From Shewanella eurypsychrophilus (GTDB lineage Bacteria; Pseudomonadota; Gammaproteobacteria; Enterobacterales; Shewanellaceae): DNA of 64,000 nucleotides. Location of the stretch: contig NZ_CP045503.2 of NCBI RefSeq assembly GCF_007004545.3, positions 1,520,501 to 1,584,500 of the forward strand, in the 5' to 3' direction. Shown in pieces: positions 1 through 64,000 of the stretch. The notes under the pieces were generated by a model. It was given only the letters and a program-made list of their open reading frames with translations. It had not been told where the DNA came from and did no database searches. Position 1 is the stretch's first letter; each line of letters opens with the position of its first letter. The position numbers were made by a program, and so were the translations under genes.

Positions 1-322
1 TAGGAATCTAGAAACTAGGAAACTAGGAATCTAGGAATCTAGGAATCTAGGAATCTAGGAAACTAGGAATCTAGGAACTTGGAGTCTAGGAACTTGGAAC
101 TTGGAACTTGGAATCTAGGAACCTAGGAATCTAGGAATCTAGGAATCTAGGAAGCTAGGAAGCTAGGAACTAGGAAGCTAGGAAGCTAGGAACTTGGAGT
201 CTAGGAACTTGGAACTTGGAGTCTAGGAACTTGGAGTCTAGGAACTTGGAACTTGGAATCTAGGAACCTAGGAACCTAGGAACCTAGGAAACTAGGAATC
301 TAGGAACTAGGAACTAGGAACT
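1..322. repeat. CTAG-rich short-word repeat array, left part
   Basis: Degenerate tandem array made of 7-8 bp words such as CTAGGAAT, CTAGGAAC and TTGGAACT. It begins at or before the window edge. It continues at 1574-1628 on the other side of the IS3 element, where the unit becomes CTAGAAC. Nearly every word contains CTAG or the close variant CTTG. No open frame of note crosses it, and unit length and sequence vary, so it is not a CRISPR. It lies beyond the 3' end of the yicG-like gene. Confidence 0.85.
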
Positions 323-353
323 TGATATGACCCCAGTAAAGTGGACACAGGGT

Positions 354-1250
354 TTAAATTCTTGATTCAAATACTATGGGACTCACTCCATTTAGAGTCC
401 CATGTCTTCTCACCATATTATAATAATCATCGATATAAAATCGACACTGTGTTGTCATTTCTTTTCTGCTTAGCTCTTCTAAGTTAGAGAACCATTCTTT
501 CTTTAACTGAGCAAAAAAGCTTTCTGAGCAAGCATTATCCCAGCAATTCCCCTTTCTCGACATACTCACTGTGACCTTACGCTTCGTTAGCCACTTAAGT
601 ACTTCAAAGCTTCTGTATTGAGCCCCCTGGTCAGAGTGAAACATCAGCTCACTCCCATTTGGCCTTCGTTCTACCCAAGCTTGTTTGAGTGACTTCATCA
701 CCAGTTCGCTCGAATTTATGTAGCTCGTTGCCCAGCCCACCACTTTACGTGAGTACAAATCGATGATGACACATAGATACTGCCAGCCCTCTTTGCACCT
801 AATTTGTGTAATATCTGATACCCAAACAGTATTAGGTTTAGCTACTTCAAACTCTCTGTTTAAGTAATTCGGCGCTCTTGTTTCAATCAACCTAGGCTTC
901 ACTACACCGAACTTCCTTTTACATGCTTTAGACCTGTAATCAAACACCTGTAACAAGCTTTGTACTCGCTTTTTATTACAATCGAAACCATTAGCTACAG
1001 CATCCAGCCATAACTTCCTATAACCCGCTATGCTCCTGTGCTCAGCTATCTTTTCTTTGAGAAAGTCAGACAGTACTTCGTTATCTTTATCGCGTTGAGA
1101 AGGCTTACGAACAAGCCAGCTGTAATAGCCTGAGCGAGATACACCAAAAATATCACAGAGCAATTTTATCGTTCTTCGAGTTGAGCAATAACCTTGGATA
1201 AACTGAAACTTTATCCCTGGTGTTTGTCGAAGAACTCCTTCGCCTTTTTT
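354..1250 (-). CDS. IS3-family transposase OrfB (made as OrfAB by -1 frameshift)
   Basis: This is the catalytic DDE integrase-like domain. Visible catalytic context is D in VWVSDITQIRC, D in FHSDQGAQY and E in NACSESFFAQLKKEW; the spacing between the last two fits the IS3 DD(35)E pattern. The first in-frame TTG/ATG-type codon is near 1163, but the frame stays open upstream to the slippery site at 1244-1250. The normal product is therefore the OrfA-OrfB fusion. No internal stop or frameshift damage is seen. Confidence 0.92.
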   Translation of the reverse strand, partial: KKGEGVLRQTPGIKFQFIQGYCSTRRTIKLLCDIFGVSRSGYYSWLVRKPSQRDKDNEVLSDFLKEKIAEHRSIAGYRKLWLDAVANGFDCNKKRVQSLLQVFDYRSKACKRKFGVVKPRLIETRAPNYLNREFEVAKPNTVWVSDITQIRCKEGWQYLCVIIDLYSRKVVGWATSYINSSELVMKSLKQAWVERRPNGSELMFHSDQGAQYRSFEVLKWLTKRKVTVSMSRKGNCWDNACSESFFAQLKKEWFSNLEELSRKEMTTQCRFYIDDYYNMVRRHGTLNGVSPIVFESRI

Positions 1251-1525
1251 AAGATATCGTTCTCCAACTCTGCACGCTCTAATCGTTTTTTTAGCCCACG
1301 GTTTTCACGTTCAAGTTCAGCTAGCCCCTTATTAGGACCGACATTTTTAATAGGTTTAGAAGTGTGTTTCTTCGACGTCAATTGAGCTCTCCATTTACTG
1401 AGCAAAGCGGGATGGATACCTAATTTACCAGCTAAAGCCTTTACTGTATCGGGAGAGTTTAAGGATTGTTGAACAGCAGCCAATTTGAAGGCTGCTGTGT
1501 GGGTCTTACGAGTTAATATTTTCAT
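1211..1525 (-). CDS. IS3-family transposase OrfA
   Basis: This is a 104-residue helix-turn-helix protein that binds the element ends. The N-terminal half (about residues 8-50, containing GIHPALLSKWR) is the HTH, and the C-terminal half (about 70-100) is a leucine-zipper-like coiled coil ending in LKKAKEFF. Near its 3' end, at 1244-1250 on the minus strand, lies A AAA AAG, the slippery heptamer used by IS3 elements for -1 frameshifting. A shift there enters the orfB frame with no intervening stop, giving the OrfAB transposase. Confidence 0.92.
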   Translation of the reverse strand: MKILTRKTHTAAFKLAAVQQSLNSPDTVKALAGKLGIHPALLSKWRAQLTSKKHTSKPIKNVGPNKGLAELERENRGLKKRLERAELENDILKKAKEFFDKHQG

Positions 1526-1573
1526 GGCACCTTATCGCTTATATAAGGTGTCCACTTTTAGGGGGTCATATCA

Positions 1574-1628
1574 ACTTGGAAACTAGGAACTAGGAACTAG
1601 AACCTAGAACCTAGAACCTAGAACCTTA
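1574..1628. repeat. CTAG-rich short-word repeat array, right part
   Basis: Continuation of the array at 1-322 beyond the IS element, with units such as AACTAGG and then CTAGAAC repeated about four times. It ends only a few bases before the stop codon of the yicG-like gene at 1633, so the array lies directly in that gene's 3' flank. Confidence 0.8.
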
Positions 1629-1632
1629 GGCA

Positions 1633-2265
1633 TTAATGTACTTCACCATATTGGTAATCAAATTTAGGCATGCCCCAATGGAACTTGATGGCCAGCATTC
1701 TTAAGCCGAAGCCGAACGGCAGGCAGATGGCCAAGTTAACCCACTCACTAATTCCATATGACTTAAGCGTAACGTAAAGTGCTGCGGTCAGCAGAGCAAC
1801 CAATGCATAGAGCTCTTTCTTAAAAATGAGCGGCACTTGATTACATAAAATATCACGGATCACACCACCGAATACTCCGGTAATAACCCCCATAACAACG
1901 GCGACCACAGGGCTAAAGCCTAGTAATAAGGTTTTTTGAGCGCCAATAATGGAAAATACCGCTAAGCCTAACGCATCAATGGCTAAGAATAACTTTGATA
2001 AATAACGCATCACAGGCGCAATAACCACAGTCAGCAAAGAGGCAAATGCTATGGCGATCAGATAATGAACGTTCTCAACCCAAATTAAAGGGTAGTTACC
2101 GAGTAACATGTCACGTAATGTGCCGCCGCCAATAGCTGTTGCGCAGCCAATGATCACCACACCAAAGAGATCCATCTGTTTCTTTCCCGCAGAAAGTGCG
2201 CCTGTCATCGCTTCGGCAATGATACCGATAAGCCAGAGAAAACTGATAAATTGAACTTCCTGCAT
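1633..2265 (-). CDS. YicG/UPF0126 family TRIC-type membrane protein
   Basis: This is an integral inner-membrane protein of about 210 residues with two tandem UPF0126 (TRIC-like channel) repeats and about seven hydrophobic segments. It carries the family-typical GIIAEAMTGALSAGKK near the N-terminus, ATAIGGGTLRDMLLG in repeat 1 and GVITGVFGGVIRDILC in repeat 2. It is closely similar to E. coli YicG. The family has been linked to cation conduction and, in some annotations, glycine transport; the substrate here is unknown. I prefer the ATG at 2265, which matches YicG, over a GTG three codons upstream. It appears monocistronic. Confidence 0.88.
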   Translation of the reverse strand: MQEVQFISFLWLIGIIAEAMTGALSAGKKQMDLFGVVIIGCATAIGGGTLRDMLLGNYPLIWVENVHYLIAIAFASLLTVVIAPVMRYLSKLFLAIDALGLAVFSIIGAQKTLLLGFSPVVAVVMGVITGVFGGVIRDILCNQVPLIFKKELYALVALLTAALYVTLKSYGISEWVNLAICLPFGFGLRMLAIKFHWGMPKFDYQYGEVH

Positions 2266-2662
2266 AATGCACACGCCGACAAATAAAAGGATCTGGATTT
2301 TGCCTGATTATTGCGAAAAGACACAGTGATTAAAATTATATTTTAGCATTAGATTTATTAATGAGTTGAAATTGGCGATTGCTTTGTAGGCTTGTTGGTG
2401 TTGAAGGTTGGTTTTATATATTCTAATCATATTTGTGTCATCTTGTTGGTTTTGTCGCTCTTGGTGTTGTTATTAGCTGATTGCTGCTTATTCTGATTGT
2501 TAACTTTAGGTTGATTGTACTTTATATCTAGTTTAAATAATCCTGTTTAAAAACAATATGAAAAGGTAAGGACTGGTACTCATCATCTTCTGAGAGTAAG
2601 ATTCATGGTTAACAGTCGCAATTCAATTACAACCATAACCACAATCATAAACAGGGCCTAAG
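2266..2662. other. Intergenic region between divergent genes
   Basis: About 400 bp of AT-rich sequence between the yicG-like gene (minus) and ltaE (plus). It presumably holds both promoters. I see no convincing complete sigma-70 hexamer pair, hairpin with a U-tract, or small ORF with a good ribosome binding site. Confidence 0.5.
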
Positions 2663-3673
2663 ATGATCGATTTTCGTAGTGATACCGTAACCAAGCCGAC
2701 CGCGGGCATGCGCAAGGCTATTGCTAGCGCTGAAGTGGGAGATGATGTTTATGGTGATGATCCTACTGTTAACCGCTTAGAAGCGATGGCGGCTGAGATG
2801 TATGGCTTCGATTGTGCCTTATTCACCTCATCCGGTACTCAAGCTAACTTATTAGCCTTGATGGCTCATTGTGAACGAGGTGATGAGTATATTTGTGGCC
2901 AACAGGCGCACAATTATAAATTTGAAGGCGGTGGCGCCGCCGTCCTTGGTAGCATTCAGCCCCAGCCTCTCACTAATCAGGCTGATGGCAGTATCTTGCT
3001 CGCTGACATTCAAGCTGCTATTAAGCCGGACGATGTGCACTTTGCTCACACTAAGCTGCTAAGTCTAGAGAATACTATCGGTGGTAAAGTCTTACCTCTG
3101 GCCTATTTGGCACAAGCGCAAACTTTGGCATTTGATAACAAGCTAAAAATTCATCTTGATGGTGCTCGTGTGGCTAATGCTGCAGTGGCACAAAATATTG
3201 CCATTAGCGAAATAACTCAATATTTCGACTCTGTTTCTATCTGTCTTTCTAAAGGCTTATGCGCACCTGTGGGTTCACTGCTTTTAGGTGATGAACGCTT
3301 AATCCATAAAGCCAGGCGCTGGCGTAAAATGCTTGGTGGTGGAATGCGTCAAGCCGGGATTTTAGCGGCTGCAGCTGAATTAGCCATCACTGAGCAGGTT
3401 GACCGTCTGGCTATCGATCATGATAATGCCAGTTATCTTGCTGAGCAATTATCAACACTTGATGAGTTTAATGTCGATCTCGCATTAGTGCAGACTAATA
3501 TGGTGTTTGCCGATGTGAAGCAAGATGTAGACATCAAGCATGTCGCGAATGAGCTTAAGACTCAGGGGATATTAATTAGCTCTGGCTCCACATTGAGGCT
3601 AGTGACTCATGCCGATATTAGCCGTGCCGATATCGATACCTTTATCGTTAAACTAAAAGACTTGTTGGCTTGA
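2663..3673 (+). CDS. ltaE: Low-specificity L-threonine aldolase
   Basis: This is a cytoplasmic PLP enzyme that cleaves L-threonine and L-allo-threonine to glycine and acetaldehyde. The 336 residues match the beta-eliminating lyase/threonine aldolase fold length. The protein opens with MIDFRSDTVTKPTAGMR, the family signature, followed by GDDVYGDDPTVNRLE. The PLP-stacking and aspartate region is IHLDGARVANAA, and the Schiff-base lysine lies in SICLSKGLCAPVGS (about residue 197). The ATG start has a purine-rich GGGCCTAAG upstream. It is convergent with the gene at 3731. Confidence 0.95.
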   Translation: MIDFRSDTVTKPTAGMRKAIASAEVGDDVYGDDPTVNRLEAMAAEMYGFDCALFTSSGTQANLLALMAHCERGDEYICGQQAHNYKFEGGGAAVLGSIQPQPLTNQADGSILLADIQAAIKPDDVHFAHTKLLSLENTIGGKVLPLAYLAQAQTLAFDNKLKIHLDGARVANAAVAQNIAISEITQYFDSVSICLSKGLCAPVGSLLLGDERLIHKARRWRKMLGGGMRQAGILAAAAELAITEQVDRLAIDHDNASYLAEQLSTLDEFNVDLALVQTNMVFADVKQDVDIKHVANELKTQGILISSGSTLRLVTHADISRADIDTFIVKLKDLLA

Positions 3674-3730
3674 TAGTGGCTATTTAGCTAGCAGTGTAAA
3701 AACAATAGCTATTTGACTGTCAGGGTATCG

Positions 3731-4537
3731 TTAATGAGAGTGGCCGCCATGTCCACTTCCCGATATTTGTTGGCCGTCACTGGTATAAAACCCAGAGCTG
3801 CCGTGCTGAATAAAGCCTTGAGTGATCATCTTAGCGATAAATGGGTCTGACTCACTGTCACCCACATCGGCAAAATCGATATCTTTATAACCAGAGGTCA
3901 ACGTCTTAAACTCGGCTTGGGTGACAGGGTTAACTTCAATGAGTTGATACCTCAGTGTCTGCTCCCCTTCACCAATGATTAGCTGATAAGGTAAATTTAG
4001 CGACGCTACCCACTGTAAATTGATCCGCTGACCACTTTGCTCTCCATTGAAGCTGTTGACTGTCATGCATCCATGTTGGATGTTATCAGTTTGTTTGAGT
4101 TGAGATTGCACTTTGGGCGAGACAAGGTGAAATACCTGCTCTAAATCATAATTGATATTGAGCGACAGGAGATCGCTGCGGCGATAACTTACCGAGCGCT
4201 TATCCATTGGGAAATATCGAATGTATTCGCCATTTTTGTTCCAGGCTTCGAAGCTTTGAGGGGAAGCCTGATAGACCATGTTATCTTGATAACGGGTCAA
4301 CTCTAGCTTCTGCTTAGCTTGTTGTGAGCCATTGGTTTGAGATATCTCATAAACGGCATTGAGTTGCTCTGGCTGTACGCCGCTGCAGGATGATTCTAGT
4401 CTTGTCTGCTGCTTAATATCTAATGATTTTTGAGCTTGTTCAGAATGAACGGGTGCAGATTGAGCTGAGGATGAATGAGCCGAGACGGTTTGGACAAAAC
4501 CAATGACTAGGGCGGCGCTAAGCAAAGAATACTTCAT
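3731..4537 (-). CDS. Secreted hypothetical protein with His-rich tail
   Basis: The 268-residue protein has an N-terminal signal peptide (MKYSLLSAALVIGFVQTVSA) and should be periplasmic. No domain is recognised. It contains a conserved-looking LESSCSGVQPEQLNAVYEI stretch after the signal region. The C-terminus is rich in Gly and His (GSGHGGHSH), which could bind a divalent metal. It lies 79 bp downstream of, and co-directional with, two alkaline phosphatase genes. A role with those zinc/magnesium enzymes is possible but is inference from position only. Confidence 0.7.
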   Translation of the reverse strand: MKYSLLSAALVIGFVQTVSAHSSSAQSAPVHSEQAQKSLDIKQQTRLESSCSGVQPEQLNAVYEISQTNGSQQAKQKLELTRYQDNMVYQASPQSFEAWNKNGEYIRYFPMDKRSVSYRRSDLLSLNINYDLEQVFHLVSPKVQSQLKQTDNIQHGCMTVNSFNGEQSGQRINLQWVASLNLPYQLIIGEGEQTLRYQLIEVNPVTQAEFKTLTSGYKDIDFADVGDSESDPFIAKMITQGFIQHGSSGFYTSDGQQISGSGHGGHSH

Positions 4538-4616
4538 AAAAACTCCAGTGCTGGTATTAGATGAAAAAGACCGTCTAGTAGAGGCTAGCTAGGCTAGACG
4601 GCCTGATAAACTGCGC

Positions 4617-6248
4617 TTATTGAGCCGCTTCAGCTTTGACTAAAAGGTTAGCTGCATGGTTTATTACATGGAAAATATGGTTTTGCTCTACGGTGCCTTG
4701 CACTAAGTGAGCGCCTGGTCCACTTGCAAAAATCCCAACATCTTCACCCGCATGGGTCTCAGACTCTAATGGTACTAACGCTTCTTGATGAAAACCTGCA
4801 CTTTGTGTATCGACATAGTTTAAATCGAAACGCCCTGCTGCGATTGGGTAGCCATAACGCTCGTCGCCACCCGTTTCTAAGGCTCCGTAACCACGACCAT
4901 TGGTGTATCCAACAGTGGTATATGGCATGCCGTTGGCATCGGTAGAGTTAGTCACTGCTGATAATCCGCTCGAGTCATTCCCCTTGACTAGGCCTAAGAT
5001 AGGGTTGCCTCGTGTCGGGTAACCGGCAATGGTGAACACATGGCTGTGATCTGCGGTAACGACAAGAAGAGTATCCTTGCTGGAGGTTTTTTCCATGGCG
5101 ACGCGTACGGCTTCAGACATGGCTATGGTGTCATGTAGCGCTCTCGCCGCATTACCTGCATGGTGGGCATGGTCGATTCGGCCAGCCTCAATAATAAGCA
5201 CGAAACCCTTGTCATTCTTCTTAAGAATGTCGATAGACTTTGCTGTCATCTCAGCAAGGGATGGCTCGCCAGTCACACCGTCAGTGGTACGGTCGTAGTC
5301 ATATTCCATATGAGATGAATTAAACAGGCCTAGGGCATGATCGGTTGTGGCAGGGTCTAAGGCCAAGAAGCTATCTCTGTCGGCAACATAGGCTGAGTTG
5401 CTATATTTAGCGGTCCACTCCGAAGTTAGGTCTCGTCCATCTAAGCGTTTGCCATTCTTGCCTTCTGGATCTGTCATGGTGTTAGGGATAAAGGCGCGAC
5501 GTCCGCCGCCCATCACCACATTGATACCAACGCCATAGCTGTAGTCCAGCAACTGCGCGGCGATATCTTTACAACCATTTGTTACCGCTTCAGCGGTCAA
5601 ATCTGCATCACTTTCCCAGTTTCGTTCTGGTGCATGTGCGTAGGTTGCTGCAGGTGTTGCGTGGGTAATGCGTGCGGTCGAAATAACCCCCGTAGACATA
5701 CCTGCAATTGATGCGAGTTCAATGGAGGTCATTAAATCCTGACCTTGAGTCGAAGCGCAATCACCACGAGTCACGCCTTCAGCTAGAGAAAGTACACCAA
5801 CATCGGTTTTCACACCTGTGACCATAGCGGTCATGGTGCCTGCTGAATCGGGTGTTTGGCCATCGACGTTATAGGTTTTCGCTAACCCAAGGTGCGGTAG
5901 GGTCTCGAAAGAAAGCGAGTTCTCCTCACCGGTTTTGCCTTTAAGCTGACCGTCTAAGATACGGGCTGCGGTTACTGTTGATACGCCCATGCCATCACCG
6001 ATGAACAGAATGATATTCTTGGCAGCACCTGCATCGTTGTTCACAGAAATATCTGCAGCTTCAGTCACTCGACGCTGTCCGTCGATAAACCATTCATTTA
6101 CCGCAGTCCAATCTTGGCCATCGCTACCATTATTGCCGTCGTTGCCATTGTTACCGTCATTGCCATTAGTGCCATTGTCACCATCGCTACCACAGGCGCT
6201 CAGACCTAAAATTGCTGCCATCGACAGTACTAGTAATTTCTTATTCAT
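4617..6248 (-). CDS. Alkaline phosphatase, lipoprotein form
   Basis: A PhoA-superfamily phosphomonoesterase of 543 residues. The N-terminus has a lipobox, LSAC, with the lipidated Cys at about residue 19. A low-complexity Gly/Asn/Asp linker (GTNGNDGNNGNDGNNG) follows, then the catalytic domain. Visible active-site context is FIGDGMGVSTVTA (metal Asp), TPDSAGTMTAM (nucleophile Ser), RIDHAHHAGN, TADHSHVFT and ETHAGED (metal ligands). It should be anchored to a membrane facing the periplasm or outside. It sits 27 bp downstream of a close paralogue and is probably co-transcribed with it. Confidence 0.92.
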   Translation of the reverse strand: MNKKLLVLSMAAILGLSACGSDGDNGTNGNDGNNGNDGNNGSDGQDWTAVNEWFIDGQRRVTEAADISVNNDAGAAKNIILFIGDGMGVSTVTAARILDGQLKGKTGEENSLSFETLPHLGLAKTYNVDGQTPDSAGTMTAMVTGVKTDVGVLSLAEGVTRGDCASTQGQDLMTSIELASIAGMSTGVISTARITHATPAATYAHAPERNWESDADLTAEAVTNGCKDIAAQLLDYSYGVGINVVMGGGRRAFIPNTMTDPEGKNGKRLDGRDLTSEWTAKYSNSAYVADRDSFLALDPATTDHALGLFNSSHMEYDYDRTTDGVTGEPSLAEMTAKSIDILKKNDKGFVLIIEAGRIDHAHHAGNAARALHDTIAMSEAVRVAMEKTSSKDTLLVVTADHSHVFTIAGYPTRGNPILGLVKGNDSSGLSAVTNSTDANGMPYTTVGYTNGRGYGALETGGDERYGYPIAAGRFDLNYVDTQSAGFHQEALVPLESETHAGEDVGIFASGPGAHLVQGTVEQNHIFHVINHAANLLVKAEAAQ

Positions 6249-6275
6249 AATTTGCTCCAGATGAGTACTGTTAGA

Positions 6276-7766
6276 TTAGTATTTAGTGCCGCCAAGCGAT
6301 TGGGCTTGGTTAATAATATGGAAGATGACATTCTGCTCGATAACGCCTTGAGCTAAGTGAGAACCAGGACCGGTAGCATGAAGAGTGATATCTTCACCTG
6401 CATGGGTCTCACTGCTTAATGGCACTAAGGACTGCTGCATGAAGTTTTTCTGCTCGGTATCGATAGATGACAGGTCATCGCGTTGACCAATAACAGCGCC
6501 AGGACCATTGGTGTAGCCTAATGTCGTGTAAGGCTTGCCATCATCAGCAATTGCCAAGTCGCCACCGACGTTATGTACTAGGCCTAAGATTGGATTACCA
6601 CGCTCTGGATAGCCTGCGATGGTGAACACGTGGCTGTGATCGGCTGTGACCATGATTAGCGTCTCATCGGGATTGGTATTATCGAAAGCTGCTTTTACAG
6701 CGTTTGACAGCTCAACCGTGTCAACGAGCGCGCGGTGTGCGTTACCTGCATGGTGAGCATGATCGATACGACCCGCTTCGACGATCAGTAAGTAGCCTTG
6801 CTCATTCTTATTGAGGATCTCGATAGACTTGGTGGTCATATCGGTAAGTGAAGGCTCACCGGCGGTGTCATCTAATCGGTCTGCCTCATATTCCATATGT
6901 GATGAATTAAATAGGCCCAATAAATGATCTGTGGTGCTGGTATCGATAGCATCGAAGCCTTCCTTGTCCCATACATAGGCGGCGTTGCTAAAGTTCTCAG
7001 TCCAGACTTGGGTCAAGTCAACACCGTCACTGCGGCGTCCCGACTTGTTTTCGCCATCGGTAACTGTATCTGGTATGAAGTTACGACGACCACCACCAAG
7101 TGCGACGCTGAGTGCATTGTCTTCATCGCGCATGACTAGCTGATACGCAATGTCTTTACATTCATTGGTTATGGCTTCAGTAGGTAAATTGCTATCAGCT
7201 TCCCAGCCACGCTCAGGTGTTGCGGCGTAGGTCGCTGCGGGTGTGGCGTGAGTGATACGGGCTGTGCTGACGACACCGGTTGATAGCCCTTTGGCATTAG
7301 CTAAGTCGACCAGGGTGATTAACTCATTGCCTTTAGAAGATAAGCAGTTAGCGCGAAGGCTAGCATCTGAAACTGATAGCACCCCGGCTTTAGACTTAAC
7401 CCCGGTGGCCATGGCGGTCATGGTGCCAGCAGAATCTGGCGTTTGCTGGTTGGTGTTATAGGTTTTGACTAGGGCTGTATTAGGAAACTGCTCGAAACTG
7501 AGAAAATTCTCTTCGCCACCTTTATTGCCTTGGATCTGTTGACCTTGATAGATACGTGCCGCCGTGAGAGTCGAAACCCCCATGCCATCACCGACAAACA
7601 AAATGACATTTTTTGCTTGGGTCTTGTTCGTTTGTTGGGTTTTATCGCTGACGAGCTGAGCGCTATCTTTAAACCATTGACTGTCAGTTTGTGTGGCAGG
7701 TAAAACTGCAGCATTAGCCGCCATAGTCACTAAACTGCATGAAACGAGCGCAGCTACATTTTTCAT
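6276..7766 (-). CDS. Alkaline phosphatase, soluble secreted form
   Basis: A PhoA-superfamily paralogue of the downstream gene, about 496 residues from the chosen start. The start at 7766 gives a clean signal peptide (MKNVAALVSCSLVTMAANA). An ATG five codons upstream (7781) is preceded directly by AAGGGTG and is also possible; the longer frame to 7898 puts non-signal sequence in front and is unlikely. Active-site motifs match its neighbour: FVGDGMGVSTLTA, TPDSAGTMTAM, RIDHAHHAGN, TADHSHVFT and ETHAGED. Unlike the neighbour it has no lipobox or Gly/Asn linker. It is first gene of a three-gene minus-strand cluster. Confidence 0.92.
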   Translation of the reverse strand: MKNVAALVSCSLVTMAANAAVLPATQTDSQWFKDSAQLVSDKTQQTNKTQAKNVILFVGDGMGVSTLTAARIYQGQQIQGNKGGEENFLSFEQFPNTALVKTYNTNQQTPDSAGTMTAMATGVKSKAGVLSVSDASLRANCLSSKGNELITLVDLANAKGLSTGVVSTARITHATPAATYAATPERGWEADSNLPTEAITNECKDIAYQLVMRDEDNALSVALGGGRRNFIPDTVTDGENKSGRRSDGVDLTQVWTENFSNAAYVWDKEGFDAIDTSTTDHLLGLFNSSHMEYEADRLDDTAGEPSLTDMTTKSIEILNKNEQGYLLIVEAGRIDHAHHAGNAHRALVDTVELSNAVKAAFDNTNPDETLIMVTADHSHVFTIAGYPERGNPILGLVHNVGGDLAIADDGKPYTTLGYTNGPGAVIGQRDDLSSIDTEQKNFMQQSLVPLSSETHAGEDITLHATGPGSHLAQGVIEQNVIFHIINQAQSLGGTKY

Positions 7767-8003
7767 ATTAATCACTATCATCACCCTTGTTTTATTGAGG
7801 TCTGTTGGGATTGCTTTTAGACGCGGTGATTGTCGGTGATTTGTATGACGGAAATGGGTAAGAAATGTGTATGTTTTGTGACCTTGTAATAGGCTCACAA
7901 CTTTTACTTGTTTGTATTTTAATCAAACTAAATTCGGTTTATGCTTTTGTTAAAAGGAGTGTGCTAGGCTTGTATACCTATCAAATAGCGGCTCAGTTTT
8001 GGC

Positions 8004-8113
8004 AAACATAGCATCGTCAAATATAGCATCGTCAAATTTAGCATCGTCAAAATTAGTGTCGTCAAATATAGCATCGTCAAATTTAGCATCGTCAAAATTA
8101 GTGTCGTCAAATA
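8004..8113. repeat. 15-bp tandem repeat in a 45-bp higher-order unit
   Basis: About seven copies of a 15 bp unit, consensus AGCATCGTCAAATTT, upstream of the BCCT gene. Three successive variants (AAATATAGCATCG, AAATTTAGCATCG, AAATTAGTGTCG) form a 45 bp block that is itself repeated. No spacers are present, so this is not a CRISPR. It lies in the divergent intergenic region between the alkaline phosphatase cluster and the BCCT transporter. Confidence 0.85.
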
Positions 8114-8148
8114 AAGATAATTGTCTCTATGAATGATCCACGTGATTA

Positions 8149-9621
8149 ATGAAAATTAAAACCCTGAAAATTCCCACTATGGCTAGAACGTTAAGCCGTG
8201 AATCTATCGGTCTTATTTGCTGTTGTATCGCAGCATCGGCCTTCCTGATTTTCCCTCAATCTGCCATATCTATGGTCGCAGGGATCACGAGTTACGCCAT
8301 TCATGAGTTTGGTTTAGCTTTTATCATTATCCCTTCTTTGTTTGTGATCCTTGCGTTTGCCATTGCACTGAGTCCCTGGGGAAAAATCACTTTAGGCAAG
8401 GATAAGTCCCCTGAATTTAGCTTTATCAGTTGGGTATCGATGTTATTCGCTGCAGGAATGGGCTCTGGGCTTATTTTTTGGGGCGTAGCGGAGCCGATAG
8501 CACATTATGCCAATCCGCCAGCATTTATTCCGGTGCAGGAGGTGAGTAAAGACACAGCGCTTGCATTGACTTACTTTCATTGGGGGCTGCATGCCTGGAG
8601 CCTATATGCCATATCCGGTCTGGTCATGGCCTGGTTTGCCTTCAATAAATCAAGAAGTATGACGGTGTCTGCAAGCTTTACAGACAAGAAAACATCAAAT
8701 GGTTACCAGTTGTTCGATCTTTTGGCTGTGATTGCCGTGATATTTGGGGTGGCAGGGACATTAGCGAATACGATTGCCTTAGTTCAAAGTGGACTGGAGC
8801 AAAGTTTAGGGTTTGATATTGGCGGAATAAGTTTTCGTCTAGGCCTGCTTATGGCGATCACTTTTGCTTTTACCCTCTCATCGACTTTAGGCCTAGATAA
8901 AGGCATAAGGCGTATGAGCCTATTTAATCTACTCTTTGTCATTGCAATCTTGATAGCTGTGGTGGCATTAGTTGATCCCTTAGCTGTTGTAACAACCATT
9001 TTTACATCCAGTCTCAGTTATCTGCAACTCTTGCCAGCGGTTTCATTTTCTATCGATGAGGGCTCTCGAGGTTGGAGTGAGGGGTGGAGTATTATCTATT
9101 TTGTCTGGTGGATTGCCTGGGCCCCTTTTGTTGGTCCCTTTATCGCCAGAATTAGCCGAGGACGTACCATTCGCCAATACCTGCTGTGCACCATACTGGT
9201 GCCAACCGTGACCACCATAGTCTGGTTTAGTACCTTTGGTGGCAGTGTATTTGAGATGAGTATTTTGCCGGATGTTGTACAGGCGACCAATACTGACTTT
9301 ACCTTAGGCTTGTTTACCTTCTTCGATAGTTTAGTTTTTGGCAAAGTGTTGACCTATAGCGCCATCTTGCTGTTGATCACCTTTGTGATCACTAGCGCCG
9401 ATTCGGCCATTTATGTTACTGGGATGATGACTGGCAACCAAGCCGTAAAGTCTAAATTGATCTGGAGTTTAGTGCTGGTGGCGATTACAGCGGCCCTAGT
9501 GCTAAAAAATAATATCGACCTGAATAAACAGATAGCCATTTTTGGCGCACTGCCCTTTACGCTTATCTTACTCGCTCAGGCAGGCATCATGGTTAAAGAG
9601 CTAGTAAAACATAAGAGATAA
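8149..9621 (+). CDS. BCCT-family betaine/carnitine/choline transporter
   Basis: An inner-membrane secondary transporter of 490 residues with about 12 hydrophobic helices. It takes up quaternary ammonium compounds such as glycine betaine or choline, usually for osmoprotection. Family features include GMGSGLIFWGVAEPIAHY (the TM3-4 Gly-rich region, residues about 103-120) and the signature region IIYFVWWIAWAPFVGPFIAR (about residue 310) with the aromatic WW box. Substrate cannot be fixed from sequence. The family's long regulatory C-terminal tail is short here. The stop overlaps a hairpin at 9619-9652 that can terminate transcription. Confidence 0.92.
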   Translation: MKIKTLKIPTMARTLSRESIGLICCCIAASAFLIFPQSAISMVAGITSYAIHEFGLAFIIIPSLFVILAFAIALSPWGKITLGKDKSPEFSFISWVSMLFAAGMGSGLIFWGVAEPIAHYANPPAFIPVQEVSKDTALALTYFHWGLHAWSLYAISGLVMAWFAFNKSRSMTVSASFTDKKTSNGYQLFDLLAVIAVIFGVAGTLANTIALVQSGLEQSLGFDIGGISFRLGLLMAITFAFTLSSTLGLDKGIRRMSLFNLLFVIAILIAVVALVDPLAVVTTIFTSSLSYLQLLPAVSFSIDEGSRGWSEGWSIIYFVWWIAWAPFVGPFIARISRGRTIRQYLLCTILVPTVTTIVWFSTFGGSVFEMSILPDVVQATNTDFTLGLFTFFDSLVFGKVLTYSAILLLITFVITSADSAIYVTGMMTGNQAVKSKLIWSLVLVAITAALVLKNNIDLNKQIAIFGALPFTLILLAQAGIMVKELVKHKR

Positions 9622-9652
9622 AACAGTGAGTAGGGCACGTAATACTGTTTTA
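9619..9652 (+). terminator. Hairpin at the end of the BCCT gene
   Basis: TAAAACAGT at 9619-9627 pairs with ACTGTTTTA at 9644-9652 across a 16-base loop. The stem overlaps the stop codon. The 3' arm contains TTTT but no longer U-tract, so this is a moderate candidate. Confidence 0.5.
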
Positions 9653-9675
9653 TCCGTGCCTAGAAACTCATTGGC

Positions 9676-10482
9676 TTATGTTACTGCCCACTCAATCTTC
9701 TCGGCGTTTTGTGCCATTTTTCGAATGGGATCGTAATCTCTATCTTCTGTGGCGGCAAAATGGGAGATCTCCACTTTATTCAAAATACTTCTACCCATAG
9801 GATCTAGATGCATTTTGGTTAAGATGTTTCTGATCTTTCTACGCAGTTCAGCTGGAACCTGTTTTGAGATCATCCAGGGCGGGAAGCTGCTAGGTCCCAA
9901 TGTTTCTATGATGCGCAGCTGAGAAGCCAGTTGAGGGTTTTTTATTAGCTCTAATTCCAGTACCCAGCTATCGATTGCCGAGGCATCGACTTGTTTGTCT
10001 AAAATCATCTGTATTGAGTTCTGATGAGCTCCTGACTCGATAACCTTGCCAAAGTAACTGCAATCCTTACCCATGCTTGCTAGATGGTCTCGCACAACAT
10101 AAGCCCCCGAGTGGGATAGTGGCTCATTATAAGACCAGCGCATGCCTTCGAGATCGGCAAAACTGAACAGCTGGCTATCTTTGTGAACCACAACATCGGA
10201 ATAATAGACTGGCGCATTCTTGTATCGACTTGCCTTTAATACTGGGGTTGCGAGTAGCTCGACTTGGGGAGCGGGTTTGTCAACTTTCCAAATATAGGGA
10301 AGCCCGCAGATCCAACATATCTGTATATCGCCGCTATCGAATGCTTTCTCTCTATCCTGCCAGGGAATATCCAGACACGATTCTATTGGCCTGACTAATT
10401 GAATGGCAAGATATTGCGCTAAAGAAGTGACAAAGCCATCGGCATTTGGCGCCATGCACGAAGTAAGTTTTAATCTGTTCAT
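9676..10482 (-). CDS. PhnD-like substrate-binding domain protein without signal peptide
   Basis: The 268-residue protein resembles phosphonate/phosphite ABC-transporter binding proteins (PhnD-like). It has the family region WSYNEPLSHSGAYVVRDHL followed by SGAHQNSIQMILDKQVDASAID, where the binding fold closes over ligand. No signal peptide or lipobox is visible at the N-terminus (MNRLKLTSCMAPNADG), unlike transported PhnD. No ABC permease or ATPase gene is nearby. It may be a cytoplasmic ligand-binding protein or a divergent enzyme of the same fold. Ligand unknown. Confidence 0.72.
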   Translation of the reverse strand: MNRLKLTSCMAPNADGFVTSLAQYLAIQLVRPIESCLDIPWQDREKAFDSGDIQICWICGLPYIWKVDKPAPQVELLATPVLKASRYKNAPVYYSDVVVHKDSQLFSFADLEGMRWSYNEPLSHSGAYVVRDHLASMGKDCSYFGKVIESGAHQNSIQMILDKQVDASAIDSWVLELELIKNPQLASQLRIIETLGPSSFPPWMISKQVPAELRRKIRNILTKMHLDPMGRSILNKVEISHFAATEDRDYDPIRKMAQNAEKIEWAVT

Positions 10483-10542
10483 TGACTGCTTAACTAAAGG
10501 GGGAAAGAGAGCGGCTTGCTTCTAAGTTTCTTTGACTAAAAA

Positions 10543-10728
10543 TTAATCTTTTGTGTCATCTTCACTACTGAGATCTTCTTTCACCGAATTAACAGCATCA
10601 CGAGATGCATGGCCTATGGCGGTTGTCGTGTCTCTGGTTGCATGACCTATGGTTCGGCCAGCATCTTTTAGCTCTGCGCACCCTGTAAGTGTGAAAAAAA
10701 GCGCTAATGCATAAAGTGGATATTTCAT
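10543..10728 (-). CDS. Small lipoprotein
   Basis: A 61-residue protein with a short signal sequence and lipobox LTGC (MKYPLYALALFFTLTGC), so Cys17 should be lipidated. The mature part is about 44 residues, with an imperfect 11-residue repeat (RTIGHATRDTT, TAIGHASRDAV) and an acidic tail. It resembles small entericidin-like or YgdI-like envelope lipoproteins in size only. Function unknown. It lies between the PhnD-like gene and a bidirectional hairpin. Confidence 0.72.
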   Translation of the reverse strand: MKYPLYALALFFTLTGCAELKDAGRTIGHATRDTTTAIGHASRDAVNSVKEDLSSEDDTKD

Positions 10729-10784
10729 TGTGGATACTCAAGGTTATTGACGTCGGGTATTTTAGCGTTTTAAACGACGACTGA

Positions 10785-10810
10785 AAAGGCCTCGTTAAAA
10801 CGAGGCCTTT
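10785..10810. terminator. Rho-independent terminator after ndh
   Basis: Perfect 10 bp stem, AAAGGCCTCG with CGAGGCCTTT, and a 6-base loop TTAAAA. It follows the ndh stop on the minus strand and ends in TTTT in that direction. It separates ndh from the small lipoprotein gene. Confidence 0.85.
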
Positions 10811-10843
10811 AATCAAGTAATTGCTATTGATATTAATCTAGGG

Positions 10844-12145
10844 CTAGTGCAGCTTTAGGTGAGGGTGAATGATTCGGCTAATTCCTTTAGCAAACATCAG
10901 TAGCGTTCCTCGAAAGACCCCATGCAGTTCAATCAAATGCCTGCGATAGAGTGAGGTATAGACAAAGCGGGCTATCTTGCCTTCAACTAACACACCGCCG
11001 CCCATAAATGACATCAGGTTACCGACAGTATGAAACTTGGAAAGGTTAACTAATGAGCCTAGATCTTTATAAACATATTCATGTTTTGGTGATTTATCAT
11101 CGATCATCAAGCAGATATTATCAGCGGTCATCAGAGCCATTTGGCGTGCAGATTGACCTCGTGGTGGCACCCAGCTGCCATCTTCTTGTGGACAGGCTGC
11201 GCAATCACCGATGGCAAAAATATGTGGGTCACGGGTGGACTGCATATTTTGTTGGACCATCACTTGATTGATGTGATTACTCTCTAATCCGCCAATCTCA
11301 TTTAAGAAGTCAGGCGCTTTGACACCCGTAGACCAGATCACCATATCTGATGGAATAAACTCATCTTCTGTAGTGTGTAGACCTTCGGTCGTGACTTCGC
11401 TAATACGCGTCGAAGTTCGTACGTTGACACCGATAGAGATAAGCTCTTTAGCCACCGACGTCGATATCTCAATTTTATCAACTTTAGGAAGAATTCGCTC
11501 ATCGGCTTCAATTAAGGTGATCTCTAATAAGCTAGAGTCAATTTTATAACCAAAACCTCTAAGCTGATCGACGGCATGGTGCATCTCTGCTGACATCTCA
11601 ACCCCAGTTGCGCCGGCACCAACGACAGCAATTTTTATCTTTTCATCAAGTTGATGGTGGCTGGCATAGCGCATAAATTTATTGAGCAGCATGCTGCGAA
11701 TTTCCATCGCCTGAGCCGTACTATCTAAGAATACGCAATGTTCACGTACACCAGGAATTTTAAAGTCGTTTGCGATGCTACCGATAGCGATCACTGCGTA
11801 GTCATAGTCGATGCGTCTGGCTGGTAGCAGTTCATCTCCCTGTGAATCTGTAATGGGTGCGAGGATGATCTGCTTCTTCTCTCTATCTATCTCTGTCATT
11901 GCGCCTTGCTGGAAATGATAGCCATGATTGGCAGCATGACCGCGATAACTTAATGCATCGATACCAATATCGAGTGCCCCGGTCGCGACTTCGTGTAGTA
12001 GGGGTTTCCAGACATGACTTTCGGCACAATCGATAAGGGTGATCCTAGCTTTGCCTTTTTTACCCAGCTTACGACCTAATTTAGTCGCTATCTCCATGCC
12101 GCCTGCGCCACCACCTATGATGACAATATTTACCATTTCGTGCAT
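10844..12145 (-). CDS. ndh: Type II NADH dehydrogenase
   Basis: An FAD-dependent, non-proton-pumping NADH:quinone oxidoreductase of 433 residues, peripheral on the inner membrane. The N-terminal FAD-binding Rossmann motif is VIIGGGAGGMEIATKLG, and a second dinucleotide motif, VAVVGAGATGVEMSAEM (NADH), lies near residue 175. The FAD contact FAIGDCAACP is at about residue 312. The C-terminal part is amphipathic and basic, as expected for membrane attachment. Start at 12145 is supported by AGGAG nine bases upstream. A strong terminator follows. Confidence 0.92.
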   Translation of the reverse strand: MHEMVNIVIIGGGAGGMEIATKLGRKLGKKGKARITLIDCAESHVWKPLLHEVATGALDIGIDALSYRGHAANHGYHFQQGAMTEIDREKKQIILAPITDSQGDELLPARRIDYDYAVIAIGSIANDFKIPGVREHCVFLDSTAQAMEIRSMLLNKFMRYASHHQLDEKIKIAVVGAGATGVEMSAEMHHAVDQLRGFGYKIDSSLLEITLIEADERILPKVDKIEISTSVAKELISIGVNVRTSTRISEVTTEGLHTTEDEFIPSDMVIWSTGVKAPDFLNEIGGLESNHINQVMVQQNMQSTRDPHIFAIGDCAACPQEDGSWVPPRGQSARQMALMTADNICLMIDDKSPKHEYVYKDLGSLVNLSKFHTVGNLMSFMGGGVLVEGKIARFVYTSLYRRHLIELHGVFRGTLLMFAKGISRIIHPHLKLH

Positions 12146-12591
12146 GAGTACATGCTCCTATATTATTAAAAATCAATGTTTATACCAATCAGTATAAGAA
12201 AGTGAGCTACTCAGAGTTATTTTTGGCAAACTAATTCAAGGTGAATAGCAATGCCATTGACCAAAGGAATTAATCTTAAGTTGTATAATTATAGATATAA
12301 AAATTAGATCTTGTTTTCGATTGAAAATTGTAGCAGCAGCATAGTAAAACGGCAATGATAGCTAGAAAGGAGGGTTAGTCTATTGAAAGTGAGTGAAATT
12401 GATTATTTGTTATTGAATTATATTAATTTTATTTACTAGAAATTAAATTTTAACTCTGATCTGTTGGCGTGGAGTTATTTGCTTTTGTGATCTGTACAAC
12501 ATTGATAGTTGTAAATATGTGAACTGCCTCACCAAGAGGCAGCTCTACTTATATGCTGAGATTATCACCAAGTTAAGATAAGTGCTTAGCT
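12146..12591. other. Intergenic, AT-rich
   Basis: About 445 bp upstream of ndh. A 7 bp hairpin (CTGCCTC 12524-12530, GAGGCAG 12536-12542) may be a weak terminator for the gene at 12592. The remainder is strongly AT-rich and should contain the ndh promoter. No ORF or conserved structure is evident. Confidence 0.45.
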
Positions 12592-12954
12592 TTAGAGTTT
12601 AGCGATTTTTTCATCATAATCAGCAATCAGGTGCTGCATGATCTCTTGTACCGAGGTGTCTTTGGTTGACTCGTCCATGAATATCTTAAAGGTCACCAAT
12701 ACATGACCGTCGCCCTTAATTCGGGTATTTTGCATCGAGAAATAGGCTTTTTCAGTTTCGGCCTCCCGCACTACAAATCCATCTTGTTCAAATATACGGT
12801 TACCAGAACGGTCATGCCATTTAGTGATGCGGCTTAATCCAATTTCGCAAGATTGATTAAACTCAATATGATTCTCCCATGTTGTGGGATGAGCAGGGTC
12901 TTTTACGTGTGGGCATCGAACGGTATAGTTGTATACATGTGAAATTGCTGTCAT
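12592..12954 (-). CDS. Conserved-looking hypothetical protein
   Basis: A 120-residue soluble protein with no signal peptide or membrane segment and no family I recognise. Visible parts are an N-terminal MTAISHVYNYTVRCPHVKD, a central beta-rich stretch and a helical C-terminus (SVQEIMQHLIADYDEKIAKL). The start is supported by AGGTAATAT just upstream of ATG. It stands alone between long intergenic regions. Codon use resembles the neighbours, so it is probably a real gene. Confidence 0.65.
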   Translation of the reverse strand: MTAISHVYNYTVRCPHVKDPAHPTTWENHIEFNQSCEIGLSRITKWHDRSGNRIFEQDGFVVREAETEKAYFSMQNTRIKGDGHVLVTFKIFMDESTKDTSVQEIMQHLIADYDEKIAKL

Positions 12955-13530
12955 ATATTACCTACTTTGTTTGCGAATACTAATGCCATCATAGACATTG
13001 CTTTTCTAATCGGTCAACTTTTATTCGTCTTTACTCATGTAAGTTTACTTTCTCTAGCCTGTCTCTTCTCAATGAGTATAGTGAACTTGCTGTAACTCTT
13101 TTTTAGCATGACTCAAACCCATATAACCTTGTGCTAGATCTCACTTTTTGACTATTTATCTCTCTTGTTTCGCCTTCGGTTAATAAAGCATCAGCTAATT
13201 GACTCTCTAGCTGTGTGTTTTAACTTATCAATTTATCAACTCCAAAAATGAATACCTATCAGTAAAGGTGATACTTACTCATTTTCAGCTTATATATTTG
13301 TGGCTGATAATAAAGGGGATCTCACATTAAGCTTCTAATCGAATGTCCTTGATTAAGGATACATATGTGAGGGCTAGTGTTGTTCGATTTGCAAAGGAGG
13401 CGGTGAGTGATAGCTTGGTAATAGACAAGTTGTGAAATAAATGAAATAAACTTGTAAATGGCTATTAATGATGCAGTTATCTGCTTATAATTTCACGATA
13501 AAAATTTGAATTACTCTACCGGAGGCTTAA
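12955..13530. other. Divergent promoter region upstream of the RND operon
   Basis: About 575 bp between the hypothetical gene (minus) and the RND adaptor (plus). A TATAAT hexamer at 13486-13491 is a candidate -10 box for the RND operon, but I see no good -35 at the right distance. The adaptor start has a strong ribosome binding site, GGAGG, at about 13520. No TetR-family repressor gene is adjacent. Confidence 0.4.
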
Positions 13531-14709
13531 ATGCTAGCCAGAACAGTTTCAACTCTAAAGTGGTGCACTCTTTTCATCGCAGCATTACAACTTACTGCCT
13601 GTGGGGAAGCGCCGGTGCCTCAAGCTGCAATGCTTCCCAGTGTGATAGTCAATACGGCGAGTACCAAAGAAATCCAGTCTAAGTCTGAGATAGTGGGGCG
13701 TACCAGAGCATCTGAAGATGTCACCATTAAATCTCAAATCCAGGGCCAGTTACTCAATCGTGCGTTCGTTGAGGGTGATGACGTAAATGCCGGCGATCTC
13801 TTGTTCGAAATCGACCCAGCTAATTACATCTCTCAGTTAGCTCAACAAAAAGCAGTGCTTAAGCAGGCATTTGCATCGAGAGATGTGGCGGTTATGAATT
13901 GGGAACGCGGCAGAAGGCTGCTTCCCGACGGCATGATCAGTGCACAAGATATGGATGAGTTAACCTCACGTAAACTCACCACCGCGGCTGGTGTAGTACA
14001 AGCCGAAGCCGCAGTACAAGGCGCTGAATTACAGCTTAGTTATACTAAGGTTTTTGCACCCATTTCCGGTCGTATCAGTAATGCCAAGGTCAGTACTGGT
14101 GAGATCATCACCCCAAATACTGAGATGGCGGTTTTGGTTCAGTTACAACCTATGTGGGTTAACTTTCAAGTTGCTGAAAAGAAGCTTATTTCAGCTCAGC
14201 AGAAGTTTTCACAGGCGGCAAAACGTGAAGTGCAGATCTCAGATATTGTGATCAGTCTACGTTTGCCTAATGGCACCATGTTTAATGAGACGGGTTATAT
14301 CGACTTCATCAGCAACAAGGTCGATGCGGCTACGGGTACTTTACCTATTCGTGCTACCTTCAAAAACGATGCTAAGTTGATGCTTCCCGGCCTGTTTGTG
14401 ACTCTGATTATCGAATCCCCCATTAAAGAGCAAGCCTTACTCATTCCTCAAGCTGCTGTACAGGAAGATCAGCAAGGGCGCTTCGTTATGGTGCTCAATG
14501 AGCAAGATGAAGTAGAGAAGCGTATCGTCGAGCTTGGTGAGCGTTTCGGTATCGACTGGCGCGTGCTTAGTGGCCTCAATGATGGCGAGCGTATTGTCGT
14601 CGATGGTTTACAGAAGATCCGTCCAGGTATCAAGGTTAATGCTGTCGAGCAAGAGATCGTGCCATTTCAAGATACTCAAGCTACACCCACTACCAGCGAT
14701 GCTAAGTAG
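13531..14709 (+). CDS. RND efflux periplasmic adaptor (AcrA/MexA-like lipoprotein)
   Basis: A membrane fusion protein of 392 residues linking an inner-membrane RND pump to an outer-membrane channel. The lipobox is LTAC with lipidated Cys at about residue 24. The barrel-sandwich (lipoyl) half-motifs are ASEDVTIKSQIQGQLLNRAF and LSYTKVFAPISGRISNAKV, flanking an alpha-helical hairpin (about 100-165). Beta-barrel and membrane-proximal domains follow. The start is supported by GGAGG. It is co-transcribed with the permease at 14796. No outer-membrane factor gene is adjacent, so a TolC encoded elsewhere probably serves. Confidence 0.93.
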   Translation: MLARTVSTLKWCTLFIAALQLTACGEAPVPQAAMLPSVIVNTASTKEIQSKSEIVGRTRASEDVTIKSQIQGQLLNRAFVEGDDVNAGDLLFEIDPANYISQLAQQKAVLKQAFASRDVAVMNWERGRRLLPDGMISAQDMDELTSRKLTTAAGVVQAEAAVQGAELQLSYTKVFAPISGRISNAKVSTGEIITPNTEMAVLVQLQPMWVNFQVAEKKLISAQQKFSQAAKREVQISDIVISLRLPNGTMFNETGYIDFISNKVDAATGTLPIRATFKNDAKLMLPGLFVTLIIESPIKEQALLIPQAAVQEDQQGRFVMVLNEQDEVEKRIVELGERFGIDWRVLSGLNDGERIVVDGLQKIRPGIKVNAVEQEIVPFQDTQATPTTSDAK

Positions 14710-14718
14710 GGATATGTC

Positions 14719-14799
14719 ATGATCAGCGAATTTTTTATGGGTGGCTCTAAAATTAGCCTAAGTTTGGTTTTACCACTGGCTAACAGGGGAATGTCATGA
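14719..14799 (+). CDS. 26-codon ORF repeating the permease start
   Basis: ATG at 14719 follows AGTAGGGA and encodes a 26-residue peptide beginning MISEFF, the same first six residues as the RND permease. The block around it (about 14707-14738) repeats, with few changes, the block around the permease start (about 14784-14815). The ORF ends in TGA at 14797-14799, overlapping the permease ATG at 14796. It may be a remnant of a partial duplication or a translationally coupled leader peptide. Coding status is unproven. Confidence 0.4.
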
Positions 14800-17700
14800 T
14801 CAGTGAATTCTTTATCAACAGACCAAAGTTTGCCTTTGTCATCTCGACGGTATTGACGCTTGTGGGTCTGATTTCTATTCCGATCTTGTCTGTATCGGAG
14901 TTTCCTGAGATAGCACCACCGCAGATTAATGTGTCGACCAGTTACTCTGGTGCCAGTGCTAATATCGTCAGAGACACCATAGCTCAGCCGCTTGAGGCGG
15001 AAGTGAACGGTGTTGAAGACATGCTCTATATGGAGTCTAAGAGCGCCAACGATGGTAGCTACTCCTTGAGTGTCACATTCGATGTGGGTACCGATGCCGA
15101 CATGGCTCAGGTGAAAGTACAGAACCGTGTACAACAGGCCATGCCAAGGCTGCCTTCTGAGGTTCAGCGTCAAGGTGTGACGGTGGAGAAGCAGAGTCCG
15201 AATATTCTGATGGTGGTGAACCTAGTTTCTCCCAATGAGACGTTCGATTCCCTGTTTATCACTAACTATGCCGGACTTAATATCACCGACTCGTTAGCAC
15301 GTCAAAATGGTGTGTCTAAAGTTCAGGTGATCGGTGCGTTGGATTACGCCATTCGTATCTGGCTCGATCCTGATAAAATGGCCAGTCTTGGAGTCACAGC
15401 ATCGGATGTTATCGCTTCTCTTCAAGAGCAGAACATTCAGGTTGCGGCGGGTCGTATTGGCGCCGCCCCAGTGGATCCGGATCAACAGTTCCAGTACACA
15501 CTGCAAACCAAAGGACGTTTGAAGGATCCTCAAGAGTTTCGTCAGGTGATGATCCGCGCCAACATCGATGGATCTAAAGTCATCGTCGGTGATGTGGCAA
15601 GAGTAGAACTTGGCTCTCAGACCTATGATGCTCAAGGCCGACTCAACAATAAACCTTCTGCCATTATTTCAGTTTATCAATCGCCCGATGCCAATGCATT
15701 AGAAGTCGGTGCGGCAATTAAGGCTGAGATGGACAAGCTGTCTAAGCAATTTCCACAAGATCTGGAATATGAAGTTCTCTATGACACTACCGAGTTTGTT
15801 GAAACTTCAATCAAGGAGGTAGTACAAACCCTATTTATCTCCATAGCCCTTGTGGTGTTAGTGGTGTTTATCTTCTTGCAAGATGTACGCTCGACGCTGG
15901 TTCCTGCTATTGCTATTCCAGTTTCACTTATCGGTACATTTGCCTTCTTGCTGGTTTTTGGCATGAGTATCAATACGGTATCTCTGTTTGCCTTGATCTT
16001 GGCCATCGGTATTGTGGTCGATGATGCGATTGTGGTGGTGGAGAACGTCACACGTTTGATGGAAGATGAGGGATTGTCACCGAAAGAAGCGACCTCTAAG
16101 GCGATGAAAGAGGTCACTGGGCCGATTATTGCGACCACCTTAGTATTACTGGCAGTGTTTGCACCTACGGCCGTAATGCCCGGGATCACGGGTCAGATGT
16201 ACGCCCAGTTCTCTGTGACCATATGTATTTCGGTACTTATCTCATCGATAAATGCGCTGACATTAAGTCCGGCTCTGTGTGCTTCTCTTCTGAGACCGCC
16301 AAAGAAGCATACTAAAGGCTTCCATGCCACCTTCAACAAGTATTTTGAGCGTGTGTCTGGCAAGTACATGAAGTTGGTTTCATCCTTGACTCGTAAACTT
16401 TCTTTAGTCTTAGTTGTGTATGTAGCTCTGCTCGCTCTTACTGGAGGCATAGCTAATATCTTGCCTTCGGGCTTCGTGCCCATGGAAGATAAGAAAGCCT
16501 TTATGGTAGATATTCAATTGCCAGATGGTGCCTCACTAAACCGTACCGAAGAGGTGATGCGTGATCTTGTCGAGCTAACATTAGCCGAGCCTGGCGTCGA
16601 AAATGTGATCCATGCTAGTGGTTTCAGTATCTTATCTGGGTCAGTTGCCTCAAATGGTGGCTTGATGATCGTGACTTTGTCTACCTGGGAGGAGCGAGAT
16701 ACACCAGATATGGTGGAGGCGGCGATCGTTGCCAAGCTGCAGGCTAAATATGCGGCTAATCCTTCGGTTAAAGCCATGGCATTCTCACTGCCGCCAATCC
16801 CTGGTGTGGGTAGCGTCGGTGGCTTCGAGTTTGTGTTGCAGGATACCCAAGGAAGAACGCCTCAGGAGTTAGCTTCTGTGATGCGAGCCTTGATAATGAA
16901 AGCCAATGAGCAGCCTGAAATTGCCATGTCATTCAGTAATTTCCGTGCAGATGTGCCGCAGATGTACGTGGATGTAGACAGAGACAAGGCTAAGGCACTA
17001 GGCATCTCTCTTAACGAGATATTCTCAACCATGCAAACCATGCTAGGTTCCATGTACGTTAACGACTTCAACCGTTACGGCAAGGTATTTAGGGTGATCT
17101 TGCAGGCCGAGGGAGAGTTCCGGGATTCAGAACAAGACATCTCGCGATTCTATGTGCGCTCTAATACCGGGGAGATGATCCCTTTGAGTACGCTAGTGAC
17201 AGTGACACCGATATTGGGTCCTGATGTGATGACCGCATATAATATGTTTAGCTCGACCACCATTAATGGTTTCCCTGCAGCTGGTTTCAGTTCGGGTGAT
17301 GCCATTAAAGCGATGGAGCGTGCGGCTAACGAGACTCTGCCTACGGGTTATAGCTATGAGTGGACAGGCCAGACCTATCAAGAGATCAAGGCGGGCAACT
17401 TAGCGCCCTTGATTTTTGCTCTGGCATTGGTGTTTACCTATCTGTTCTTAGTGGCTCAGTATGAGAGCTGGACCATTCCCTTCGCGGTGATTTTGGCGGT
17501 GCCAATTGCGGTATTGGGGGCCTTCCTCAATATCTTGCTGGTTGGGTCTGACTTGAACCTCTATGCACAAATTGGTCTGGTACTCTTGATTGGACTCGCC
17601 TGTAAAAACGCGATCTTGATTGTGGAGTTTGCCAAGCAGCTGCGTGAAGAGGGCAAGAGTATTCTAGAGGCGGGAGAGACAGCTGCTAGATTGAGATTCC

Positions 17701-17915
17701 GTGCGGTATTGATGACGGCCTTCTCCTTCTTGCTCGGGGTATTGCCTCTGGTTATTGCCACTGGCGCCGGTGCTGGTAGTCGACGTGCTCTAGGTTATTC
17801 GGTATTTGGTGGTATGTTAGCGGCCACTATCGTTGGTACCCTGCTAGTTCCTGTCTTCTATGTGATGATGCAGAAGATGCGAGAGAAGTTTAAGGGAGAA
17901 GCTAAAGTGTCATAA
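14796..17915 (+). CDS. RND efflux permease (AcrB/MexB-like)
   Basis: A proton-driven multidrug efflux transporter of 1039 residues in the inner membrane, with 12 transmembrane helices and two large periplasmic loops. It begins with family-typical [21 protein letters not shown]4 carries the proton-relay aspartate pair in [16 protein letters not shown], and TM10 has the matching Lys in [20 protein letters not shown]. Length is full. The start has AGGGGA upstream. It forms an operon with the adaptor, ending at a strong terminator at 17944. Substrates cannot be predicted. Confidence 0.95.
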
Positions 17916-17943
17916 ATTGACTCTTTAAGCGTATTCCATCAAG

Positions 17944-17972
17944 AGCCCAAGCGAATTCGCTTGGGCTTTTTT
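17944..17972 (+). terminator. Rho-independent terminator of the RND operon
   Basis: A perfect palindromic stem, AGCCCAAGCGAA with TTCGCTTGGGCT, at 17944-17967, followed by a T run to 17972. Confidence 0.92.
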
Positions 17973-18052
17973 GTGGGGAGCTGGCAGTCTTGTAAACGTG
18001 ATTAACTGGTGATTTAGGACTACTTTTAATAGACGATACTAATGTTTGGGTA

Positions 18053-20110
18053 ATGCATATGCATATGCAAATGACCTTACAGCTTTTAGTATTTTTTGTG
18101 GTAGCGATAATATTAGGGATCGTGTTACGCAGGCTATTGAAAAATACGGCAATCCCATATTCAGTAGCCTTATTGGTGCTGGGGATGTTGATTGGCTCAG
18201 TGTTAGATTATGAAGTCGATACTCCCTTCCTACACGAACTAAAATCTTCTTTCGAGCTGGCTAGCCAACTCGATGCCAATTTAATCATGTTTATTTTTTT
18301 GCCGGCATTGGTGTTTGAATCTGCATTTTCATTAGAAGTGCACCTATTTAAGCGCATGTTCTCTCAAATAGCCCTACTGGCTATCCCAGGAATGGTGCTG
18401 TGTACCGTGATCACCGCCTTGTTAAGTCTTAGCGTGTTACCTTGGCATTGGTCTGTGGGTACCGCCTTGATGTTTGGTGCGATTGTCAGCGCTACAGACC
18501 CGGTTGCCGTGGTTTCCTTACTAAAAGAGATGTGCTCACGAGCCAGACTACAAACGCTCATTGAGGGAGAGTCTTTGCTCAATGACGGTACCGCAATTGT
18601 CTTGTTTACCTTGTTCATGGGGCTAGCGACTCAGGCTCAGGCCGAGTTAAGTTTCACCCATGTGGTAGGCGAGTTTACTCGGGTTGTTAGCATCGGTGTG
18701 CTCATCGGCGCTGTTGTCGCGGCAATCAGTCTGATGTTTATCGGTTCCTTGTTTAACGACAGCCTGATAGAAATCGCGTTGACTCTGGTTTTACCCTATC
18801 TGGTATTTTATCTGTCTGAGCATGTGTTTCATGCTTCGGGTGTAGTGAGTGTGGTCACCCTGGCACTCATCTACGCGGGCCCAGGTCGAACACGGTTTTC
18901 CCCTGAGGTGATGGAGCATCTGCGTCACTTTTGGCACACACTATCTTATCTGTTTAATACCTTGATCTTTATCTTAGTGGGATTAGTGATCTCTACTCGA
19001 TTAGGCCTTGAGGATTTAGCTAACTGGCAGTATTTAGCGGTGATCTTTGCCGGAATATTAGTTATCAGGACCATGGTGATCGTCGGATTTATGCCGATCC
19101 TAGCCAGAATAGGCATAGGTTTGACCAAGGAGAAATCAATTGTCTTGATTTGGGGGGGGCTGCGGGGGGCAGTCTCTTTAGCATTGGCATTAATCGTGGC
19201 AACCAACGAGTCCTTGGATATTCAATTAAGGGATCAAGTGCTGTTTCTCACCGCGGGTATCGTGGTACTCACCATAGTGGTCAATGGATCCAGTATGCGG
19301 TTTGTGATGGCAAAACTTGGACTCGATAAGTTGCCCAAAGCCAAGCAGAAGACCTTTGCTAAGGTGCAGCATAAGATCTCAGATGAAATGGTCAAGGTGA
19401 GGGAGAGCCTTAAACAAGATGAACACCTGAAGGCTGTTAATTGGCTGGCAGTAGATCGCAATATTGTCACAGTAGCGATGCCCTATGAAGAGGAAGAGAG
19501 TATCGATACTCAGGTGGAATACCAGAGAAAGCTGCTGGAATCGGAGCGGCAATTTTACTGGAATCAATTTGCCAAAGGCTTACTCAGCCAAGATGCCACT
19601 CATATCTTAATCGGTGCGATAGAGAAGGCGTTAGATGGCACGCCGCAGATCTGGCCAAGACCCTCTATCGCTAAGCATTGGCAGATCCCGAAGTGGGCTA
19701 ATCAGTGTGCAAATATGCCTCTTATCGGCTCTTATGCTCGAGCAGCGAGTTATAAGCAGCATGTGATTACTTTCGAGAGTGCCAGAGGCTTGTTTGAGGC
19801 GAGCGCTTATATTCTTGAACTTGCGCCTAGTCTGTCCTTAGAGGCCGAGCAGTTAGAGACAGCCTTGGAGCAGATGACCTTAGTCAATCAATTTGCCGAT
19901 AATACCTTAAATGATTTTCGTAAGGGTTCACCACATTTAGTGGAGCGGGTTGAGTCCTATCTTGCCTTAAGAATATTACTCAATACCGAGCGTAAGAAGA
20001 TCCAAGAGTTGACCCATGAGGGCATCATTTCGGAAGTCGATGCCGAGAAGCTGATTGAAGAAGTAGAGCTAAAAATGCATGAGAGTAAGAAACAGAGCCG
20101 ATTAATTTAA
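18053..20110 (+). CDS. CPA1-family Na+(K+)/H+ antiporter
   Basis: An inner-membrane monovalent cation/proton antiporter of 685 residues. The N-terminal half (to about residue 425) has 12 or so hydrophobic helices with family motifs GAIVSATDPVAVVSLLKEM and EGESLLNDGTAIVLF, which include the ion-binding Asp. A later helix has WGGLRGAVSLALAL. The C-terminal 260 residues are cytoplasmic and helical, probably regulatory. The start is uncertain: four ATGs lie in the first 21 bases (MHMHMQM) with no clear Shine-Dalgarno site. It is monocistronic and ends at a terminator at 20148. Confidence 0.92.
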   Translation: MHMHMQMTLQLLVFFVVAIILGIVLRRLLKNTAIPYSVALLVLGMLIGSVLDYEVDTPFLHELKSSFELASQLDANLIMFIFLPALVFESAFSLEVHLFKRMFSQIALLAIPGMVLCTVITALLSLSVLPWHWSVGTALMFGAIVSATDPVAVVSLLKEMCSRARLQTLIEGESLLNDGTAIVLFTLFMGLATQAQAELSFTHVVGEFTRVVSIGVLIGAVVAAISLMFIGSLFNDSLIEIALTLVLPYLVFYLSEHVFHASGVVSVVTLALIYAGPGRTRFSPEVMEHLRHFWHTLSYLFNTLIFILVGLVISTRLGLEDLANWQYLAVIFAGILVIRTMVIVGFMPILARIGIGLTKEKSIVLIWGGLRGAVSLALALIVATNESLDIQLRDQVLFLTAGIVVLTIVVNGSSMRFVMAKLGLDKLPKAKQKTFAKVQHKISDEMVKVRESLKQDEHLKAVNWLAVDRNIVTVAMPYEEEESIDTQVEYQRKLLESERQFYWNQFAKGLLSQDATHILIGAIEKALDGTPQIWPRPSIAKHWQIPKWANQCANMPLIGSYARAASYKQHVITFESARGLFEASAYILELAPSLSLEAEQLETALEQMTLVNQFADNTLNDFRKGSPHLVERVESYLALRILLNTERKKIQELTHEGIISEVDAEKLIEEVELKMHESKKQSRLI

Positions 20111-20147
20111 TAAGTCATCTGTAGTGATGAGGTCGATAACTAAAGAA

Positions 20148-20183
20148 GAAGGCCCGCAAACTCTAACGAGCTAGCGGGCCTTC
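20148..20183 (+). terminator. Hairpin terminator after the antiporter gene
   Basis: A 10 bp stem, GAAGGCCCGC with GCGGGCCTTC, encloses a 16-base loop. The U-tract is poor, so efficiency is uncertain. Confidence 0.65.
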
Positions 20184-20361
20184 ACGTTTGCTGATTCTTT
20201 GCAGGGAAAAAGCTAACTGTCACTACTTTATAACAAGTGTATAGATGTTTGCTAGAGATGAGTCACAAATTTACCATCTCGAGCAACTAACCCTATATAT
20301 TTACTATGATATTGATTAGTTTTTATATGTATCTTTATTTGTCTGGTTTCTCCTGCAACAA

Positions 20362-20389
20362 AAAGCCCAAGCAGTTAGGCTTGGGCTTT
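20362..20389 (-). terminator. Rho-independent terminator of the alcohol dehydrogenase gene
   Basis: An 11 bp stem, AAAGCCCAAGC with GCTTGGGCTTT, and a 6-base loop. On the minus strand it is followed by a TTTTTG run. It lies 46 bp beyond the alcohol dehydrogenase stop codon. Confidence 0.88.
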
Positions 20390-20434
20390 GATGTATTGGG
20401 CACTGTACCAGTGCTTTATCTAGCGCGGCTAGAA

Positions 20435-21583
20435 TTAGAGTGCATTGGTGAATATTTGGCAGATCTCTTCATGTGTTGCTTGCTTCGGGTTAGTGAAGCC
20501 ACATGCATCTTTAAGGGCGTTATCAGCCAGTGTTGGAATATCCTCAGCTTTGACACCAAGAAGCGTTAAGTTCTCGGGGATCTTGACTGCAATTGAAAGT
20601 GCTTTGATGGCGTCAATCGCTGCTGCCGCCCCTTGCTCATCACTCATTGCCGCGACATCTACTCCCATCGCTTTAGCGACATCTTTGAGACGAGGTGCTG
20701 CGACTTGCGCATTGTACTGCTGAACATGAGGCAGTAAGAGGGCATTACATACACCGTGTGGAAGGTCGTAGAAGCCCCCTAGTTGGTGCGCCATAGCATG
20801 GACATAACCTAAGCTTGCATTGTTAAATGCCATACCGGCGAGGAATTGTGCATAAGCCATTTGATCACGTGCTTCGATATTCTGGCCGTTATCGACAGCC
20901 TCTGCGAGGTTCGCTTTAACTAGCTCGATGGCCTTGATAGCACAAGCGTCAGTAATTGGGTTCGCAGCAATAGAAACATAAGCTTCGATGGCGTGAGTCA
21001 GTGCATCCATACCGGTAGCGGCGGTGAGCCCTGCGGGTTTTGCCAGCATCAACTCAGGATCATTGACCGATAAGATAGGCGTCGTGTGTTTATCCACGAT
21101 AGCCATTTTAATATGTCGGGACTCATCTGTGATAATACAAAAACGTGTCATTTCACTGGCAGTGCCAGCTGTGGTATTGATAGCAACTAGTGGAAGTTGT
21201 GGCTTAGCTGACATGTCCAGACCTTCATAGTCTTTGATGCTGCCGCCATTGGTTGCAACTAGGGCAATACCCTTAGCACAGTCATGTGGAGAGCCACCGC
21301 CAAGAGAGACAACAAAGTCACAATCATGCTTTCTAAGCTGTTCAAGACCGGCTTCAACATTACCTGAAGTTGGGTTCGGTTGAACGCCGTCGAAAATGGT
21401 GACTATGATACCTGCAGCACCTAACTTCTCAGCTACTTGACCGACTAAGCCTATTTCGACCAAAGGCTTATCGGTTACGATGAGCGCACGCTTAAAGCCC
21501 AATGTCTTGATATCACCTATAGCCTCATCGACAGCGTCTTTACCTAACACATTGACAGATGGGATAAAAAATTTTGCAGCCAT
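20435..21583 (-). CDS. Iron-containing alcohol dehydrogenase
   Basis: A group III NAD-dependent alcohol dehydrogenase of 382 residues, cytoplasmic. The nucleotide-binding loop is [19 protein letters not shown] (about residues 93-111). Metal-ligand regions are [14 protein letters not shown] and [20 protein letters not shown], with the usual His residues. It resembles Zymomonas AdhB and E. coli YiaY/FucO; substrate could be ethanol or another short-chain alcohol. The start at 21583 has AAAGGTGA at good spacing. The frame extends 20 codons further upstream without support. Confidence 0.92.
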
Positions 21584-21796
21584 AAAATCACCTTTATGCT
21601 TGAATGTTAAAGTTGTTATCTTTTCTGGTAACCAAATTACCAATCTTGTTTAGTGAAAGGTGTGATCTGACTCTAAAAAGTGGATGAACTCGGGGAAAAA
21701 GTGTCAGAAACTTAGAGCTACACGACTAAATCTGTAAATTTATGACAAAGGTAGTGAATTAGTCTGTCATTGATTACATCGGCAATGGAGGAAGGC

Positions 21797-23677
21797 TTAC
21801 ACGGTGAACTTATTGAGTAGCAACTGCTGCTGTTTTACTTCTTCGATAAGTTGAATATTAGACTCTATTTGGTTCTGTGAGAACTCGCCGACACTGGTAC
21901 TGATATCATTGATGTTGTTGGTATTAAGGTTTATTTCTTCGGCGACCACACTCTGCTCCTCGATGGCTGCTGCTATTTGAATGTTTCTATCCATGATCTC
22001 TTTAACCGAACTTGATATGACATCCAGTGCATCGTTAGCGGTGGCAGCATGCTCAACGCAGATCTCTGCTTTTTCTTTGCTTTCTTGCATGGCTGCTTGT
22101 ACTTGAGAGGAAGCTGATTGAATTTGCTCTATGGTGGTCTTAATTTCTGTGGTGGACTCCTGAGTTCGAGAAGCGAGCGTTCGGACTTCATCGGCAACAA
22201 CGGCAAAACCCCGTCCTTGTTCACCCGCCCGCGCCGCTTCAATTGCTGCGTTAAGTGCGAGTAGGTTGGTCTGCTCGGCTATCCCGTTGATGACAGACAG
22301 TACTTGTTCTATGTTGGTGCTGTATTCGGCGAGTTGATCACTAACGCCTTGTGAAACGGTAATGGTGCTGGATAGCTGGTTAATATAATCGGAAGTTTCA
22401 GTAAAGGTTATTTGACTCTGTTCGGTTCGTTCATTGACTGCCGTGATAGAACTTGCTGCGTCTTGTGCACTACTGGCTATATCCGCAGAGGTTGCCGTCA
22501 TTTCATTCATTGCTGTGGCTAGTCCTTCAATCAGAGACTTTTGCTCCATGAGCTGCTCACCGGATTGCACCGCCAGATGTCTGGAGATATTGCTATTATC
22601 GACCGCTAAATTGGCTTTGTCTTTGATATCTATGACGAGCTGCTGCATTGAGGTTAAGAAGAGGTTGAAGTTCGTTGCCACAGCGCCACATTCATCATCA
22701 CTCTTAATGGCTAACCTTTGGGTAAGATCGCCATCGCCAGATGCGATATTGGCTATGGCATTTTCTAGTTCATTGAGCGGCATAAGTAATTTTTTTGCGA
22801 GCTTTCTCAGTATAAAAATACAGATGATAATACTGATTATGGCGAACAGGGCTGTTCTTTGGGTTAAGTCTGTTAGCGATTGATAAACTTTATCTTTGTC
22901 GAGTAATACGGCCAAATACCAATTCATACCGCTGGCCTTTTCTAGCGGGTAAAAATACAAGAGTTTGTCGGTTCCATCATGTTCAACTTCTATGATCTTC
23001 TTGCTATTACTCGGGGAGTGCAGATAAATATCTTGCGTGTTTTTATTGTTCAGCTCCCCGATAGGGTGAGTGATAATATTGCCATTCTCATCACTAATAA
23101 AAGCGAGCCCAGTGCCATCGAAGTTGATGGTATTTACCGTTTTGGCAATGGTATCTAAACTTAAGTCTCCGCCTAATACGGCCCTAAATTCGCCTTTGTT
23201 TTGGACGTTTGTGACGATAGACAGCAGAAGCTCATTGGTTGCTGCGTCTTTATAAGGTGCAGTGAATACGATTCCCGATTGGTTTTTGGCCAGCTTGTAC
23301 CAAGGCTTTTCTCTAAAGTCTACATTTGGTGGGTTCTGTCTGTTGGGGTTGTTTGAACGTAAACCTGTTTCCGTATCTAGTGTGCCGAAAACGAGTAAGA
23401 AATCATTTTTTATTGCCGCTAACTCTAACCCTTGCTGAAATCTGGTATCGGAATAATTATTTTCAATCATACTTTTTAAAAGGTTTATTTGAGAACTTTT
23501 TCCGCTAAGCCAGTTGCTTATTCCTGTCGCGAGTAAAGAAGCATTATCTTCGATATAGGCCTGGGTTTTTTCCTCTAAGGTGTTCTTAACAGCGATATCG
23601 GTAGATATTGAAAGTAAGGAAACGAGTATCAAGATGACGACACCAGAGGCTACAGAAAATTTTGTTCTGATTTTCAT
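21797..23677 (-). CDS. Methyl-accepting chemotaxis protein with dCache sensor
   Basis: A transmembrane chemoreceptor of 626 residues. TM1 (about 7-29) and TM2 (about 275-297) flank a periplasmic double-Cache domain. That domain contains [13 protein letters not shown] and a distal GGDLSLD, partly matching the amino-acid-binding dCache motif; the first aromatic ligand appears changed. HAMP follows TM2, then a cytoplasmic signalling domain with hairpin tip [20 protein letters not shown]. The C-terminus lacks an obvious NWETF-like CheR tether. It couples ligand binding to CheA/CheW. Ligand unknown. Confidence 0.93.
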
Positions 23678-23802
23678 TGTATCGATTCCTAGTTGAGCAG
23701 GGTGGGCGTAAACGAATATAAATAAGCTGATAACCTCTGGGCTTTATGTTCAAAAGTATAGTCTATACTTTTTCTATCGCCTGCTTACATGGGTTAGGTT
23801 TT

Positions 23803-24972
23803 ATGCGAAGTATATTTCTGATTATCCTTATCTTTACGTTTTTCTCTGTGACCCCCTTTAATGTGGTGGCTGCAGATTCAGATACCAGCTTAGAGATGTT
23901 GAAGCGGCAAATAGAGCAACTTCAGCAGCAAGTGTTAGCGCTTGAGAAGGCTCAGCAAGCCCAAGAGACTGAAAAGGCCAAGCAAGCTAGTTTGGCTAAG
24001 CAAGTAACAAAAGTCGAAGAGGCCGAGCCTTCCACCATGCCTGAAAAACCACTCAATAATACTTTAAGTGTCTATGCCACCATGCGGCCCACTTTCGGCT
24101 ATTTTGATGAAGATGCTGAAACCTTCTGGGATGTTCGGGATGCACTTTCCCGTGCAGGGATAAAAGCAACCAATGAGTTTATGCCGGGTTGGACTGCTGA
24201 GTTACATGGTGAGTGGGGAATTGATCTCTCTAATAATGGAGACTTTGGCACAGCTAGGAAAGCCTATGTCGCAGTCGGTGGTCCCTATGGTCGAGTCGCA
24301 GTGGGTAAACAGAGACCGCCACAATACCTGCTAATCGCCGAGTATGTGGATATTTTCAACCATGCAAATAGTCCCTTCTCTTATGATGCAGAAGGTATTT
24401 TCTTCGTCAATAATATGGTCACATATCGACTTCAAACTGGTGGGTTTAGTTGGCTCGCAGCATCTCAATTTGATGGAGATAGCGGCAGTAATGGTGCCGA
24501 CTTGGTGAACTTAGGTTTAGGTTATGACCAAGGTGGCTTTCATGGTGCTGTGACCTATCTAATGCAAGATAATATCGATGGTAATTTTACAGCGGGGAAA
24601 GATGAGGTTTGGGCGGTATCTTTAGCTCAAGATTTTAATAATGGATTATATTTAGCCGCTGCCTATCAAGACAAAAGTTACCAAAGGGATACCATTTCTC
24701 AAGACCGTAGTGGCCACACTCTCGATGTCTCCACGGCTTATCGAATTAGCGAGCAGTTCAGAGTGAAGCTAGGTTATTTTGATTTTGACGATGGTCGAGG
24801 AGTGCTGTTGAGTCAAAGGTATGATGGGTATAACACTACTCTAGAGTGGCTACCCGATGACAATCTACGATTCCATCTCGAGTATTTGACCAAAGATTAT
24901 GATTACCTAAATGACTTTGACTCATGGAGTATAGGTTTTAGATATGACTTCGCTAAAGATTGGCAGTTTTAA
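23803..24972 (+). CDS. Outer-membrane porin with N-terminal coiled coil
   Basis: About 389 residues from the chosen start, which gives a signal peptide (MRSIFLIILIFTFFSVTPF...VVAA). The frame extends 19 codons upstream, but that puts non-signal residues in front. After the signal lies a Gln/Glu/Lys-rich coiled coil (EMLKRQIEQLQQQVLALEKA), typical of trimeric porins such as DcaP-like proteins. A beta-rich region follows and the C-terminus ends in Phe (AKDWQF), the outer-membrane barrel insertion signal. Substrate unknown. It is divergent from the chemoreceptor gene. Confidence 0.82.
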   Translation: MRSIFLIILIFTFFSVTPFNVVAADSDTSLEMLKRQIEQLQQQVLALEKAQQAQETEKAKQASLAKQVTKVEEAEPSTMPEKPLNNTLSVYATMRPTFGYFDEDAETFWDVRDALSRAGIKATNEFMPGWTAELHGEWGIDLSNNGDFGTARKAYVAVGGPYGRVAVGKQRPPQYLLIAEYVDIFNHANSPFSYDAEGIFFVNNMVTYRLQTGGFSWLAASQFDGDSGSNGADLVNLGLGYDQGGFHGAVTYLMQDNIDGNFTAGKDEVWAVSLAQDFNNGLYLAAAYQDKSYQRDTISQDRSGHTLDVSTAYRISEQFRVKLGYFDFDDGRGVLLSQRYDGYNTTLEWLPDDNLRFHLEYLTKDYDYLNDFDSWSIGFRYDFAKDWQF

Positions 24973-25301
24973 CCTGTTTTAAGCGCCTTAATAGCCGAAT
25001 CAAGATGCTGTTGTTGAATCATCGCTTGTGGATCTTAATGATTCGGCTGTGCAATAAGTGTGCGGCTATAGTCTGATAACTTTCTATTTTACCCTACTAG
25101 CACTTCTATATATTACCAACTGCAATCAATATAAGTTATTGATACTTATTTGCAATAAACTGTCATCGTCTTGAAATAAATCTGTCTTCATACTGTTACT
25201 TTTCATTGGCATGGTTAGTGCCTGGTAATGAATAGCAATAATTCATTAGTGAAAAGTTGGTTGAGAGCTAAATTTGCTCTTTAAACACAAGGAAGACAGG
25301 T
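24973..25301. other. Intergenic region before the glycogen operon
   Basis: About 330 bp. An inverted repeat (AGCCGAATCA 24993-25002, TGATTCGGCT 25039-25048) could fold after the porin gene but has no U-tract. The rest is AT-rich and should hold the promoter of the malQ-glg operon. I could not assign convincing promoter hexamers. Confidence 0.45.
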
Positions 25302-27473
25302 ATGGGGCTTGATAAGTTACTGTATTTGCAAGGTGTTGGCGCTGAGTTTATCAATTGCCATGGGCAAGATGTCACTATTCCGGCCGAAGATAGGCAAGGT
25401 GTATTGGCCTGTATGCTTGATGCATTGGGTGAAATAGAGTCAACGTCTGAAGCAAAGGTCGATATAGAGAGGAGGGTATTGCAACTCGATGCAAAACCTT
25501 GGACTCAGTTGTTGCCTGGCTTTCAGCATACTGGGGTCGATAAGCCCCATCTTCACTTGTATTTACCTCGCTGCTATCAGAGCAGTATATGGATCAGGCT
25601 TCTCACCGAAACTGGTCAAGAGATTCATGCCGAACTTTTACCTGAGACCTTTGAAGTGATTGGAGATTATCACTTCGAAGAAACGACTTATTTAAACTAT
25701 AGGGTCTCGTTGAATGCGCTGAGTTCAGAGTTCGCTATTGAGCTTGGTTATCATCAGATTGAAGTATCACTTTGTGATGGTTCTGTCACTGAAACTGGCA
25801 TCATTTTAGTGGCTCCAGCTCAAGCCTTTCAGTTTGCTAGTAATGGTCAATTACAGTCTTCAAATGAAACAAACAAGCAAGACGCTCGTTATTTCAATCC
25901 TGGGGAAAATAAGCGTCCTTGGGGCATTAGTATTCAGCTTTACTCACTGCGCTCAGAAGAACAGTGGGGGATAGGTGATTTTGGCGATCTGTCCACGCTT
26001 ATCGAAGTCATTGCGCTGCAAGGCGGTGATTTTATTCAACTTAACCCGCTACATGCTCTCAATCATCTTAACGCTGAATCTATCAGCCCTTATAGCCCAG
26101 ATGACAGAAGACGCCTTAACCCCTTGTATATTGATATCGCCAGTGTAGATGAGTATCAACATCTGGAGACTCAACGACTCGCTGGAGTGGTTAATGATAG
26201 AAAAAAAGTATTGAATCGTGGCAATTGGCTTAATTACGAGCAAACCATTGAGCTTAAATATCATATTTTTCACCAGTTATATGATGAGTTTTGTACCCAT
26301 GAGTTAATGATAAATAGCCCAAGGGCGCAGGAGTTCTTTCATTTTGTCGACTCCCAAGGCATTGATTTAGACTATTTCTCTGCTGAACTGGCCAGTCAGT
26401 CTCCAAAGGGGACCCCCCGCGATTCTAATTTCTATTGTTATCTGCAATTTGTTGCCGAAACACAGCTCGAAGCATGTCAGGCTAAAGCCAGAGCACTCGG
26501 CATGTCTATTGGTTTAATTCGTGATTTAGCCGTGGGCGCATCTCCTGACGGGGTAGAAGTCAGACAAAATAGACATGTGTTTTGCCTCAATGCGAGTATA
26601 GGTGCACCAGCAGATCCTTTTGCGCCACAAGGGCAAAACTGGGGTTTGACTCCTTTAGATCCCATTAAGCTTAAGCAAGATAACTATCGGCATTTTATTA
26701 CGATAGTAAGGCGCAACATGAATGCTTGTGGGGCGCTCAGGATCGATCATGTGATGGCCTTATTAAGATTGTGGTGGTGCCCAAACAATCCTGACCTAGG
26801 TTCTGGTGCCTATGTGTATTATCCAATTGAAACCTTACTCGCAATCATCTGCCTTGAGAGTCAGCGTGCTCAGTGCTGCGTCATAGGTGAAGACTTAGGC
26901 ATAGTGCCACCTGAGCTCAGTGGCTATTTGACTAAGGCTGGAATTTACTCAAATCAACTCTTCTACTTCAGCAAACACCCTGATCGTTTTCTACAGCCAG
27001 ATGAACATAAAACCCATAGCTTAATGATGCTCGCCAATCACGATGTTCCGACACTTGCCGCCTGGTGGTCAGCGAGCGATCTACACCTGCAGCGTCAACT
27101 TGAGTTACTTAACAGCGATGAAATTTTAGGTGTAGCACTAAACCAGCGAGAGAGAGATAAATTACAACTTATCTCTCTGTTTAATCAACATGATCTGCTG
27201 CCTGCAAATAGCAGTTTAAGTGAGTCGAACGAACTCAATTTTGAACAGGTGCTACATGCCTGGCTTCGATTAATAGCCAAGAGTCACTCGGTGCTATTGA
27301 GTGTGCAACTGTGCGATCTTGTGAGTGAGCGTCATAGCGTCAATATTCCAGGAACATGGAAGGAATACGCAAATTGGCAACGGCGCTTGCCATACACCTT
27401 GGATGAGATCGCTCTGTCGCCAAAGGTGAAACTGTTACTTAGAGAGATTGCATCAGAAAGATTTGTAACCTAA
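25302..27473 (+). CDS. malQ: 4-alpha-glucanotransferase (amylomaltase)
   Basis: A GH77 enzyme of 723 residues that transfers maltodextrin segments between glucans, cytoplasmic. Catalytic regions are RIDHVMALLRLWW (nucleophile Asp, about residue 480), VIGEDLGIVPPE (acid/base Glu, about 530) and ANHDVPTLAAWW (about 575). The N-terminal 190 residues are an extra domain as in E. coli MalQ. The start has AAGGAAGACAGGT upstream. It is the first gene of a six-gene co-directional cluster and lies 11 bp before glgB. Confidence 0.95.
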   Translation: MGLDKLLYLQGVGAEFINCHGQDVTIPAEDRQGVLACMLDALGEIESTSEAKVDIERRVLQLDAKPWTQLLPGFQHTGVDKPHLHLYLPRCYQSSIWIRLLTETGQEIHAELLPETFEVIGDYHFEETTYLNYRVSLNALSSEFAIELGYHQIEVSLCDGSVTETGIILVAPAQAFQFASNGQLQSSNETNKQDARYFNPGENKRPWGISIQLYSLRSEEQWGIGDFGDLSTLIEVIALQGGDFIQLNPLHALNHLNAESISPYSPDDRRRLNPLYIDIASVDEYQHLETQRLAGVVNDRKKVLNRGNWLNYEQTIELKYHIFHQLYDEFCTHELMINSPRAQEFFHFVDSQGIDLDYFSAELASQSPKGTPRDSNFYCYLQFVAETQLEACQAKARALGMSIGLIRDLAVGASPDGVEVRQNRHVFCLNASIGAPADPFAPQGQNWGLTPLDPIKLKQDNYRHFITIVRRNMNACGALRIDHVMALLRLWWCPNNPDLGSGAYVYYPIETLLAIICLESQRAQCCVIGEDLGIVPPELSGYLTKAGIYSNQLFYFSKHPDRFLQPDEHKTHSLMMLANHDVPTLAAWWSASDLHLQRQLELLNSDEILGVALNQRERDKLQLISLFNQHDLLPANSSLSESNELNFEQVLHAWLRLIAKSHSVLLSVQLCDLVSERHSVNIPGTWKEYANWQRRLPYTLDEIALSPKVKLLLREIASERFVT

Positions 27474-27484
27474 ATGGAAGATAA

Positions 27485-29842
27485 ATGATGACTCAAAATG
27501 TCCCTCACTTTCATCACGGCGCCGATGTTGCGCTGCTAAATGGTGAATATTGCGATGTGTTTTCCTTGTTAGGTATGCATCTAGTGGAAACCCCGAGTGA
27601 TACGCCGATAAAAAACACTAATGGCAAGCAAGCCAAAGCTAAATCGGTTCAGGTTAAAAAGCAGTTGGTGGTCCGCTGTTTATTACCCGGAGCCCTCAGT
27701 GTCGAGGTGCTTAACCTTAAGGATGGACGTAAACTTGCCAGCCTAGAACGCGTCAGTGAGACCGGTCTGTTTGCTGGGGTGATTGGCAGAAGAGTGAAAC
27801 CTTTTCTGTATAAGTTACGGGTCGAGTATCCCTTGAGCGTCGAAGAGATCATCGACCCCTATCAGTTTCCTAGCTTACTCAATCAAGATGACGTTTATCT
27901 GTTTGGTGAGGGGCACTTAGAGCAGGCGTATCATTTGTTGGGGGCGAGTTGGCAACAACATCAGGGCGTAGAGGGGGTGAATTTCTGTGTGTGGGCTCCA
28001 AATGCCAAGCGCGTGTCAGTGGTGGGAGACTTTAATCATTGGGACGGAGCTCGACATGTGATGCGCCAGCACTTAGCCAATGGTATATGGGAGATATTCA
28101 TTCCCCATGTCAATGAGCAAGCGCATTATAAGTTTGAGTTGATATCTGAGCATTGTGAGCGCATAGAGAAATCAGATCCCTATGCTAAAGCCATGCAAGC
28201 CGCACCGGGCAATGCTTCCTTGATCCCCCTTAAGCAAGAGTTTAACTGGCAAGACCAAGAGTGGTTGGCGTATCGAGAGGCTCAGCAATGGCATCACCAA
28301 GCCATCTCCACCTATGAGGTTCATCTTGCTTCTTGGCGACGTCAAGGGGATGAGGGTGAGTTTTATCTGAATTATCAAGAACTCATAGAGCAGCTGATCC
28401 CCTATGTCAAAGAGATGGGCTTTACTCATCTGCAGCTAATGCCCATCAGTGAATATCCTTTCGATGGCTCTTGGGGCTATCAGCCAGTGGGTCTATACGC
28501 ACCGACCCATAGATTCGGCGATGCATTAGGTTTAAAGGCCTTTGTCGATGCCTGTCATCGGGCGGGACTGGCCGTGATCTTGGACTGGGTGGCGGCACAT
28601 TTTCCCAAAGATCCCCATGGCTTGGCGCAGTTTGATGGCACTAGCTTGTACGAACATCAAGACCCCAGACGGGGCGAGCATCCTGACTGGGATACCTTGA
28701 TCTATAACTACGGCCGCGGCGAAGTACAAAGCTATCTGCTGAGTAATGCTTGCTATTGGCTCGATGAATTCCACTTCGATGGTCTGCGTATCGATGCCGT
28801 TTCCTCGATGTTATATCTAGATTACAGCCGCGAGCCCGGGCAGTGGCTGCCCAATGCTCAGGGAGGCCGTGAAAATCTGGAGGCGATTAGCTTCCTGCAG
28901 AGCCTTAACCAGCGTTTATATCAGGCATTTCCTGGGATCGTGATGATCGCCGAAGAATCTACGGCCTGGCCGGGGGTGACTAAGCGGGTCGATGAGTCCG
29001 GCTTAGGTTTTGGCTTCAAGTGGAATATGGGCTGGATGAACGACAGCCTGCGCTACCTAGGGCGAGATCCCATTCACAGGAACCATCATCATAACGAGCT
29101 GACTTTTAGCTTGATGTATTGTTTCAGCGAGCAATTTATCTTGTCTCTGAGTCACGATGAGGTGGTTCATGGCAAGGGGTCATTGCTGCACAAGGTGCCG
29201 GGTGATGATTGGCAGAAGTTTGCCAGCCTACGGGCATATTTTGGCTTCATGTGGGGACACCCAGGTAAGAAGCTGATGTTTATGGGCAATGAGTTCGGCC
29301 AAAGAGACGAGTGGAGCCACGAGCGGAGCCTAGATTGGCATCTGCTGCAGTATGCGCCCCATCAAGGGTTGCAGGCCTGGGTGAAAGATCTTAATCACCT
29401 GTATCTAAGCCAGCCTTCGCTTTACAGCCAAGATACTCAGGCTGATAAGTTTCAATGGCTCGATTGCGATAATGACCAGGCGAGTGTGTTTAGTTTTGTT
29501 CGTTATGGCGAGTCTGCTGACGAGCACCTGATATTTGTCGTCAATATGACGCCTCAGGTTCACCATGGTTTTCGTATCGGCTTGCCATTGGGCACCGAAT
29601 ACCGAGAGCTGCTCAATAGCGATAGTGAGTATTATGGTGGCAGTGGGGTGGGGAATACTGGGGTGATATTGGCCGAGGAGTTGCCATATCAAAACCTGGC
29701 TTATAGTAGTCAAATCACTGTGCCGCCTCTGGGGTGCTTAGTGTTATCGTCGGCTCAATTAACACGCGACTCAGACGCGAATTCAGCGACTCGCTTAGCC
29801 ATAGGGTCAGCGAAGACTGGTGAGCAAGATGAAGCTCTCTAA
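27485..29842 (+). CDS. glgB: 1,4-alpha-glucan branching enzyme
   Basis: A GH13 enzyme of 785 residues that makes alpha-1,6 branches in glycogen. An N1 domain and a CBM48 domain (about 155-260) precede the catalytic barrel. GH13 regions are [12 protein letters not shown] (about 365), [13 protein letters not shown] (nucleophile Asp, about 437), IAEEST (Glu, about 490) and [14 protein letters not shown] (transition-state Asp, about 557). It is slightly longer than E. coli GlgB at its N-terminus. Its 3' end overlaps the glgX start, indicating translational coupling. Confidence 0.96.
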
Positions 29843-31967
29843 CGGTAAGCCTTATCCATTAGGGGCGAGCGTCGATGATACAGGGGTTAACTTTGCCCTG
29901 TTCTCGGCCCATGGAACCCAGGTCACTCTGTGTATCTTCGATGAGCATGGCAATGATGAAATCGCACGTTTCATCTTGCCGCGTAAGTCGCAACATGTCT
30001 GGCATGGCTATCTTGAAGGTGCGAGAGAAGGCCTGTTATATGGATATCGCGTCGACGGTTTATTTCAGCCGCTGTCAGGGCACAGGTTCAATGCCAACAA
30101 ACTCCTGCTCGACCCTTATGCTAAACAGCTGGTGGGTGAGTGCCGTGATAATCCAAGCCATTATGGGTATCAACTCGATGGTATTGAAGCCGACTTGTCT
30201 TTCGATACCAGTGATAATGCTGCCAGTATGCCAAAGTGCCGGGTTGTGGATCATCGCCATCTAGCACCTGTACTTCCTGTGCAGAAAAGTTATAGCCAGG
30301 AGGAGGTGTCACTTTCACTGCGCCGAAGCATCATCTATGAACTGCACGTTAAAGGATTTACTCAGCTGCATCCAGATATTGCCAAACACCGCAGAGGCAC
30401 CTTCGCCGGGCTCGCCAGCCCTGAATCGATAAGCTACCTCACCAACCTTGGGATCACCTGCGTCGAGTTGATGCCGGTGCAGAGTTTCTTCGATGAGCCG
30501 TTTTTACAAGAGAAGCAACTGAGTAATTATTGGGGCTACAACAGCATAGGCTTCTTTGCACCCCATCAGGCTTATTTAAGTGGTGATGATGTTTTTGAGT
30601 TCCGTCATATGGTGGAAGCATTTCATAAGGCGGGCATCGAAGTGATCTTAGATGTGGTTTATAACCATACCGCCGAGGGGAATCGCCTCGGTCCGACTTA
30701 CAGTTTCAGAGGCATAGATAATCTAAGTTACTACCGTTTGAGTCCCAGTGAACCTAGATATTACATCAATGATACCGGTTGCGGTAACACGCTCAATATT
30801 GCCCACCCCAATGTACTGCAATTGGTGATGGACTCGCTGCGCTATTGGGTGGAAGTGATGGGCGTGGATGGTTTTCGTTTCGATTTAGCGACCTGTATGG
30901 GCCGTGAAGCCTATGGTTTCGATATCGGTTCCGGCTTCTTCGATGCCTTAGCTCAAGATCCTGTGCTAAGCCAGATCCGCTTGATTGCTGAGCCTTGGGA
31001 CATAGGTCCGGGTGGCTATCAGTTGGGACAATTTCCCATCGGCTGGAGCGAATGGAATGATAGGTATCGCGATACCATTCGCCGTTTCTGGCGTGGTGAT
31101 GCTGGGATCTTACCTGAATTTGCCAGGCGTTTTCACGGTTCCAGTGATCTATTTGAACATTCAGGCAGGCCGCCGGCGGCCAGTATTAACTTTGTCACCA
31201 GTCATGATGGCTTCTCCTTGATGGATCTTGTCAGTTACAGCCTGAGACATAACGAGGCGAATGGCGAAGAGAATCGAGACGGTCATCAGGCAAACTTCAG
31301 TCATAACTATGGTGTCGAAGGTGCCACGGATGACTCTGATATCAATAGTTTAAGAGCAAGGCAGTGCCGCAACATACTCACGACGCTGTTTTTGTCCCAA
31401 GGTGTGCCTATGTTGCTGGCCGGAGACGAAGTCGGTCACTCTCAGTCAGGCAACAATAACGCCTATTGCCAGGACAATAGGCTGAGCTGGCATGAGTGGC
31501 AACAAGATATCAGCAGTAATGAGCTACTGCAGTTTACCCGCAAGTTAATTCTCCTCAGAAAACGTTTCCCTCTGCTTTGTCATCGCCGATACATACATGA
31601 AGGCGCCAATATGGATGAACCTGGTCTCGACTGGTTTTGTCGTCAGGGGCTAGTGATGACCAAATCCTTGTGGAGTGAAACCCTGACTCGAAGTTTAAGC
31701 CTAGTGATCAGTGGTGAACTTGAGGCGCAAAAGGGTTGTCGCCAAGCACTTCTCTTGATGCTTAATACCGATGAGCAAAGTCTGGATTTCTGTTTACCTG
31801 AGCTCGATAACCTGTCTCCCTGGCGTTGTCTGTTACACACTCAAGACTGTGAACTAAACCCTGAGTCAGTCTTAATTTCTACGAATTCAAATCCGTTATA
31901 TCGCCTACAAGACCGAAGCCTGATGTTGTTTTATGCCGAATTTAAGGAGCCTGTTAATGAGTGTTAG
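29829..31967 (+). CDS. glgX: Glycogen debranching enzyme
   Basis: A GH13 isoamylase-type enzyme of about 712 residues that removes alpha-1,6 branches from limit dextrin. CBM48 is at the N-terminus ([20 protein letters not shown]). Catalytic regions are [13 protein letters not shown] (about 271), [13 protein letters not shown] (about 346), LIAEPWD (about 385) and [16 protein letters not shown] (about 454). The ATG at 29829 fits family N-termini; a GTG three codons upstream is possible. Either start overlaps glgB. It is followed by glgP with an 11 bp overlap. Confidence 0.95.
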
Positions 31968-34497
31968 TACCCCTAAGCGTCAACGAGTGTCCCAAGATAG
32001 ACCATCGGATAAGCCATCGGATAAGTCGAAAGAGGTTAATGATGAAGTCAAAGAGCAGATTCAGAATTGCGAGCCTTGTGACTCTCTATCGGCTTCCCTG
32101 AGTCGTTATATGAATAATGGTCTGGGTCAGGAAGAGTATGCCCAGCATGACTTGTTTCATGCCTTAGCATCCAGCGTGAAAGAGCTGATGCTCGGCAACT
32201 GGCGACAGACCCGTGCTAAAGACTGCCAATATCAGACTAAGCAAGTCGCTTATCTGTCGCTAGAGTTCTTGATGGGACGCGCATTAGGCAATGCCTTGCT
32301 GAATTTGGACCTAACCGATGAGAGCCGTGAAGCCTTAAGCCAGTATGCCGTCGATTTAGAATCTTTTGAAACTTTAGAGTCTCTTGAAAGTTTAGAGCGT
32401 GATGCAGGTCTCGGCAATGGAGGTTTAGGTCGACTCGCGGCCTGCTTTCTCGATAGCTGCGCGAGTTTAGATCTTGCTGTGACAGGCTATGGGATCCGTT
32501 ACGAGTACGGCATGTTTGCCCAGAGAATTGTCGATGGATATCAGGTAGAGCGTCCCGATCGTTGGCTTAAAGATGGTAACCCTTGGGAAGTCAGGGTGCC
32601 CAATCATAATGTCACCGTGCCCTTCTTTGGACATACAGAAAGCTATCTCGACAAATTAGGCAGACGGCACGTCACTTGGGTGGATACTCAAGATGTGAAG
32701 GCGGTTGCCTATGATATGCCGATACCAGGTTACCGCAATGGCCGTATCAACACCCTGAGATTGTGGAAGTCAGAAGCCACCGATGATTTTGATTTAGCCG
32801 AGTTTAATCAGGGAGATTATACCGAAGCGGTTGCCAGAAAAAACCTAGCTGAACAGATCACTATGGTGCTTTATCCCAACGATGCCAGTGAGAACGGTAA
32901 GGAGCTTAGGTTAAGGCAGCAGTACTTCTTGTCCTCTGCGACTCTGCAAGACTTGCTCAATAACTGGGTTAGGCAAAATGGCACCGATTTTAGTGGCTTC
33001 GATAGCGCCAATGTGATGCAGCTCAATGACACTCACCCCAGTGTTGCCGTACCTGAGCTGATGCGTTTGCTGGTGGACCATTATGCTCTGGAGTGGGATA
33101 AAGCCTGGGAAATAACCACTAATATCATGGCTTATACCAATCACACCTTGCTCCCCGAAGCGTTAGAGCGTTGGCCTGTGCGTATGTTCGAGCAGATGCT
33201 CCCGAGAGTGTTAGAGATCATCTACGAGATCAATGCGCGCTATCTCGATGATGTGGCTCATCACTGGCCAGGAGATGCTGACATGCTGGCCAAGATGTCG
33301 ATCATCGAAGAGGGTGATGAGCCCCATGTGCGTATGGCCTATCTTGCCATCGTTGCCAGCTTTTCAGTCAATGGGGTCGCAGGCTTGCATACTCAGCTGC
33401 TGACATCGGGTCTGTTCAAACATTTCTATGAGCTTTGGCCAGAAAAATTCAATAACAAAACTAATGGCGTAACGCCGAGACGTTGGTTGGCTCACTGTAA
33501 CCCTAGACTGGCAGCTTTACTGACTAAACGTTTGGGGCACGAATGGGTGAGGGACTTGCAACATCTACATGCCCTGAGTGCGTTCACCGAAGATAGTGCG
33601 CTGATTGATGAGTGGCGCGAGGTGAAGCAGGCCAATAAGCGTGAATTATCTCTGATGATAGCCAAAGAGTGTGGCGTCGAGTTTGAGCCTGAAATGATGT
33701 TTGATGTGCACGTTAAGCGCATTCATGAATATAAGCGTCAGCTCCTCAATATATTGCATGTCATTCACCTGTATCACCAGATCTTGCAAGGTAATACAGG
33801 TGCATTGGTTCCCAGATGTGTGCTGATCGGTGGTAAAGCGGCGCCGGGTTATGCCATGGCTAAGCTGTTAATCAAGCTCGCCAGCAATGTCGCTCATATG
33901 GTCAATTCTGATCCAGAAGTCTCGCCCTATCTCAGGTTTGCCTTTTTGCCAAATTATAACGTCAGCGCCATGGAGAAAATCTGTCCGGCAACGGACTTAT
34001 CTCAACAAATTTCTACCGCAGGAAAAGAAGCGTCTGGTACGGGCAACATGAAGTTTATGATGAATGGCGCACTGACCATCGGCACCCTTGACGGTGCCAA
34101 TATTGAGATGCTCGAAGAGGTGGGCGAGGACAACTTCTTCCTGTTTGGTTTAAATGCCAGCCAAGTCAATTCACTGCAGCAAGATTACCAACCTAGCCAG
34201 TTCATCAATGAGTCTCCAGCTTTGAAGCAAGTCATGGCATTGCTGGAAAGTGGCCACTTTAATTTACTCGAACCAGGCATTTTTGACAGCATCATAGATA
34301 GCATCAAGTCGCCAACCGATCCTTGGATGACGGCTGCTGATTTTGAATCCTATCGACTCGCGCAGCAGCGAGCCGCCAGTGCCTATAAAGACAATGATAG
34401 TTGGACCCAAATGAGCATACGTAACACTGCATGCAGTGGCCGTTTTTCAAGTGATGTCACCATTTCTGCTTACCGTGATGAAATATGGAAAGCTTAA
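31957..34497 (+). CDS. glgP: Glycogen/maltodextrin phosphorylase
   Basis: A GT35 PLP-dependent phosphorylase of 846 residues that releases glucose-1-phosphate from glucan ends. The PLP lysine lies in EASGTGNMKFMMNGALTIG (about residue 700). Other family blocks are LSLEFLMGRALGNALLN, GLGNGGLGRLAACFLDS and TNGVTPRRWL. The start at 31957 has AAGGAG with good spacing; the frame extends eight codons upstream. The N-terminal 40 residues are Ser/Lys/Asp-rich and look disordered. It overlaps the glgX stop by 11 bp. Choice between glgP and malP rests on the glycogen-operon context. Confidence 0.94.
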   Translation: MSVSTPKRQRVSQDRPSDKPSDKSKEVNDEVKEQIQNCEPCDSLSASLSRYMNNGLGQEEYAQHDLFHALASSVKELMLGNWRQTRAKDCQYQTKQVAYLSLEFLMGRALGNALLNLDLTDESREALSQYAVDLESFETLESLESLERDAGLGNGGLGRLAACFLDSCASLDLAVTGYGIRYEYGMFAQRIVDGYQVERPDRWLKDGNPWEVRVPNHNVTVPFFGHTESYLDKLGRRHVTWVDTQDVKAVAYDMPIPGYRNGRINTLRLWKSEATDDFDLAEFNQGDYTEAVARKNLAEQITMVLYPNDASENGKELRLRQQYFLSSATLQDLLNNWVRQNGTDFSGFDSANVMQLNDTHPSVAVPELMRLLVDHYALEWDKAWEITTNIMAYTNHTLLPEALERWPVRMFEQMLPRVLEIIYEINARYLDDVAHHWPGDADMLAKMSIIEEGDEPHVRMAYLAIVASFSVNGVAGLHTQLLTSGLFKHFYELWPEKFNNKTNGVTPRRWLAHCNPRLAALLTKRLGHEWVRDLQHLHALSAFTEDSALIDEWREVKQANKRELSLMIAKECGVEFEPEMMFDVHVKRIHEYKRQLLNILHVIHLYHQILQGNTGALVPRCVLIGGKAAPGYAMAKLLIKLASNVAHMVNSDPEVSPYLRFAFLPNYNVSAMEKICPATDLSQQISTAGKEASGTGNMKFMMNGALTIGTLDGANIEMLEEVGEDNFFLFGLNASQVNSLQQDYQPSQFINESPALKQVMALLESGHFNLLEPGIFDSIIDSIKSPTDPWMTAADFESYRLAQQRAASAYKDNDSWTQMSIRNTACSGRFSSDVTISAYRDEIWKA

Positions 34498-34553
34498 CTG
34501 TGGTCGCTCGATTTACCCGTTTTAGTGATGTTTTCAATATAGAGGGTTTGAAT

Positions 34554-34661
34554 ATGTTGTACCCCGAAGTCGCGATAATTGAGCCAATAAAACAAACGTT
34601 GAACAGTGACAGCCAATTAACCTTATGCAATGAATCTCAAGGAGCGAGTACAGATGCCTAA
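34554..34661 (+). CDS. 35-codon ORF overlapping the glgC start
   Basis: ATG at 34554 follows AGAGGG at 34541-34546 with reasonable spacing. It encodes a 35-residue peptide beginning [16 protein letters not shown]. Its TAA (34659-34661) overlaps the chosen glgC start (ATG at 34654-34656) in another frame. The arrangement would suit translational coupling of glgC to a short leader. No repeat of control codons or attenuator hairpin is apparent, and peptide function is unknown. Confidence 0.4.
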
Positions 34662-35922
34662 CCCGAGTCCACGTTATATCAGTAATTTAACCCGTGATAC
34701 TTATGCGATTATCTTAGCCGGGGGCAGAGGCTCCCGATTGCATGAGTTAACTGAATGGCGCGCGAAACCGTCGATCTATTTTGGTGGTAAGTTTAGGATC
34801 ATAGATTTTCCCCTATCGAACTGTATTAACTCAGGTATTCGCCGTGTTGGCGTGGTGACACAATATAAATCTCATTCACTCATTCGTCATGTCATGCGAG
34901 GCTGGGGTCATTTTAAGAAGGAATTAGGTGAATCGGTAGAGATATTACCCGCCTCTCAGCGTCACTCGGAAAACTGGTATCAGGGCACGGCCGATGCGGT
35001 GTTTCAAAATATGGATATCATCCGCCACGAGTTGCCTAAGTACGTGATGATTTTATCGGGGGATCATGTCTATCGTATGGATTATGCTGGAATACTCGCC
35101 GCCCATGCCGAGTCCGGGGCTGATATGACGGTTTCTTGTTTAGAGGTGCCGGTTGCCGAGGCCGCCGGGTCTTTCGGTGTGGTGCAGGTCGATGAAACCC
35201 AGCGCATCTTAGGTTTCGAGGAGAAGCCTGAAGTGCCTAAACACCTGCCTGATAACCCAGAATCGTGTTTAGCCTCCATGGGAAATTATGTTTTCAATAC
35301 TGAGTTTTTGTTTGAGCAGCTAAAAAAAGATGCCATGAATGAAAACTCTGAGCGAGATTTTGGTAAAGATATTATCCCTTCTATTATCCAAGACCATGAC
35401 GTATTCGCCTATCCATTTTGCGGTGACTTTGACGACCAGAAGGCCTACTGGCGTGATGTGGGCACGCTTGATTCATTCTGGCAAGCCAACATGGAGCTGC
35501 TATCTCCAACGCCTCCGTTAAACCTATACGATGCTAAGTGGCCTATCTGGACGTATCAGGAGCAACTTCCGCCGGCCAAGTTTGTCTTCGATGATGATGA
35601 CAGGCGAGGCATGGCCTTAGATTCTATTGTGTCTGGTGGCTGCATCATTTCTGGGGCAAAGGTGCGCAGGAGTGTGTTGTTCAATGAGGTGCGAGTCTGC
35701 TCCTATTCAGAAGTAGAAGGCTCGGTGATCCTGCCCGATGTGGTGATACAGCGACACTGCAAAGTTAAGAATGCGATCTTAGATCGTGGTTGCATCATTC
35801 CTGAAGGTACTGTGATTGGCTATGACCATGCCCACGACAGAAAAAGAGGCTTCAGGGTCTCGGAGAAAGGTGTGGTGCTAGTGACCAGAGACATGTTGGG
35901 CCTGCCTGTAGGCTATGAGTGA
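34654..35922 (+). CDS. glgC: Glucose-1-phosphate adenylyltransferase
   Basis: ADP-glucose pyrophosphorylase of 422 residues, the committed step of glycogen synthesis. The nucleotidyltransferase signature is [19 protein letters not shown] (about 17-35), followed by [15 protein letters not shown]. The substrate-binding blocks [14 protein letters not shown] and GFEEKPEVP follow, then the C-terminal left-handed beta-helix. The start at 34654 has GGAG nine bases upstream; an in-frame ATG at 34630 has no ribosome binding site. Allosteric control by glycolytic intermediates is normal for the family; the effector cannot be read from sequence. Confidence 0.95.
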
Positions 35923-35985
35923 GTCTCTGTAACTGATCCCGCGCTTTATTTTACACTTTATTTTGTAGTGGATAAGGAAAGAACA

Positions 35986-37731
35986 TTGAAAAGAGTATTG
36001 ATGTTAGCCGCCGAGAACGGCTCGATACCAAGGGCTAAAGTGGGGGGGATGGCGGATGTTATCCGTGATCTCCCGGCCGCTTTGGCTCAGCAAGGTGTGA
36101 TGGCCGATGTGATTATGCCAAGTTATGGTTTTCTCGCTGGCTCAGTCAACGCCACTAAGCTTGCTGAATTTAGTGTGGATTTTGGCGGTGCCAGGCAGAG
36201 TGTCGCTCTGCTAACTACTCCTCATCCGGACGTTGAGGGCGCGGTGATCTATTTCATCGACGTTCAAGATGGCGTGTGTAAAGGCAAGCCTCAGGAGATC
36301 TATAGCCAAGGCAGTGACGCGCGTCCCTTCGCAGAGGATGCTAATAAGTTTGCCCTGTTTTGCCTCTGTGTGGCGACGGCAATCAATGAGCAAGTCTTGC
36401 CGATGCCAGACTTGATACATCTTCATGATTGGCACTGCGCCATGTTTGCCCTATTGGCTCAGTACGATGAATATTTCCAGAATATTTCGACTATCCCCTG
36501 TGTTTACACCATACACAACTTAGCGATACAGGGGATACGCCCACTCAGAGATGACGCCTCTTCTATGAGTGCCTGGTATCCCGGATTACTGGAAAAACTA
36601 TCTTCTGAACAGTTTGATTCTGTGATCGATCCCCGCTACCCCCATTGTATCAACCCCATGAGAGTCGGCATTAACCTGTGCGCTAAGGTACACCTAGTAT
36701 CACCAACTTACGCCGATGAAGTATTGCACCCCTCTGATCATCATGCTGGCTTCTTTGGAGGCGAAGGTCTGGAGGCAGATCTGCAGCGTAAACAAGACTC
36801 AGGTGCGCTGGTGGGCATATTAAATGCCTGTGTGTATGGCGCAGCGGCTAAGAAGAAAGTGAGTGCTACCGAGCCCAATAATTCACAGGACAAATGCAGG
36901 GAAGATCAAAGCATAGCCAATAAAGATGATATCTGGCTTAGGTTGCTGGAACAGGTGGAGTTGGCACTATTGCGCTGGCAGGGAGATAAGCAATGGGTTG
37001 CCAGTTGCGACCTGATAGCCCTGACACGCATTGCTAGCTTGTGGCGATGTGGCGGACGGTCTAAAGATATGCATTCATCTCATCTTCAGTCATCAGACAA
37101 GAAGTTATTGAATAAGCCGCTGATGAATAAGATGAAAAGCCCAAGCATGCTAGTGACTTCAGTCGGTAGGCTGACGGATCAGAAAGTGCTTATCTTGCGC
37201 CAGACAGTCTTGCAGGCTGATGGCCAGCGAGTCACAGTGCTTGAGTCTATATTGCAGGCTCTAGCTTTGGCTCACCCAGAGGGGTTATTCATTCTTCTGG
37301 GCAGCGGAGATGCTGAGATCGCCGGTGAATTCAGTGCTATTGCTGCCAGATATGCCAACTTCATATTCCTCAACGGCTATGATGAGGCTGTGTCGGATGC
37401 ACTGTATCAAAATGGTGACCTCTTTATGATGCCAAGCTCTTTCGAGCCTTGTGGGATCAGTCAGATGCTCGCGATGAAGGCGGGACAAATCTGTTTAGTT
37501 CATGGGGTGGGGGGCTTGCGAGACACGGTGGCTGACAATGAGACCGGTTATCTATTTTCTGGTAACTGCTTAGCCAAGCAAGCTGAAAATTTACAGCTGC
37601 GCTTCTCTGATGCTCTTGAAGATTTTAATGGAGATAAATGGCGAGCAATGGAGCAGTTAGCGAGTCAGCAGCGATTCGACTGGTTCAGTTCTGCGGCTAA
37701 ATATAAGCGCCAGCTATATTGCTTTGATTAA
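35986..37731 (+). CDS. glgA: Glycogen synthase, divergent type
   Basis: A GT5 ADP-glucose:glucan glucosyltransferase of about 581 residues, some 100 more than E. coli GlgA. The N-terminal motif is KVGGMADVIRDLPAALAQQG (ADP-glucose-binding KxGG loop). The C-terminal donor-site block is PSSFEPCGISQMLAMKAGQI followed by GGLRDTVADNETGYLF. Between about residues 280 and 390 the usual NGIDxxxWNP and SRLxxQKG blocks are altered (NACVYGAA, GRLTDQKV) and separated by a long low-conservation insert. The likely start is TTG at 35986, preceded by AAGGAAAG; a GTG at 35968 is the alternative. It is last in the operon. Confidence 0.88.
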   Translation: MKRVLMLAAENGSIPRAKVGGMADVIRDLPAALAQQGVMADVIMPSYGFLAGSVNATKLAEFSVDFGGARQSVALLTTPHPDVEGAVIYFIDVQDGVCKGKPQEIYSQGSDARPFAEDANKFALFCLCVATAINEQVLPMPDLIHLHDWHCAMFALLAQYDEYFQNISTIPCVYTIHNLAIQGIRPLRDDASSMSAWYPGLLEKLSSEQFDSVIDPRYPHCINPMRVGINLCAKVHLVSPTYADEVLHPSDHHAGFFGGEGLEADLQRKQDSGALVGILNACVYGAAAKKKVSATEPNNSQDKCREDQSIANKDDIWLRLLEQVELALLRWQGDKQWVASCDLIALTRIASLWRCGGRSKDMHSSHLQSSDKKLLNKPLMNKMKSPSMLVTSVGRLTDQKVLILRQTVLQADGQRVTVLESILQALALAHPEGLFILLGSGDAEIAGEFSAIAARYANFIFLNGYDEAVSDALYQNGDLFMMPSSFEPCGISQMLAMKAGQICLVHGVGGLRDTVADNETGYLFSGNCLAKQAENLQLRFSDALEDFNGDKWRAMEQLASQQRFDWFSSAAKYKRQLYCFD

Positions 37732-37754
37732 GTGCTTAAACAAGTTCTTTTATT

Positions 37755-37792
37755 CAGAATACTCACTTTAAGCATTTGGAGTGAGTATTCTG
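37755..37792 (+). terminator. Hairpin after glgA
   Basis: A perfect 13 bp stem, CAGAATACTCACT with AGTGAGTATTCTG, encloses a 12-base loop just downstream of glgA. It has no strong U-tract, so it may act with Rho or protect the 3' end. Confidence 0.6.
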
Positions 37793-37824
37793 CTTCTGGC
37801 TGTCGCTAGAGTGCTCAAGCTCTG

Positions 37825-38307
37825 TTAATGAATGTTTTGATGACTGAACCTTAAATGCTTGGCATCTTTGATTAGCTTCACAAAATCTTTACGGCTTATG
37901 TGCACTAAGCTGTTGTGATCGCCTGCTTCAAAGTAGACCTCTTTGGCATCGACTAAGAGATCGTCATAAACGGCTTCCAAGTTGTAGGCGCCGCCCAATG
38001 GTGGAATGGCTCCGTTCTCACAATCATTAAACATCTGATAAACCGCTTGCTCCTTCATCAAATGTAGATCCCGATTTAACTTTTCACCTAACGCTCCCAG
38101 GCTGATCTTATGATTTGCAGGAAGCACAGCCATCATTTTTCGCCCTTCGTGATCTTCTAAAATAACGGCTTTGGCGAGCTGAGAGGGAGAAACCTGAGCA
38201 GCAATTGCAGAGCTGAGCGAGTTAAAGCTATGAGGGTGAGGAACCAGATCATAATTAACTTCATTCACCTGTAGGTACTCATTTAATCGAGTTGAAATAG
38301 TCATAGT
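37825..38307 (-). CDS. YbaK/ProX-family aminoacyl-tRNA deacylase
   Basis: A 160-residue single-domain protein of the YbaK/prolyl-tRNA editing family, which hydrolyses mischarged tRNAs in trans. Family features are LAKAVILEDHEGRKMMAVLPA with the conserved Lys (about 45-65), HKISLGALGEKLNR, and the Gly-rich CENGAIPPLGGAYN block. It is full length for the family. The start at 38307 has AGAGGT upstream; the frame extends 11 codons more without support. Substrate tRNA is uncertain; it could deacylate Ala- or Cys-tRNAPro. Confidence 0.85.
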   Translation of the reverse strand, partial: TMTISTRLNEYLQVNEVNYDLVPHPHSFNSLSSAIAAQVSPSQLAKAVILEDHEGRKMMAVLPANHKISLGALGEKLNRDLHLMKEQAVYQMFNDCENGAIPPLGGAYNLEAVYDDLLVDAKEVYFEAGDHNSLVHISRKDFVKLIKDAKHLRFSHQNIH

Positions 38308-38762
38308 ATTACCTCTGAAAACCATGATGACGTTACTCATTATTATAGTTCAGCATGGGTTTTTCAGTTGAAAAAGTGCCAATGCTAAACATTTTATTAA
38401 CAGCAATAATGTTGTTTTTCAATTTATGTATTTGTCTGAAATCCGTGCAACATCTACTTTTCTTTCTATTTTCCATCTCAATACCTCCGCAATGGCAAGA
38501 TGATAAATTTTCACTAACACTTGATTATTGCATGCAATATACAGTAGAAATAAAAAGAAACATTTTATTAACAATAAATACTGTTTAGTAAAAACAGAAG
38601 GCAAAACCAACAAATAGAGATGGATTATTAAGGACACCTGCCCACGTTGATGTGTGCAGTTAAAGGAATATCTACAGGTCGCATCGTAGATCTAAAGTGT
38701 CTTTTACTTATATGAATAGTATGTCCAGCGATAAGCTGACGCCGTTGCATGAGGTAAACCCT
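38308..38762. other. Intergenic, AT-rich
   Basis: Very AT-rich sequence between the YbaK-like gene (minus) and the collagenase gene (plus). Short frames here have no ribosome binding site or recognisable product. The collagenase frame is open back to 38697, but the 22 extra codons precede the signal peptide. A promoter for the protease is expected but not assignable. Confidence 0.45.
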
Positions 38763-41700
38763 ATGAGAAACATTATAAAACCAATAAATAGTATATCTTC
38801 CAAAAAGTCTATTCTAGCTAGCGCTATCTTACTTACCCTTAATCTAGGTGTGCTATACGCTCCCTCAGTGCAAGCGGCCGAGATGTGTGGCACTAAAACC
38901 TTAGAACGCCAAGGGGAAGTACCCGCTAATCAAGCTCATTGCATTACCGATTATGGTCATTATTTCTATGTGAATGTGCCCTATGAAAACAGCAATGTCA
39001 CCATTACCACATCTGGTGGTACTTTTAATGGCAGTGATGCCGATATTCTGCTTTACGATGGTGATGACTGGAGCGGAAATGTTGAGCTAAGTAGTACTAC
39101 CAACAGCACTAATGATGAGTCGATCTCCTTTGTATCCCGTGCAGGCTCTCGTTACTTTAAGATTAATGGCAACATACAAGAAACCACTTTAGAAGTCACA
39201 GTGACTGGTGGCGATGTACCTCCGCCAATGGGTGACTATATTGTTTTCGACACTAACATTCTTGTCGACCTTCCAGTGCCATCTATTTCATCAAAAGCAC
39301 AATACGGCAATGTGATCCCAAGCATTTTGGCGGCAAGCTACAGTGATTTTGAAGGTATTGCCAGTGGTGTAAATGACCCTATTGATGATGTGAGCGATGC
39401 AGTTCATTACCTGGCTAGCACTAACGATCTGACCGATCCAGATTTGAATCAACTGCTTTATTTCTTGGGGTCGTATAAGTATTACGCCCCTGCGATGTCG
39501 GATGCTGAGGCGGCTAAGCTGAGTATCGCACTGCAAGCGGTTGCGAGTATGACTGGCTTTTTAAGCACTGATGGCGGCGTTATCCAAGAAGGCTATGCCA
39601 AGGCACTGAATAATTTTGAGCGTGGTGCTGGTGCGGCTTATTTTAAAGACCAACTGCCACATCTGTTAGCGACGATTCAATATTACTCTAAACAGACAAA
39701 TCCTTTTGGCGCTACCAATGCCGGTGATGCGACAATGGCGCTACTCGGTGCCATAGGTTCTGCCGCGTACTATGGTGATGGGGCGGTCAAATCTGCCTAT
39801 AACAGCAATATGCTGGATGTGCTTTCTGTGATGCGCTCATTTGCCTTTCTAGGTGAAACCTCACTGGACATGAAATGGTCCACCGAAGCCGATAGGAAAT
39901 GGATCTTACCCCATACCTTTATCGCTCTGGGTAAGATCTCGAGCATAGCCACCGACGAGGCTAAGGCGCGTTTCGATAGCAGCATCCTAGAGGTTCATGG
40001 CAAGGTGATCCAGATTATCTCGGTTGAAACCACTGAGACCATAGTGACTAAGAACTACTTAGAGTCAGCGGGCCGTCAGTGTGAAGCGAGCGATCCCTTG
40101 TTCGGCAGCTGCGTCGTGCCACCTAAAGAGGAAGATATCTTAACTGTACGCCATGAGTGTACCGATAAGGTGGTTATCCGCGCGCAATCTAGTATTAGCC
40201 AGGCAACGTTAATCCAGTCTTGTGCCGATATTGCTCTGCAAGAGACAGAGTTCCATAACTTCTTTAATACAGGCGGCGTGCCAGTCACTGGCGATCAGAA
40301 CGATGTCATCGAAGTGGTGGCGTTTGCCAGTCCTGAAGATTATGAAAAATATGCCCCTGAGTTTTTTGGGATCAGCACAGATAACGGTGGTATGTACCTC
40401 GAAGGTACGCCGGAGAATGTCGGTAATCAGGCGCGCTTTATCGCCATGCAGTGTCCGGATTCTTGGGTGGGAACTTCTTGTCAGTATATCGACCAGATTT
40501 ATAATTTAAGACATGAGTATGTTCACTACCTCGATGGTCGTTTCATCAAGGCGGGATCATATGGATCATTCGATTATAATGTTTCCTGGTCAGAGGGGAT
40601 GGCTGAGTATATGGCCAATGGCGCCGAGCATACCCGTACTCTCAATGCCTTGAAGGGCGAAACGATTCCGCCTCTGTATAATCTGTTATTTATGTCCTAT
40701 GAGTATGGTGACTTGTATCAATGGGGCTATTTTGCCATGCGCTACTTGGGTGAGGAGCATCCGGATGAAGTCGCCTCTATCACAGCGGCGCTGCAAGCTG
40801 GTGATAACGCGGCATACATCGAAGTATTAAAAGGTGTAGCGGAGCGTACAGAGGCAGGTTTTGAAGCTTTTGTGCTAGCAAATTCAGAAACAGTGTCTCC
40901 AGCCGCTGCGGCGATCCCTGCAGCCGATACCATAGGTAGTTGCGCCCTGGCTCAGCAATATGTGCGTAAGGTCGATGCGAATAAGACTGAGTATTCGGTG
41001 ACCAATACCACAGATACGCCAGTGTCTCTGTTTTGGATAGATAACAACAAGGGCACGGCAAACTTCGCCAAGAACTATAAGACGTTAAACCTTGGTGAAA
41101 GCTACACAGCTTCAAGTTGGAGCGAAGGTGATCGTCTGATGCTGACCGATAATGCGATGAACTGTTTAGGGGTTGCCGTGATGGAGCCGGTTCAGAACAG
41201 TTTCTCTATCGATGCAGATTTAGTCAAAGATGTGGTGCCTGAGGCAATTCCTGAACAAGATATGCTGGGCAGCTGTGAGTTAGTGAGACCTCACCTTATC
41301 AAGGATGAATCCCATGAATTTACTATCACTAACACCACAGACTATCCGGTTCGTTTATTCAGAGTCGATAACCTGACGGGCAAGCCTAAGTATGCCAGTG
41401 CGGCAACTGGGTTTGATTTTGGTTACGGTACGCTCAATAAGGGTGAGAGCTACACATCCGATATCTGGTATGGCGATCGTCGTATAATGCTAGCAGATGC
41501 TCGCTTGAACTGTTTAAGTGTGGGTGTACTAAACAATGCCACTGCTGACTTTGTCATTGATGAAGCCATAGTTGTAAATGCTGCAGCGCCGGAAGTTATC
41601 CCTGCCGCTAATACCATAGGCAGTTGCGACTTGATGAATAAGCATCTAACAGGGCCTTTTGAGGCGGACTTCTCGTTTACTAACAATAGCGATACACCAG

Positions 41701-42980
41701 TGCGAGTCTATCGTGTAGATAATGAAACTGGCGATCTGAGTGAGAGCTTTGGTTTCACGACTCTAGCTACTGGCGAAACATACGATAGTGTTTCAACTTG
41801 GAAATGGTTTGGTAATCGCCGTGCGGCAATCACCAATACTGCTGGCCAGTGTCTAGGTGTTGCTGTGATGACTGAAGAAGGCGTCAGTAATGATTACGAA
41901 ATCACACAGGAGCTCATTGGTGGTGAAACGACGCCAGTGGACAGTGATGGTGACGGCGTAATCGATTCACAAGATGCCTTCCCCAATGATCCCACTGAAT
42001 CAGTCGATAGCGACGGTGATGGTGTGGGTGATAACTCAGATGCCTTCCCTAACGATGCAACGGAAACCTTGGACAGCGACGGTGATGGTGTAGGTAATAA
42101 TGCCGATGCTTTCCCTAACGATGCAACGGAAACCTTGGACAGTGACGGTGATGGCGTGGGTAATAATGCCGATGCTTTCCCAAATGATGCGACTGAAACC
42201 TTAGACAGTGACGGTGATGGCGTGGGTAATAACGCCGATGCTTATCCAAACGATCCTAATAATGGTGTCGTGCAGAGCTGTGGCGTCGCGACGATTACTT
42301 CAGGCCAGCTGACCCTTGAAAATGAAGAGTGTATCAGCGGTGGCAAAGGCAGTTTCTATGTCTATGTGGATGCTGATAACACAGATCTGTACATCACAAC
42401 ACAAGGTGGTGAGGGAGATGCCAACATCTACTTTAATGCAGATACTTGGGCGTCATCAACTAACGCGCAATCTAAGTCTGAGCTAAGTGGTAACAGCGAG
42501 AGTCTGCATGTGGTGGCTAATCGTGGCTGGCGTTATATTGCTATCGACACAGGCACTAGCTACTCAGGTGTCACTGTGAAGGTGAGTTTAACTGATTCAG
42601 GTACAACACCAGTCGAGCCGCCAGTTGAGTCAGAGCAGCCAAATGGATTAGCCGACACGTGCGCTACTGAAACTGTGCAAGATTATGGCAGCATCAGTGA
42701 CGGTGTTCCTATCTGTGTCAAAAATGGTCGCTCATCTTTCTATATCAATGTGCCAGCCGGTACTCAGAGTTTAACGGCAGAAACTGGACACGGCGTTGGA
42801 GAGCTGGAGTTATATGTTGGCGAGAGCTGGCCTGATGCGAGCAGCAACACTGGCGCATCAGCTAACTCTGGGACGATAGAGAGTGTGACTGTGAATCAAC
42901 CTACATCGGGTTGGTATTATGTTTCGGTGCAAAGTATGCCTAGCAGCGAAGATGTGACGCTAAAGGTCACCCTTAAATAG
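38763..42980 (+). CDS. Secreted M9-type collagenase with multiple accessory domains
   Basis: About 1405 residues. A signal peptide (to about residue 43, ending SVQAA) is followed by a pre-peptidase (PPC)-like domain (about 45-135). The peptidase M9 region carries the zinc motif HEYVH (about 584-588) and downstream SWSEGMAEYMANG supplying the glutamate ligand. Three about 95-residue repeats follow (about 720-1040), each with GSC...TNxxDxPV...D..G...GES...CLxVxV. A calcium-binding thrombospondin type-3 array (DSDGDGVG...DAFPND, about 1060-1165) and two PPC domains complete the protein. The ATG at 38763 has GAGGT upstream. It should be an extracellular metalloprotease acting on collagen-like protein. 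Confidence 0.88.
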   Translation: MRNIIKPINSISSKKSILASAILLTLNLGVLYAPSVQAAEMCGTKTLERQGEVPANQAHCITDYGHYFYVNVPYENSNVTITTSGGTFNGSDADILLYDGDDWSGNVELSSTTNSTNDESISFVSRAGSRYFKINGNIQETTLEVTVTGGDVPPPMGDYIVFDTNILVDLPVPSISSKAQYGNVIPSILAASYSDFEGIASGVNDPIDDVSDAVHYLASTNDLTDPDLNQLLYFLGSYKYYAPAMSDAEAAKLSIALQAVASMTGFLSTDGGVIQEGYAKALNNFERGAGAAYFKDQLPHLLATIQYYSKQTNPFGATNAGDATMALLGAIGSAAYYGDGAVKSAYNSNMLDVLSVMRSFAFLGETSLDMKWSTEADRKWILPHTFIALGKISSIATDEAKARFDSSILEVHGKVIQIISVETTETIVTKNYLESAGRQCEASDPLFGSCVVPPKEEDILTVRHECTDKVVIRAQSSISQATLIQSCADIALQETEFHNFFNTGGVPVTGDQNDVIEVVAFASPEDYEKYAPEFFGISTDNGGMYLEGTPENVGNQARFIAMQCPDSWVGTSCQYIDQIYNLRHEYVHYLDGRFIKAGSYGSFDYNVSWSEGMAEYMANGAEHTRTLNALKGETIPPLYNLLFMSYEYGDLYQWGYFAMRYLGEEHPDEVASITAALQAGDNAAYIEVLKGVAERTEAGFEAFVLANSETVSPAAAAIPAADTIGSCALAQQYVRKVDANKTEYSVTNTTDTPVSLFWIDNNKGTANFAKNYKTLNLGESYTASSWSEGDRLMLTDNAMNCLGVAVMEPVQNSFSIDADLVKDVVPEAIPEQDMLGSCELVRPHLIKDESHEFTITNTTDYPVRLFRVDNLTGKPKYASAATGFDFGYGTLNKGESYTSDIWYGDRRIMLADARLNCLSVGVLNNATADFVIDEAIVVNAAAPEVIPAANTIGSCDLMNKHLTGPFEADFSFTNNSDTPVRVYRVDNETGDLSESFGFTTLATGETYDSVSTWKWFGNRRAAITNTAGQCLGVAVMTEEGVSNDYEITQELIGGETTPVDSDGDGVIDSQDAFPNDPTESVDSDGDGVGDNSDAFPNDATETLDSDGDGVGNNADAFPNDATETLDSDGDGVGNNADAFPNDATETLDSDGDGVGNNADAYPNDPNNGVVQSCGVATITSGQLTLENEECISGGKGSFYVYVDADNTDLYITTQGGEGDANIYFNADTWASSTNAQSKSELSGNSESLHVVANRGWRYIAIDTGTSYSGVTVKVSLTDSGTTPVEPPVESEQPNGLADTCATETVQDYGSISDGVPICVKNGRSSFYINVPAGTQSLTAETGHGVGELELYVGESWPDASSNTGASANSGTIESVTVNQPTSGWYYVSVQSMPSSEDVTLKVTLK

Positions 42981-43031
42981 CATTCAGTCGCTATTGTAAG
43001 CGACTTATGTAATTTATGAATGAAAGCAAAC

Positions 43032-43058
43032 GGGTCTTAGGCAACTAAGGCCCATTTT
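43032..43058 (+). terminator. Terminator of the collagenase gene
   Basis: GGGTCTTAG (43032-43040) pairs with CTAAGGCCC (43045-43053) around a GCAA tetraloop, with one G-T pair, and is followed by ATTTTTA. Confidence 0.85.
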
Positions 43059-43106
43059 TATGTCATTAATCGGTGTATGAAAGCCGATTTACTAGCGGAA
43101 AAAGAT

Positions 43107-43283
43107 AAAAAAATGGCCCCGCCTTAAATAAGGGGAGCCACAAGAATTCTTATAAAGAATCTGCATATGAATGATTAAGCTTGCATAGCGCTAGCAAACA
43201 AACTTAACTCTTCATTTGGAGGCTCAAGGGAGCGTCCTAAAGGGAGGTGATGAACCATGATGAAAACATGTAGCACTCGCTAC
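43107..43283 (-). ncRNA. Predicted sigma-E-dependent small RNA, unit A
   Basis: About 177 nt. The predicted 5' end is a G at 43283, six bases after the -10 box. Order along the RNA: 5' hairpin GTAGC-GAGT-GCTAC; single-stranded TTCATCACCTCCCTTT, able to pair with ribosome binding sites; hairpin GGACGCTC/GAGCCTCC; a long stem (ATGAAGAGTTAAG with CTTAATCATTCAT) whose loop holds GCTAGCGCT; a hairpin around GATTCTT; and terminator TGGCTCCCC/GGGGCCA with a run of seven U. The layout matches Hfq-type sRNAs. Targets are not identified; the pyrimidine-rich segment resembles the pairing region of MicA as I recall it. Confidence 0.8.
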
Positions 43284-43289
43284 ATATAG

Positions 43290-43316
43290 TCAGAGTCATG
43301 GGATCTGGATAAGTTC
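43290..43316 (-). promoter_or_regulatory. Sigma-E-like promoter, unit A
   Basis: On the minus strand GAACTT (43316-43311), a 16-base spacer, then TCTGA (43294-43290). This matches the RpoE consensus GGAACTT-N16-TCNNA. Confidence 0.75.
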
Positions 43317-43444
43317 ATCGTTATGGGGAAAAACTTAGATTAATTAGAATTCATCATTGAATATTGTAGGTGCAGGGCCTGTTACCGCTAGGTTTTCATA
43401 TCGATTAGTACTTCTTGGTATGAATTTTAAAGCGATAAGAAGAT

Positions 43445-43620
43445 AAAAAAATGGCCCCGCCTCAAATAAGGGGAGCCACAAGAATTCTTATAAAGAATCT
43501 GTATATGAATGATTAAGCTGCATAGCGCTAGCAAACAAACTTAACTCTTCATCTGGAGGCTCAAGTGAGCGTCCTAAAGGGAGGTGATGAACCATGATGA
43601 AAACATGTAGCAGTTGCTAC
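43445..43620 (-). ncRNA. Predicted sigma-E-dependent small RNA, unit B
   Basis: About 176 nt, near-identical to unit A. The 5' hairpin is GTAGC-AACT-GCTAC, so the stem is kept while the loop differs from A. The TTCATCACCTCCCTTT segment is unchanged. The next hairpin reads GGACGCTCA-CT-TGAGCCTCC, improving pairing relative to A. The GCTAGCGCT loop and the terminator with seven U (A run at 43445-43451 on the plus strand) are intact. It has its own promoter, so it need not depend on read-through from unit C. Confidence 0.8.
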
Positions 43621-43626
43621 ATATAG

Positions 43627-43653
43627 TCAGAGTCATGGGATCTGGATAAGTTC
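43627..43653 (-). promoter_or_regulatory. Sigma-E-like promoter, unit B
   Basis: GAACTT (43653-43648), 16-base spacer, TCTGA (43631-43627) on the minus strand. Confidence 0.75.
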
Positions 43654-43781
43654 ATCGTTATGGGTAAAAACTTAGATTAATTAGAATTCATCATTGAATA
43701 TTGTAGGTGCAGGGCCTGTTACCGCTAGGTTTTCATATCGATTAGTACTTCTTGGTATGAATTTTAAAGCGATAAGAAGAT

Positions 43782-43957
43782 AAAAAAATGGCCCCGCCTC
43801 AAATAAGGGGAGCCATAAGAATTCTTATAAAGAATCTGCATATGAATAATTAAGCTGCATAGCGCTAGCAAACAAACTTAACTCTTCATTTGGAGGCTCA
43901 AGTGAGCGTCCTAAAGGGAGGTGATGAACCATGATGAAAACATGTAGCACTCGCTAC
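43782..43957 (-). ncRNA. Predicted sigma-E-dependent small RNA, unit C
   Basis: About 176 nt, near-identical to A and B, with the 5' hairpin GTAGC-GAGT-GCTAC, the same CUCCCU segment, the CUAGCGC loop and a seven-U terminator (43782-43788). Upstream of its promoter the sequence departs from that of A and B, marking the end of the three-copy duplication. Confidence 0.8.
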
Positions 43958-43963
43958 ATATAG

Positions 43964-43990
43964 TCAGAGTCCTGTTAACTGGATTAGTTC
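43964..43990 (-). promoter_or_regulatory. Sigma-E-like promoter, unit C
   Basis: GAACTA (43990-43985), 16-base spacer, TCTGA (43968-43964) on the minus strand. The last base of the -35 differs from A and B. Confidence 0.68.
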
Positions 43991-44073
43991 ATTATCCAGA
44001 TTAAAAATATTGAATTATTTTCGAGATCCTGTCATTCGGCTAAGTATTGGTTGGCTGCTGGGAAATGCCAGAT

Positions 44074-44287
44074 AAAAAAATGGCCCCGCCTTAAGAAGGG
44101 GAGCCATAAGAATTCTTATTCAGAATCTGTAGTTGGAAACAAGAAAGTCGATTAGCGCTAGCAGTCGATAAACTGTTTCCAGTAGATACAAAGCGTATCT
44201 AAAGGGAGATGATGATGAACAGTGAAACGGCTTGGACGGTGTAAGGCTCAATTAGAGTATAAAACGTCGAAGCCAGAAATTCGGTTC
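44074..44287 (-). ncRNA. Predicted sigma-E-dependent small RNA, unit D (diverged)
   Basis: About 214 nt with the same plan as A-C but different stem sequences. The 5' part has a larger stem (GGCTTCGACG with CGTCCAAGCC). Next come TTCATCATCATCTCCCTTT, then hairpin AGATAC-GCTTT-GTATCT in place of the GGACGCTC hairpin. Stem GGAAACA/TGTTTCC follows, topped by CGACTGCTAGCGCTAATCG. The hairpin near GATTCT and terminator TGGCTCCCC/GGGGCCA with seven U end the RNA. Stems changed on both sides while loop motifs stayed, which argues for a functional RNA. Confidence 0.78.
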
Positions 44288-44293
44288 ACTATG

Positions 44294-44320
44294 TATGAGT
44301 CACCGAAACAGGAAAAGTTC
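44294..44320 (-). promoter_or_regulatory. Sigma-E-like promoter, unit D
   Basis: GAACTT (44320-44315), 16-base spacer, TCATA (44298-44294) on the minus strand. Confidence 0.65.
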
Positions 44321-44370
44321 ATTATCTGATAAGAAAAAATAAGATTTTTTTCATTGAGGGAAAAAGAAGT

Positions 44371-44492
44371 AAAAAAAAGGGCAACACCAGTCTTTTATCA
44401 AGAGAGGGCTGCCTGATGATCATTTAAGATCAAGGGGACCGCGCTAGAAGTCCCAGGGAGAATGATGAACATGAAAACCTTCTTCGCTGTTC
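44371..44492 (-). ncRNA. Predicted sigma-E-dependent small RNA, unit E (short)
   Basis: About 122 nt, the most diverged and compact unit. The 5' stem is GAACA...TGTTC. The pairing segment TTCATCATTCTCCCT follows, then hairpin GGGAC-TTCTAGCGCG-GTCCC, where the CUAGCGC motif sits directly in the loop. A different terminator stem (GGCAGC...GTTGCC with inner TCTT/AAGA) ends in eight U. It lies about 55 bp beyond the glutathione peroxidase stop codon in the same orientation and has its own promoter. Confidence 0.72.
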
Positions 44493-44498
44493 ATATTC

Positions 44499-44525
44499 TT
44501 TGATGCTCTCAAAATGAATAAGTTC
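44499..44525 (-). promoter_or_regulatory. Sigma-E-like promoter, unit E
   Basis: GAACTT (44525-44520), 16-base spacer, TCAAA (44503-44499) on the minus strand, the closest of the five to the RpoE -10 consensus. Confidence 0.75.
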
Positions 44526-44579
44526 AAAAAATAGACGATGTTTTTTATGTTTATTTTATAGATAAAATTATCTTGTTGA

Positions 44580-45065
44580 TTAGCTTAATAAACTAATGAT
44601 CTCTTTTTCTATATCTTCAGGCTTAGTGGTAGAAGCAAGTCGTGTTAACACCTTTCCTTGGCTATTAATTAAGAATTTGGTGAAATTCCATTTGATCCCC
44701 TTGCTACCTAAAATCCCCTTAGCCTCAGATTTGAGGTACTCATAAAGGGGATGCGCCTCTGGACCATTGACCTCTATTTTCTCAAAGAGGGGAAAGCTTA
44801 CGCCGAAGTTAAGCTCACAAAATGAGGCTATTTCACTTTCACTCCCCTTTTCTTGTGCCCCGAACTGGTTGCAGGGAAAGCCTAATATGACAAACTTTTC
44901 CGGACCATATTTTTCATAGAGAGCTTGTAGCCCTTTATATTGCGGAGTGAAACCACAGGCACTGGCAGTATTAACGATTAGAACAACCTTGTTTTTGTAG
45001 TCGGAAAGAGACACAGGCTGTCCCTGTATATTATTTACCGAAAAGTCATAGATGGAAGTTGTCAT
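44580..45065 (-). CDS. Glutathione peroxidase (BtuE-like)
   Basis: A thiol peroxidase of 161 residues that reduces peroxides using thioredoxin or glutathione. The active-site Cys lies in NTASACGFTPQYKGLQ (about residue 36). The partner Gln is in GFPCNQFGAQEKG and Trp in KWNFTKFLI, completing the Cys-Gln-Trp set. The start at 45065 has AGGAG at good spacing; the frame extends 18 codons upstream without support. The stop is shortly followed by the small-RNA array in the same orientation. Confidence 0.92.
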   Translation of the reverse strand: MTTSIYDFSVNNIQGQPVSLSDYKNKVVLIVNTASACGFTPQYKGLQALYEKYGPEKFVILGFPCNQFGAQEKGSESEIASFCELNFGVSFPLFEKIEVNGPEAHPLYEYLKSEAKGILGSKGIKWNFTKFLINSQGKVLTRLASTTKPEDIEKEIISLLS

Positions 45066-45334
45066 AGTTAGTCTCCTAAAGTTTTCAGCTAATCTATCAG
45101 CAAGTATAGTTTTGCGCAAGTGAATTGCTCACAATTTAAATTGTGCGCGACCCTTGATACAGCTTGTTTCTTTGGTTAGTCGATTTGTTGGTATGATCTC
45201 GTACTTTTAACCTTGTTATTTAATGTTTGAGATTATGTGTGTTATAAAATGAATTTTACTTTTTAAAACAGTTGGATACTGGTTGTTTTCTTTGGGTTTG
45301 ATATTATTGTCAAAACGAATATTTAGAGACAATT

Positions 45335-45874
45335 ATGAAAGCAAAACTTTGGGGAAGTATATTCCTACTATCGGGTATCTCAGTTACAGCAAGCGCTAAT
45401 GACTTTGGCATAGGCCTTAATGATGATGTGATCTCGACAGAGGTAAACCTCAAATTACAAAATAATGCCACGGCCGCATTGGGCTACATCTACTCCAATG
45501 ATGGTGGCCAATTGGCCTCAGGCGCGATGCACATTGCCCATGACGCTGGCATTCATCATTTTGAAATAGGTGCTAAATTCTCTTATGCTTGGGCTAAAGA
45601 GAGCGCAAATGGCAGTGCTGTGGGTATTGGTGGTCGTTATGTTATGGATCTAGGTTCCAAGCTTTCATTTCAAGCTTCTGGGTACTATGCTCCGTCGGTA
45701 CTTTCTTTTGGCAGCGTCGATGGCATGTATGAAGTAGACAGCAAGATCCAATTTCAACTGAATCCAAGCTTAGCCCTGTACACTGGGTATCGAAATATCC
45801 GTCTTCAGTATGATAATAGCAATAATTCTACCTTTGATTCTGGCTTCTATATTGGCGGTAAAGCCAGCTTCTAA
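45335..45874 (+). CDS. YfaZ-family outer-membrane protein
   Basis: A 179-residue protein with a signal peptide (MKAKLWGSIFLLSGISVTASA) and alternating beta-strand pattern through to a terminal Phe (IGGKASF), typical of a small outer-membrane barrel. The sequence style DFGIGLNDDVISTEVNLKL matches the YfaZ family. Function of the family is unknown; a channel role has been suggested. It is monocistronic, with a weak hairpin downstream at 45890. Confidence 0.8.
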   Translation: MKAKLWGSIFLLSGISVTASANDFGIGLNDDVISTEVNLKLQNNATAALGYIYSNDGGQLASGAMHIAHDAGIHHFEIGAKFSYAWAKESANGSAVGIGGRYVMDLGSKLSFQASGYYAPSVLSFGSVDGMYEVDSKIQFQLNPSLALYTGYRNIRLQYDNSNNSTFDSGFYIGGKASF

Positions 45875-46468
45875 TCTTTGCATATTTAGCATTGCACTTG
45901 AGCTTCAGGTGCAATGTATTACCTCAATTCATATCTAATTAACGCTAGCTTTCAATACATATCACCTTATCCATTCATCAGAATCTGAATTCAAAACTCA
46001 AAATAAGCTGGATTAGACTAAACTAATTTGTAGTGCTCTTGATTAGGAATACTATAGCCAAAGGAAGGCATTTTCTCCTGCCGCTTTGTTCTCCTCGTTT
46101 CCAGCAATACGATAGTAAGCTTCTCTTTATAAAGAGGTCTATCTCAGGCGGTTTTAAGACGTTTGGTCAGCATATTATTTACAAGGAGATTAAATAACAT
46201 TCGATGTGTCAATGAGTAAAGCTATTGTTTCAGTTTACTAAATGATGGGGTTCCTATCATGTTTGGCGATTTATTCAACGGAAAACCGCATAACCTTCAT
46301 CTATTTTGTAATTTGTATTGAATATTACGTCTTGTGTTAATAAACTTGGCTTGAATATGTAAACAGCTTGTGTTGCTGATGATTATCTCCAAGGATCAGG
46401 GGAGCCTCATAAAGCTAGGCTGTGAGTTGATTTAAGCTCAATAGAAACTAGATAAAAGGCTGACTGCT
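45875..46468. other. Intergenic region with one hairpin
   Basis: About 590 bp. CATTGCAC (45890-45897) pairs with GTGCAATG (45909-45916), with inner TGA/TCA pairing; this may end the yfaZ transcript, although the U-tract is poor. The rest has no ORF with a good start. It should hold the promoter of the downstream sensor gene. Confidence 0.45.
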
Positions 46469-48139
46469 ATGATCCGTAAAACATTTCTCTTACTATTTAT
46501 TTTTTTTAGTCAGATTTTTTTTAATCAGGCTTCTGCAGTAGCATCAATCGATCAATCTTTTTTATTCAATGCTTCTCCTGAACAAGCTCCCCCCTCAACA
46601 CATGCTGGCGTGACGCCTTGGATGGCAACATTAGAGAAAGCGGACAGTATTAGCCTGACAGGCGGAAGCTATTGGCTGGTTATGCCTACTTACATGTATG
46701 ACAAGGAAACACGTTGGGCAGTTAGTGTCAGAAACTCCATTGTAGAGTCACTCGATTATTGGCTGATAGGTGATGATGGCAGCAGACAACATTCTCACAG
46801 TGGCTATTACGCACCCTATGAGTTTCTGTTTGATTACGGTAGGCAAGTAGAGCTTAACATTGGTGTGGGCTATTGGTTGATTGTAAAAATGGAGAGCCGA
46901 TATTTTTCTTCAGTGCCTAAAGTTGAGCTTACCCCCTTGATTGAGCATAAGACGAATACAGATATTGAAGCTATGGCTGTGATGCTATGCCTTGGTGGGC
47001 TTATTTTTATCGCTTGTTATAACTTACTGATTTTCTTTTCTATCAAGGATCGCGCTTTTCTCTATTATGGCCTATATGTATTGGCATACTTTTTTGGTTG
47101 GGCGCTGACCTTCCATATTCCATCTCATTTGGTGGGATTTCATAACTTAGAGTTGCATCATCTATTTTTTATCAGTTTACCTATTTTTAATATTATGTTT
47201 TATAAACACTTTTTACAATTGCCTGAATACTCGCCTAAGCTTTGGCGCTTGAGTCAGTATTTGATGTGGGCCTGTATTATCGCGCTGCCGACCAGCATCT
47301 ATCTGGTTTCTTATACCGCTCTTATCGCTTCTGTCTTGATCATGTTGTGGATTGGCTTGGCAATAACTTGTGGTAATGTTTGCTTAATTAAAGGTTTCTC
47401 TCCGGCGCGTTACTTTATATTTGCCTTTACCTGTTTGTTGCTACCTGCTGTCATCATTCTTCCAGGTAATCTGGGGTTGACTCCTGATTTTATTGAATAT
47501 GCTGAGCTTGCTACTCTTATCGGTGGAACGGCTGATGCCTTACTACTTTCATTAGCCTTGGCCAACAAGATTAAATTGCTCTCAGAGGAACGTAAGACCT
47601 ATATTGAGACCTTAGGTATGGCTTGGGAGAAAGCGCGTCATGATGAGCTGACCCAGCTGCAAAACAGACATGCATTCGATGAATATATGCAAACAGTGTT
47701 GTTAGGACAAAAGGCAAAACGTGCCGAGCACTTGATCTTGATCGATATCGATGGGGTCACGCAGATCAATCATACCTTAGGTCACCAGAAAGGAGACAGT
47801 TTACTCAAGTTAGTCGCAAATCAGCTTAAGTCTATCTGTGAAGCTCATGAGAGAGCCAGGTTGTTTAGGATTGGTGGTGATAACTTCGTTATTCTGCTTT
47901 CAACTGAACAGACTCAATCTTTTATTTTACAATTAGATAGGTTATCTCACGCCCTAGAAAATGAAGGCTATCGTGATACTGGGATCAGTTATGGTTATGC
48001 GGTTAATTCTGAAGTGAAAGATGCCAGTGAATGGCTAAGAAGCGCAGACAAGAATATGTATAAAGTTAAGACGGAAAAGCGTCGTGACAAGCAGGCACGA
48101 TCAGTGGCTCTTACTGCTGAGACTGAGCTATTAGGCTAA
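46469..48139 (+). CDS. 7TM-DISM sensor with degenerate GGDEF domain
   Basis: The 556-residue protein has a signal peptide (about 1-23), a periplasmic 7TMR-DISM extracellular domain (about 40-155), seven transmembrane segments (about 165-365), a short linker and a GGDEF domain (about 390-545). The GGDEF signature reads RIGGDNFVI, so the catalytic Glu is replaced by Asn. The upstream metal and substrate block reads IDIDGVTQINHTLGHQKGD, lacking the usual FK and with ND changed to NH. It is probably unable to make c-di-GMP and may act as a nucleotide-binding or protein-interaction signalling module. Confidence 0.85.
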   Translation: MIRKTFLLLFIFFSQIFFNQASAVASIDQSFLFNASPEQAPPSTHAGVTPWMATLEKADSISLTGGSYWLVMPTYMYDKETRWAVSVRNSIVESLDYWLIGDDGSRQHSHSGYYAPYEFLFDYGRQVELNIGVGYWLIVKMESRYFSSVPKVELTPLIEHKTNTDIEAMAVMLCLGGLIFIACYNLLIFFSIKDRAFLYYGLYVLAYFFGWALTFHIPSHLVGFHNLELHHLFFISLPIFNIMFYKHFLQLPEYSPKLWRLSQYLMWACIIALPTSIYLVSYTALIASVLIMLWIGLAITCGNVCLIKGFSPARYFIFAFTCLLLPAVIILPGNLGLTPDFIEYAELATLIGGTADALLLSLALANKIKLLSEERKTYIETLGMAWEKARHDELTQLQNRHAFDEYMQTVLLGQKAKRAEHLILIDIDGVTQINHTLGHQKGDSLLKLVANQLKSICEAHERARLFRIGGDNFVILLSTEQTQSFILQLDRLSHALENEGYRDTGISYGYAVNSEVKDASEWLRSADKNMYKVKTEKRRDKQARSVALTAETELLG

Positions 48140-48169
48140 CATATCGCTGGTTGTGAAGGTGACTAATAT

Positions 48170-48201
48170 AAAAAGCTGACAGCTATCACTGTCAGCTTTT
48201 T
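48170..48201. terminator. Bidirectional rho-independent terminator
   Basis: A perfect 13 bp stem, AAAAAGCTGACAG with CTGTCAGCTTTTT, and a 6-base loop. It serves the convergent GGDEF-like gene (plus) and the oxidoreductase fusion gene (minus). Confidence 0.92.
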
Positions 48202-48229
48202 AGTTCTTTAAGGATTATAGATTTAAAGG

Positions 48230-51200
48230 TTAAAAGTCTTGCTCTCCCTTAATGACTTTAGGGTAGCCACAGATGGCTTTCGAGGTGTGCATACCTGCCA
48301 TGGTTGCGGCTTCGACGCAGCTGGCATTAATGCCAGTGTTTATCCAGTCGCCGGTAACATAAAGGTTATCTATGCCGGTACCATCAGTGTCGATACGGAA
48401 CTTACTGCTGCCTTTGACCGACATGACATATTGCTCAGAGGGATCGACGTTCGCGCGCCAATATTGACTATCGAATCTAGCTTCTCCTTGAGCGCCTTCA
48501 CTCACCTCATCGCCTGCGTGTAACCACTGCCACGGGAACTCGTCGCCGACATGGCTCCAGAGCTTATGGATCTGATTATTCAGCTGACCTATGGCACCCT
48601 CTTTAGCTTGTTGGGACTTACGCTCTGGAAATTCAATATCCGAGCGGGGAGGGTAATGCTCGACCGGCAGCGCCGAGCAGAAGTAGCTGGCATTCTTAGG
48701 CCCAAGGCCTTGCCAGTCCTCTTTATCAAGTAGTTGATCCATCGAGGCCCAAGTATCAAAGGGTTCGGTGAAGCCCGAGAGAACCGGTTGTTCGCCACTC
48801 TCTGGTGTGTATTGCCAACCCATACCGTCGAGATCTTCATTGAGCCAAAGTTGATATGCCTGAGTGGCGACGGTTTTAACCTTATCTACAGCTTTTGCCA
48901 GCGGTTCACTCTGGGCTATCACCTCACTCGCTACATGGGGGACTGAGCCTATGGATAGGCCGAAAATCACCCGATCGAAGTCCTGGCCTTTTACCAGCTG
49001 CTTCTTGGGAAGCTGCTCACCGAAATGGGTTTGATAAACGGCTCCCCAGTCACTCCAGAAGTGTTCAAGATTAATATCGTTATCTTTAAGTAGTTGAGCC
49101 TGCTGCGGGTCGAGTTGCTCATAATTAGGTGTGCTAGGCCAGCAAGCTAACCCTTTTACATCAACAAGCGGGTTATAACTTTCTAAGCCCTCTTTAAGCT
49201 TAACCTGTTCGGTGATCTCAATCGCTTCAATGCTGCCATTAGTACAAACTAGATTATCCACTTGATTAAAATAGTGAAAGTTAACGCCGCGGCGTTTGAG
49301 GACTTCATAATAAGGCGTAAAGACTACATCGCCCATTCCGGCCTGCATCTTCCACATTACGCCACCTTGATAGCAAAGGGCGATTCGCAACATGGAGCGG
49401 ATGATAGTGCCAGCTTCTAGATTTGGCTTATCGAAGTTGCCTTTTTCATAGGCAAAAACCAGATCGTAGAAGCCTCTGACTGGCGCCGAGTCCACGGTAA
49501 AAGTTTGATTTGCCCCGTGTTTGGTGAGCCACTCACGATAATCATAATCGTTTATTACATCGAAGCCATGCTTAAATACACCATCGGCAAACATCCCTTT
49601 GAGTATGGTTAGGCCAAGATCTGAGGCGATATACAGTCTGCGCAGTTCATCGTTAGTTTCTAATTTCTCTGCAAAGCTCTCCTCAAGCCGAGCACGGAAA
49701 CTGTCGACGGCTGATTCGATAAAGCCTTCATCATCTTCATCTGGGCTATGGGCATGCTCGTCACACTCACGGCCAACGAGTTGATTGAGGTGACACTCGA
49801 TAGAGTCTCCCAGTGAGGCTAGGTTTTCTTTTGTGTCTTCTATGCTGTCTTCAATAGAATCTTCGATTCTGTCTTTAAGACGCTCGAACCAGTCTTCACT
49901 AAACCAGTGAACTGGTTTGGCAGTTTCTTTCTCTGTTTCATCGAGCAGATCATCCATCTCCTTGAGCCACTCTCTTATCCAGCTAAAAGCAGCTTTGACC
50001 ACCTTCCACAGGGTCAAAATTTCGGTGCTGTCTCCTGGAATACCATCTCTGAGAGGAAACTCAATTGGCCAGCTGTCTGACTCTCCCCCGACATCTTCCT
50101 GCAGTACGATATAGCTATGGGGTTTAAAGGCATCTAAGAAGGTGGCAAGCGGCGCACCTTCGGGACGATCTAGCTCTTCGTAGGCCTTACGCATCAGGCT
50201 AAAGGCATTTTGATAGAAACCAAACCAGATATGCAGGCCGTGCTCCTCTATTCGCTGGCCATGTTCTGCGTTTCGTCCGCTGGCGCCTTTGCCACCGATA
50301 CGCCAACCTAGCTGGTAGACATCTATTTCATACTTGTTTTGCCAGCCCGGCTGCTCGGTGAGACACATGGCTGCCGTCATAGCAGCGACGCCACCACCGA
50401 GTACGGCAATTTTCTCTTTTTTGAGCACTGAATTATCGACTAATACTTCCCCTTGGGGGACTTCAAAGTCAAAATTAACATGATAGGGCAGCAGCACATT
50501 TTGCTCGCCTAATTCGACGCCCAATGACTCTTTGAGCGGGAAACTGGCATTATCAAATACTGTGGCAATCAAGTCGTTTTCTAGCAGTGACAGAGAGTGA
50601 ACTTGTTTCACTGTAGCCGGTGAGGCTGTAATGGCCTGATAAACAGCCTTTTGGCCAGCAGAATCCGGTAACTGCTTGAGGAATATCTGATCGATAGCGG
50701 GTTTGAACAATAAACTAAATAGCTGATCTTCACCGAGCCTGTCCAGCTCTGGGATAAAGTCTGTCTGATCTTTAAAAAGCTGCCAGGTCTTAGTTATTGC
50801 CTCGAGAGTCGTGAGTTGATCTTCCTCTTTCGCCTCACAATCGACAGTTAACAGCGGGTGCATGGCGAGCTCAGTCTCGGGAGAAAATTCTTTAAAGCTC
50901 TTGGCTGACAAACTTAGCTTAGTGAGAGGCTCGCCGGGCTGGGGCATCTCGTATTCACACATGTTTTTCGGGTAGCCGAACAGCTCTCGGCCATTGATGA
51001 GCGCCATAGAGTCGTTGACGAAAGTATACAGAGGGTGAAAATACACATGACTGATATCGTCACTGTCGGCACTATTTTGCCTACCGACCATGATCCAGGT
51101 GATGATATCTGTTTCCTGTATCCAGCCCTTGTCTCTATCTTCTGGGTATGCAGAGTAGGCCTTCTCGACACGGGTAAAACTGGTCAATATATAAGGCGAT

Positions 51201-51382
51201 AGCACCTTAAAGTACATGGTGCTGCCTGCAACTTGGTTGAGGCAAGTGTCGATGGATTTTTGCAGATTGGCCTGTTTGCCTTTCATAAAAAAACCATACA
51301 TATCGGCCTTGTTAAGCACGAGCGGTGAGTGCATTAACATGGAGCCAGGTGGATAGATGAAATCAGGGCGAAGTTGTTCCAT
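48230..51382 (-). CDS. Acetoacetate decarboxylase-like / FAD oxidoreductase fusion protein
   Basis: 1050 residues. The N-terminal part (about 1-270) looks like an acetoacetate decarboxylase-fold domain, with VYFHPLYTFVNDSMALINGRE and LFGYPKNMCEYE. A second part starts at about residue 320 with the dinucleotide motif KIAVLGGGVAAMTAAMCLTE followed by GWRIGGKGASGRN, as in phytoene-desaturase/amine-oxidase-like flavoproteins. A long acidic helical insert (about 500-570) interrupts it. The C-terminal LYVTGDWINTGINASCVEAA is the usual FAD-binding closing motif. The ATG has AAGGAAT upstream. Substrate is unknown; the pairing suggests successive steps on a keto-acid or polyene substrate. It appears monocistronic. 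Confidence 0.75.
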   Translation of the reverse strand: MEQLRPDFIYPPGSMLMHSPLVLNKADMYGFFMKGKQANLQKSIDTCLNQVAGSTMYFKVLSPYILTSFTRVEKAYSAYPEDRDKGWIQETDIITWIMVGRQNSADSDDISHVYFHPLYTFVNDSMALINGRELFGYPKNMCEYEMPQPGEPLTKLSLSAKSFKEFSPETELAMHPLLTVDCEAKEEDQLTTLEAITKTWQLFKDQTDFIPELDRLGEDQLFSLLFKPAIDQIFLKQLPDSAGQKAVYQAITASPATVKQVHSLSLLENDLIATVFDNASFPLKESLGVELGEQNVLLPYHVNFDFEVPQGEVLVDNSVLKKEKIAVLGGGVAAMTAAMCLTEQPGWQNKYEIDVYQLGWRIGGKGASGRNAEHGQRIEEHGLHIWFGFYQNAFSLMRKAYEELDRPEGAPLATFLDAFKPHSYIVLQEDVGGESDSWPIEFPLRDGIPGDSTEILTLWKVVKAAFSWIREWLKEMDDLLDETEKETAKPVHWFSEDWFERLKDRIEDSIEDSIEDTKENLASLGDSIECHLNQLVGRECDEHAHSPDEDDEGFIESAVDSFRARLEESFAEKLETNDELRRLYIASDLGLTILKGMFADGVFKHGFDVINDYDYREWLTKHGANQTFTVDSAPVRGFYDLVFAYEKGNFDKPNLEAGTIIRSMLRIALCYQGGVMWKMQAGMGDVVFTPYYEVLKRRGVNFHYFNQVDNLVCTNGSIEAIEITEQVKLKEGLESYNPLVDVKGLACWPSTPNYEQLDPQQAQLLKDNDINLEHFWSDWGAVYQTHFGEQLPKKQLVKGQDFDRVIFGLSIGSVPHVASEVIAQSEPLAKAVDKVKTVATQAYQLWLNEDLDGMGWQYTPESGEQPVLSGFTEPFDTWASMDQLLDKEDWQGLGPKNASYFCSALPVEHYPPRSDIEFPERKSQQAKEGAIGQLNNQIHKLWSHVGDEFPWQWLHAGDEVSEGAQGEARFDSQYWRANVDPSEQYVMSVKGSSKFRIDTDGTGIDNLYVTGDWINTGINASCVEAATMAGMHTSKAICGYPKVIKGEQDF

Positions 51383-51586
51383 AGCCTATATTCCTTTTGT
51401 GGCCTAACTTGAATGGGTCATCTCTGATGGATGCTAGCGTTGAACTTATAGTGTTGAAATTAGTGTGTTGAGATTTGTTTAGTTTATTATTAGGTAGGGT
51501 AAGACTATGAAGGTTTTGAATATTTTTCAAACTTTTAGACAAATAAATGAGTAACAAAGTTAATTGTTCAGTGCTGGCTATTTGAT

Positions 51587-51629
51587 GAATAGGTTCTAGG
51601 TCCTAGATTCTAGGGCCTAGAACCTATTC
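51587..51629. repeat. Long CTAG-rich inverted repeat
   Basis: GAATAGGTTCTAGG (51587-51600) is the perfect inverse of CCTAGAACCTATTC (51616-51629). The centre also pairs (CCTAG-ATT-CTAGG), giving a near-perfect 43 bp hairpin with one mismatch pair. It uses the same CTAGG/CTAGAAC words as the array at 1-1628. Confidence 0.8.
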
Positions 51630-51638
51630 ACTGACTGA

Positions 51639-51833
51639 TTACTGCCATCTAGGAGATTGATGTGTATTTGGCTGAGCTTCAAACTGCTGTCGTTTTTGAT
51701 CTGATAGCTGTCTGCGATTGTGCTTATTACGTCTACTCTTATGCTTACCTTGCTGCTTTTCGTGATCGCAGCCATTTTCCGAGAGAAACTCTCTATCCCA
51801 AAGTCGATCGTCATTATCGTAAAAGTTTGACAT
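51639..51833 (-). CDS. Possible small basic protein
   Basis: A 64-residue, very hydrophilic product beginning MSNFYDNDDRLWDREF, with a basic middle (KSRRNKHNRRQLSDQKRQQ). No family is recognised. ATG is preceded by GGGAAATGTA, a modest ribosome binding site. The composition resembles small conserved nucleic-acid-binding or hypothetical proteins of marine gammaproteobacteria, but this is impression only. It lies between the RsmB-like gene terminator and the CTAG hairpin. Confidence 0.45.
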   Translation of the reverse strand: MSNFYDNDDRLWDREFLSENGCDHEKQQGKHKSRRNKHNRRQLSDQKRQQFEAQPNTHQSPRWQ

Positions 51834-51879
51834 TACATTTCCCGAATAAAGGTCTTGAGTGGATTGTAAAATGTGAAAA

Positions 51880-51909
51880 TGACAACCAGATGACAGGGAT
51901 TGGTATAAT
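51880..51909 (+). promoter_or_regulatory. Candidate sigma-70 promoter facing a terminator
   Basis: TGACAA near 51880-51885, about 18 bases, then a perfect TATAAT at 51904-51909 on the plus strand. The strong hairpin at 51930-51968 follows directly, so a transcript would be only about 50 nt. It may be fortuitous. Confidence 0.3.
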
Positions 51910-51929
51910 GAAAACCGATTTACAGTCAG

Positions 51930-51968
51930 GCAATAAAAAAGACGACCTTAGGTCGTCTTTTTTATTGC
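51930..51968. terminator. Bidirectional terminator after the RsmB-like gene
   Basis: A perfect 18 bp stem, GCAATAAAAAAGACGACC with its inverse, around a TTA loop. Long A and T runs flank the GC-rich core, so it can work on either strand. It sits 35 bp beyond the methyltransferase stop. Confidence 0.93.
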
Positions 51969-52002
51969 GTTGTGAATCTACTCATAACTAATAGCTTACA
52001 AC

Positions 52003-53445
52003 TTATAGCTTTCTTTGCATCCTAGCGACAAACATACCGTCAGTATCTGCCTGATAAGGTAGCACTGTGTGCATTGTTGCCTTTTCGCCTGTAAAAGGAT
52101 GAGTCGTGACTTCCAGCGTAAAGTCAGCATGTTTAGCTAAAAAGGCATTAACAACAGCTTCATTTTCCAGAGGTGACAGTGAGCAGGTTGCATAAACTAA
52201 TGTGCCACCGACTTTTACTCCCTGACTAGAGCGGCTTAAGATATCTAGTTGCAAAGCAGGTTTATCATTAACAGAATCAACAACATCTATCCAGCGCATA
52301 TCTGGGTTACGTCGCCAGGTACCTGTACAGCTACAGGGAGCATCGACAAGCACGCCATCGAAATGCTTGTGAGGTACTGGCAGTTCATCGGATTTCCATG
52401 CTGAGGCTGAGATGCCGTTAAAACCAGCGCGCTTGGCTCGCTTAGCGAGCTCTTCCAGTGGCTTTCGGCGCACATCTGAGGCGACTATTGTGCCTTTTGC
52501 TTGTTTTTCTTGCTGTAGCATAAGGGATCTGAGTTGCAAGCTTTTACCACCTGCGCCACTACAGGTATCCCACCAGTTATCATCTTTATTAGGTGCGCAG
52601 ATCTGACCGACAACCTGAGAGCCTAAGTCTTGGATCTCAAGTTCACCTTCACGATACAGAGACAAGCCATTGAGATTGATGCTCTTGTGGCCTAGGTTGA
52701 TGCTATCACTAAAAAATTCACTGGCCGTTGCGATGATATCGAGCTTAGCGAGCTTCTCAATCGCTTCACCTGTCTCAATATTTTGCACTCTAGCCCAGAT
52801 AGGCGGGCGTGAAGAGAGTGCTTCGACCATAGCTAGGCGCTGCTCAATATTATCAATGGGACAAGTTTGCCAGAACCACTCAGGAACCAGTTCATCGGTG
52901 GTAAACTTGATAGCTGGGAACTGACTTGCAAGCCAATCACACTTTGCGGTTACGGATACTAATGATGAATCGTCATCGACAGTGAGTGCGTGCTCGTTAT
53001 CTGCAAATTCTGACCAAGCAGCAATAAAGGGTTCCCAAGAGTGGGACTCTAATCGAGCGTTGACAGTCAGCATGGTGAACCAAGTGGCTGGTTTTGTCTG
53101 AGTCGTTAGCTGTGAACTGAACTTGCTCAACCAACCCCACCAACGAAATAACGCAAACAAACTCTCACGGATCACACGTCTATCTTTAGAGCCATGCTTC
53201 TTATTGAGTCTAAAGTACTCGCCCACAACGCGATCTGCCGGCTGCTTTTTCTCCATCACCTCAGTAAATAGCTGCAGTATGGTGTTGGCATAACTCAGAC
53301 TGCGCTTCTGTGCAGGCGTCTCTGCATTCATTGCTTCAAACGAGGTGGCTTTAATCTCGTTCAAAAATGTCACTATTGAAGCGTGATGACTCGCCGCGGT
53401 ATCCGATACTGATTTAGTGGTGTTTGAGTTCAAGGGGCTGCCCAT
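52003..53445 (-). CDS. RsmB/NOP-family RNA (cytosine-C5) methyltransferase
   Basis: A SAM-dependent rRNA or tRNA m5C methyltransferase of 480 residues. The N-terminal part (about 40-150) is a NusB-like helical region. The SAM-binding motif I reads WWDTCSGAGGKSLQLRSL. Catalytic motif IV is VDAPCSCTGTWRRNPDMRW, and motif VI is LVYATCSLSPLENE with the nucleophile Cys. The N-terminus of about 30 residues before MNAETPAQKR may be untranslated; a second start there is possible. It resembles RsmB rather than RsmF in having no C-terminal PUA domain. Confidence 0.88.
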   Translation of the reverse strand: MGSPLNSNTTKSVSDTAASHHASIVTFLNEIKATSFEAMNAETPAQKRSLSYANTILQLFTEVMEKKQPADRVVGEYFRLNKKHGSKDRRVIRESLFALFRWWGWLSKFSSQLTTQTKPATWFTMLTVNARLESHSWEPFIAAWSEFADNEHALTVDDDSSLVSVTAKCDWLASQFPAIKFTTDELVPEWFWQTCPIDNIEQRLAMVEALSSRPPIWARVQNIETGEAIEKLAKLDIIATASEFFSDSINLGHKSINLNGLSLYREGELEIQDLGSQVVGQICAPNKDDNWWDTCSGAGGKSLQLRSLMLQQEKQAKGTIVASDVRRKPLEELAKRAKRAGFNGISASAWKSDELPVPHKHFDGVLVDAPCSCTGTWRRNPDMRWIDVVDSVNDKPALQLDILSRSSQGVKVGGTLVYATCSLSPLENEAVVNAFLAKHADFTLEVTTHPFTGEKATMHTVLPYQADTDGMFVARMQRKL

Positions 53446-54602
53446 GGGTCATTAATAGGAGTGGTATTTTCTGTGGTGGATTATAACAGATGCGAACACC
53501 TTCGAATCAAGCTGGTGAGTATTTTTATATGACGTGTCGGATAAAAAAGTTGCTGAAGACTCCTTTCTAGTTGGGTTCATTGGGCAGATTTGCTACTTGG
53601 CAGTATTCTGTTTACCAATACAGTATTGATATCAAACGCCTGCCCGGCGAGGAGTGTGTAAGCACTTCTGTGACACGCTGTGAATATATCCCTATAGCCT
53701 CGGCCATGACACTGATGTGAATGGATTCACAAATGCCGTGGTGACATGGATGTCATAGAGTGGCCATGTCATGGACGGTCACAGCCGCGTTTACACCTGA
53801 TTATTTATTTCTTCGATTTGGGTTTGATTGCCACTAACTCACTTTTTGGACAAAAACGTGTTTATTTGTTGGATAACAAGTTCCTGAAATACCTATTGTG
53901 GGTTCATTGGGCTAACTCGGTATTTGGTTATTATCTGGTAAGCATGACTTCATTGTTATCTATTGCTTGCAGCAGGTGCTGTAAATGGATTTACGAATGT
54001 CACGATCACACGGTCAGAGATGTTCCCTCCATCTCAAGACATTTCCCATCTGACCCACACGGAAGTGGGAAATGCCTGAGTGATATCTGGAATATCGCAG
54101 GCCTTATGGGTCAGATGTGAATGAGTGACCTCACATGCAGATTCCTCTGCGAGCCGCCGCAAGTACATCTGACCGCCATGTCATCGAAGCTCTCAGTCGC
54201 ATCTACACCTGCTATGGTTTCGAGAAAGTCATCTCTTCGATTGGAGCTTAAAGGTGCTAGCTAAACACGTTTTTGGACAAAAATGTGATGACTTGTCGGA
54301 TCACAAGTTACTTAAATATCTATTGAATTGGTTTCATTAGGCTAACTTTGTATTGGATTATTTTCAGGTAAACATAATTTCATTGTTACCTATTGCCTGC
54401 AGCAGGCTTAAGTGCAAACACTTCTGCGACACGGCGTGAATATATCCCTATAGCCTCGGCCATGACGTCCATGTCATGGACGGTCACAGCCGCGTTCACA
54501 CCTGGTAATTTATTTCTTCGATTTGGGTTTTACAGTTTGGGTTTACAGTTTGGGTTTACTGTTAGTAACTCACTTTTGGACAGAAACCACTTAGAGTATT
54601 GA
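53446..54602. repeat. Intergenic repeat region with two diverged direct copies
   Basis: No protein gene is supported here. Block 1 at 53838-53972 and block 2 at 54272-54411 are direct copies starting TTTTTGGACAAAAA and ending at a TTGC(C/T)TGCAGCAGG stretch. A second block pair starts GTGAATATATCCCTATAGCC at about 53680 and 54446, and shares the GACGGTCACAGCCGCGTT segment and ATTTCTTCGATTTGGGTTT. Pieces recur in inverse orientation near 58078-58160. It looks like interspersed-repeat debris. Confidence 0.65.
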
Positions 54603-55256
54603 TTCTAGTTAACCTGTATTGGATTAGAATAAGTATCTGATTTTACTCTTCCCCCAAATAGCTAAAGGTCAAGCTATTCACCACGGTGAATATGACGTAG
54701 TCATAAGCAATGAACGAGAGGCTGGGAGCCGAACTGGCTGTTAAACATGGATGTTGTTGGACATCGAGGCCCCGGAGAAGATCTAAATCTAAAGTCCTGC
54801 TCTCTAAACCTTAGTATTAAATTTTTTGCGCTCTAAATCTTTACCTCCGTGTTCTCCGTGTAGCGCAGCGCTCCGTGGTGAGAACGCTGTTTGTTTTCGT
54901 TAAGTATCAAACCAAAGCTAATCCTCACGGCGGAGGAAAAAGGGCATGAGGCATGGAGTAGGATGAGGGAAAGGAATTAGTTCAGTTAAATTCTATGGGT
55001 GTCCACTTAACGTGATTGTATAAAACCAATCTAGACAGCATTGCAATTGAGTTTAAATCAATGCCTTACCCATATTTATCATTACTAGCTTTGATAGTGT
55101 TATGTGATGACGAGGCCATCTTTTTATTATGGCTGGCTTGATAAATTTTGTTGTTAGTGAAAAGGGTCGAAAGGTGGGTCGTGGGATTAGGAAATGTAGG
55201 GTAATCAAATAAAGTTTACACTGACCCCACATATCTCCATATCAGACCCCACATCT
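54603..55256. other. Intergenic, no gene seen
   Basis: About 650 bp. It contains the direct-repeat-like phrase CTCCGTGTTCTCCGTGTAGC followed by CGCTCCGTGGTGAGAACG near 54850. Near 55011 it has GGTGTCCACTTAACGTG, which resembles the end of the IS3 element only weakly. No coding frame or terminator is supported. Confidence 0.4.
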
Positions 55257-56084
55257 CTATAACTCCCATCCTGCTTTCAGTTTATACAAAGTTCTTGCTC
55301 CACCTTTTGGTGTGGTTTCTTCGTGTATATCAAAGATTTCACTGGCTTGGATAAGTTTTTTTAGTGAGCTGTAACCATGCTTCTCTTTCATTTTCTCAAA
55401 CTCTTCCGGTGCATGTTCCTTGATTAGGTGGCCAGCTGAACTAATTAAAGCCCACCCATCTTCTCTACTCATTTTAGTGGCGATATCTCCAAGCATAAGT
55501 ACTAAACGGCTTTGCCTTAAAAAGGAGAGTTCTAGATCTTTCCTTCCTTCTTCCGATTGAAAGTAAGCAACCATTTCTTTACGTCCATCATTTATTGCCT
55601 TGGCCGTTGCTTTTAAACGATTAATCTCAAGCCTGATCTTGTCACTCTGCTCATCAAGTTCCTTACTCAATGCCCTGCAACTTTGAGCGGATTGCATATC
55701 AAAACGTGGTAACAAATGATGAATAAGGTCATTTCGCTCAGTAACTAACTGAGCTAAGGCTTCCTTTCTACTTTTATAGTAATCATCATCACATTCAATC
55801 CTAAAATTAAATGAAAAGTATGCTTCATCCATTTCTTCTAGTTCGGTTGATTGTGTATCTGATTCAGGATTTGAATTTTCAACATACTGCCCAACCAAAG
55901 TTCCCATCGTCTGCTTATTAACTTTGTTTTCCTGTGCTTCTTTAAGTGTTTTTAACTCACTTGCAAAGCCTACCAGGTTACCATTAGCTACTACAAATTT
56001 TAGCAGTTGCTCGAGCTGTTGAAAAAGGACCACGTTCCGTCCAACCTTCCTTAATACATCATCAACAAATTCTTCGTTTTTCAA
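55257..56084 (-). CDS. HEPN-like plus OST-HTH/LOTUS domain protein
   Basis: The 275-residue cytoplasmic protein starts at TTG with AAAAGGA upstream. The N-terminal two thirds are all helical and contain ERNDLIHHLLPRF (about 117-129). This fits the R-x4-H ribonuclease motif of HEPN domains, with Asn after Arg. The C-terminal 75 residues (DGWALISSAGHLIKE, KHGYSSLKKLIQAS, LYKLKAGWEL) match the OST-HTH/LOTUS RNA-binding domain. I infer an RNA-binding, possibly RNA-cleaving, protein. It sits in a repeat-rich accessory island downstream of a helicase remnant. No adjacent nucleotidyltransferase antitoxin is seen. Assignment is by motif only. Confidence 0.6.
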   Translation of the reverse strand: MKNEEFVDDVLRKVGRNVVLFQQLEQLLKFVVANGNLVGFASELKTLKEAQENKVNKQTMGTLVGQYVENSNPESDTQSTELEEMDEAYFSFNFRIECDDDYYKSRKEALAQLVTERNDLIHHLLPRFDMQSAQSCRALSKELDEQSDKIRLEINRLKATAKAINDGRKEMVAYFQSEEGRKDLELSFLRQSRLVLMLGDIATKMSREDGWALISSAGHLIKEHAPEEFEKMKEKHGYSSLKKLIQASEIFDIHEETTPKGGARTLYKLKAGWEL

Positions 56085-56236
56085 ATGTTATCAATCCTTT
56101 TCATTCTGTCATCAAAGGTGAATTGTACTGTTTATCCTTGAACACTCTAACAAAAAAGGCCTTTTGAAGGTTCTATGGATGATTAGTCCCACTACACCTC
56201 TAGTTCTAGCTATACGCGACGATTCGATGTGTAACG

Positions 56237-56419
56237 TTAAATAATGGTAAATCCAATAGCTTCTAATTGCTTCCTTTCTGATAGCTTGAGAGTTTTTACA
56301 ACCCAAATCAGAAGTTCTTTTGGCCGTGATGACGCAACATATGCAAATCTTGCAGCTTCACTATCGGCGAACAAAGGGTCGTAGCGAATAAGGTCAAATA
56401 TTCTTGTAAACCATCAAGT
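56237..56419 (-). pseudogene. C-terminal remnant of a UvrD-like helicase
   Basis: One minus-strand frame ending in TAA at 56237 reads IFDLIRYDPLFADSEAARFA then YVASSRPKELLIWVVKTLKL and ERKQLEAIGF. The YVAxSRPKxLL block is typical of the last motif of superfamily I (UvrD/Rep-like) helicases, including GajB-type defence helicases. The frame is closed upstream by a TGA near 56420, while the adjoining frame (LDGLQEYL) seems to continue the homology, suggesting a frameshift. The rest of the gene is absent; the IS10-type element lies just upstream. Confidence 0.45.
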
Positions 56420-56467
56420 GTAGATGCTGCTGCGAGCTTCCAAAACATGGATGTTTTGGTAGAGCCC

Positions 56468-57803
56468 TGAGGAATCCCCTGATGATTTTCTAACAAATCA
56501 ATTAAATAGGATGAACTTACACCTTGAGTATGATCTGATGAAGGTGCGAACAAACATCAAACTCAGGAGCTCAAGGTGCAAGTGCTGTCTATCCTACATC
56601 AATCTCTATATGAACACTGTCCAGAAATTCACCTAAAGCGTCTCAATTCTCTCATGCTAGCTTGCCAAGCACTCGTCGACTCAGATGAGTTAACCCTGAC
56701 TTCACTTGGACGGCATATCAATAACAGCGCGACACATACTAAGCACTCCATTAAGCGTATGGATAGATTACTTGGGAACCACCACCTTCACAGTGAAAGG
56801 ATTGCTGTCTACCGCTGGCATGCCAAGTGGCTGATTTGTAATAACACTATGCCCACAGTGCTAGTTGATTGGTCTGATATGAAAGAGGGGCGAGAGCTAA
56901 TTGCGCTTAGAGCATCAATTGCGTTAAAAGGCCGCTCAATCACACTCTATGAGCGAACATTTCCACTCGCTCTTCAAGGAACACAGCAGGCTCATAACCA
57001 GTTTTTACATGAGTTGAGCAGAGTGCTCCCAAAGTCTGTTACTCCACTCATCGTGACCGATGCTGGATATAGAAACCCTTGGTTTAGAGAGGTTGAAAAA
57101 CTCGGCTGGTATTGGCTAGGACGCGCTCGAGGGTTAAGTGTTTATAGACCTCACCCGAATGGCCGCCAAATATCATTAAAGGAGCTGTACCCATCAGCTT
57201 CAAGCCGAGCTAAACATATAGGGCGGGTTGCGCTATCGGTTAAAAAACCGTTGTTATGCGAGCTGGTATTATTTAAGGAGCGCTCTAAAGGGCGCAAAGG
57301 GCAAAGAAGTACGACAACCGACTGTCATCACACAGCTCAATGGACCTATGAGCGAACAGCCAAAGAACCCTGGGCGTTGGTAACAAACCTAACGATGGAA
57401 GCTATGCCGCCCAAGAAGCTAGTTAATATCTATCGTAAACGCATGCAGATAGAGGAGACATTTCGAGATTTTAAAAGCCCCGCGTACGGGTTCAGCTTAC
57501 GCCACAGCCGGACAAGAAGTGCGGCTAGGATGGATATTTTGCTACTAATCGCTTTGCTTGTTCAGCTCACATTTTGGTGGGTAGGACTTTTTGGGGTGAC
57601 GAATAAATTACAGAGGCAATTTCAAGCTAACACGGTAAAAACACGCCGTGTGCTATCTATAGTAAGGATGGGGAAAGAGTTACTAAGGCGAAGGAAATAT
57701 TACAAAATGTCCGATAAAGACATATTAGAAGCAATGAGGCAGTTATCGGAATTATCAAGGTCTCACGGTTGCTGGGGCGCTGAATTATGAGGGGATCCTA
57801 CAG
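56468..57803 (+). mobile_element. Complete IS4-family, IS10-type insertion sequence
   Basis: A 1336 bp element. The left end, CTGAGGAATCCCCTGATGA, and the right end read inward, CTGTAGGATCCCCTCATAA, match the outside and inside ends of IS10. The 9 bp flanks GTTAGAGCC (56459-56467) and GGTAGAGCC (57804-57812) agree at eight of nine positions, consistent with a 9 bp target duplication. The single transposase frame is intact. It has inserted into one of the local interspersed repeats. Confidence 0.9.
56576..57790 (+). CDS. IS10-type (IS4 family) transposase
   Basis: 404 residues, close in length and sequence to the IS10R/Tn10 transposase. Blocks are MPTVLVDWSDMKEGRELIAL (first catalytic Asp), TPLIVTDAGYRNPWFREVEK (second Asp) and the YREK-type YRKRMQIEETFRDFKSPAYG with catalytic Glu. 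The RSKGRKGQRST segment is also shared. Translation starts at GTG 56576 (MQVLSILHQSLYEHCPE) after AAGG. No internal stop is present, so the enzyme is likely functional. Confidence 0.93.
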   Translation: MQVLSILHQSLYEHCPEIHLKRLNSLMLACQALVDSDELTLTSLGRHINNSATHTKHSIKRMDRLLGNHHLHSERIAVYRWHAKWLICNNTMPTVLVDWSDMKEGRELIALRASIALKGRSITLYERTFPLALQGTQQAHNQFLHELSRVLPKSVTPLIVTDAGYRNPWFREVEKLGWYWLGRARGLSVYRPHPNGRQISLKELYPSASSRAKHIGRVALSVKKPLLCELVLFKERSKGRKGQRSTTTDCHHTAQWTYERTAKEPWALVTNLTMEAMPPKKLVNIYRKRMQIEETFRDFKSPAYGFSLRHSRTRSAARMDILLLIALLVQLTFWWVGLFGVTNKLQRQFQANTVKTRRVLSIVRMGKELLRRRKYYKMSDKDILEAMRQLSELSRSHGCWGAEL

Positions 57804-57833
57804 GGTAGAGCCCACACGGACGTGCTTGCGGCG

Positions 57834-58760
57834 TTTCGCAGAAGTATCTGCACATGCCTCGCCGGCCAGGCGGTAGGTTACATTGAAAGTACGACCTTCA
57901 AACACACTAGCCAACAACTGCTGGATTCCGGCTTAAAAGATCTGCCGGAATGACAAAAGAGCCAGCTTCAACCAAGTAAACAACACATAAAATGTAATCA
58001 GCCTTCATTCGAAGGCAAGCACACTTTGGGGCATAAACGTGTTACCAATTAAAGCTTAGGCTTACCAATAAAATCCAAATCGAAGAAACAAATAACCCAG
58101 TGTAGATGCAGCTGCGGACTTCGGCTTCAAGGATGAAGCCGCAGAGCGTATAGGGATATATTCACAGCGTTTCGCAGAAGTAGCTGCACATGCCTCGCCG
58201 GACAGGCGTTAGGTTACATTGAAAGTACGACCTTCAAACACACTAGCCAACAACTGCTGGATTCCGGCTCAAAAGATCTGCCGGAATGACAAAAGAGCCA
58301 GCTTCAACTAAGTAAACAACACATAAAATGTAACCAGTCTTCATTCGAAGGCTAGCAAACTTTGGGGCATAAGTGAGTTACGGAACACTAGCCATAACCA
58401 CAATCGAAGAAACAAATAACCCAGTGTAGATGCAGCTGCGGACGTTGATGGCAGGGTGAGGTATCACGAAGTGATACTCTTTGAACGAGAGGCAGGGTTG
58501 TCGAACTGGCTGTAATACATGGAAGTAGTTGGAAATCGCAGAGCTCACAAGGCCAAAAATGTTCCATACATTTTTCGGCATTCCCACCATCCATGGCGGT
58601 CAGAAGTGCTTGCGGCGTTTCGCAGAAGCATCTGCACATCCCCCGCTGGGAAGCGATAGATAACCATGAAGGTACGACCTTCAATCACAAATCCCAATAC
58701 GAATTAAGCCAAGTTAATCGAACAGAAAATGTAACCAGTCTTCATTCTAAGGCTGGCTCA
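57834..58760 (+). repeat. Three direct copies of a ~210 bp interspersed repeat
   Basis: Copies at about 57834-58045, 58168-58383 and, shorter and more diverged, 58615-58760. They start GTTTCGCAGAAGTATCTGC and contain GGTACGACCTTCAA-type and AATGTAACCAGTCTTCATTC segments; the first two add GGATTCCGGCT...GCCGGAATGAC, an inverted repeat. Linkers hold AATCGAAGAAACAAATAACC, the inverse of a segment in the 53446-54602 repeats. No protein gene is supported in 57804-58925. Confidence 0.72.
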
Positions 58761-58925
58761 CCTTTGGGTAGAAATAAGTTAGCTGCTCAACCTATAAAGG
58801 TAAATCGAAGATATAACTTTTCTTGTAAATCAGCCAATGTAAATGCGGCTACGAACCTAGAGTTCTGGACGCCGAAATGAGACTATGGCAGCTAACAGAT
58901 ATACCGAAATAGACTTGGATTTAAA

Positions 58926-59243
58926 ATGAAAGACGTACCCACAACCATCAGCTTTTTTGAAATGCTGACTCCCTTTGTGGCTTCGGGAAAAAAGACCATC
59001 ACCATTCGCGATGAGTCAGAGTGTCATTATGTGCCGGGTACTCAGGTCGAGGTGTTTACCTTAGAGACCAATATTAAGGTTTGCGATATCATCATTGAGT
59101 CGGTTGAGCCGATTCTATTCAGCGAAATTAATGAGTTCCATGCAGAGCAAGAGTACCTTGAACTGCCCAAGCTCAAAGAGATAATAAGAGGTGTTTATCC
59201 CAATACAGAGCAGCTCTATGTTATCTCTTACAAGTTGGTTTAA
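58926..59243 (+). CDS. yqfB: YqfB-type ASCH-domain N4-acetylcytidine amidohydrolase
   Basis: A 105-residue ASCH-fold protein. The catalytic block GKKTITIRDESECHY (about 21-35) contains the Lys, Thr and Glu set described for E. coli YqfB, which hydrolyses N4-acetylcytidine. The HAEQEYLELPKLKEIIRGVYP stretch (about 75-95) also matches YqfB. Length is equal to the E. coli protein. It lies at the end of the repeat-rich island and is convergent with the glutathione transferase gene. The ribosome binding site is weak. Confidence 0.88.
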   Translation: MKDVPTTISFFEMLTPFVASGKKTITIRDESECHYVPGTQVEVFTLETNIKVCDIIIESVEPILFSEINEFHAEQEYLELPKLKEIIRGVYPNTEQLYVISYKLV

Positions 59244-59269
59244 CTGAGCAATAGCGACAAAGTAAAAGA

Positions 59270-59938
59270 TTATTTGGTCACCATTTTTCTAATTTTCTCA
59301 GCAAGTTCTTCATCAGTCAGGTCCGATGACGGTGGTGTCACTATGCCAACTTGAACTGCTGGGCGCGCAGCTATTTCGTTTATCCAGCGCTCAAGGTGAT
59401 CGAGCCCCGAGATATCGACGCCACTCCATTCAAAGATACGCACCCAAGGCCAGGTCGACATATCGGCGATAGTGTAATCATTTCCCGCTAGGTAGCGGTT
59501 ATCAGAGAGTTGGTTATTCATCACTTCGAATAATCGACGGCTCTCATTTTGGTAGCGCTCGATAGCTGTGGGGATCTTCTCCGGCAGGTAACGGTAGAAG
59601 ACATTGGCCTGTCCCATCATAGGACCGACTCCCCCCATTTGAAACATCAGCCATTGTAGTGTTGTAGATCGTTTATTGGGGTTCGCAGGGAGAAATTTGC
59701 CCGTCTTTTCTGCCAAGTAGATGAGGATAGCGCCAGACTCAAATACAGCGAAGTCATTATTGTCTCTATCGATGATTGCCGGGATACGGCCGTTAGGATT
59801 GATTGCCAGAAATTCAGGGTTTTTCTGTTCGCCCATCATCAAGTCTAAATGATGCACTCGATATTCGAGACCCATCTCCTCTAGCGCAATAGATATTTTA
59901 TGGCCATTGGGGGTGGCGGCTGTATATAAGTCGATCAT
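59270..59938 (-). CDS. Glutathione S-transferase (Nu-class, YfcG/YghU-like)
   Basis: A 222-residue cytosolic enzyme. The thioredoxin-fold N-terminal domain (about 1-85) has [30 protein letters not shown] with the cis-Pro, and [19 protein letters not shown], which binds glutathione. The helical C-terminal domain contains [18 protein letters not shown]. It resembles E. coli YfcG/YghU disulfide-bond reductases. ATG is preceded by AGGAG. It is separate from the DUF2461 gene upstream. Confidence 0.9.
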
Positions 59939-60014
59939 AAAAACTCCTAAATATATGCTGTTAGCGTCTTACTATGGACCTGCCTCATGATGTATTTATT
60001 ACGACATACTTGTT

Positions 60015-60686
60015 TTAGTAATCCAGATCTAGGGCAAAGCACAGGTATCCCATCAACTTTTGAGTCTGTTTAAATTCATTCGCACACCATGAGACGAATT
60101 CTGTGTCCGTTATCTGTTTTGCATCTATCGGCTTGATGGCGATGAAGTCTTTACGCTTTAATTCATCTAGCATGGGATGGTTCTTGTCATATCCCCTTGG
60201 TGGGCGGATCAGCGTGCTGCCCTCCATTTCAAAGCCCGCTTCTCTTAACTGAATCAGCGCTTTTTTATAGGCGTTGGGGTTTTCATCTATGCAGGTGCGT
60301 AGTTTGCTTAATGCTTTCGAGTCTGGATGCCAAATGCCAGCGCCTAAGAAGCAGCCCTCATTGGCGATATGCAGATACAAGCCCGGTGCGTGAACATCTT
60401 TGCCCTGAAAGTGACGAAATTGAACGCCAACATTGGTTTTATAGGGTGTTTTATCCTTACTAAAGCGCGCATCACGCTGGGGGCGCATTAAGCTACCGCC
60501 CACTTTTTTGGCTGTAGCAGTTAAGCGAGGCGAAAGCGCTAAGACATGTGGTCGCATCGCTTCGATAAAGTGAAGTGCAGGTGTGCGAACCTCATTCTCA
60601 TATTGAGCTTGATTTGCCTTAAACCATTCTCTGTCGTTATTGGTCGCCAGCTGCGAAAGAAAAGCAAAGCTCTTAGGAGTAAACAT
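60015..60686 (-). CDS. DUF2461 (TIGR02453 family) protein
   Basis: About 223 residues from the preferred start (MFTPKSFAFLSQLATNNDREWF). This matches the usual N-terminus of the family; the frame extends 14 codons upstream with several ATGs and no clear ribosome binding site at any. Conserved blocks are REWFKANQAQYENEV, RPQRDARFSKDKTPYKTNVG and GLYLHIANEGCFLGAGIWHP. The function of the family is not established. Cytoplasmic and monocistronic. Confidence 0.82.
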   Translation of the reverse strand: MFTPKSFAFLSQLATNNDREWFKANQAQYENEVRTPALHFIEAMRPHVLALSPRLTATAKKVGGSLMRPQRDARFSKDKTPYKTNVGVQFRHFQGKDVHAPGLYLHIANEGCFLGAGIWHPDSKALSKLRTCIDENPNAYKKALIQLREAGFEMEGSTLIRPPRGYDKNHPMLDELKRKDFIAIKPIDAKQITDTEFVSWCANEFKQTQKLMGYLCFALDLDY

Positions 60687-60728
60687 AGGGAAAATCTTCA
60701 TCAAGAACATTAATAGTGAAATTAACAT

Positions 60729-61030
60729 AGGGCTAGCAAGATTGGGAGGGGATTAGCATCAGGCTGGCAAATGGTTATCGCTTATTTTTGTTTATCTATT
60801 TTGGCGTGCTTATGTTTTTTGGCTAGTGGTGGTAAGCGCTAAATTTACATTCGTTATACTTATGTTGCCAACTTGTTGTTGCCTCGATCTTCTGTTAGCT
60901 TCGGAATCGTGAAGCGAACGAAAACCCTGCTAAAGGTAATAGTCGTAGCCGATAGTATGGTCAAAGTTTCATTATTCAACAGTTTGATAAGTAACAGTAA
61001 CTCTATACTAAAAATATAACGGAGAAACTT
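60729..61030. other. Intergenic region upstream of the subtilase
   Basis: About 300 bp between the DUF2461 gene (minus) and the protease gene (plus). It contains a GGAG ribosome binding site at about 61021 for the protease. No terminator, repeat or small ORF is evident. Confidence 0.4.
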
Positions 61031-62854
61031 ATGCAGTTATCTAAAATTGCTGGCGCAATCATGGCCCTGACCGTGGGTGTGTCTACAAGTGTGAACGCAG
61101 ATGATGATCGATATATCATTCAAGTCGACAATAACAATAAAGGTGTGGTTAAAGCGCTAGCAAATCAACTCGGAGGCCAGCTTCATGTCGATGGTAATGG
61201 CTTTATTTCAGCAACGTTCACAGGAAAAGATCTGTCCCAAGTGAAAGGGCTGCTTAATAACCCACATATTAAGTTAGTCGAAGTGGATCAACGTCGTCAT
61301 CTTATGTCTGCCTATAGTGACGATGCCGGCAACCCTATGACACAGCAAGTCACGCCCTATGCCGTGTATCAATCTCAAGCCGATCAAGTTGGATTCAATG
61401 CCAGCGCAGGCATGAAAGTCTGTATTATCGATTCGGGTCTCGATGCGAGTAACAGTGATTTTCAGTGGAATAATATCAGTGGCGATAATGACTCAGGTAC
61501 AGGAAACTGGAATGAGAATGGTGGCCCACATGGCACGCACGTAGCGGGCACCATAGGCGCAGCAGATAATAATCTTGGCGTCATTGGTATGGCACCGGGT
61601 GTCGATATGCACATCATCAAGGTATTTAACGATGACGGCTGGGGCTACTCGTCTGATTTAGCTCATGCAGCCGATCTTTGTAGCGCGGCGGGTGCCAATA
61701 TTATCAGCATGAGTCTTGGGGGCGGCGGCTCTAACTCAACTGAGTCGAATGCTTTTCAGTCTTTTGTCGATGCTGGTGGCTTAGTGGTCGCAGCGGCGGG
61801 TAACGATGGTAATAATGTTCGCTCGTACCCTGCTGGTTATCCATCAGTGATGATGATTGGTGCTAACGATGCCGATAATAATATTGCCGATTTTTCACAG
61901 TTTCCTGGCTGTACGACCGGCCGTGGCAAGAAGGTGAAAACAGATGAGACTATCTGTGTCGAGGTGACAGCGGGTGGTGTCGATACGCTTTCTACTTACC
62001 CTGCAGGTATGGCTACTGCGGCGAATATGACAGCCGATGGCGCAGCGTTCGCAAGCTCAGCCATGGAAAATCCAGGTAGTGTCAGTGGCAATACTTACTA
62101 CATGGGCACTGCAGAGGCGATTGATAGTGGCGCTAATGGCAATGTGTGTGTGATCGACCGCGGTGTGATCTCATTCCACGATAAAGTGGCTGCTTGTGAA
62201 AATTCTGGCGGTGTCGGCGCGGTGATTATCAACAACGAGCCTGGCATGCTATATGGCACGCTCGGGGATACCAATGTGACAAGTATTCCAGCAGTGGGTG
62301 CGACCTTTGAGGATCGCGGTGCGCTGTTAGCTGCGAGTAACATAGCTATCGATATTGGCACTTCTGACTATGGCTTTATGAGCGGAACCTCTATGGCCAC
62401 ACCAGCAGTCTCTGGTATTGCAGCACTGGTTTGGTCTAACCATAACCAATGTAACGGTAGTGAGATCCGTGAAGCGTTAAAGGCAACGGCGATGGACAGT
62501 GGCGCTGCGGGTAATGATGTGTACTTTGGTTACGGTATCGTCAAAGCGGCTGCAGCCGATGCCTACTTAACAGCAAATGGCTGTGCCGGGGACGGCGGTA
62601 CTGAGCCTGGTGGCGATTTCACTCTCAGTGCTAATGGCTACAAGAGTAAAGGTGTGAAGAAGGTAGATTTAAGCTTTACTGGTGCGGCCGGTAGCAATGT
62701 CGATGTTTATCGCGATGGCAGTATGATAGCGACAACATCGGCAAGCTCAACCTATACCGACAGCATTAGTTCAAAGGGTGGCGGTTCTTATACCTACCAA
62801 GCCTGTGATGAGGGAACATCGACCTGTACTGCAGAGCAGATAGTGACATTTTAA
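61031..62854 (+). CDS. Secreted subtilisin-like serine protease (S8) with PA insert
   Basis: The 607-residue protein has a signal peptide (to about residue 23), an I9-type inhibitor propeptide (about 25-95) and a peptidase S8 domain. The catalytic triad is Asp in KVCIIDSGLDAS (about 135), His in GPHGTHVAGTIGA (about 170) and Ser in MSGTSMATPAVSGIAAL (about 453). A protease-associated (PA) domain is inserted (about 340-420, NVCVIDRGVISFHDKVAACE). The last 80 residues are a separate small beta domain (LSANGYKSKGVKKVDLSF...AEQIVTF) shared with the neighbouring gene at 62956. It is extracellular. Confidence 0.93.
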   Translation: MQLSKIAGAIMALTVGVSTSVNADDDRYIIQVDNNNKGVVKALANQLGGQLHVDGNGFISATFTGKDLSQVKGLLNNPHIKLVEVDQRRHLMSAYSDDAGNPMTQQVTPYAVYQSQADQVGFNASAGMKVCIIDSGLDASNSDFQWNNISGDNDSGTGNWNENGGPHGTHVAGTIGAADNNLGVIGMAPGVDMHIIKVFNDDGWGYSSDLAHAADLCSAAGANIISMSLGGGGSNSTESNAFQSFVDAGGLVVAAAGNDGNNVRSYPAGYPSVMMIGANDADNNIADFSQFPGCTTGRGKKVKTDETICVEVTAGGVDTLSTYPAGMATAANMTADGAAFASSAMENPGSVSGNTYYMGTAEAIDSGANGNVCVIDRGVISFHDKVAACENSGGVGAVIINNEPGMLYGTLGDTNVTSIPAVGATFEDRGALLAASNIAIDIGTSDYGFMSGTSMATPAVSGIAALVWSNHNQCNGSEIREALKATAMDSGAAGNDVYFGYGIVKAAAADAYLTANGCAGDGGTEPGGDFTLSANGYKSKGVKKVDLSFTGAAGSNVDVYRDGSMIATTSASSTYTDSISSKGGGSYTYQACDEGTSTCTAEQIVTF

Positions 62855-62903
62855 TGCTGTTGTAACTGCTTCTTAGCCACTATCTAAAATAGGGCTAAAG
62901 GTA

Positions 62904-62936
62904 AAAACGCAGCCAATAATTATCGGCTGCGTTTTT
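62904..62936. terminator. Bidirectional terminator between convergent genes
   Basis: An 11 bp stem, AAAACGCAGCC with GGCTGCGTTTT, loop AATAATTATC, and T runs on both strands. It serves the subtilase gene and the FN3 protein gene. Confidence 0.93.
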
Positions 62937-62955
62937 TTATGCTTCTTAATGGAAG

Positions 62956-64000
62956 TTAAAATACGACGGTTTTCTCCTCTGAACATGACCCTGCACCGTT
63001 ACACACCTTGACTGTATGTGGGCCACCGCCTTTTGTCCCTGTATTGATGTCGTAGGTGTAAGGGGATGTCTGCTCATCGATAGCTGCTACTATTGGCACA
63101 CTCATATTATCGAGATAGATATCCATGTAAGAGGAGGTATCCCAATCAAGCTGGATATGCTTCACCCCTTTTACTTTATACCCTTGGGCGTCTAAGGTGA
63201 TCGCAGCGCCGACTAGCGTGGTGGCCGAAGCCGTATCAGAGGCAACAGAGCTGCCGGCACCATTGAGCGCGATAACACGGTAATCATAACTGGTGAGCGG
63301 GTTGAGGCCAGTATCGTTAAAACTGGAAGAGTTTGCAGCAACCGTTGTGACAAGTGCCCAGCTCCCGGTGCCACTCAATGTTCTTTCTATATCGAATCCG
63401 GTCTCGTTATCTGAATTATCGATCCACTCAAGATCAATTTGGATTGATGATATTGCTGTTGCTGATAAACCGGATGCTGGATTAGGCGCCTCTTGGCTCT
63501 CATCCGTTTCCGAACGAATGTAGAGACTGGAAACTGAGACTGTATCACGAGAACGGTTACCCGAGTTTTGGTTGCTATCTTCGACTTTGACTCTCACTTC
63601 TCCCGAACTACCAGCAGGTAGCAGGCTTGAGTAGCTAGCGTAGCCGCTCGTCAATGCTGCAAATTGGCTGTAACTTGAACCTCCATTCGTTGAATATGAG
63701 AACAGCATGCTGTCGCCATCACTTGAGGCAAGCATATTGGCATCTAAATGAAGTGTGACAACATCTCCGGCGAGAATATTAAATAACCAGGTGTGCTCTA
63801 GGAATGAGTGGCGATTTGCGGGCTTGCCGCCAGATTCTCGCTCCATGATACTCTGCTGGCTGCCACTATTTGGATACGTATCGCTGTAATTACCATTGAT
63901 GCTTCCTGAGCCTACAACTTCACCATAGGCAAACTGATCAATGAAGGGCGGAGCATCGACACTAATGCCAATGCTTACTACGTCGCTGTCACCTAAGTTA
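62956..64000 (-). CDS. Secreted FN3-domain protein, 5' end beyond the window
   Basis: The frame is open from the stop at 62956 to the window edge, so only the C-terminal 348 or so residues are seen. The upstream part is beta-rich (HTWLFNILAGDVVTLHLDAN, FSYSTNGGSSYSQFAAL). A fibronectin type III domain (PNPASGLSATAISSIQIDLE to ASATTLV) follows, then an 80-residue C-terminal domain (LDAQGYKVKGVKHIQLDW...EEKTVVF). That last domain is homologous to the one ending the convergent subtilase. It is probably the tail of another secreted hydrolase; the catalytic part lies outside the window. Confidence 0.8.
   Translation of the reverse strand, partial: NLGDSDVVSIGISVDAPPFIDQFAYGEVVGSGSINGNYSDTYPNSGSQQSIMERESGGKPANRHSFLEHTWLFNILAGDVVTLHLDANMLASSDGDSMLFSYSTNGGSSYSQFAALTSGYASYSSLLPAGSSGEVRVKVEDSNQNSGNRSRDTVSVSSLYIRSETDESQEAPNPASGLSATAISSIQIDLEWIDNSDNETGFDIERTLSGTGSWALVTTVAANSSSFNDTGLNPLTSYDYRVIALNGAGSSVASDTASATTLVGAAITLDAQGYKVKGVKHIQLDWDTSSYMDIYLDNMSVPIVAAIDEQTSPYTYDINTGTKGGGPHTVKVCNGAGSCSEEKTVVF

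What the first reader, a model, noticed from the sequence alone, without database searches (positions are those of the whole stretch)
43107..44525. Tandem array of five sigma-E-driven small RNAs
Five minus-strand units each show GAACTT (GAACTA in unit C), exactly 16 bases, then TCTGA, TCTGA, TCTGA, TCATA or TCAAA, and a G six bases further on. Each ends in a U-rich rho-independent terminator. This is the RpoE promoter pattern. E. coli makes single-copy RpoE sRNAs (MicA, RybB, MicL); I know of no described array of five such siblings. It would be an amplified envelope-stress response in this organism.
Basis: partly seen in the sequence, partly recalled or inferred. Interest (0 to 1): 0.93.

Follow-up and report, generated by a model that had tools for sequence, protein, structure and literature searches.

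The report
Envelope-stress small-RNA array in Shewanella
Five repeated units in this bacterial genome (likely a Shewanella), each with an envelope-stress-type promoter sequence and a terminator-like hairpin, are predicted to make small RNAs that would likely block production of outer-membrane pore proteins, and all 117 same-genus genomes searched carry at least one such unit.

Summary
On the minus strand at 43107-44525, behind a glutathione peroxidase gene, lie five related units. Each has GAACTT/A, exactly 16 bases, TCWNA, a G seven bases on, and a hairpin with a T run. They are the only five matches to that motif in 64 kb (0.5 expected). The genome's own rpoE has the same -35 and spacing (-10 TCTAC), and GAACTT-16/17-TC is the published Shewanella RpoE promoter.

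The first unit (E) is a genus-core RNA: a covariance model finds it in 117 of 117 same-genus genomes and in none of 274 other genomes of the order. Three of its hairpins covary. Copy number behind gpx varies by species; this genome has at least two more copies elsewhere.

All five share a largely unpaired seed, GUUCAUCA...CUCCC, complementary to a Shine-Dalgarno plus start codon. Porin starts pair with it better than 168 control starts; in 20 of 20 species fetched, a porin often found near the cluster starts ATGATGA. TonB receptors are mostly not enriched.

Likely mechanism: RpoE-transcribed sibling sRNAs repress porin-class mRNAs, like MicA/RybB/VrrA, arranged like Listeria LhrC1-5. Expression, RpoE dependence and repression are untested. 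My searches found no printed description.

The parts
44371..44492 (-). Unit E, predicted 122-nt sRNA, the genus-core member
   Evidence: covariance model R1 built from it and seven relatives hits 117 of 117 same-genus genomes
44499..44525 (-). Promoter of E: GAACTT-N16-TCAAA
44456..44469 (-). Seed of E, TTCATCATTCTCCC
   Evidence: mean unpaired probability 0.67
44074..44287 (-). Unit D, predicted 214-nt sRNA
44294..44320 (-). Promoter of D: GAACTT-N16-TCATA
44204..44219 (-). Seed of D, TTCATCATCATCTCCC
   Evidence: mean unpaired probability 0.70
43782..43957 (-). Unit C, predicted 176-nt sRNA (A-type)
43964..43990 (-). Promoter of C: GAACTA-N16-TCTGA
43916..43928 (-). Seed of C, TTCATCACCTCCC, preceded by TTTTCATCATGG
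43445..43620 (-). Unit B, predicted 176-nt sRNA (A-type)
43627..43653 (-). Promoter of B: GAACTT-N16-TCTGA
43579..43591 (-). Seed of B
43107..43283 (-). Unit A, predicted 177-nt sRNA (A-type)
43290..43316 (-). Promoter of A: GAACTT-N16-TCTGA
43242..43254 (-). Seed of A
43107..43140 (-). Terminator hairpin and T-run of A (B and C nearly the same; D alike)
44583..45062 (-). Glutathione peroxidase gene upstream of the array; MR-1 SO_1563/cgpD is a cytoplasmic glutathione peroxidase too (orthology inferred)
   Evidence: PF00255, E 4e-44; unit E follows a gpx gene in the seven related loci read; SO_1563 from passages of PMC4336711

Best explanation
Window 43107-44525 (minus strand) holds five related units (E, D, C, B, A), each with a GAACTT/A-N16-TC promoter sequence like that of Shewanella rpoE and its own terminator-like hairpin, which are predicted to be transcribed by RpoE into small RNAs of 122-214 nt that would pair through a GUUCAUCA...CUCCC seed with the Shine-Dalgarno and start codon of porin-class outer-membrane mRNAs and likely repress them. 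Shown by sequence: units, promoters, hairpins with T runs, seed, conservation and covariation. Inferred: transcription, RpoE dependence, use of Hfq, and repression of targets. Unit E is the genus-wide and so probably ancestral member. D- and A-type members are siblings whose anti-start and anti-Shine-Dalgarno blocks sit at different distances, so they would suit different mRNA starts. The extra A copies probably arose by recent tandem duplication or gene conversion and would raise the dose.
For: Promoter: five of five units; 32 of 32 units found by a seed search in 12 loci have best spacing 16 when 15-17 were allowed, two of them with weak scores; among 74 units in the 30 best-scoring genomes spacing is 16 in 69 and 17 in 5. 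In 43 promoters thinned to under 80% identity, information is 1.73 bits per base in the -35, 1.29 in the -10, 0.40 in the spacer (segments were picked by their match to the motif, which inflates the first two). Own rpoE (TIGR02939, 334 bits) has GAACTT-N16-TCTAC, its -35 82 nt before the open frame. RNA: helices 2-4 of E pair in 100% of cells; 11 of 29 pairs have two-sided changes (shuffles 1.7, none of 500 reach it; slid structures 0-2). Targets: for 12 Porin_4 matches chosen by protein family alone against 168 control starts, duplex energies are lower, p = 0.011 (A), 0.0016 (D), 7.6e-5 (E), 0.0037 (G), also against 44 signal-peptide-like controls (p 0.0001-0.002). In 20 of 20 fetched species a porin often near the cluster starts with ATGATGA, 18 with ATGATGAAC; mean z against shuffled seeds -3.2 for E. 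Ten orthologues of another porin: mean z -3.75 for E. MtrB/PioB-type and FadL-type genes start the same way.
Against: No transcript data. Of 55 GATGATGAAC sites in the genome, only 9 met my start-codon rule, and 4 of those 9 are outer-membrane beta-barrel genes; 2 others of the 55 are sRNA units themselves. TonB receptors (30 of 37 matches, those returned as loci) are not enriched for D, E and G, only for A (p = 0.028 by energy, 0.0013 by shuffled-seed z). Some control starts pair as strongly (best -25.7 kcal/mol). Two Porin_4 loci (L147, L149) are near-identical paralogues and the starts of L144, L146 and L150 are doubtful; all were kept. Several of the 20 species share nearly identical porin starts, so they are not independent. 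The 5' helix of E, which would hide part of the seed, has no two-sided changes; the predicted fold of A-type units is poorly supported (3 of 32 pairs with two-sided changes). One of the 20 weaker E units lacks the exact seed (G023) and two lack CTAGCGC (G018, G113); unit D of genome G130 looks decayed; one porin orthologue (L253) does not pair with A or D.
Confidence: 0.74

Rival explanations
1. RpoE-driven sRNAs as above, but whose main targets are not outer-membrane proteins: the CUCCC block makes them broad anti-Shine-Dalgarno RNAs that damp translation of many mRNAs.
For: A-type seed ATCACCTCCCTTTA resembles the 16S rRNA 3' tail (recalled); A-type pairing shows the weakest porin enrichment; some unrelated starts pair strongly.
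Against: The seed extends past the anti-SD block into an anti-start GUUCAUCA block, and E and D pair better with porin starts than with controls.
Confidence: 0.15
2. Small RNAs made from another promoter (sigma-70 or another ECF factor), constitutive or under other control, with the RpoE-like motif coincidental.
For: No expression data; four further weak matches to the RpoE model exist in the genome.
Against: Motif conserved at fixed spacing across the genus; no sigma-70-type site at a predicted start; the published RpoE2 motif TGATCC...CGTA is not what is here.
Confidence: 0.06
3. A repeat family without RNA function (mobile or recombination-born repeat).
For: Near-identical tandem 337-bp copies; copy number varies among species.
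Against: Unit E in 117 of 117 genomes, covarying hairpins, promoter at fixed spacing; only two copies elsewhere in the genome were found.
Confidence: 0.02
4. The units encode small peptides or leader peptides (either strand).
For: Short frames exist by eye, e.g. MFSSWFITSL in A-type units.
Against: Single-base insertions and deletions among E and A homologues and base-pair-preserving changes; no formal coding test was run.
Confidence: 0.03

Closest known systems
MicA / RybB of enterobacteria and VrrA of Vibrio (sigma-E-dependent, OMP-repressing sRNAs)
   Same: Sigma-E-type promoter, intergenic, own terminator, predicted pairing at OMP translation starts; VrrA represses ompA by pairing with its 5' region and needs sigma-E (PMC2628432, start of abstract in a search listing). 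MicA and RybB recalled.
   Different: No Rfam match at the gathering threshold; seed differs from RybB's (recalled); two to six tandem siblings in the 30 loci counted instead of single genes.
LhrC1-5 of Listeria monocytogenes
   Same: Five homologous sRNAs induced by cell-envelope stress; a CU-rich loop binds the Shine-Dalgarno region (PMC5880928, abstract and passages).
   Different: Gram-positive host, two-component regulator LisR instead of RpoE; no sequence kinship indicated (no Rfam match).
CcsR1-4 of Rhodobacter
   Same: Four stress-related sibling sRNAs (PMC7074977, passages); tandem arrangement and CCUCCUCCC motifs recalled.
   Different: RpoH-type control and co-transcription (recalled); here each unit has its own promoter.
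OmrA/OmrB, PrrF1/2, AbcR1/2, Qrr sibling sRNAs
   Same: Homologous sRNAs, several in tandem (PMC4211561, passages).
   Different: Other regulators; the tandem cases in the passages seen are mostly pairs; none of those seen is under sigma-E.
RyhB of Shewanella oneidensis
   Same: An Hfq-dependent sRNA that destabilises a porin mRNA (omp35) in the same genus (PMC5826389, passages).
   Different: Fur-controlled iron response, not RpoE; not compared by sequence here.

Membership tests
Sigma-E (RpoE) regulon of Shewanella | GAACTT-16/17-TC promoter | tested here: met
Sigma-E (RpoE) regulon of Shewanella | Transcription depends on RpoE | not testable with these tools
   Needs RNA data
Sigma-E-dependent OMP-repressing sRNAs (functional class) | Stand-alone RNA with own promoter, conserved structure and terminator | tested here: met
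   for unit E; A-type structure weakly supported
Sigma-E-dependent OMP-repressing sRNAs (functional class) | Complementarity to translation starts of OMP mRNAs | tested here: met
   Porins met; TonB receptors not enriched for D, E, G
Sigma-E-dependent OMP-repressing sRNAs (functional class) | Represses the targets, with Hfq | not testable with these tools
   Needs reporters and an hfq mutant
MicA, RybB or any other Rfam sRNA family | Covariance-model match at the gathering score | tested here: not met
   0 matches in the window; best by E-value is GcvB at 23.6 bits against a cut-off of 42
Sibling sRNA arrays (LhrC type arrangement) | Several homologous sRNA genes in tandem | tested here: met
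Listeria LhrC family | Sequence kinship (Rfam match) | tested here: not met
   No Rfam match in the window; that Rfam holds an LhrC family is recalled
Listeria LhrC family | Control by LisR | not tested
   LisR was not searched for; the promoters are of RpoE type

The most novel reading that the evidence does not exclude
Shewanella replaced the usual RybB/MicA pair by its own genus-wide RpoE sRNA family whose siblings are tuned to differently spaced start codons, and which shuts off porins together with MtrB/PioB-type electron-conduit barrels, so that envelope stress directly switches off part of extracellular respiration; some lineages amplified it repeatedly into arrays of four to six.
Probability: 0.35. 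Interest if true: 0.86.

Novelty: new variant of a known kind. Interest (0 to 1): 0.72.

Why it matters
How RpoE lowers outer-membrane protein synthesis in Shewanella, a model for extracellular electron transfer, appears undescribed in what I could search: the RpoE paper whose passages I saw (PMC4336711) has no occurrence of 'sRNA' or 'small RNA', nor do three papers on its porins, EnvZ/OmpR or sigma-E (PMC4585640, PMC3160321, PMC8552667; term searches). A genus-core RNA with promoter, structure and testable seed sites makes the question directly testable in strain MR-1. The lineage-specific amplification is a natural experiment on sRNA dosage and on how siblings diverge.

Tried and rejected
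GcvB and suhB/mmgR Rfam hits: below their cut-offs, judged chance. The idea that all outer-membrane proteins are targets: not borne out for TonB receptors with D, E and G. Seed-complement searches for single best targets: the D pattern with two mismatches gave one clear start-codon hit, a porin; the A and E patterns gave none as clear. The excess of GATGATGAAC (55) over its reversed control (7) is not used as evidence, since codon usage could cause it. The plasmid search gave 53 records; the 20 listed match only the gpx part of the query. Peptide-coding reading rejected. Novelty searches: ten full-text searches; the 209 computed sRNA candidates of S. piezotolerans WP3 (PMC5471319; abstract, outline and passages seen) could not be read as a list, so unit E may be among them unnamed.

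Full report
WHAT IS THERE. On the minus strand between the glutathione peroxidase gene (44583-45062; PF00255) and a convergent M9 collagenase-type gene (38697-42980) are five units read E, D, C, B, A in the direction of transcription. Every one has GAACTT (GAACTA in C), 16 bases, TCAAA/TCATA/TCTGA, and a G at the seventh following base, at 44492, 44287, 43957, 43620 and 43283. The motif GAACTWN16TCWNA occurs five times in the whole window on both strands, and these are the five. Forty first-order Markov resamplings give 0.50 per 64 kb. Each unit closes with a hairpin and a T run, giving predicted RNAs of 122, 214, 176, 176 and 177 nt. A, B and C are copies of a 337-bp repeat; D and E share promoter, seed and CTAGCGC.

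OTHER COPIES. In the same genome a sixth unit (F, 71% identical, G000:C1:4254648-4254842) and a seventh (G, about 3 kb further on, GAACTT-N16-TCTGA) lie in a second cluster; more diverged copies may have been missed. In genome G014 (L021) and Shewanella sp. ANA-3 (L027), E, an A- or D-type unit, an aminopeptidase-like gene (by eye, not searched) and further units follow gpx in one block, so the two clusters of this genome look like one ancestral locus split apart (inference).

A GENUS-CORE RNA. A covariance model of unit E (R1, eight sequences) hits 117 of 117 genomes of the genus. In a search of 295 genomes of the order, 21 match, all of the same genus; the other 274, including the one listed genome of another genus of the family, do not (strict filters, so distant relatives could be missed). 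I fetched 20 of the 34 weakest-scoring of the 117: the promoter with spacing 16 is present in 20, the seed expression in 19 (not G023) and CTAGCGC in 18. On 35 aligned units (32 distinct), hairpins 2-4 pair in 100% of cells and 11 of 29 pairs have two-sided changes, against 1.7 in shuffles and 0-2 in slid structures; the alignment was fitted to the model, which leans towards it. The 5' helix has no two-sided change and is not supported. For 14 A-type units RNAalifold gives 32 pairs of which 3 have two-sided changes, which is weak.

ARRAY SIZE. In the 30 best-scoring loci a regular expression counts two units in 23, three in 2, four in 3 and five in 2. It missed one E in L213 (one search shows it) and one D-like unit in L217, whose promoter, seed and terminator look decayed, so the largest seen is six with one decaying. 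These loci are the best matches to a model built from this lineage, not a random sample. A-type copies within a genome are 93-100% identical: 95-97% in this genome, 100% (rounded) for the four of G130, 99-100% in G082, G010 and G118, 93-99% for a different subtype in G075. Between G130, G118, G082 and the group own/G003/G010 they are 81-92%. Own, G003 and G010 copies are 94-98% alike, so there within- and between-genome values overlap. The rest fits repeated, lineage-specific amplification or gene conversion.

WHY RpoE. The genome's rpoE (TIGR02939, 334 bits) has GAACTT-N16-TCTAC, the -35 starting 82 nt before the open frame. For S. oneidensis, Dai et al. 2015 (PMC4336711; passages only) report GAACTT-16/17-TC upstream of rpoE, a start site mapped by primer extension and induction of the operon by RpoE; their second factor RpoE2 uses TGATCC...CGTA, which is not the motif here. 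In 43 thinned promoters the -35 and -10 carry 1.73 and 1.29 bits per base against 0.40 in the spacer; these segments were picked by their match to the motif, so the contrast is inflated, and the fixed spacing is the stronger point. The sigma-70 scan shows no site at a predicted start.

WHAT IT LIKELY DOES. The seed, largely unpaired in predicted folds (mean 0.55-0.75 against 0.35-0.42 elsewhere), reads as an anti-start block (GUUCAUCA) followed at variable distance by an anti-Shine-Dalgarno block (CUCCC). The A-type has an additional GUUUUCAUCAU. A two-mismatch search with the D seed complement gave seven sites: D itself and six others, of which the only convincing start codon is a porin (Porin_4 and Porin_1). 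Independently of seeds, the 12 Porin_4 matches of the genome pair better than 168 control starts (p 0.011, 0.0016, 7.6e-5, 0.0037 for A, D, E, G), and better than 44 signal-peptide-like controls. Six of 12 porin starts carry ATGATG, against 8 of 168 controls and 4 of 30 TonB receptors. TonB receptors are not enriched for D, E and G; for A they are (p 0.028 by energy, 0.0013 by shuffled-seed z).

CONSERVATION OF THE TARGET SITE. A second porin (L141 type; by position perhaps MR-1 SO_1557, recalled) starts AAAGGA...ATGATGAAC here. I fetched its start in 20 of the 40 genomes: ATGATGA is kept in 20 of 20 and AAC in 18, with mean z -2.3, -2.4 and -3.2 for A, D and E; several of these starts are nearly identical. 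Comparing coordinates by eye, this porin lies within about 11 kb of unit E in roughly half of the 40 genomes or more, but tens of kb away or on another contig in others; here it lies 7 kb from F. Ten orthologues of the first porin have mean z -2.6, -3.9 and -3.75 for A, D and E (one of them, L253, shows no pairing with A or D), and 18 further porins -1.2, -2.0 and -2.4; L254, where the chosen frame was not the porin, was dropped from these means, and L243 is the query itself. Three MtrB/PioB-type genes start GGAGTC(G/T)ATGATGAAC (one of the three was scanned with Pfam), and a FadL-type gene starts GATGATGAAC. Part of this conservation is protein conservation, so it supports but does not prove pairing.

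WEAK POINTS. No transcript was seen. Of 55 GATGATGAAC sites, 9 met my start-codon rule (4 outer-membrane barrels, one frame without a Pfam match, one multihaem cytochrome, one radical SAM protein, one LysR-like by eye, one small frame); the other 46 did not, and two of these are the sRNA units D and G. Energies ignore accessibility of the mRNA. Control starts were called by a simple rule, and some pair as strongly as porins.

COMPARISON AND NOVELTY. It works like MicA/RybB/VrrA but matches no Rfam family at threshold. The arrangement resembles LhrC1-5 of Listeria (PMC5880928, abstract and passages), which answers envelope stress through LisR. The sibling review PMC4211561 (passages) lists tandem pairs and Qrr but, in the passages seen, no sigma-E array. 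In S. oneidensis, RyhB with Hfq already acts on a porin mRNA, omp35 (PMC5826389, passages), so the machinery is there. Ten full-text searches turned up no description in Shewanella; most subscription papers and all supplements were out of reach. I rate it a new variant of a known kind.

Noticed in passing
38697-42980 (+): 1427-aa M9 collagenase-type protease with a C-terminal PPC domain, convergent with the array.
   Followed up: partly
L217 1-1700 (-), genome G130: Array of six in which unit D has lost its GAACTT and exact seed and looks like a decaying sRNA gene beside four near-identical A copies.
   Followed up: partly
L147, L148, L149 (own genome): Three similar MtrB/PioB-type barrel genes (by shared N-terminus; one scanned) with the same GGAGTC(G/T)ATGATGAAC start.
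   Followed up: partly
L167 547-1509 (-): Multihaem c-type cytochrome gene that also starts GATGATGAAC; could be a further target.
   Followed up: no
45335-45874 (+): YfaZ-family gene next to the gpx gene.
   Followed up: no
44489-44494 (-): Conserved AUGAAC at the 5' end of unit E can pair with the seed's GUUCAU, possibly hiding it; no covariation support, and if the RNA starts at 44492 only GAAC of it is transcribed.
   Followed up: partly
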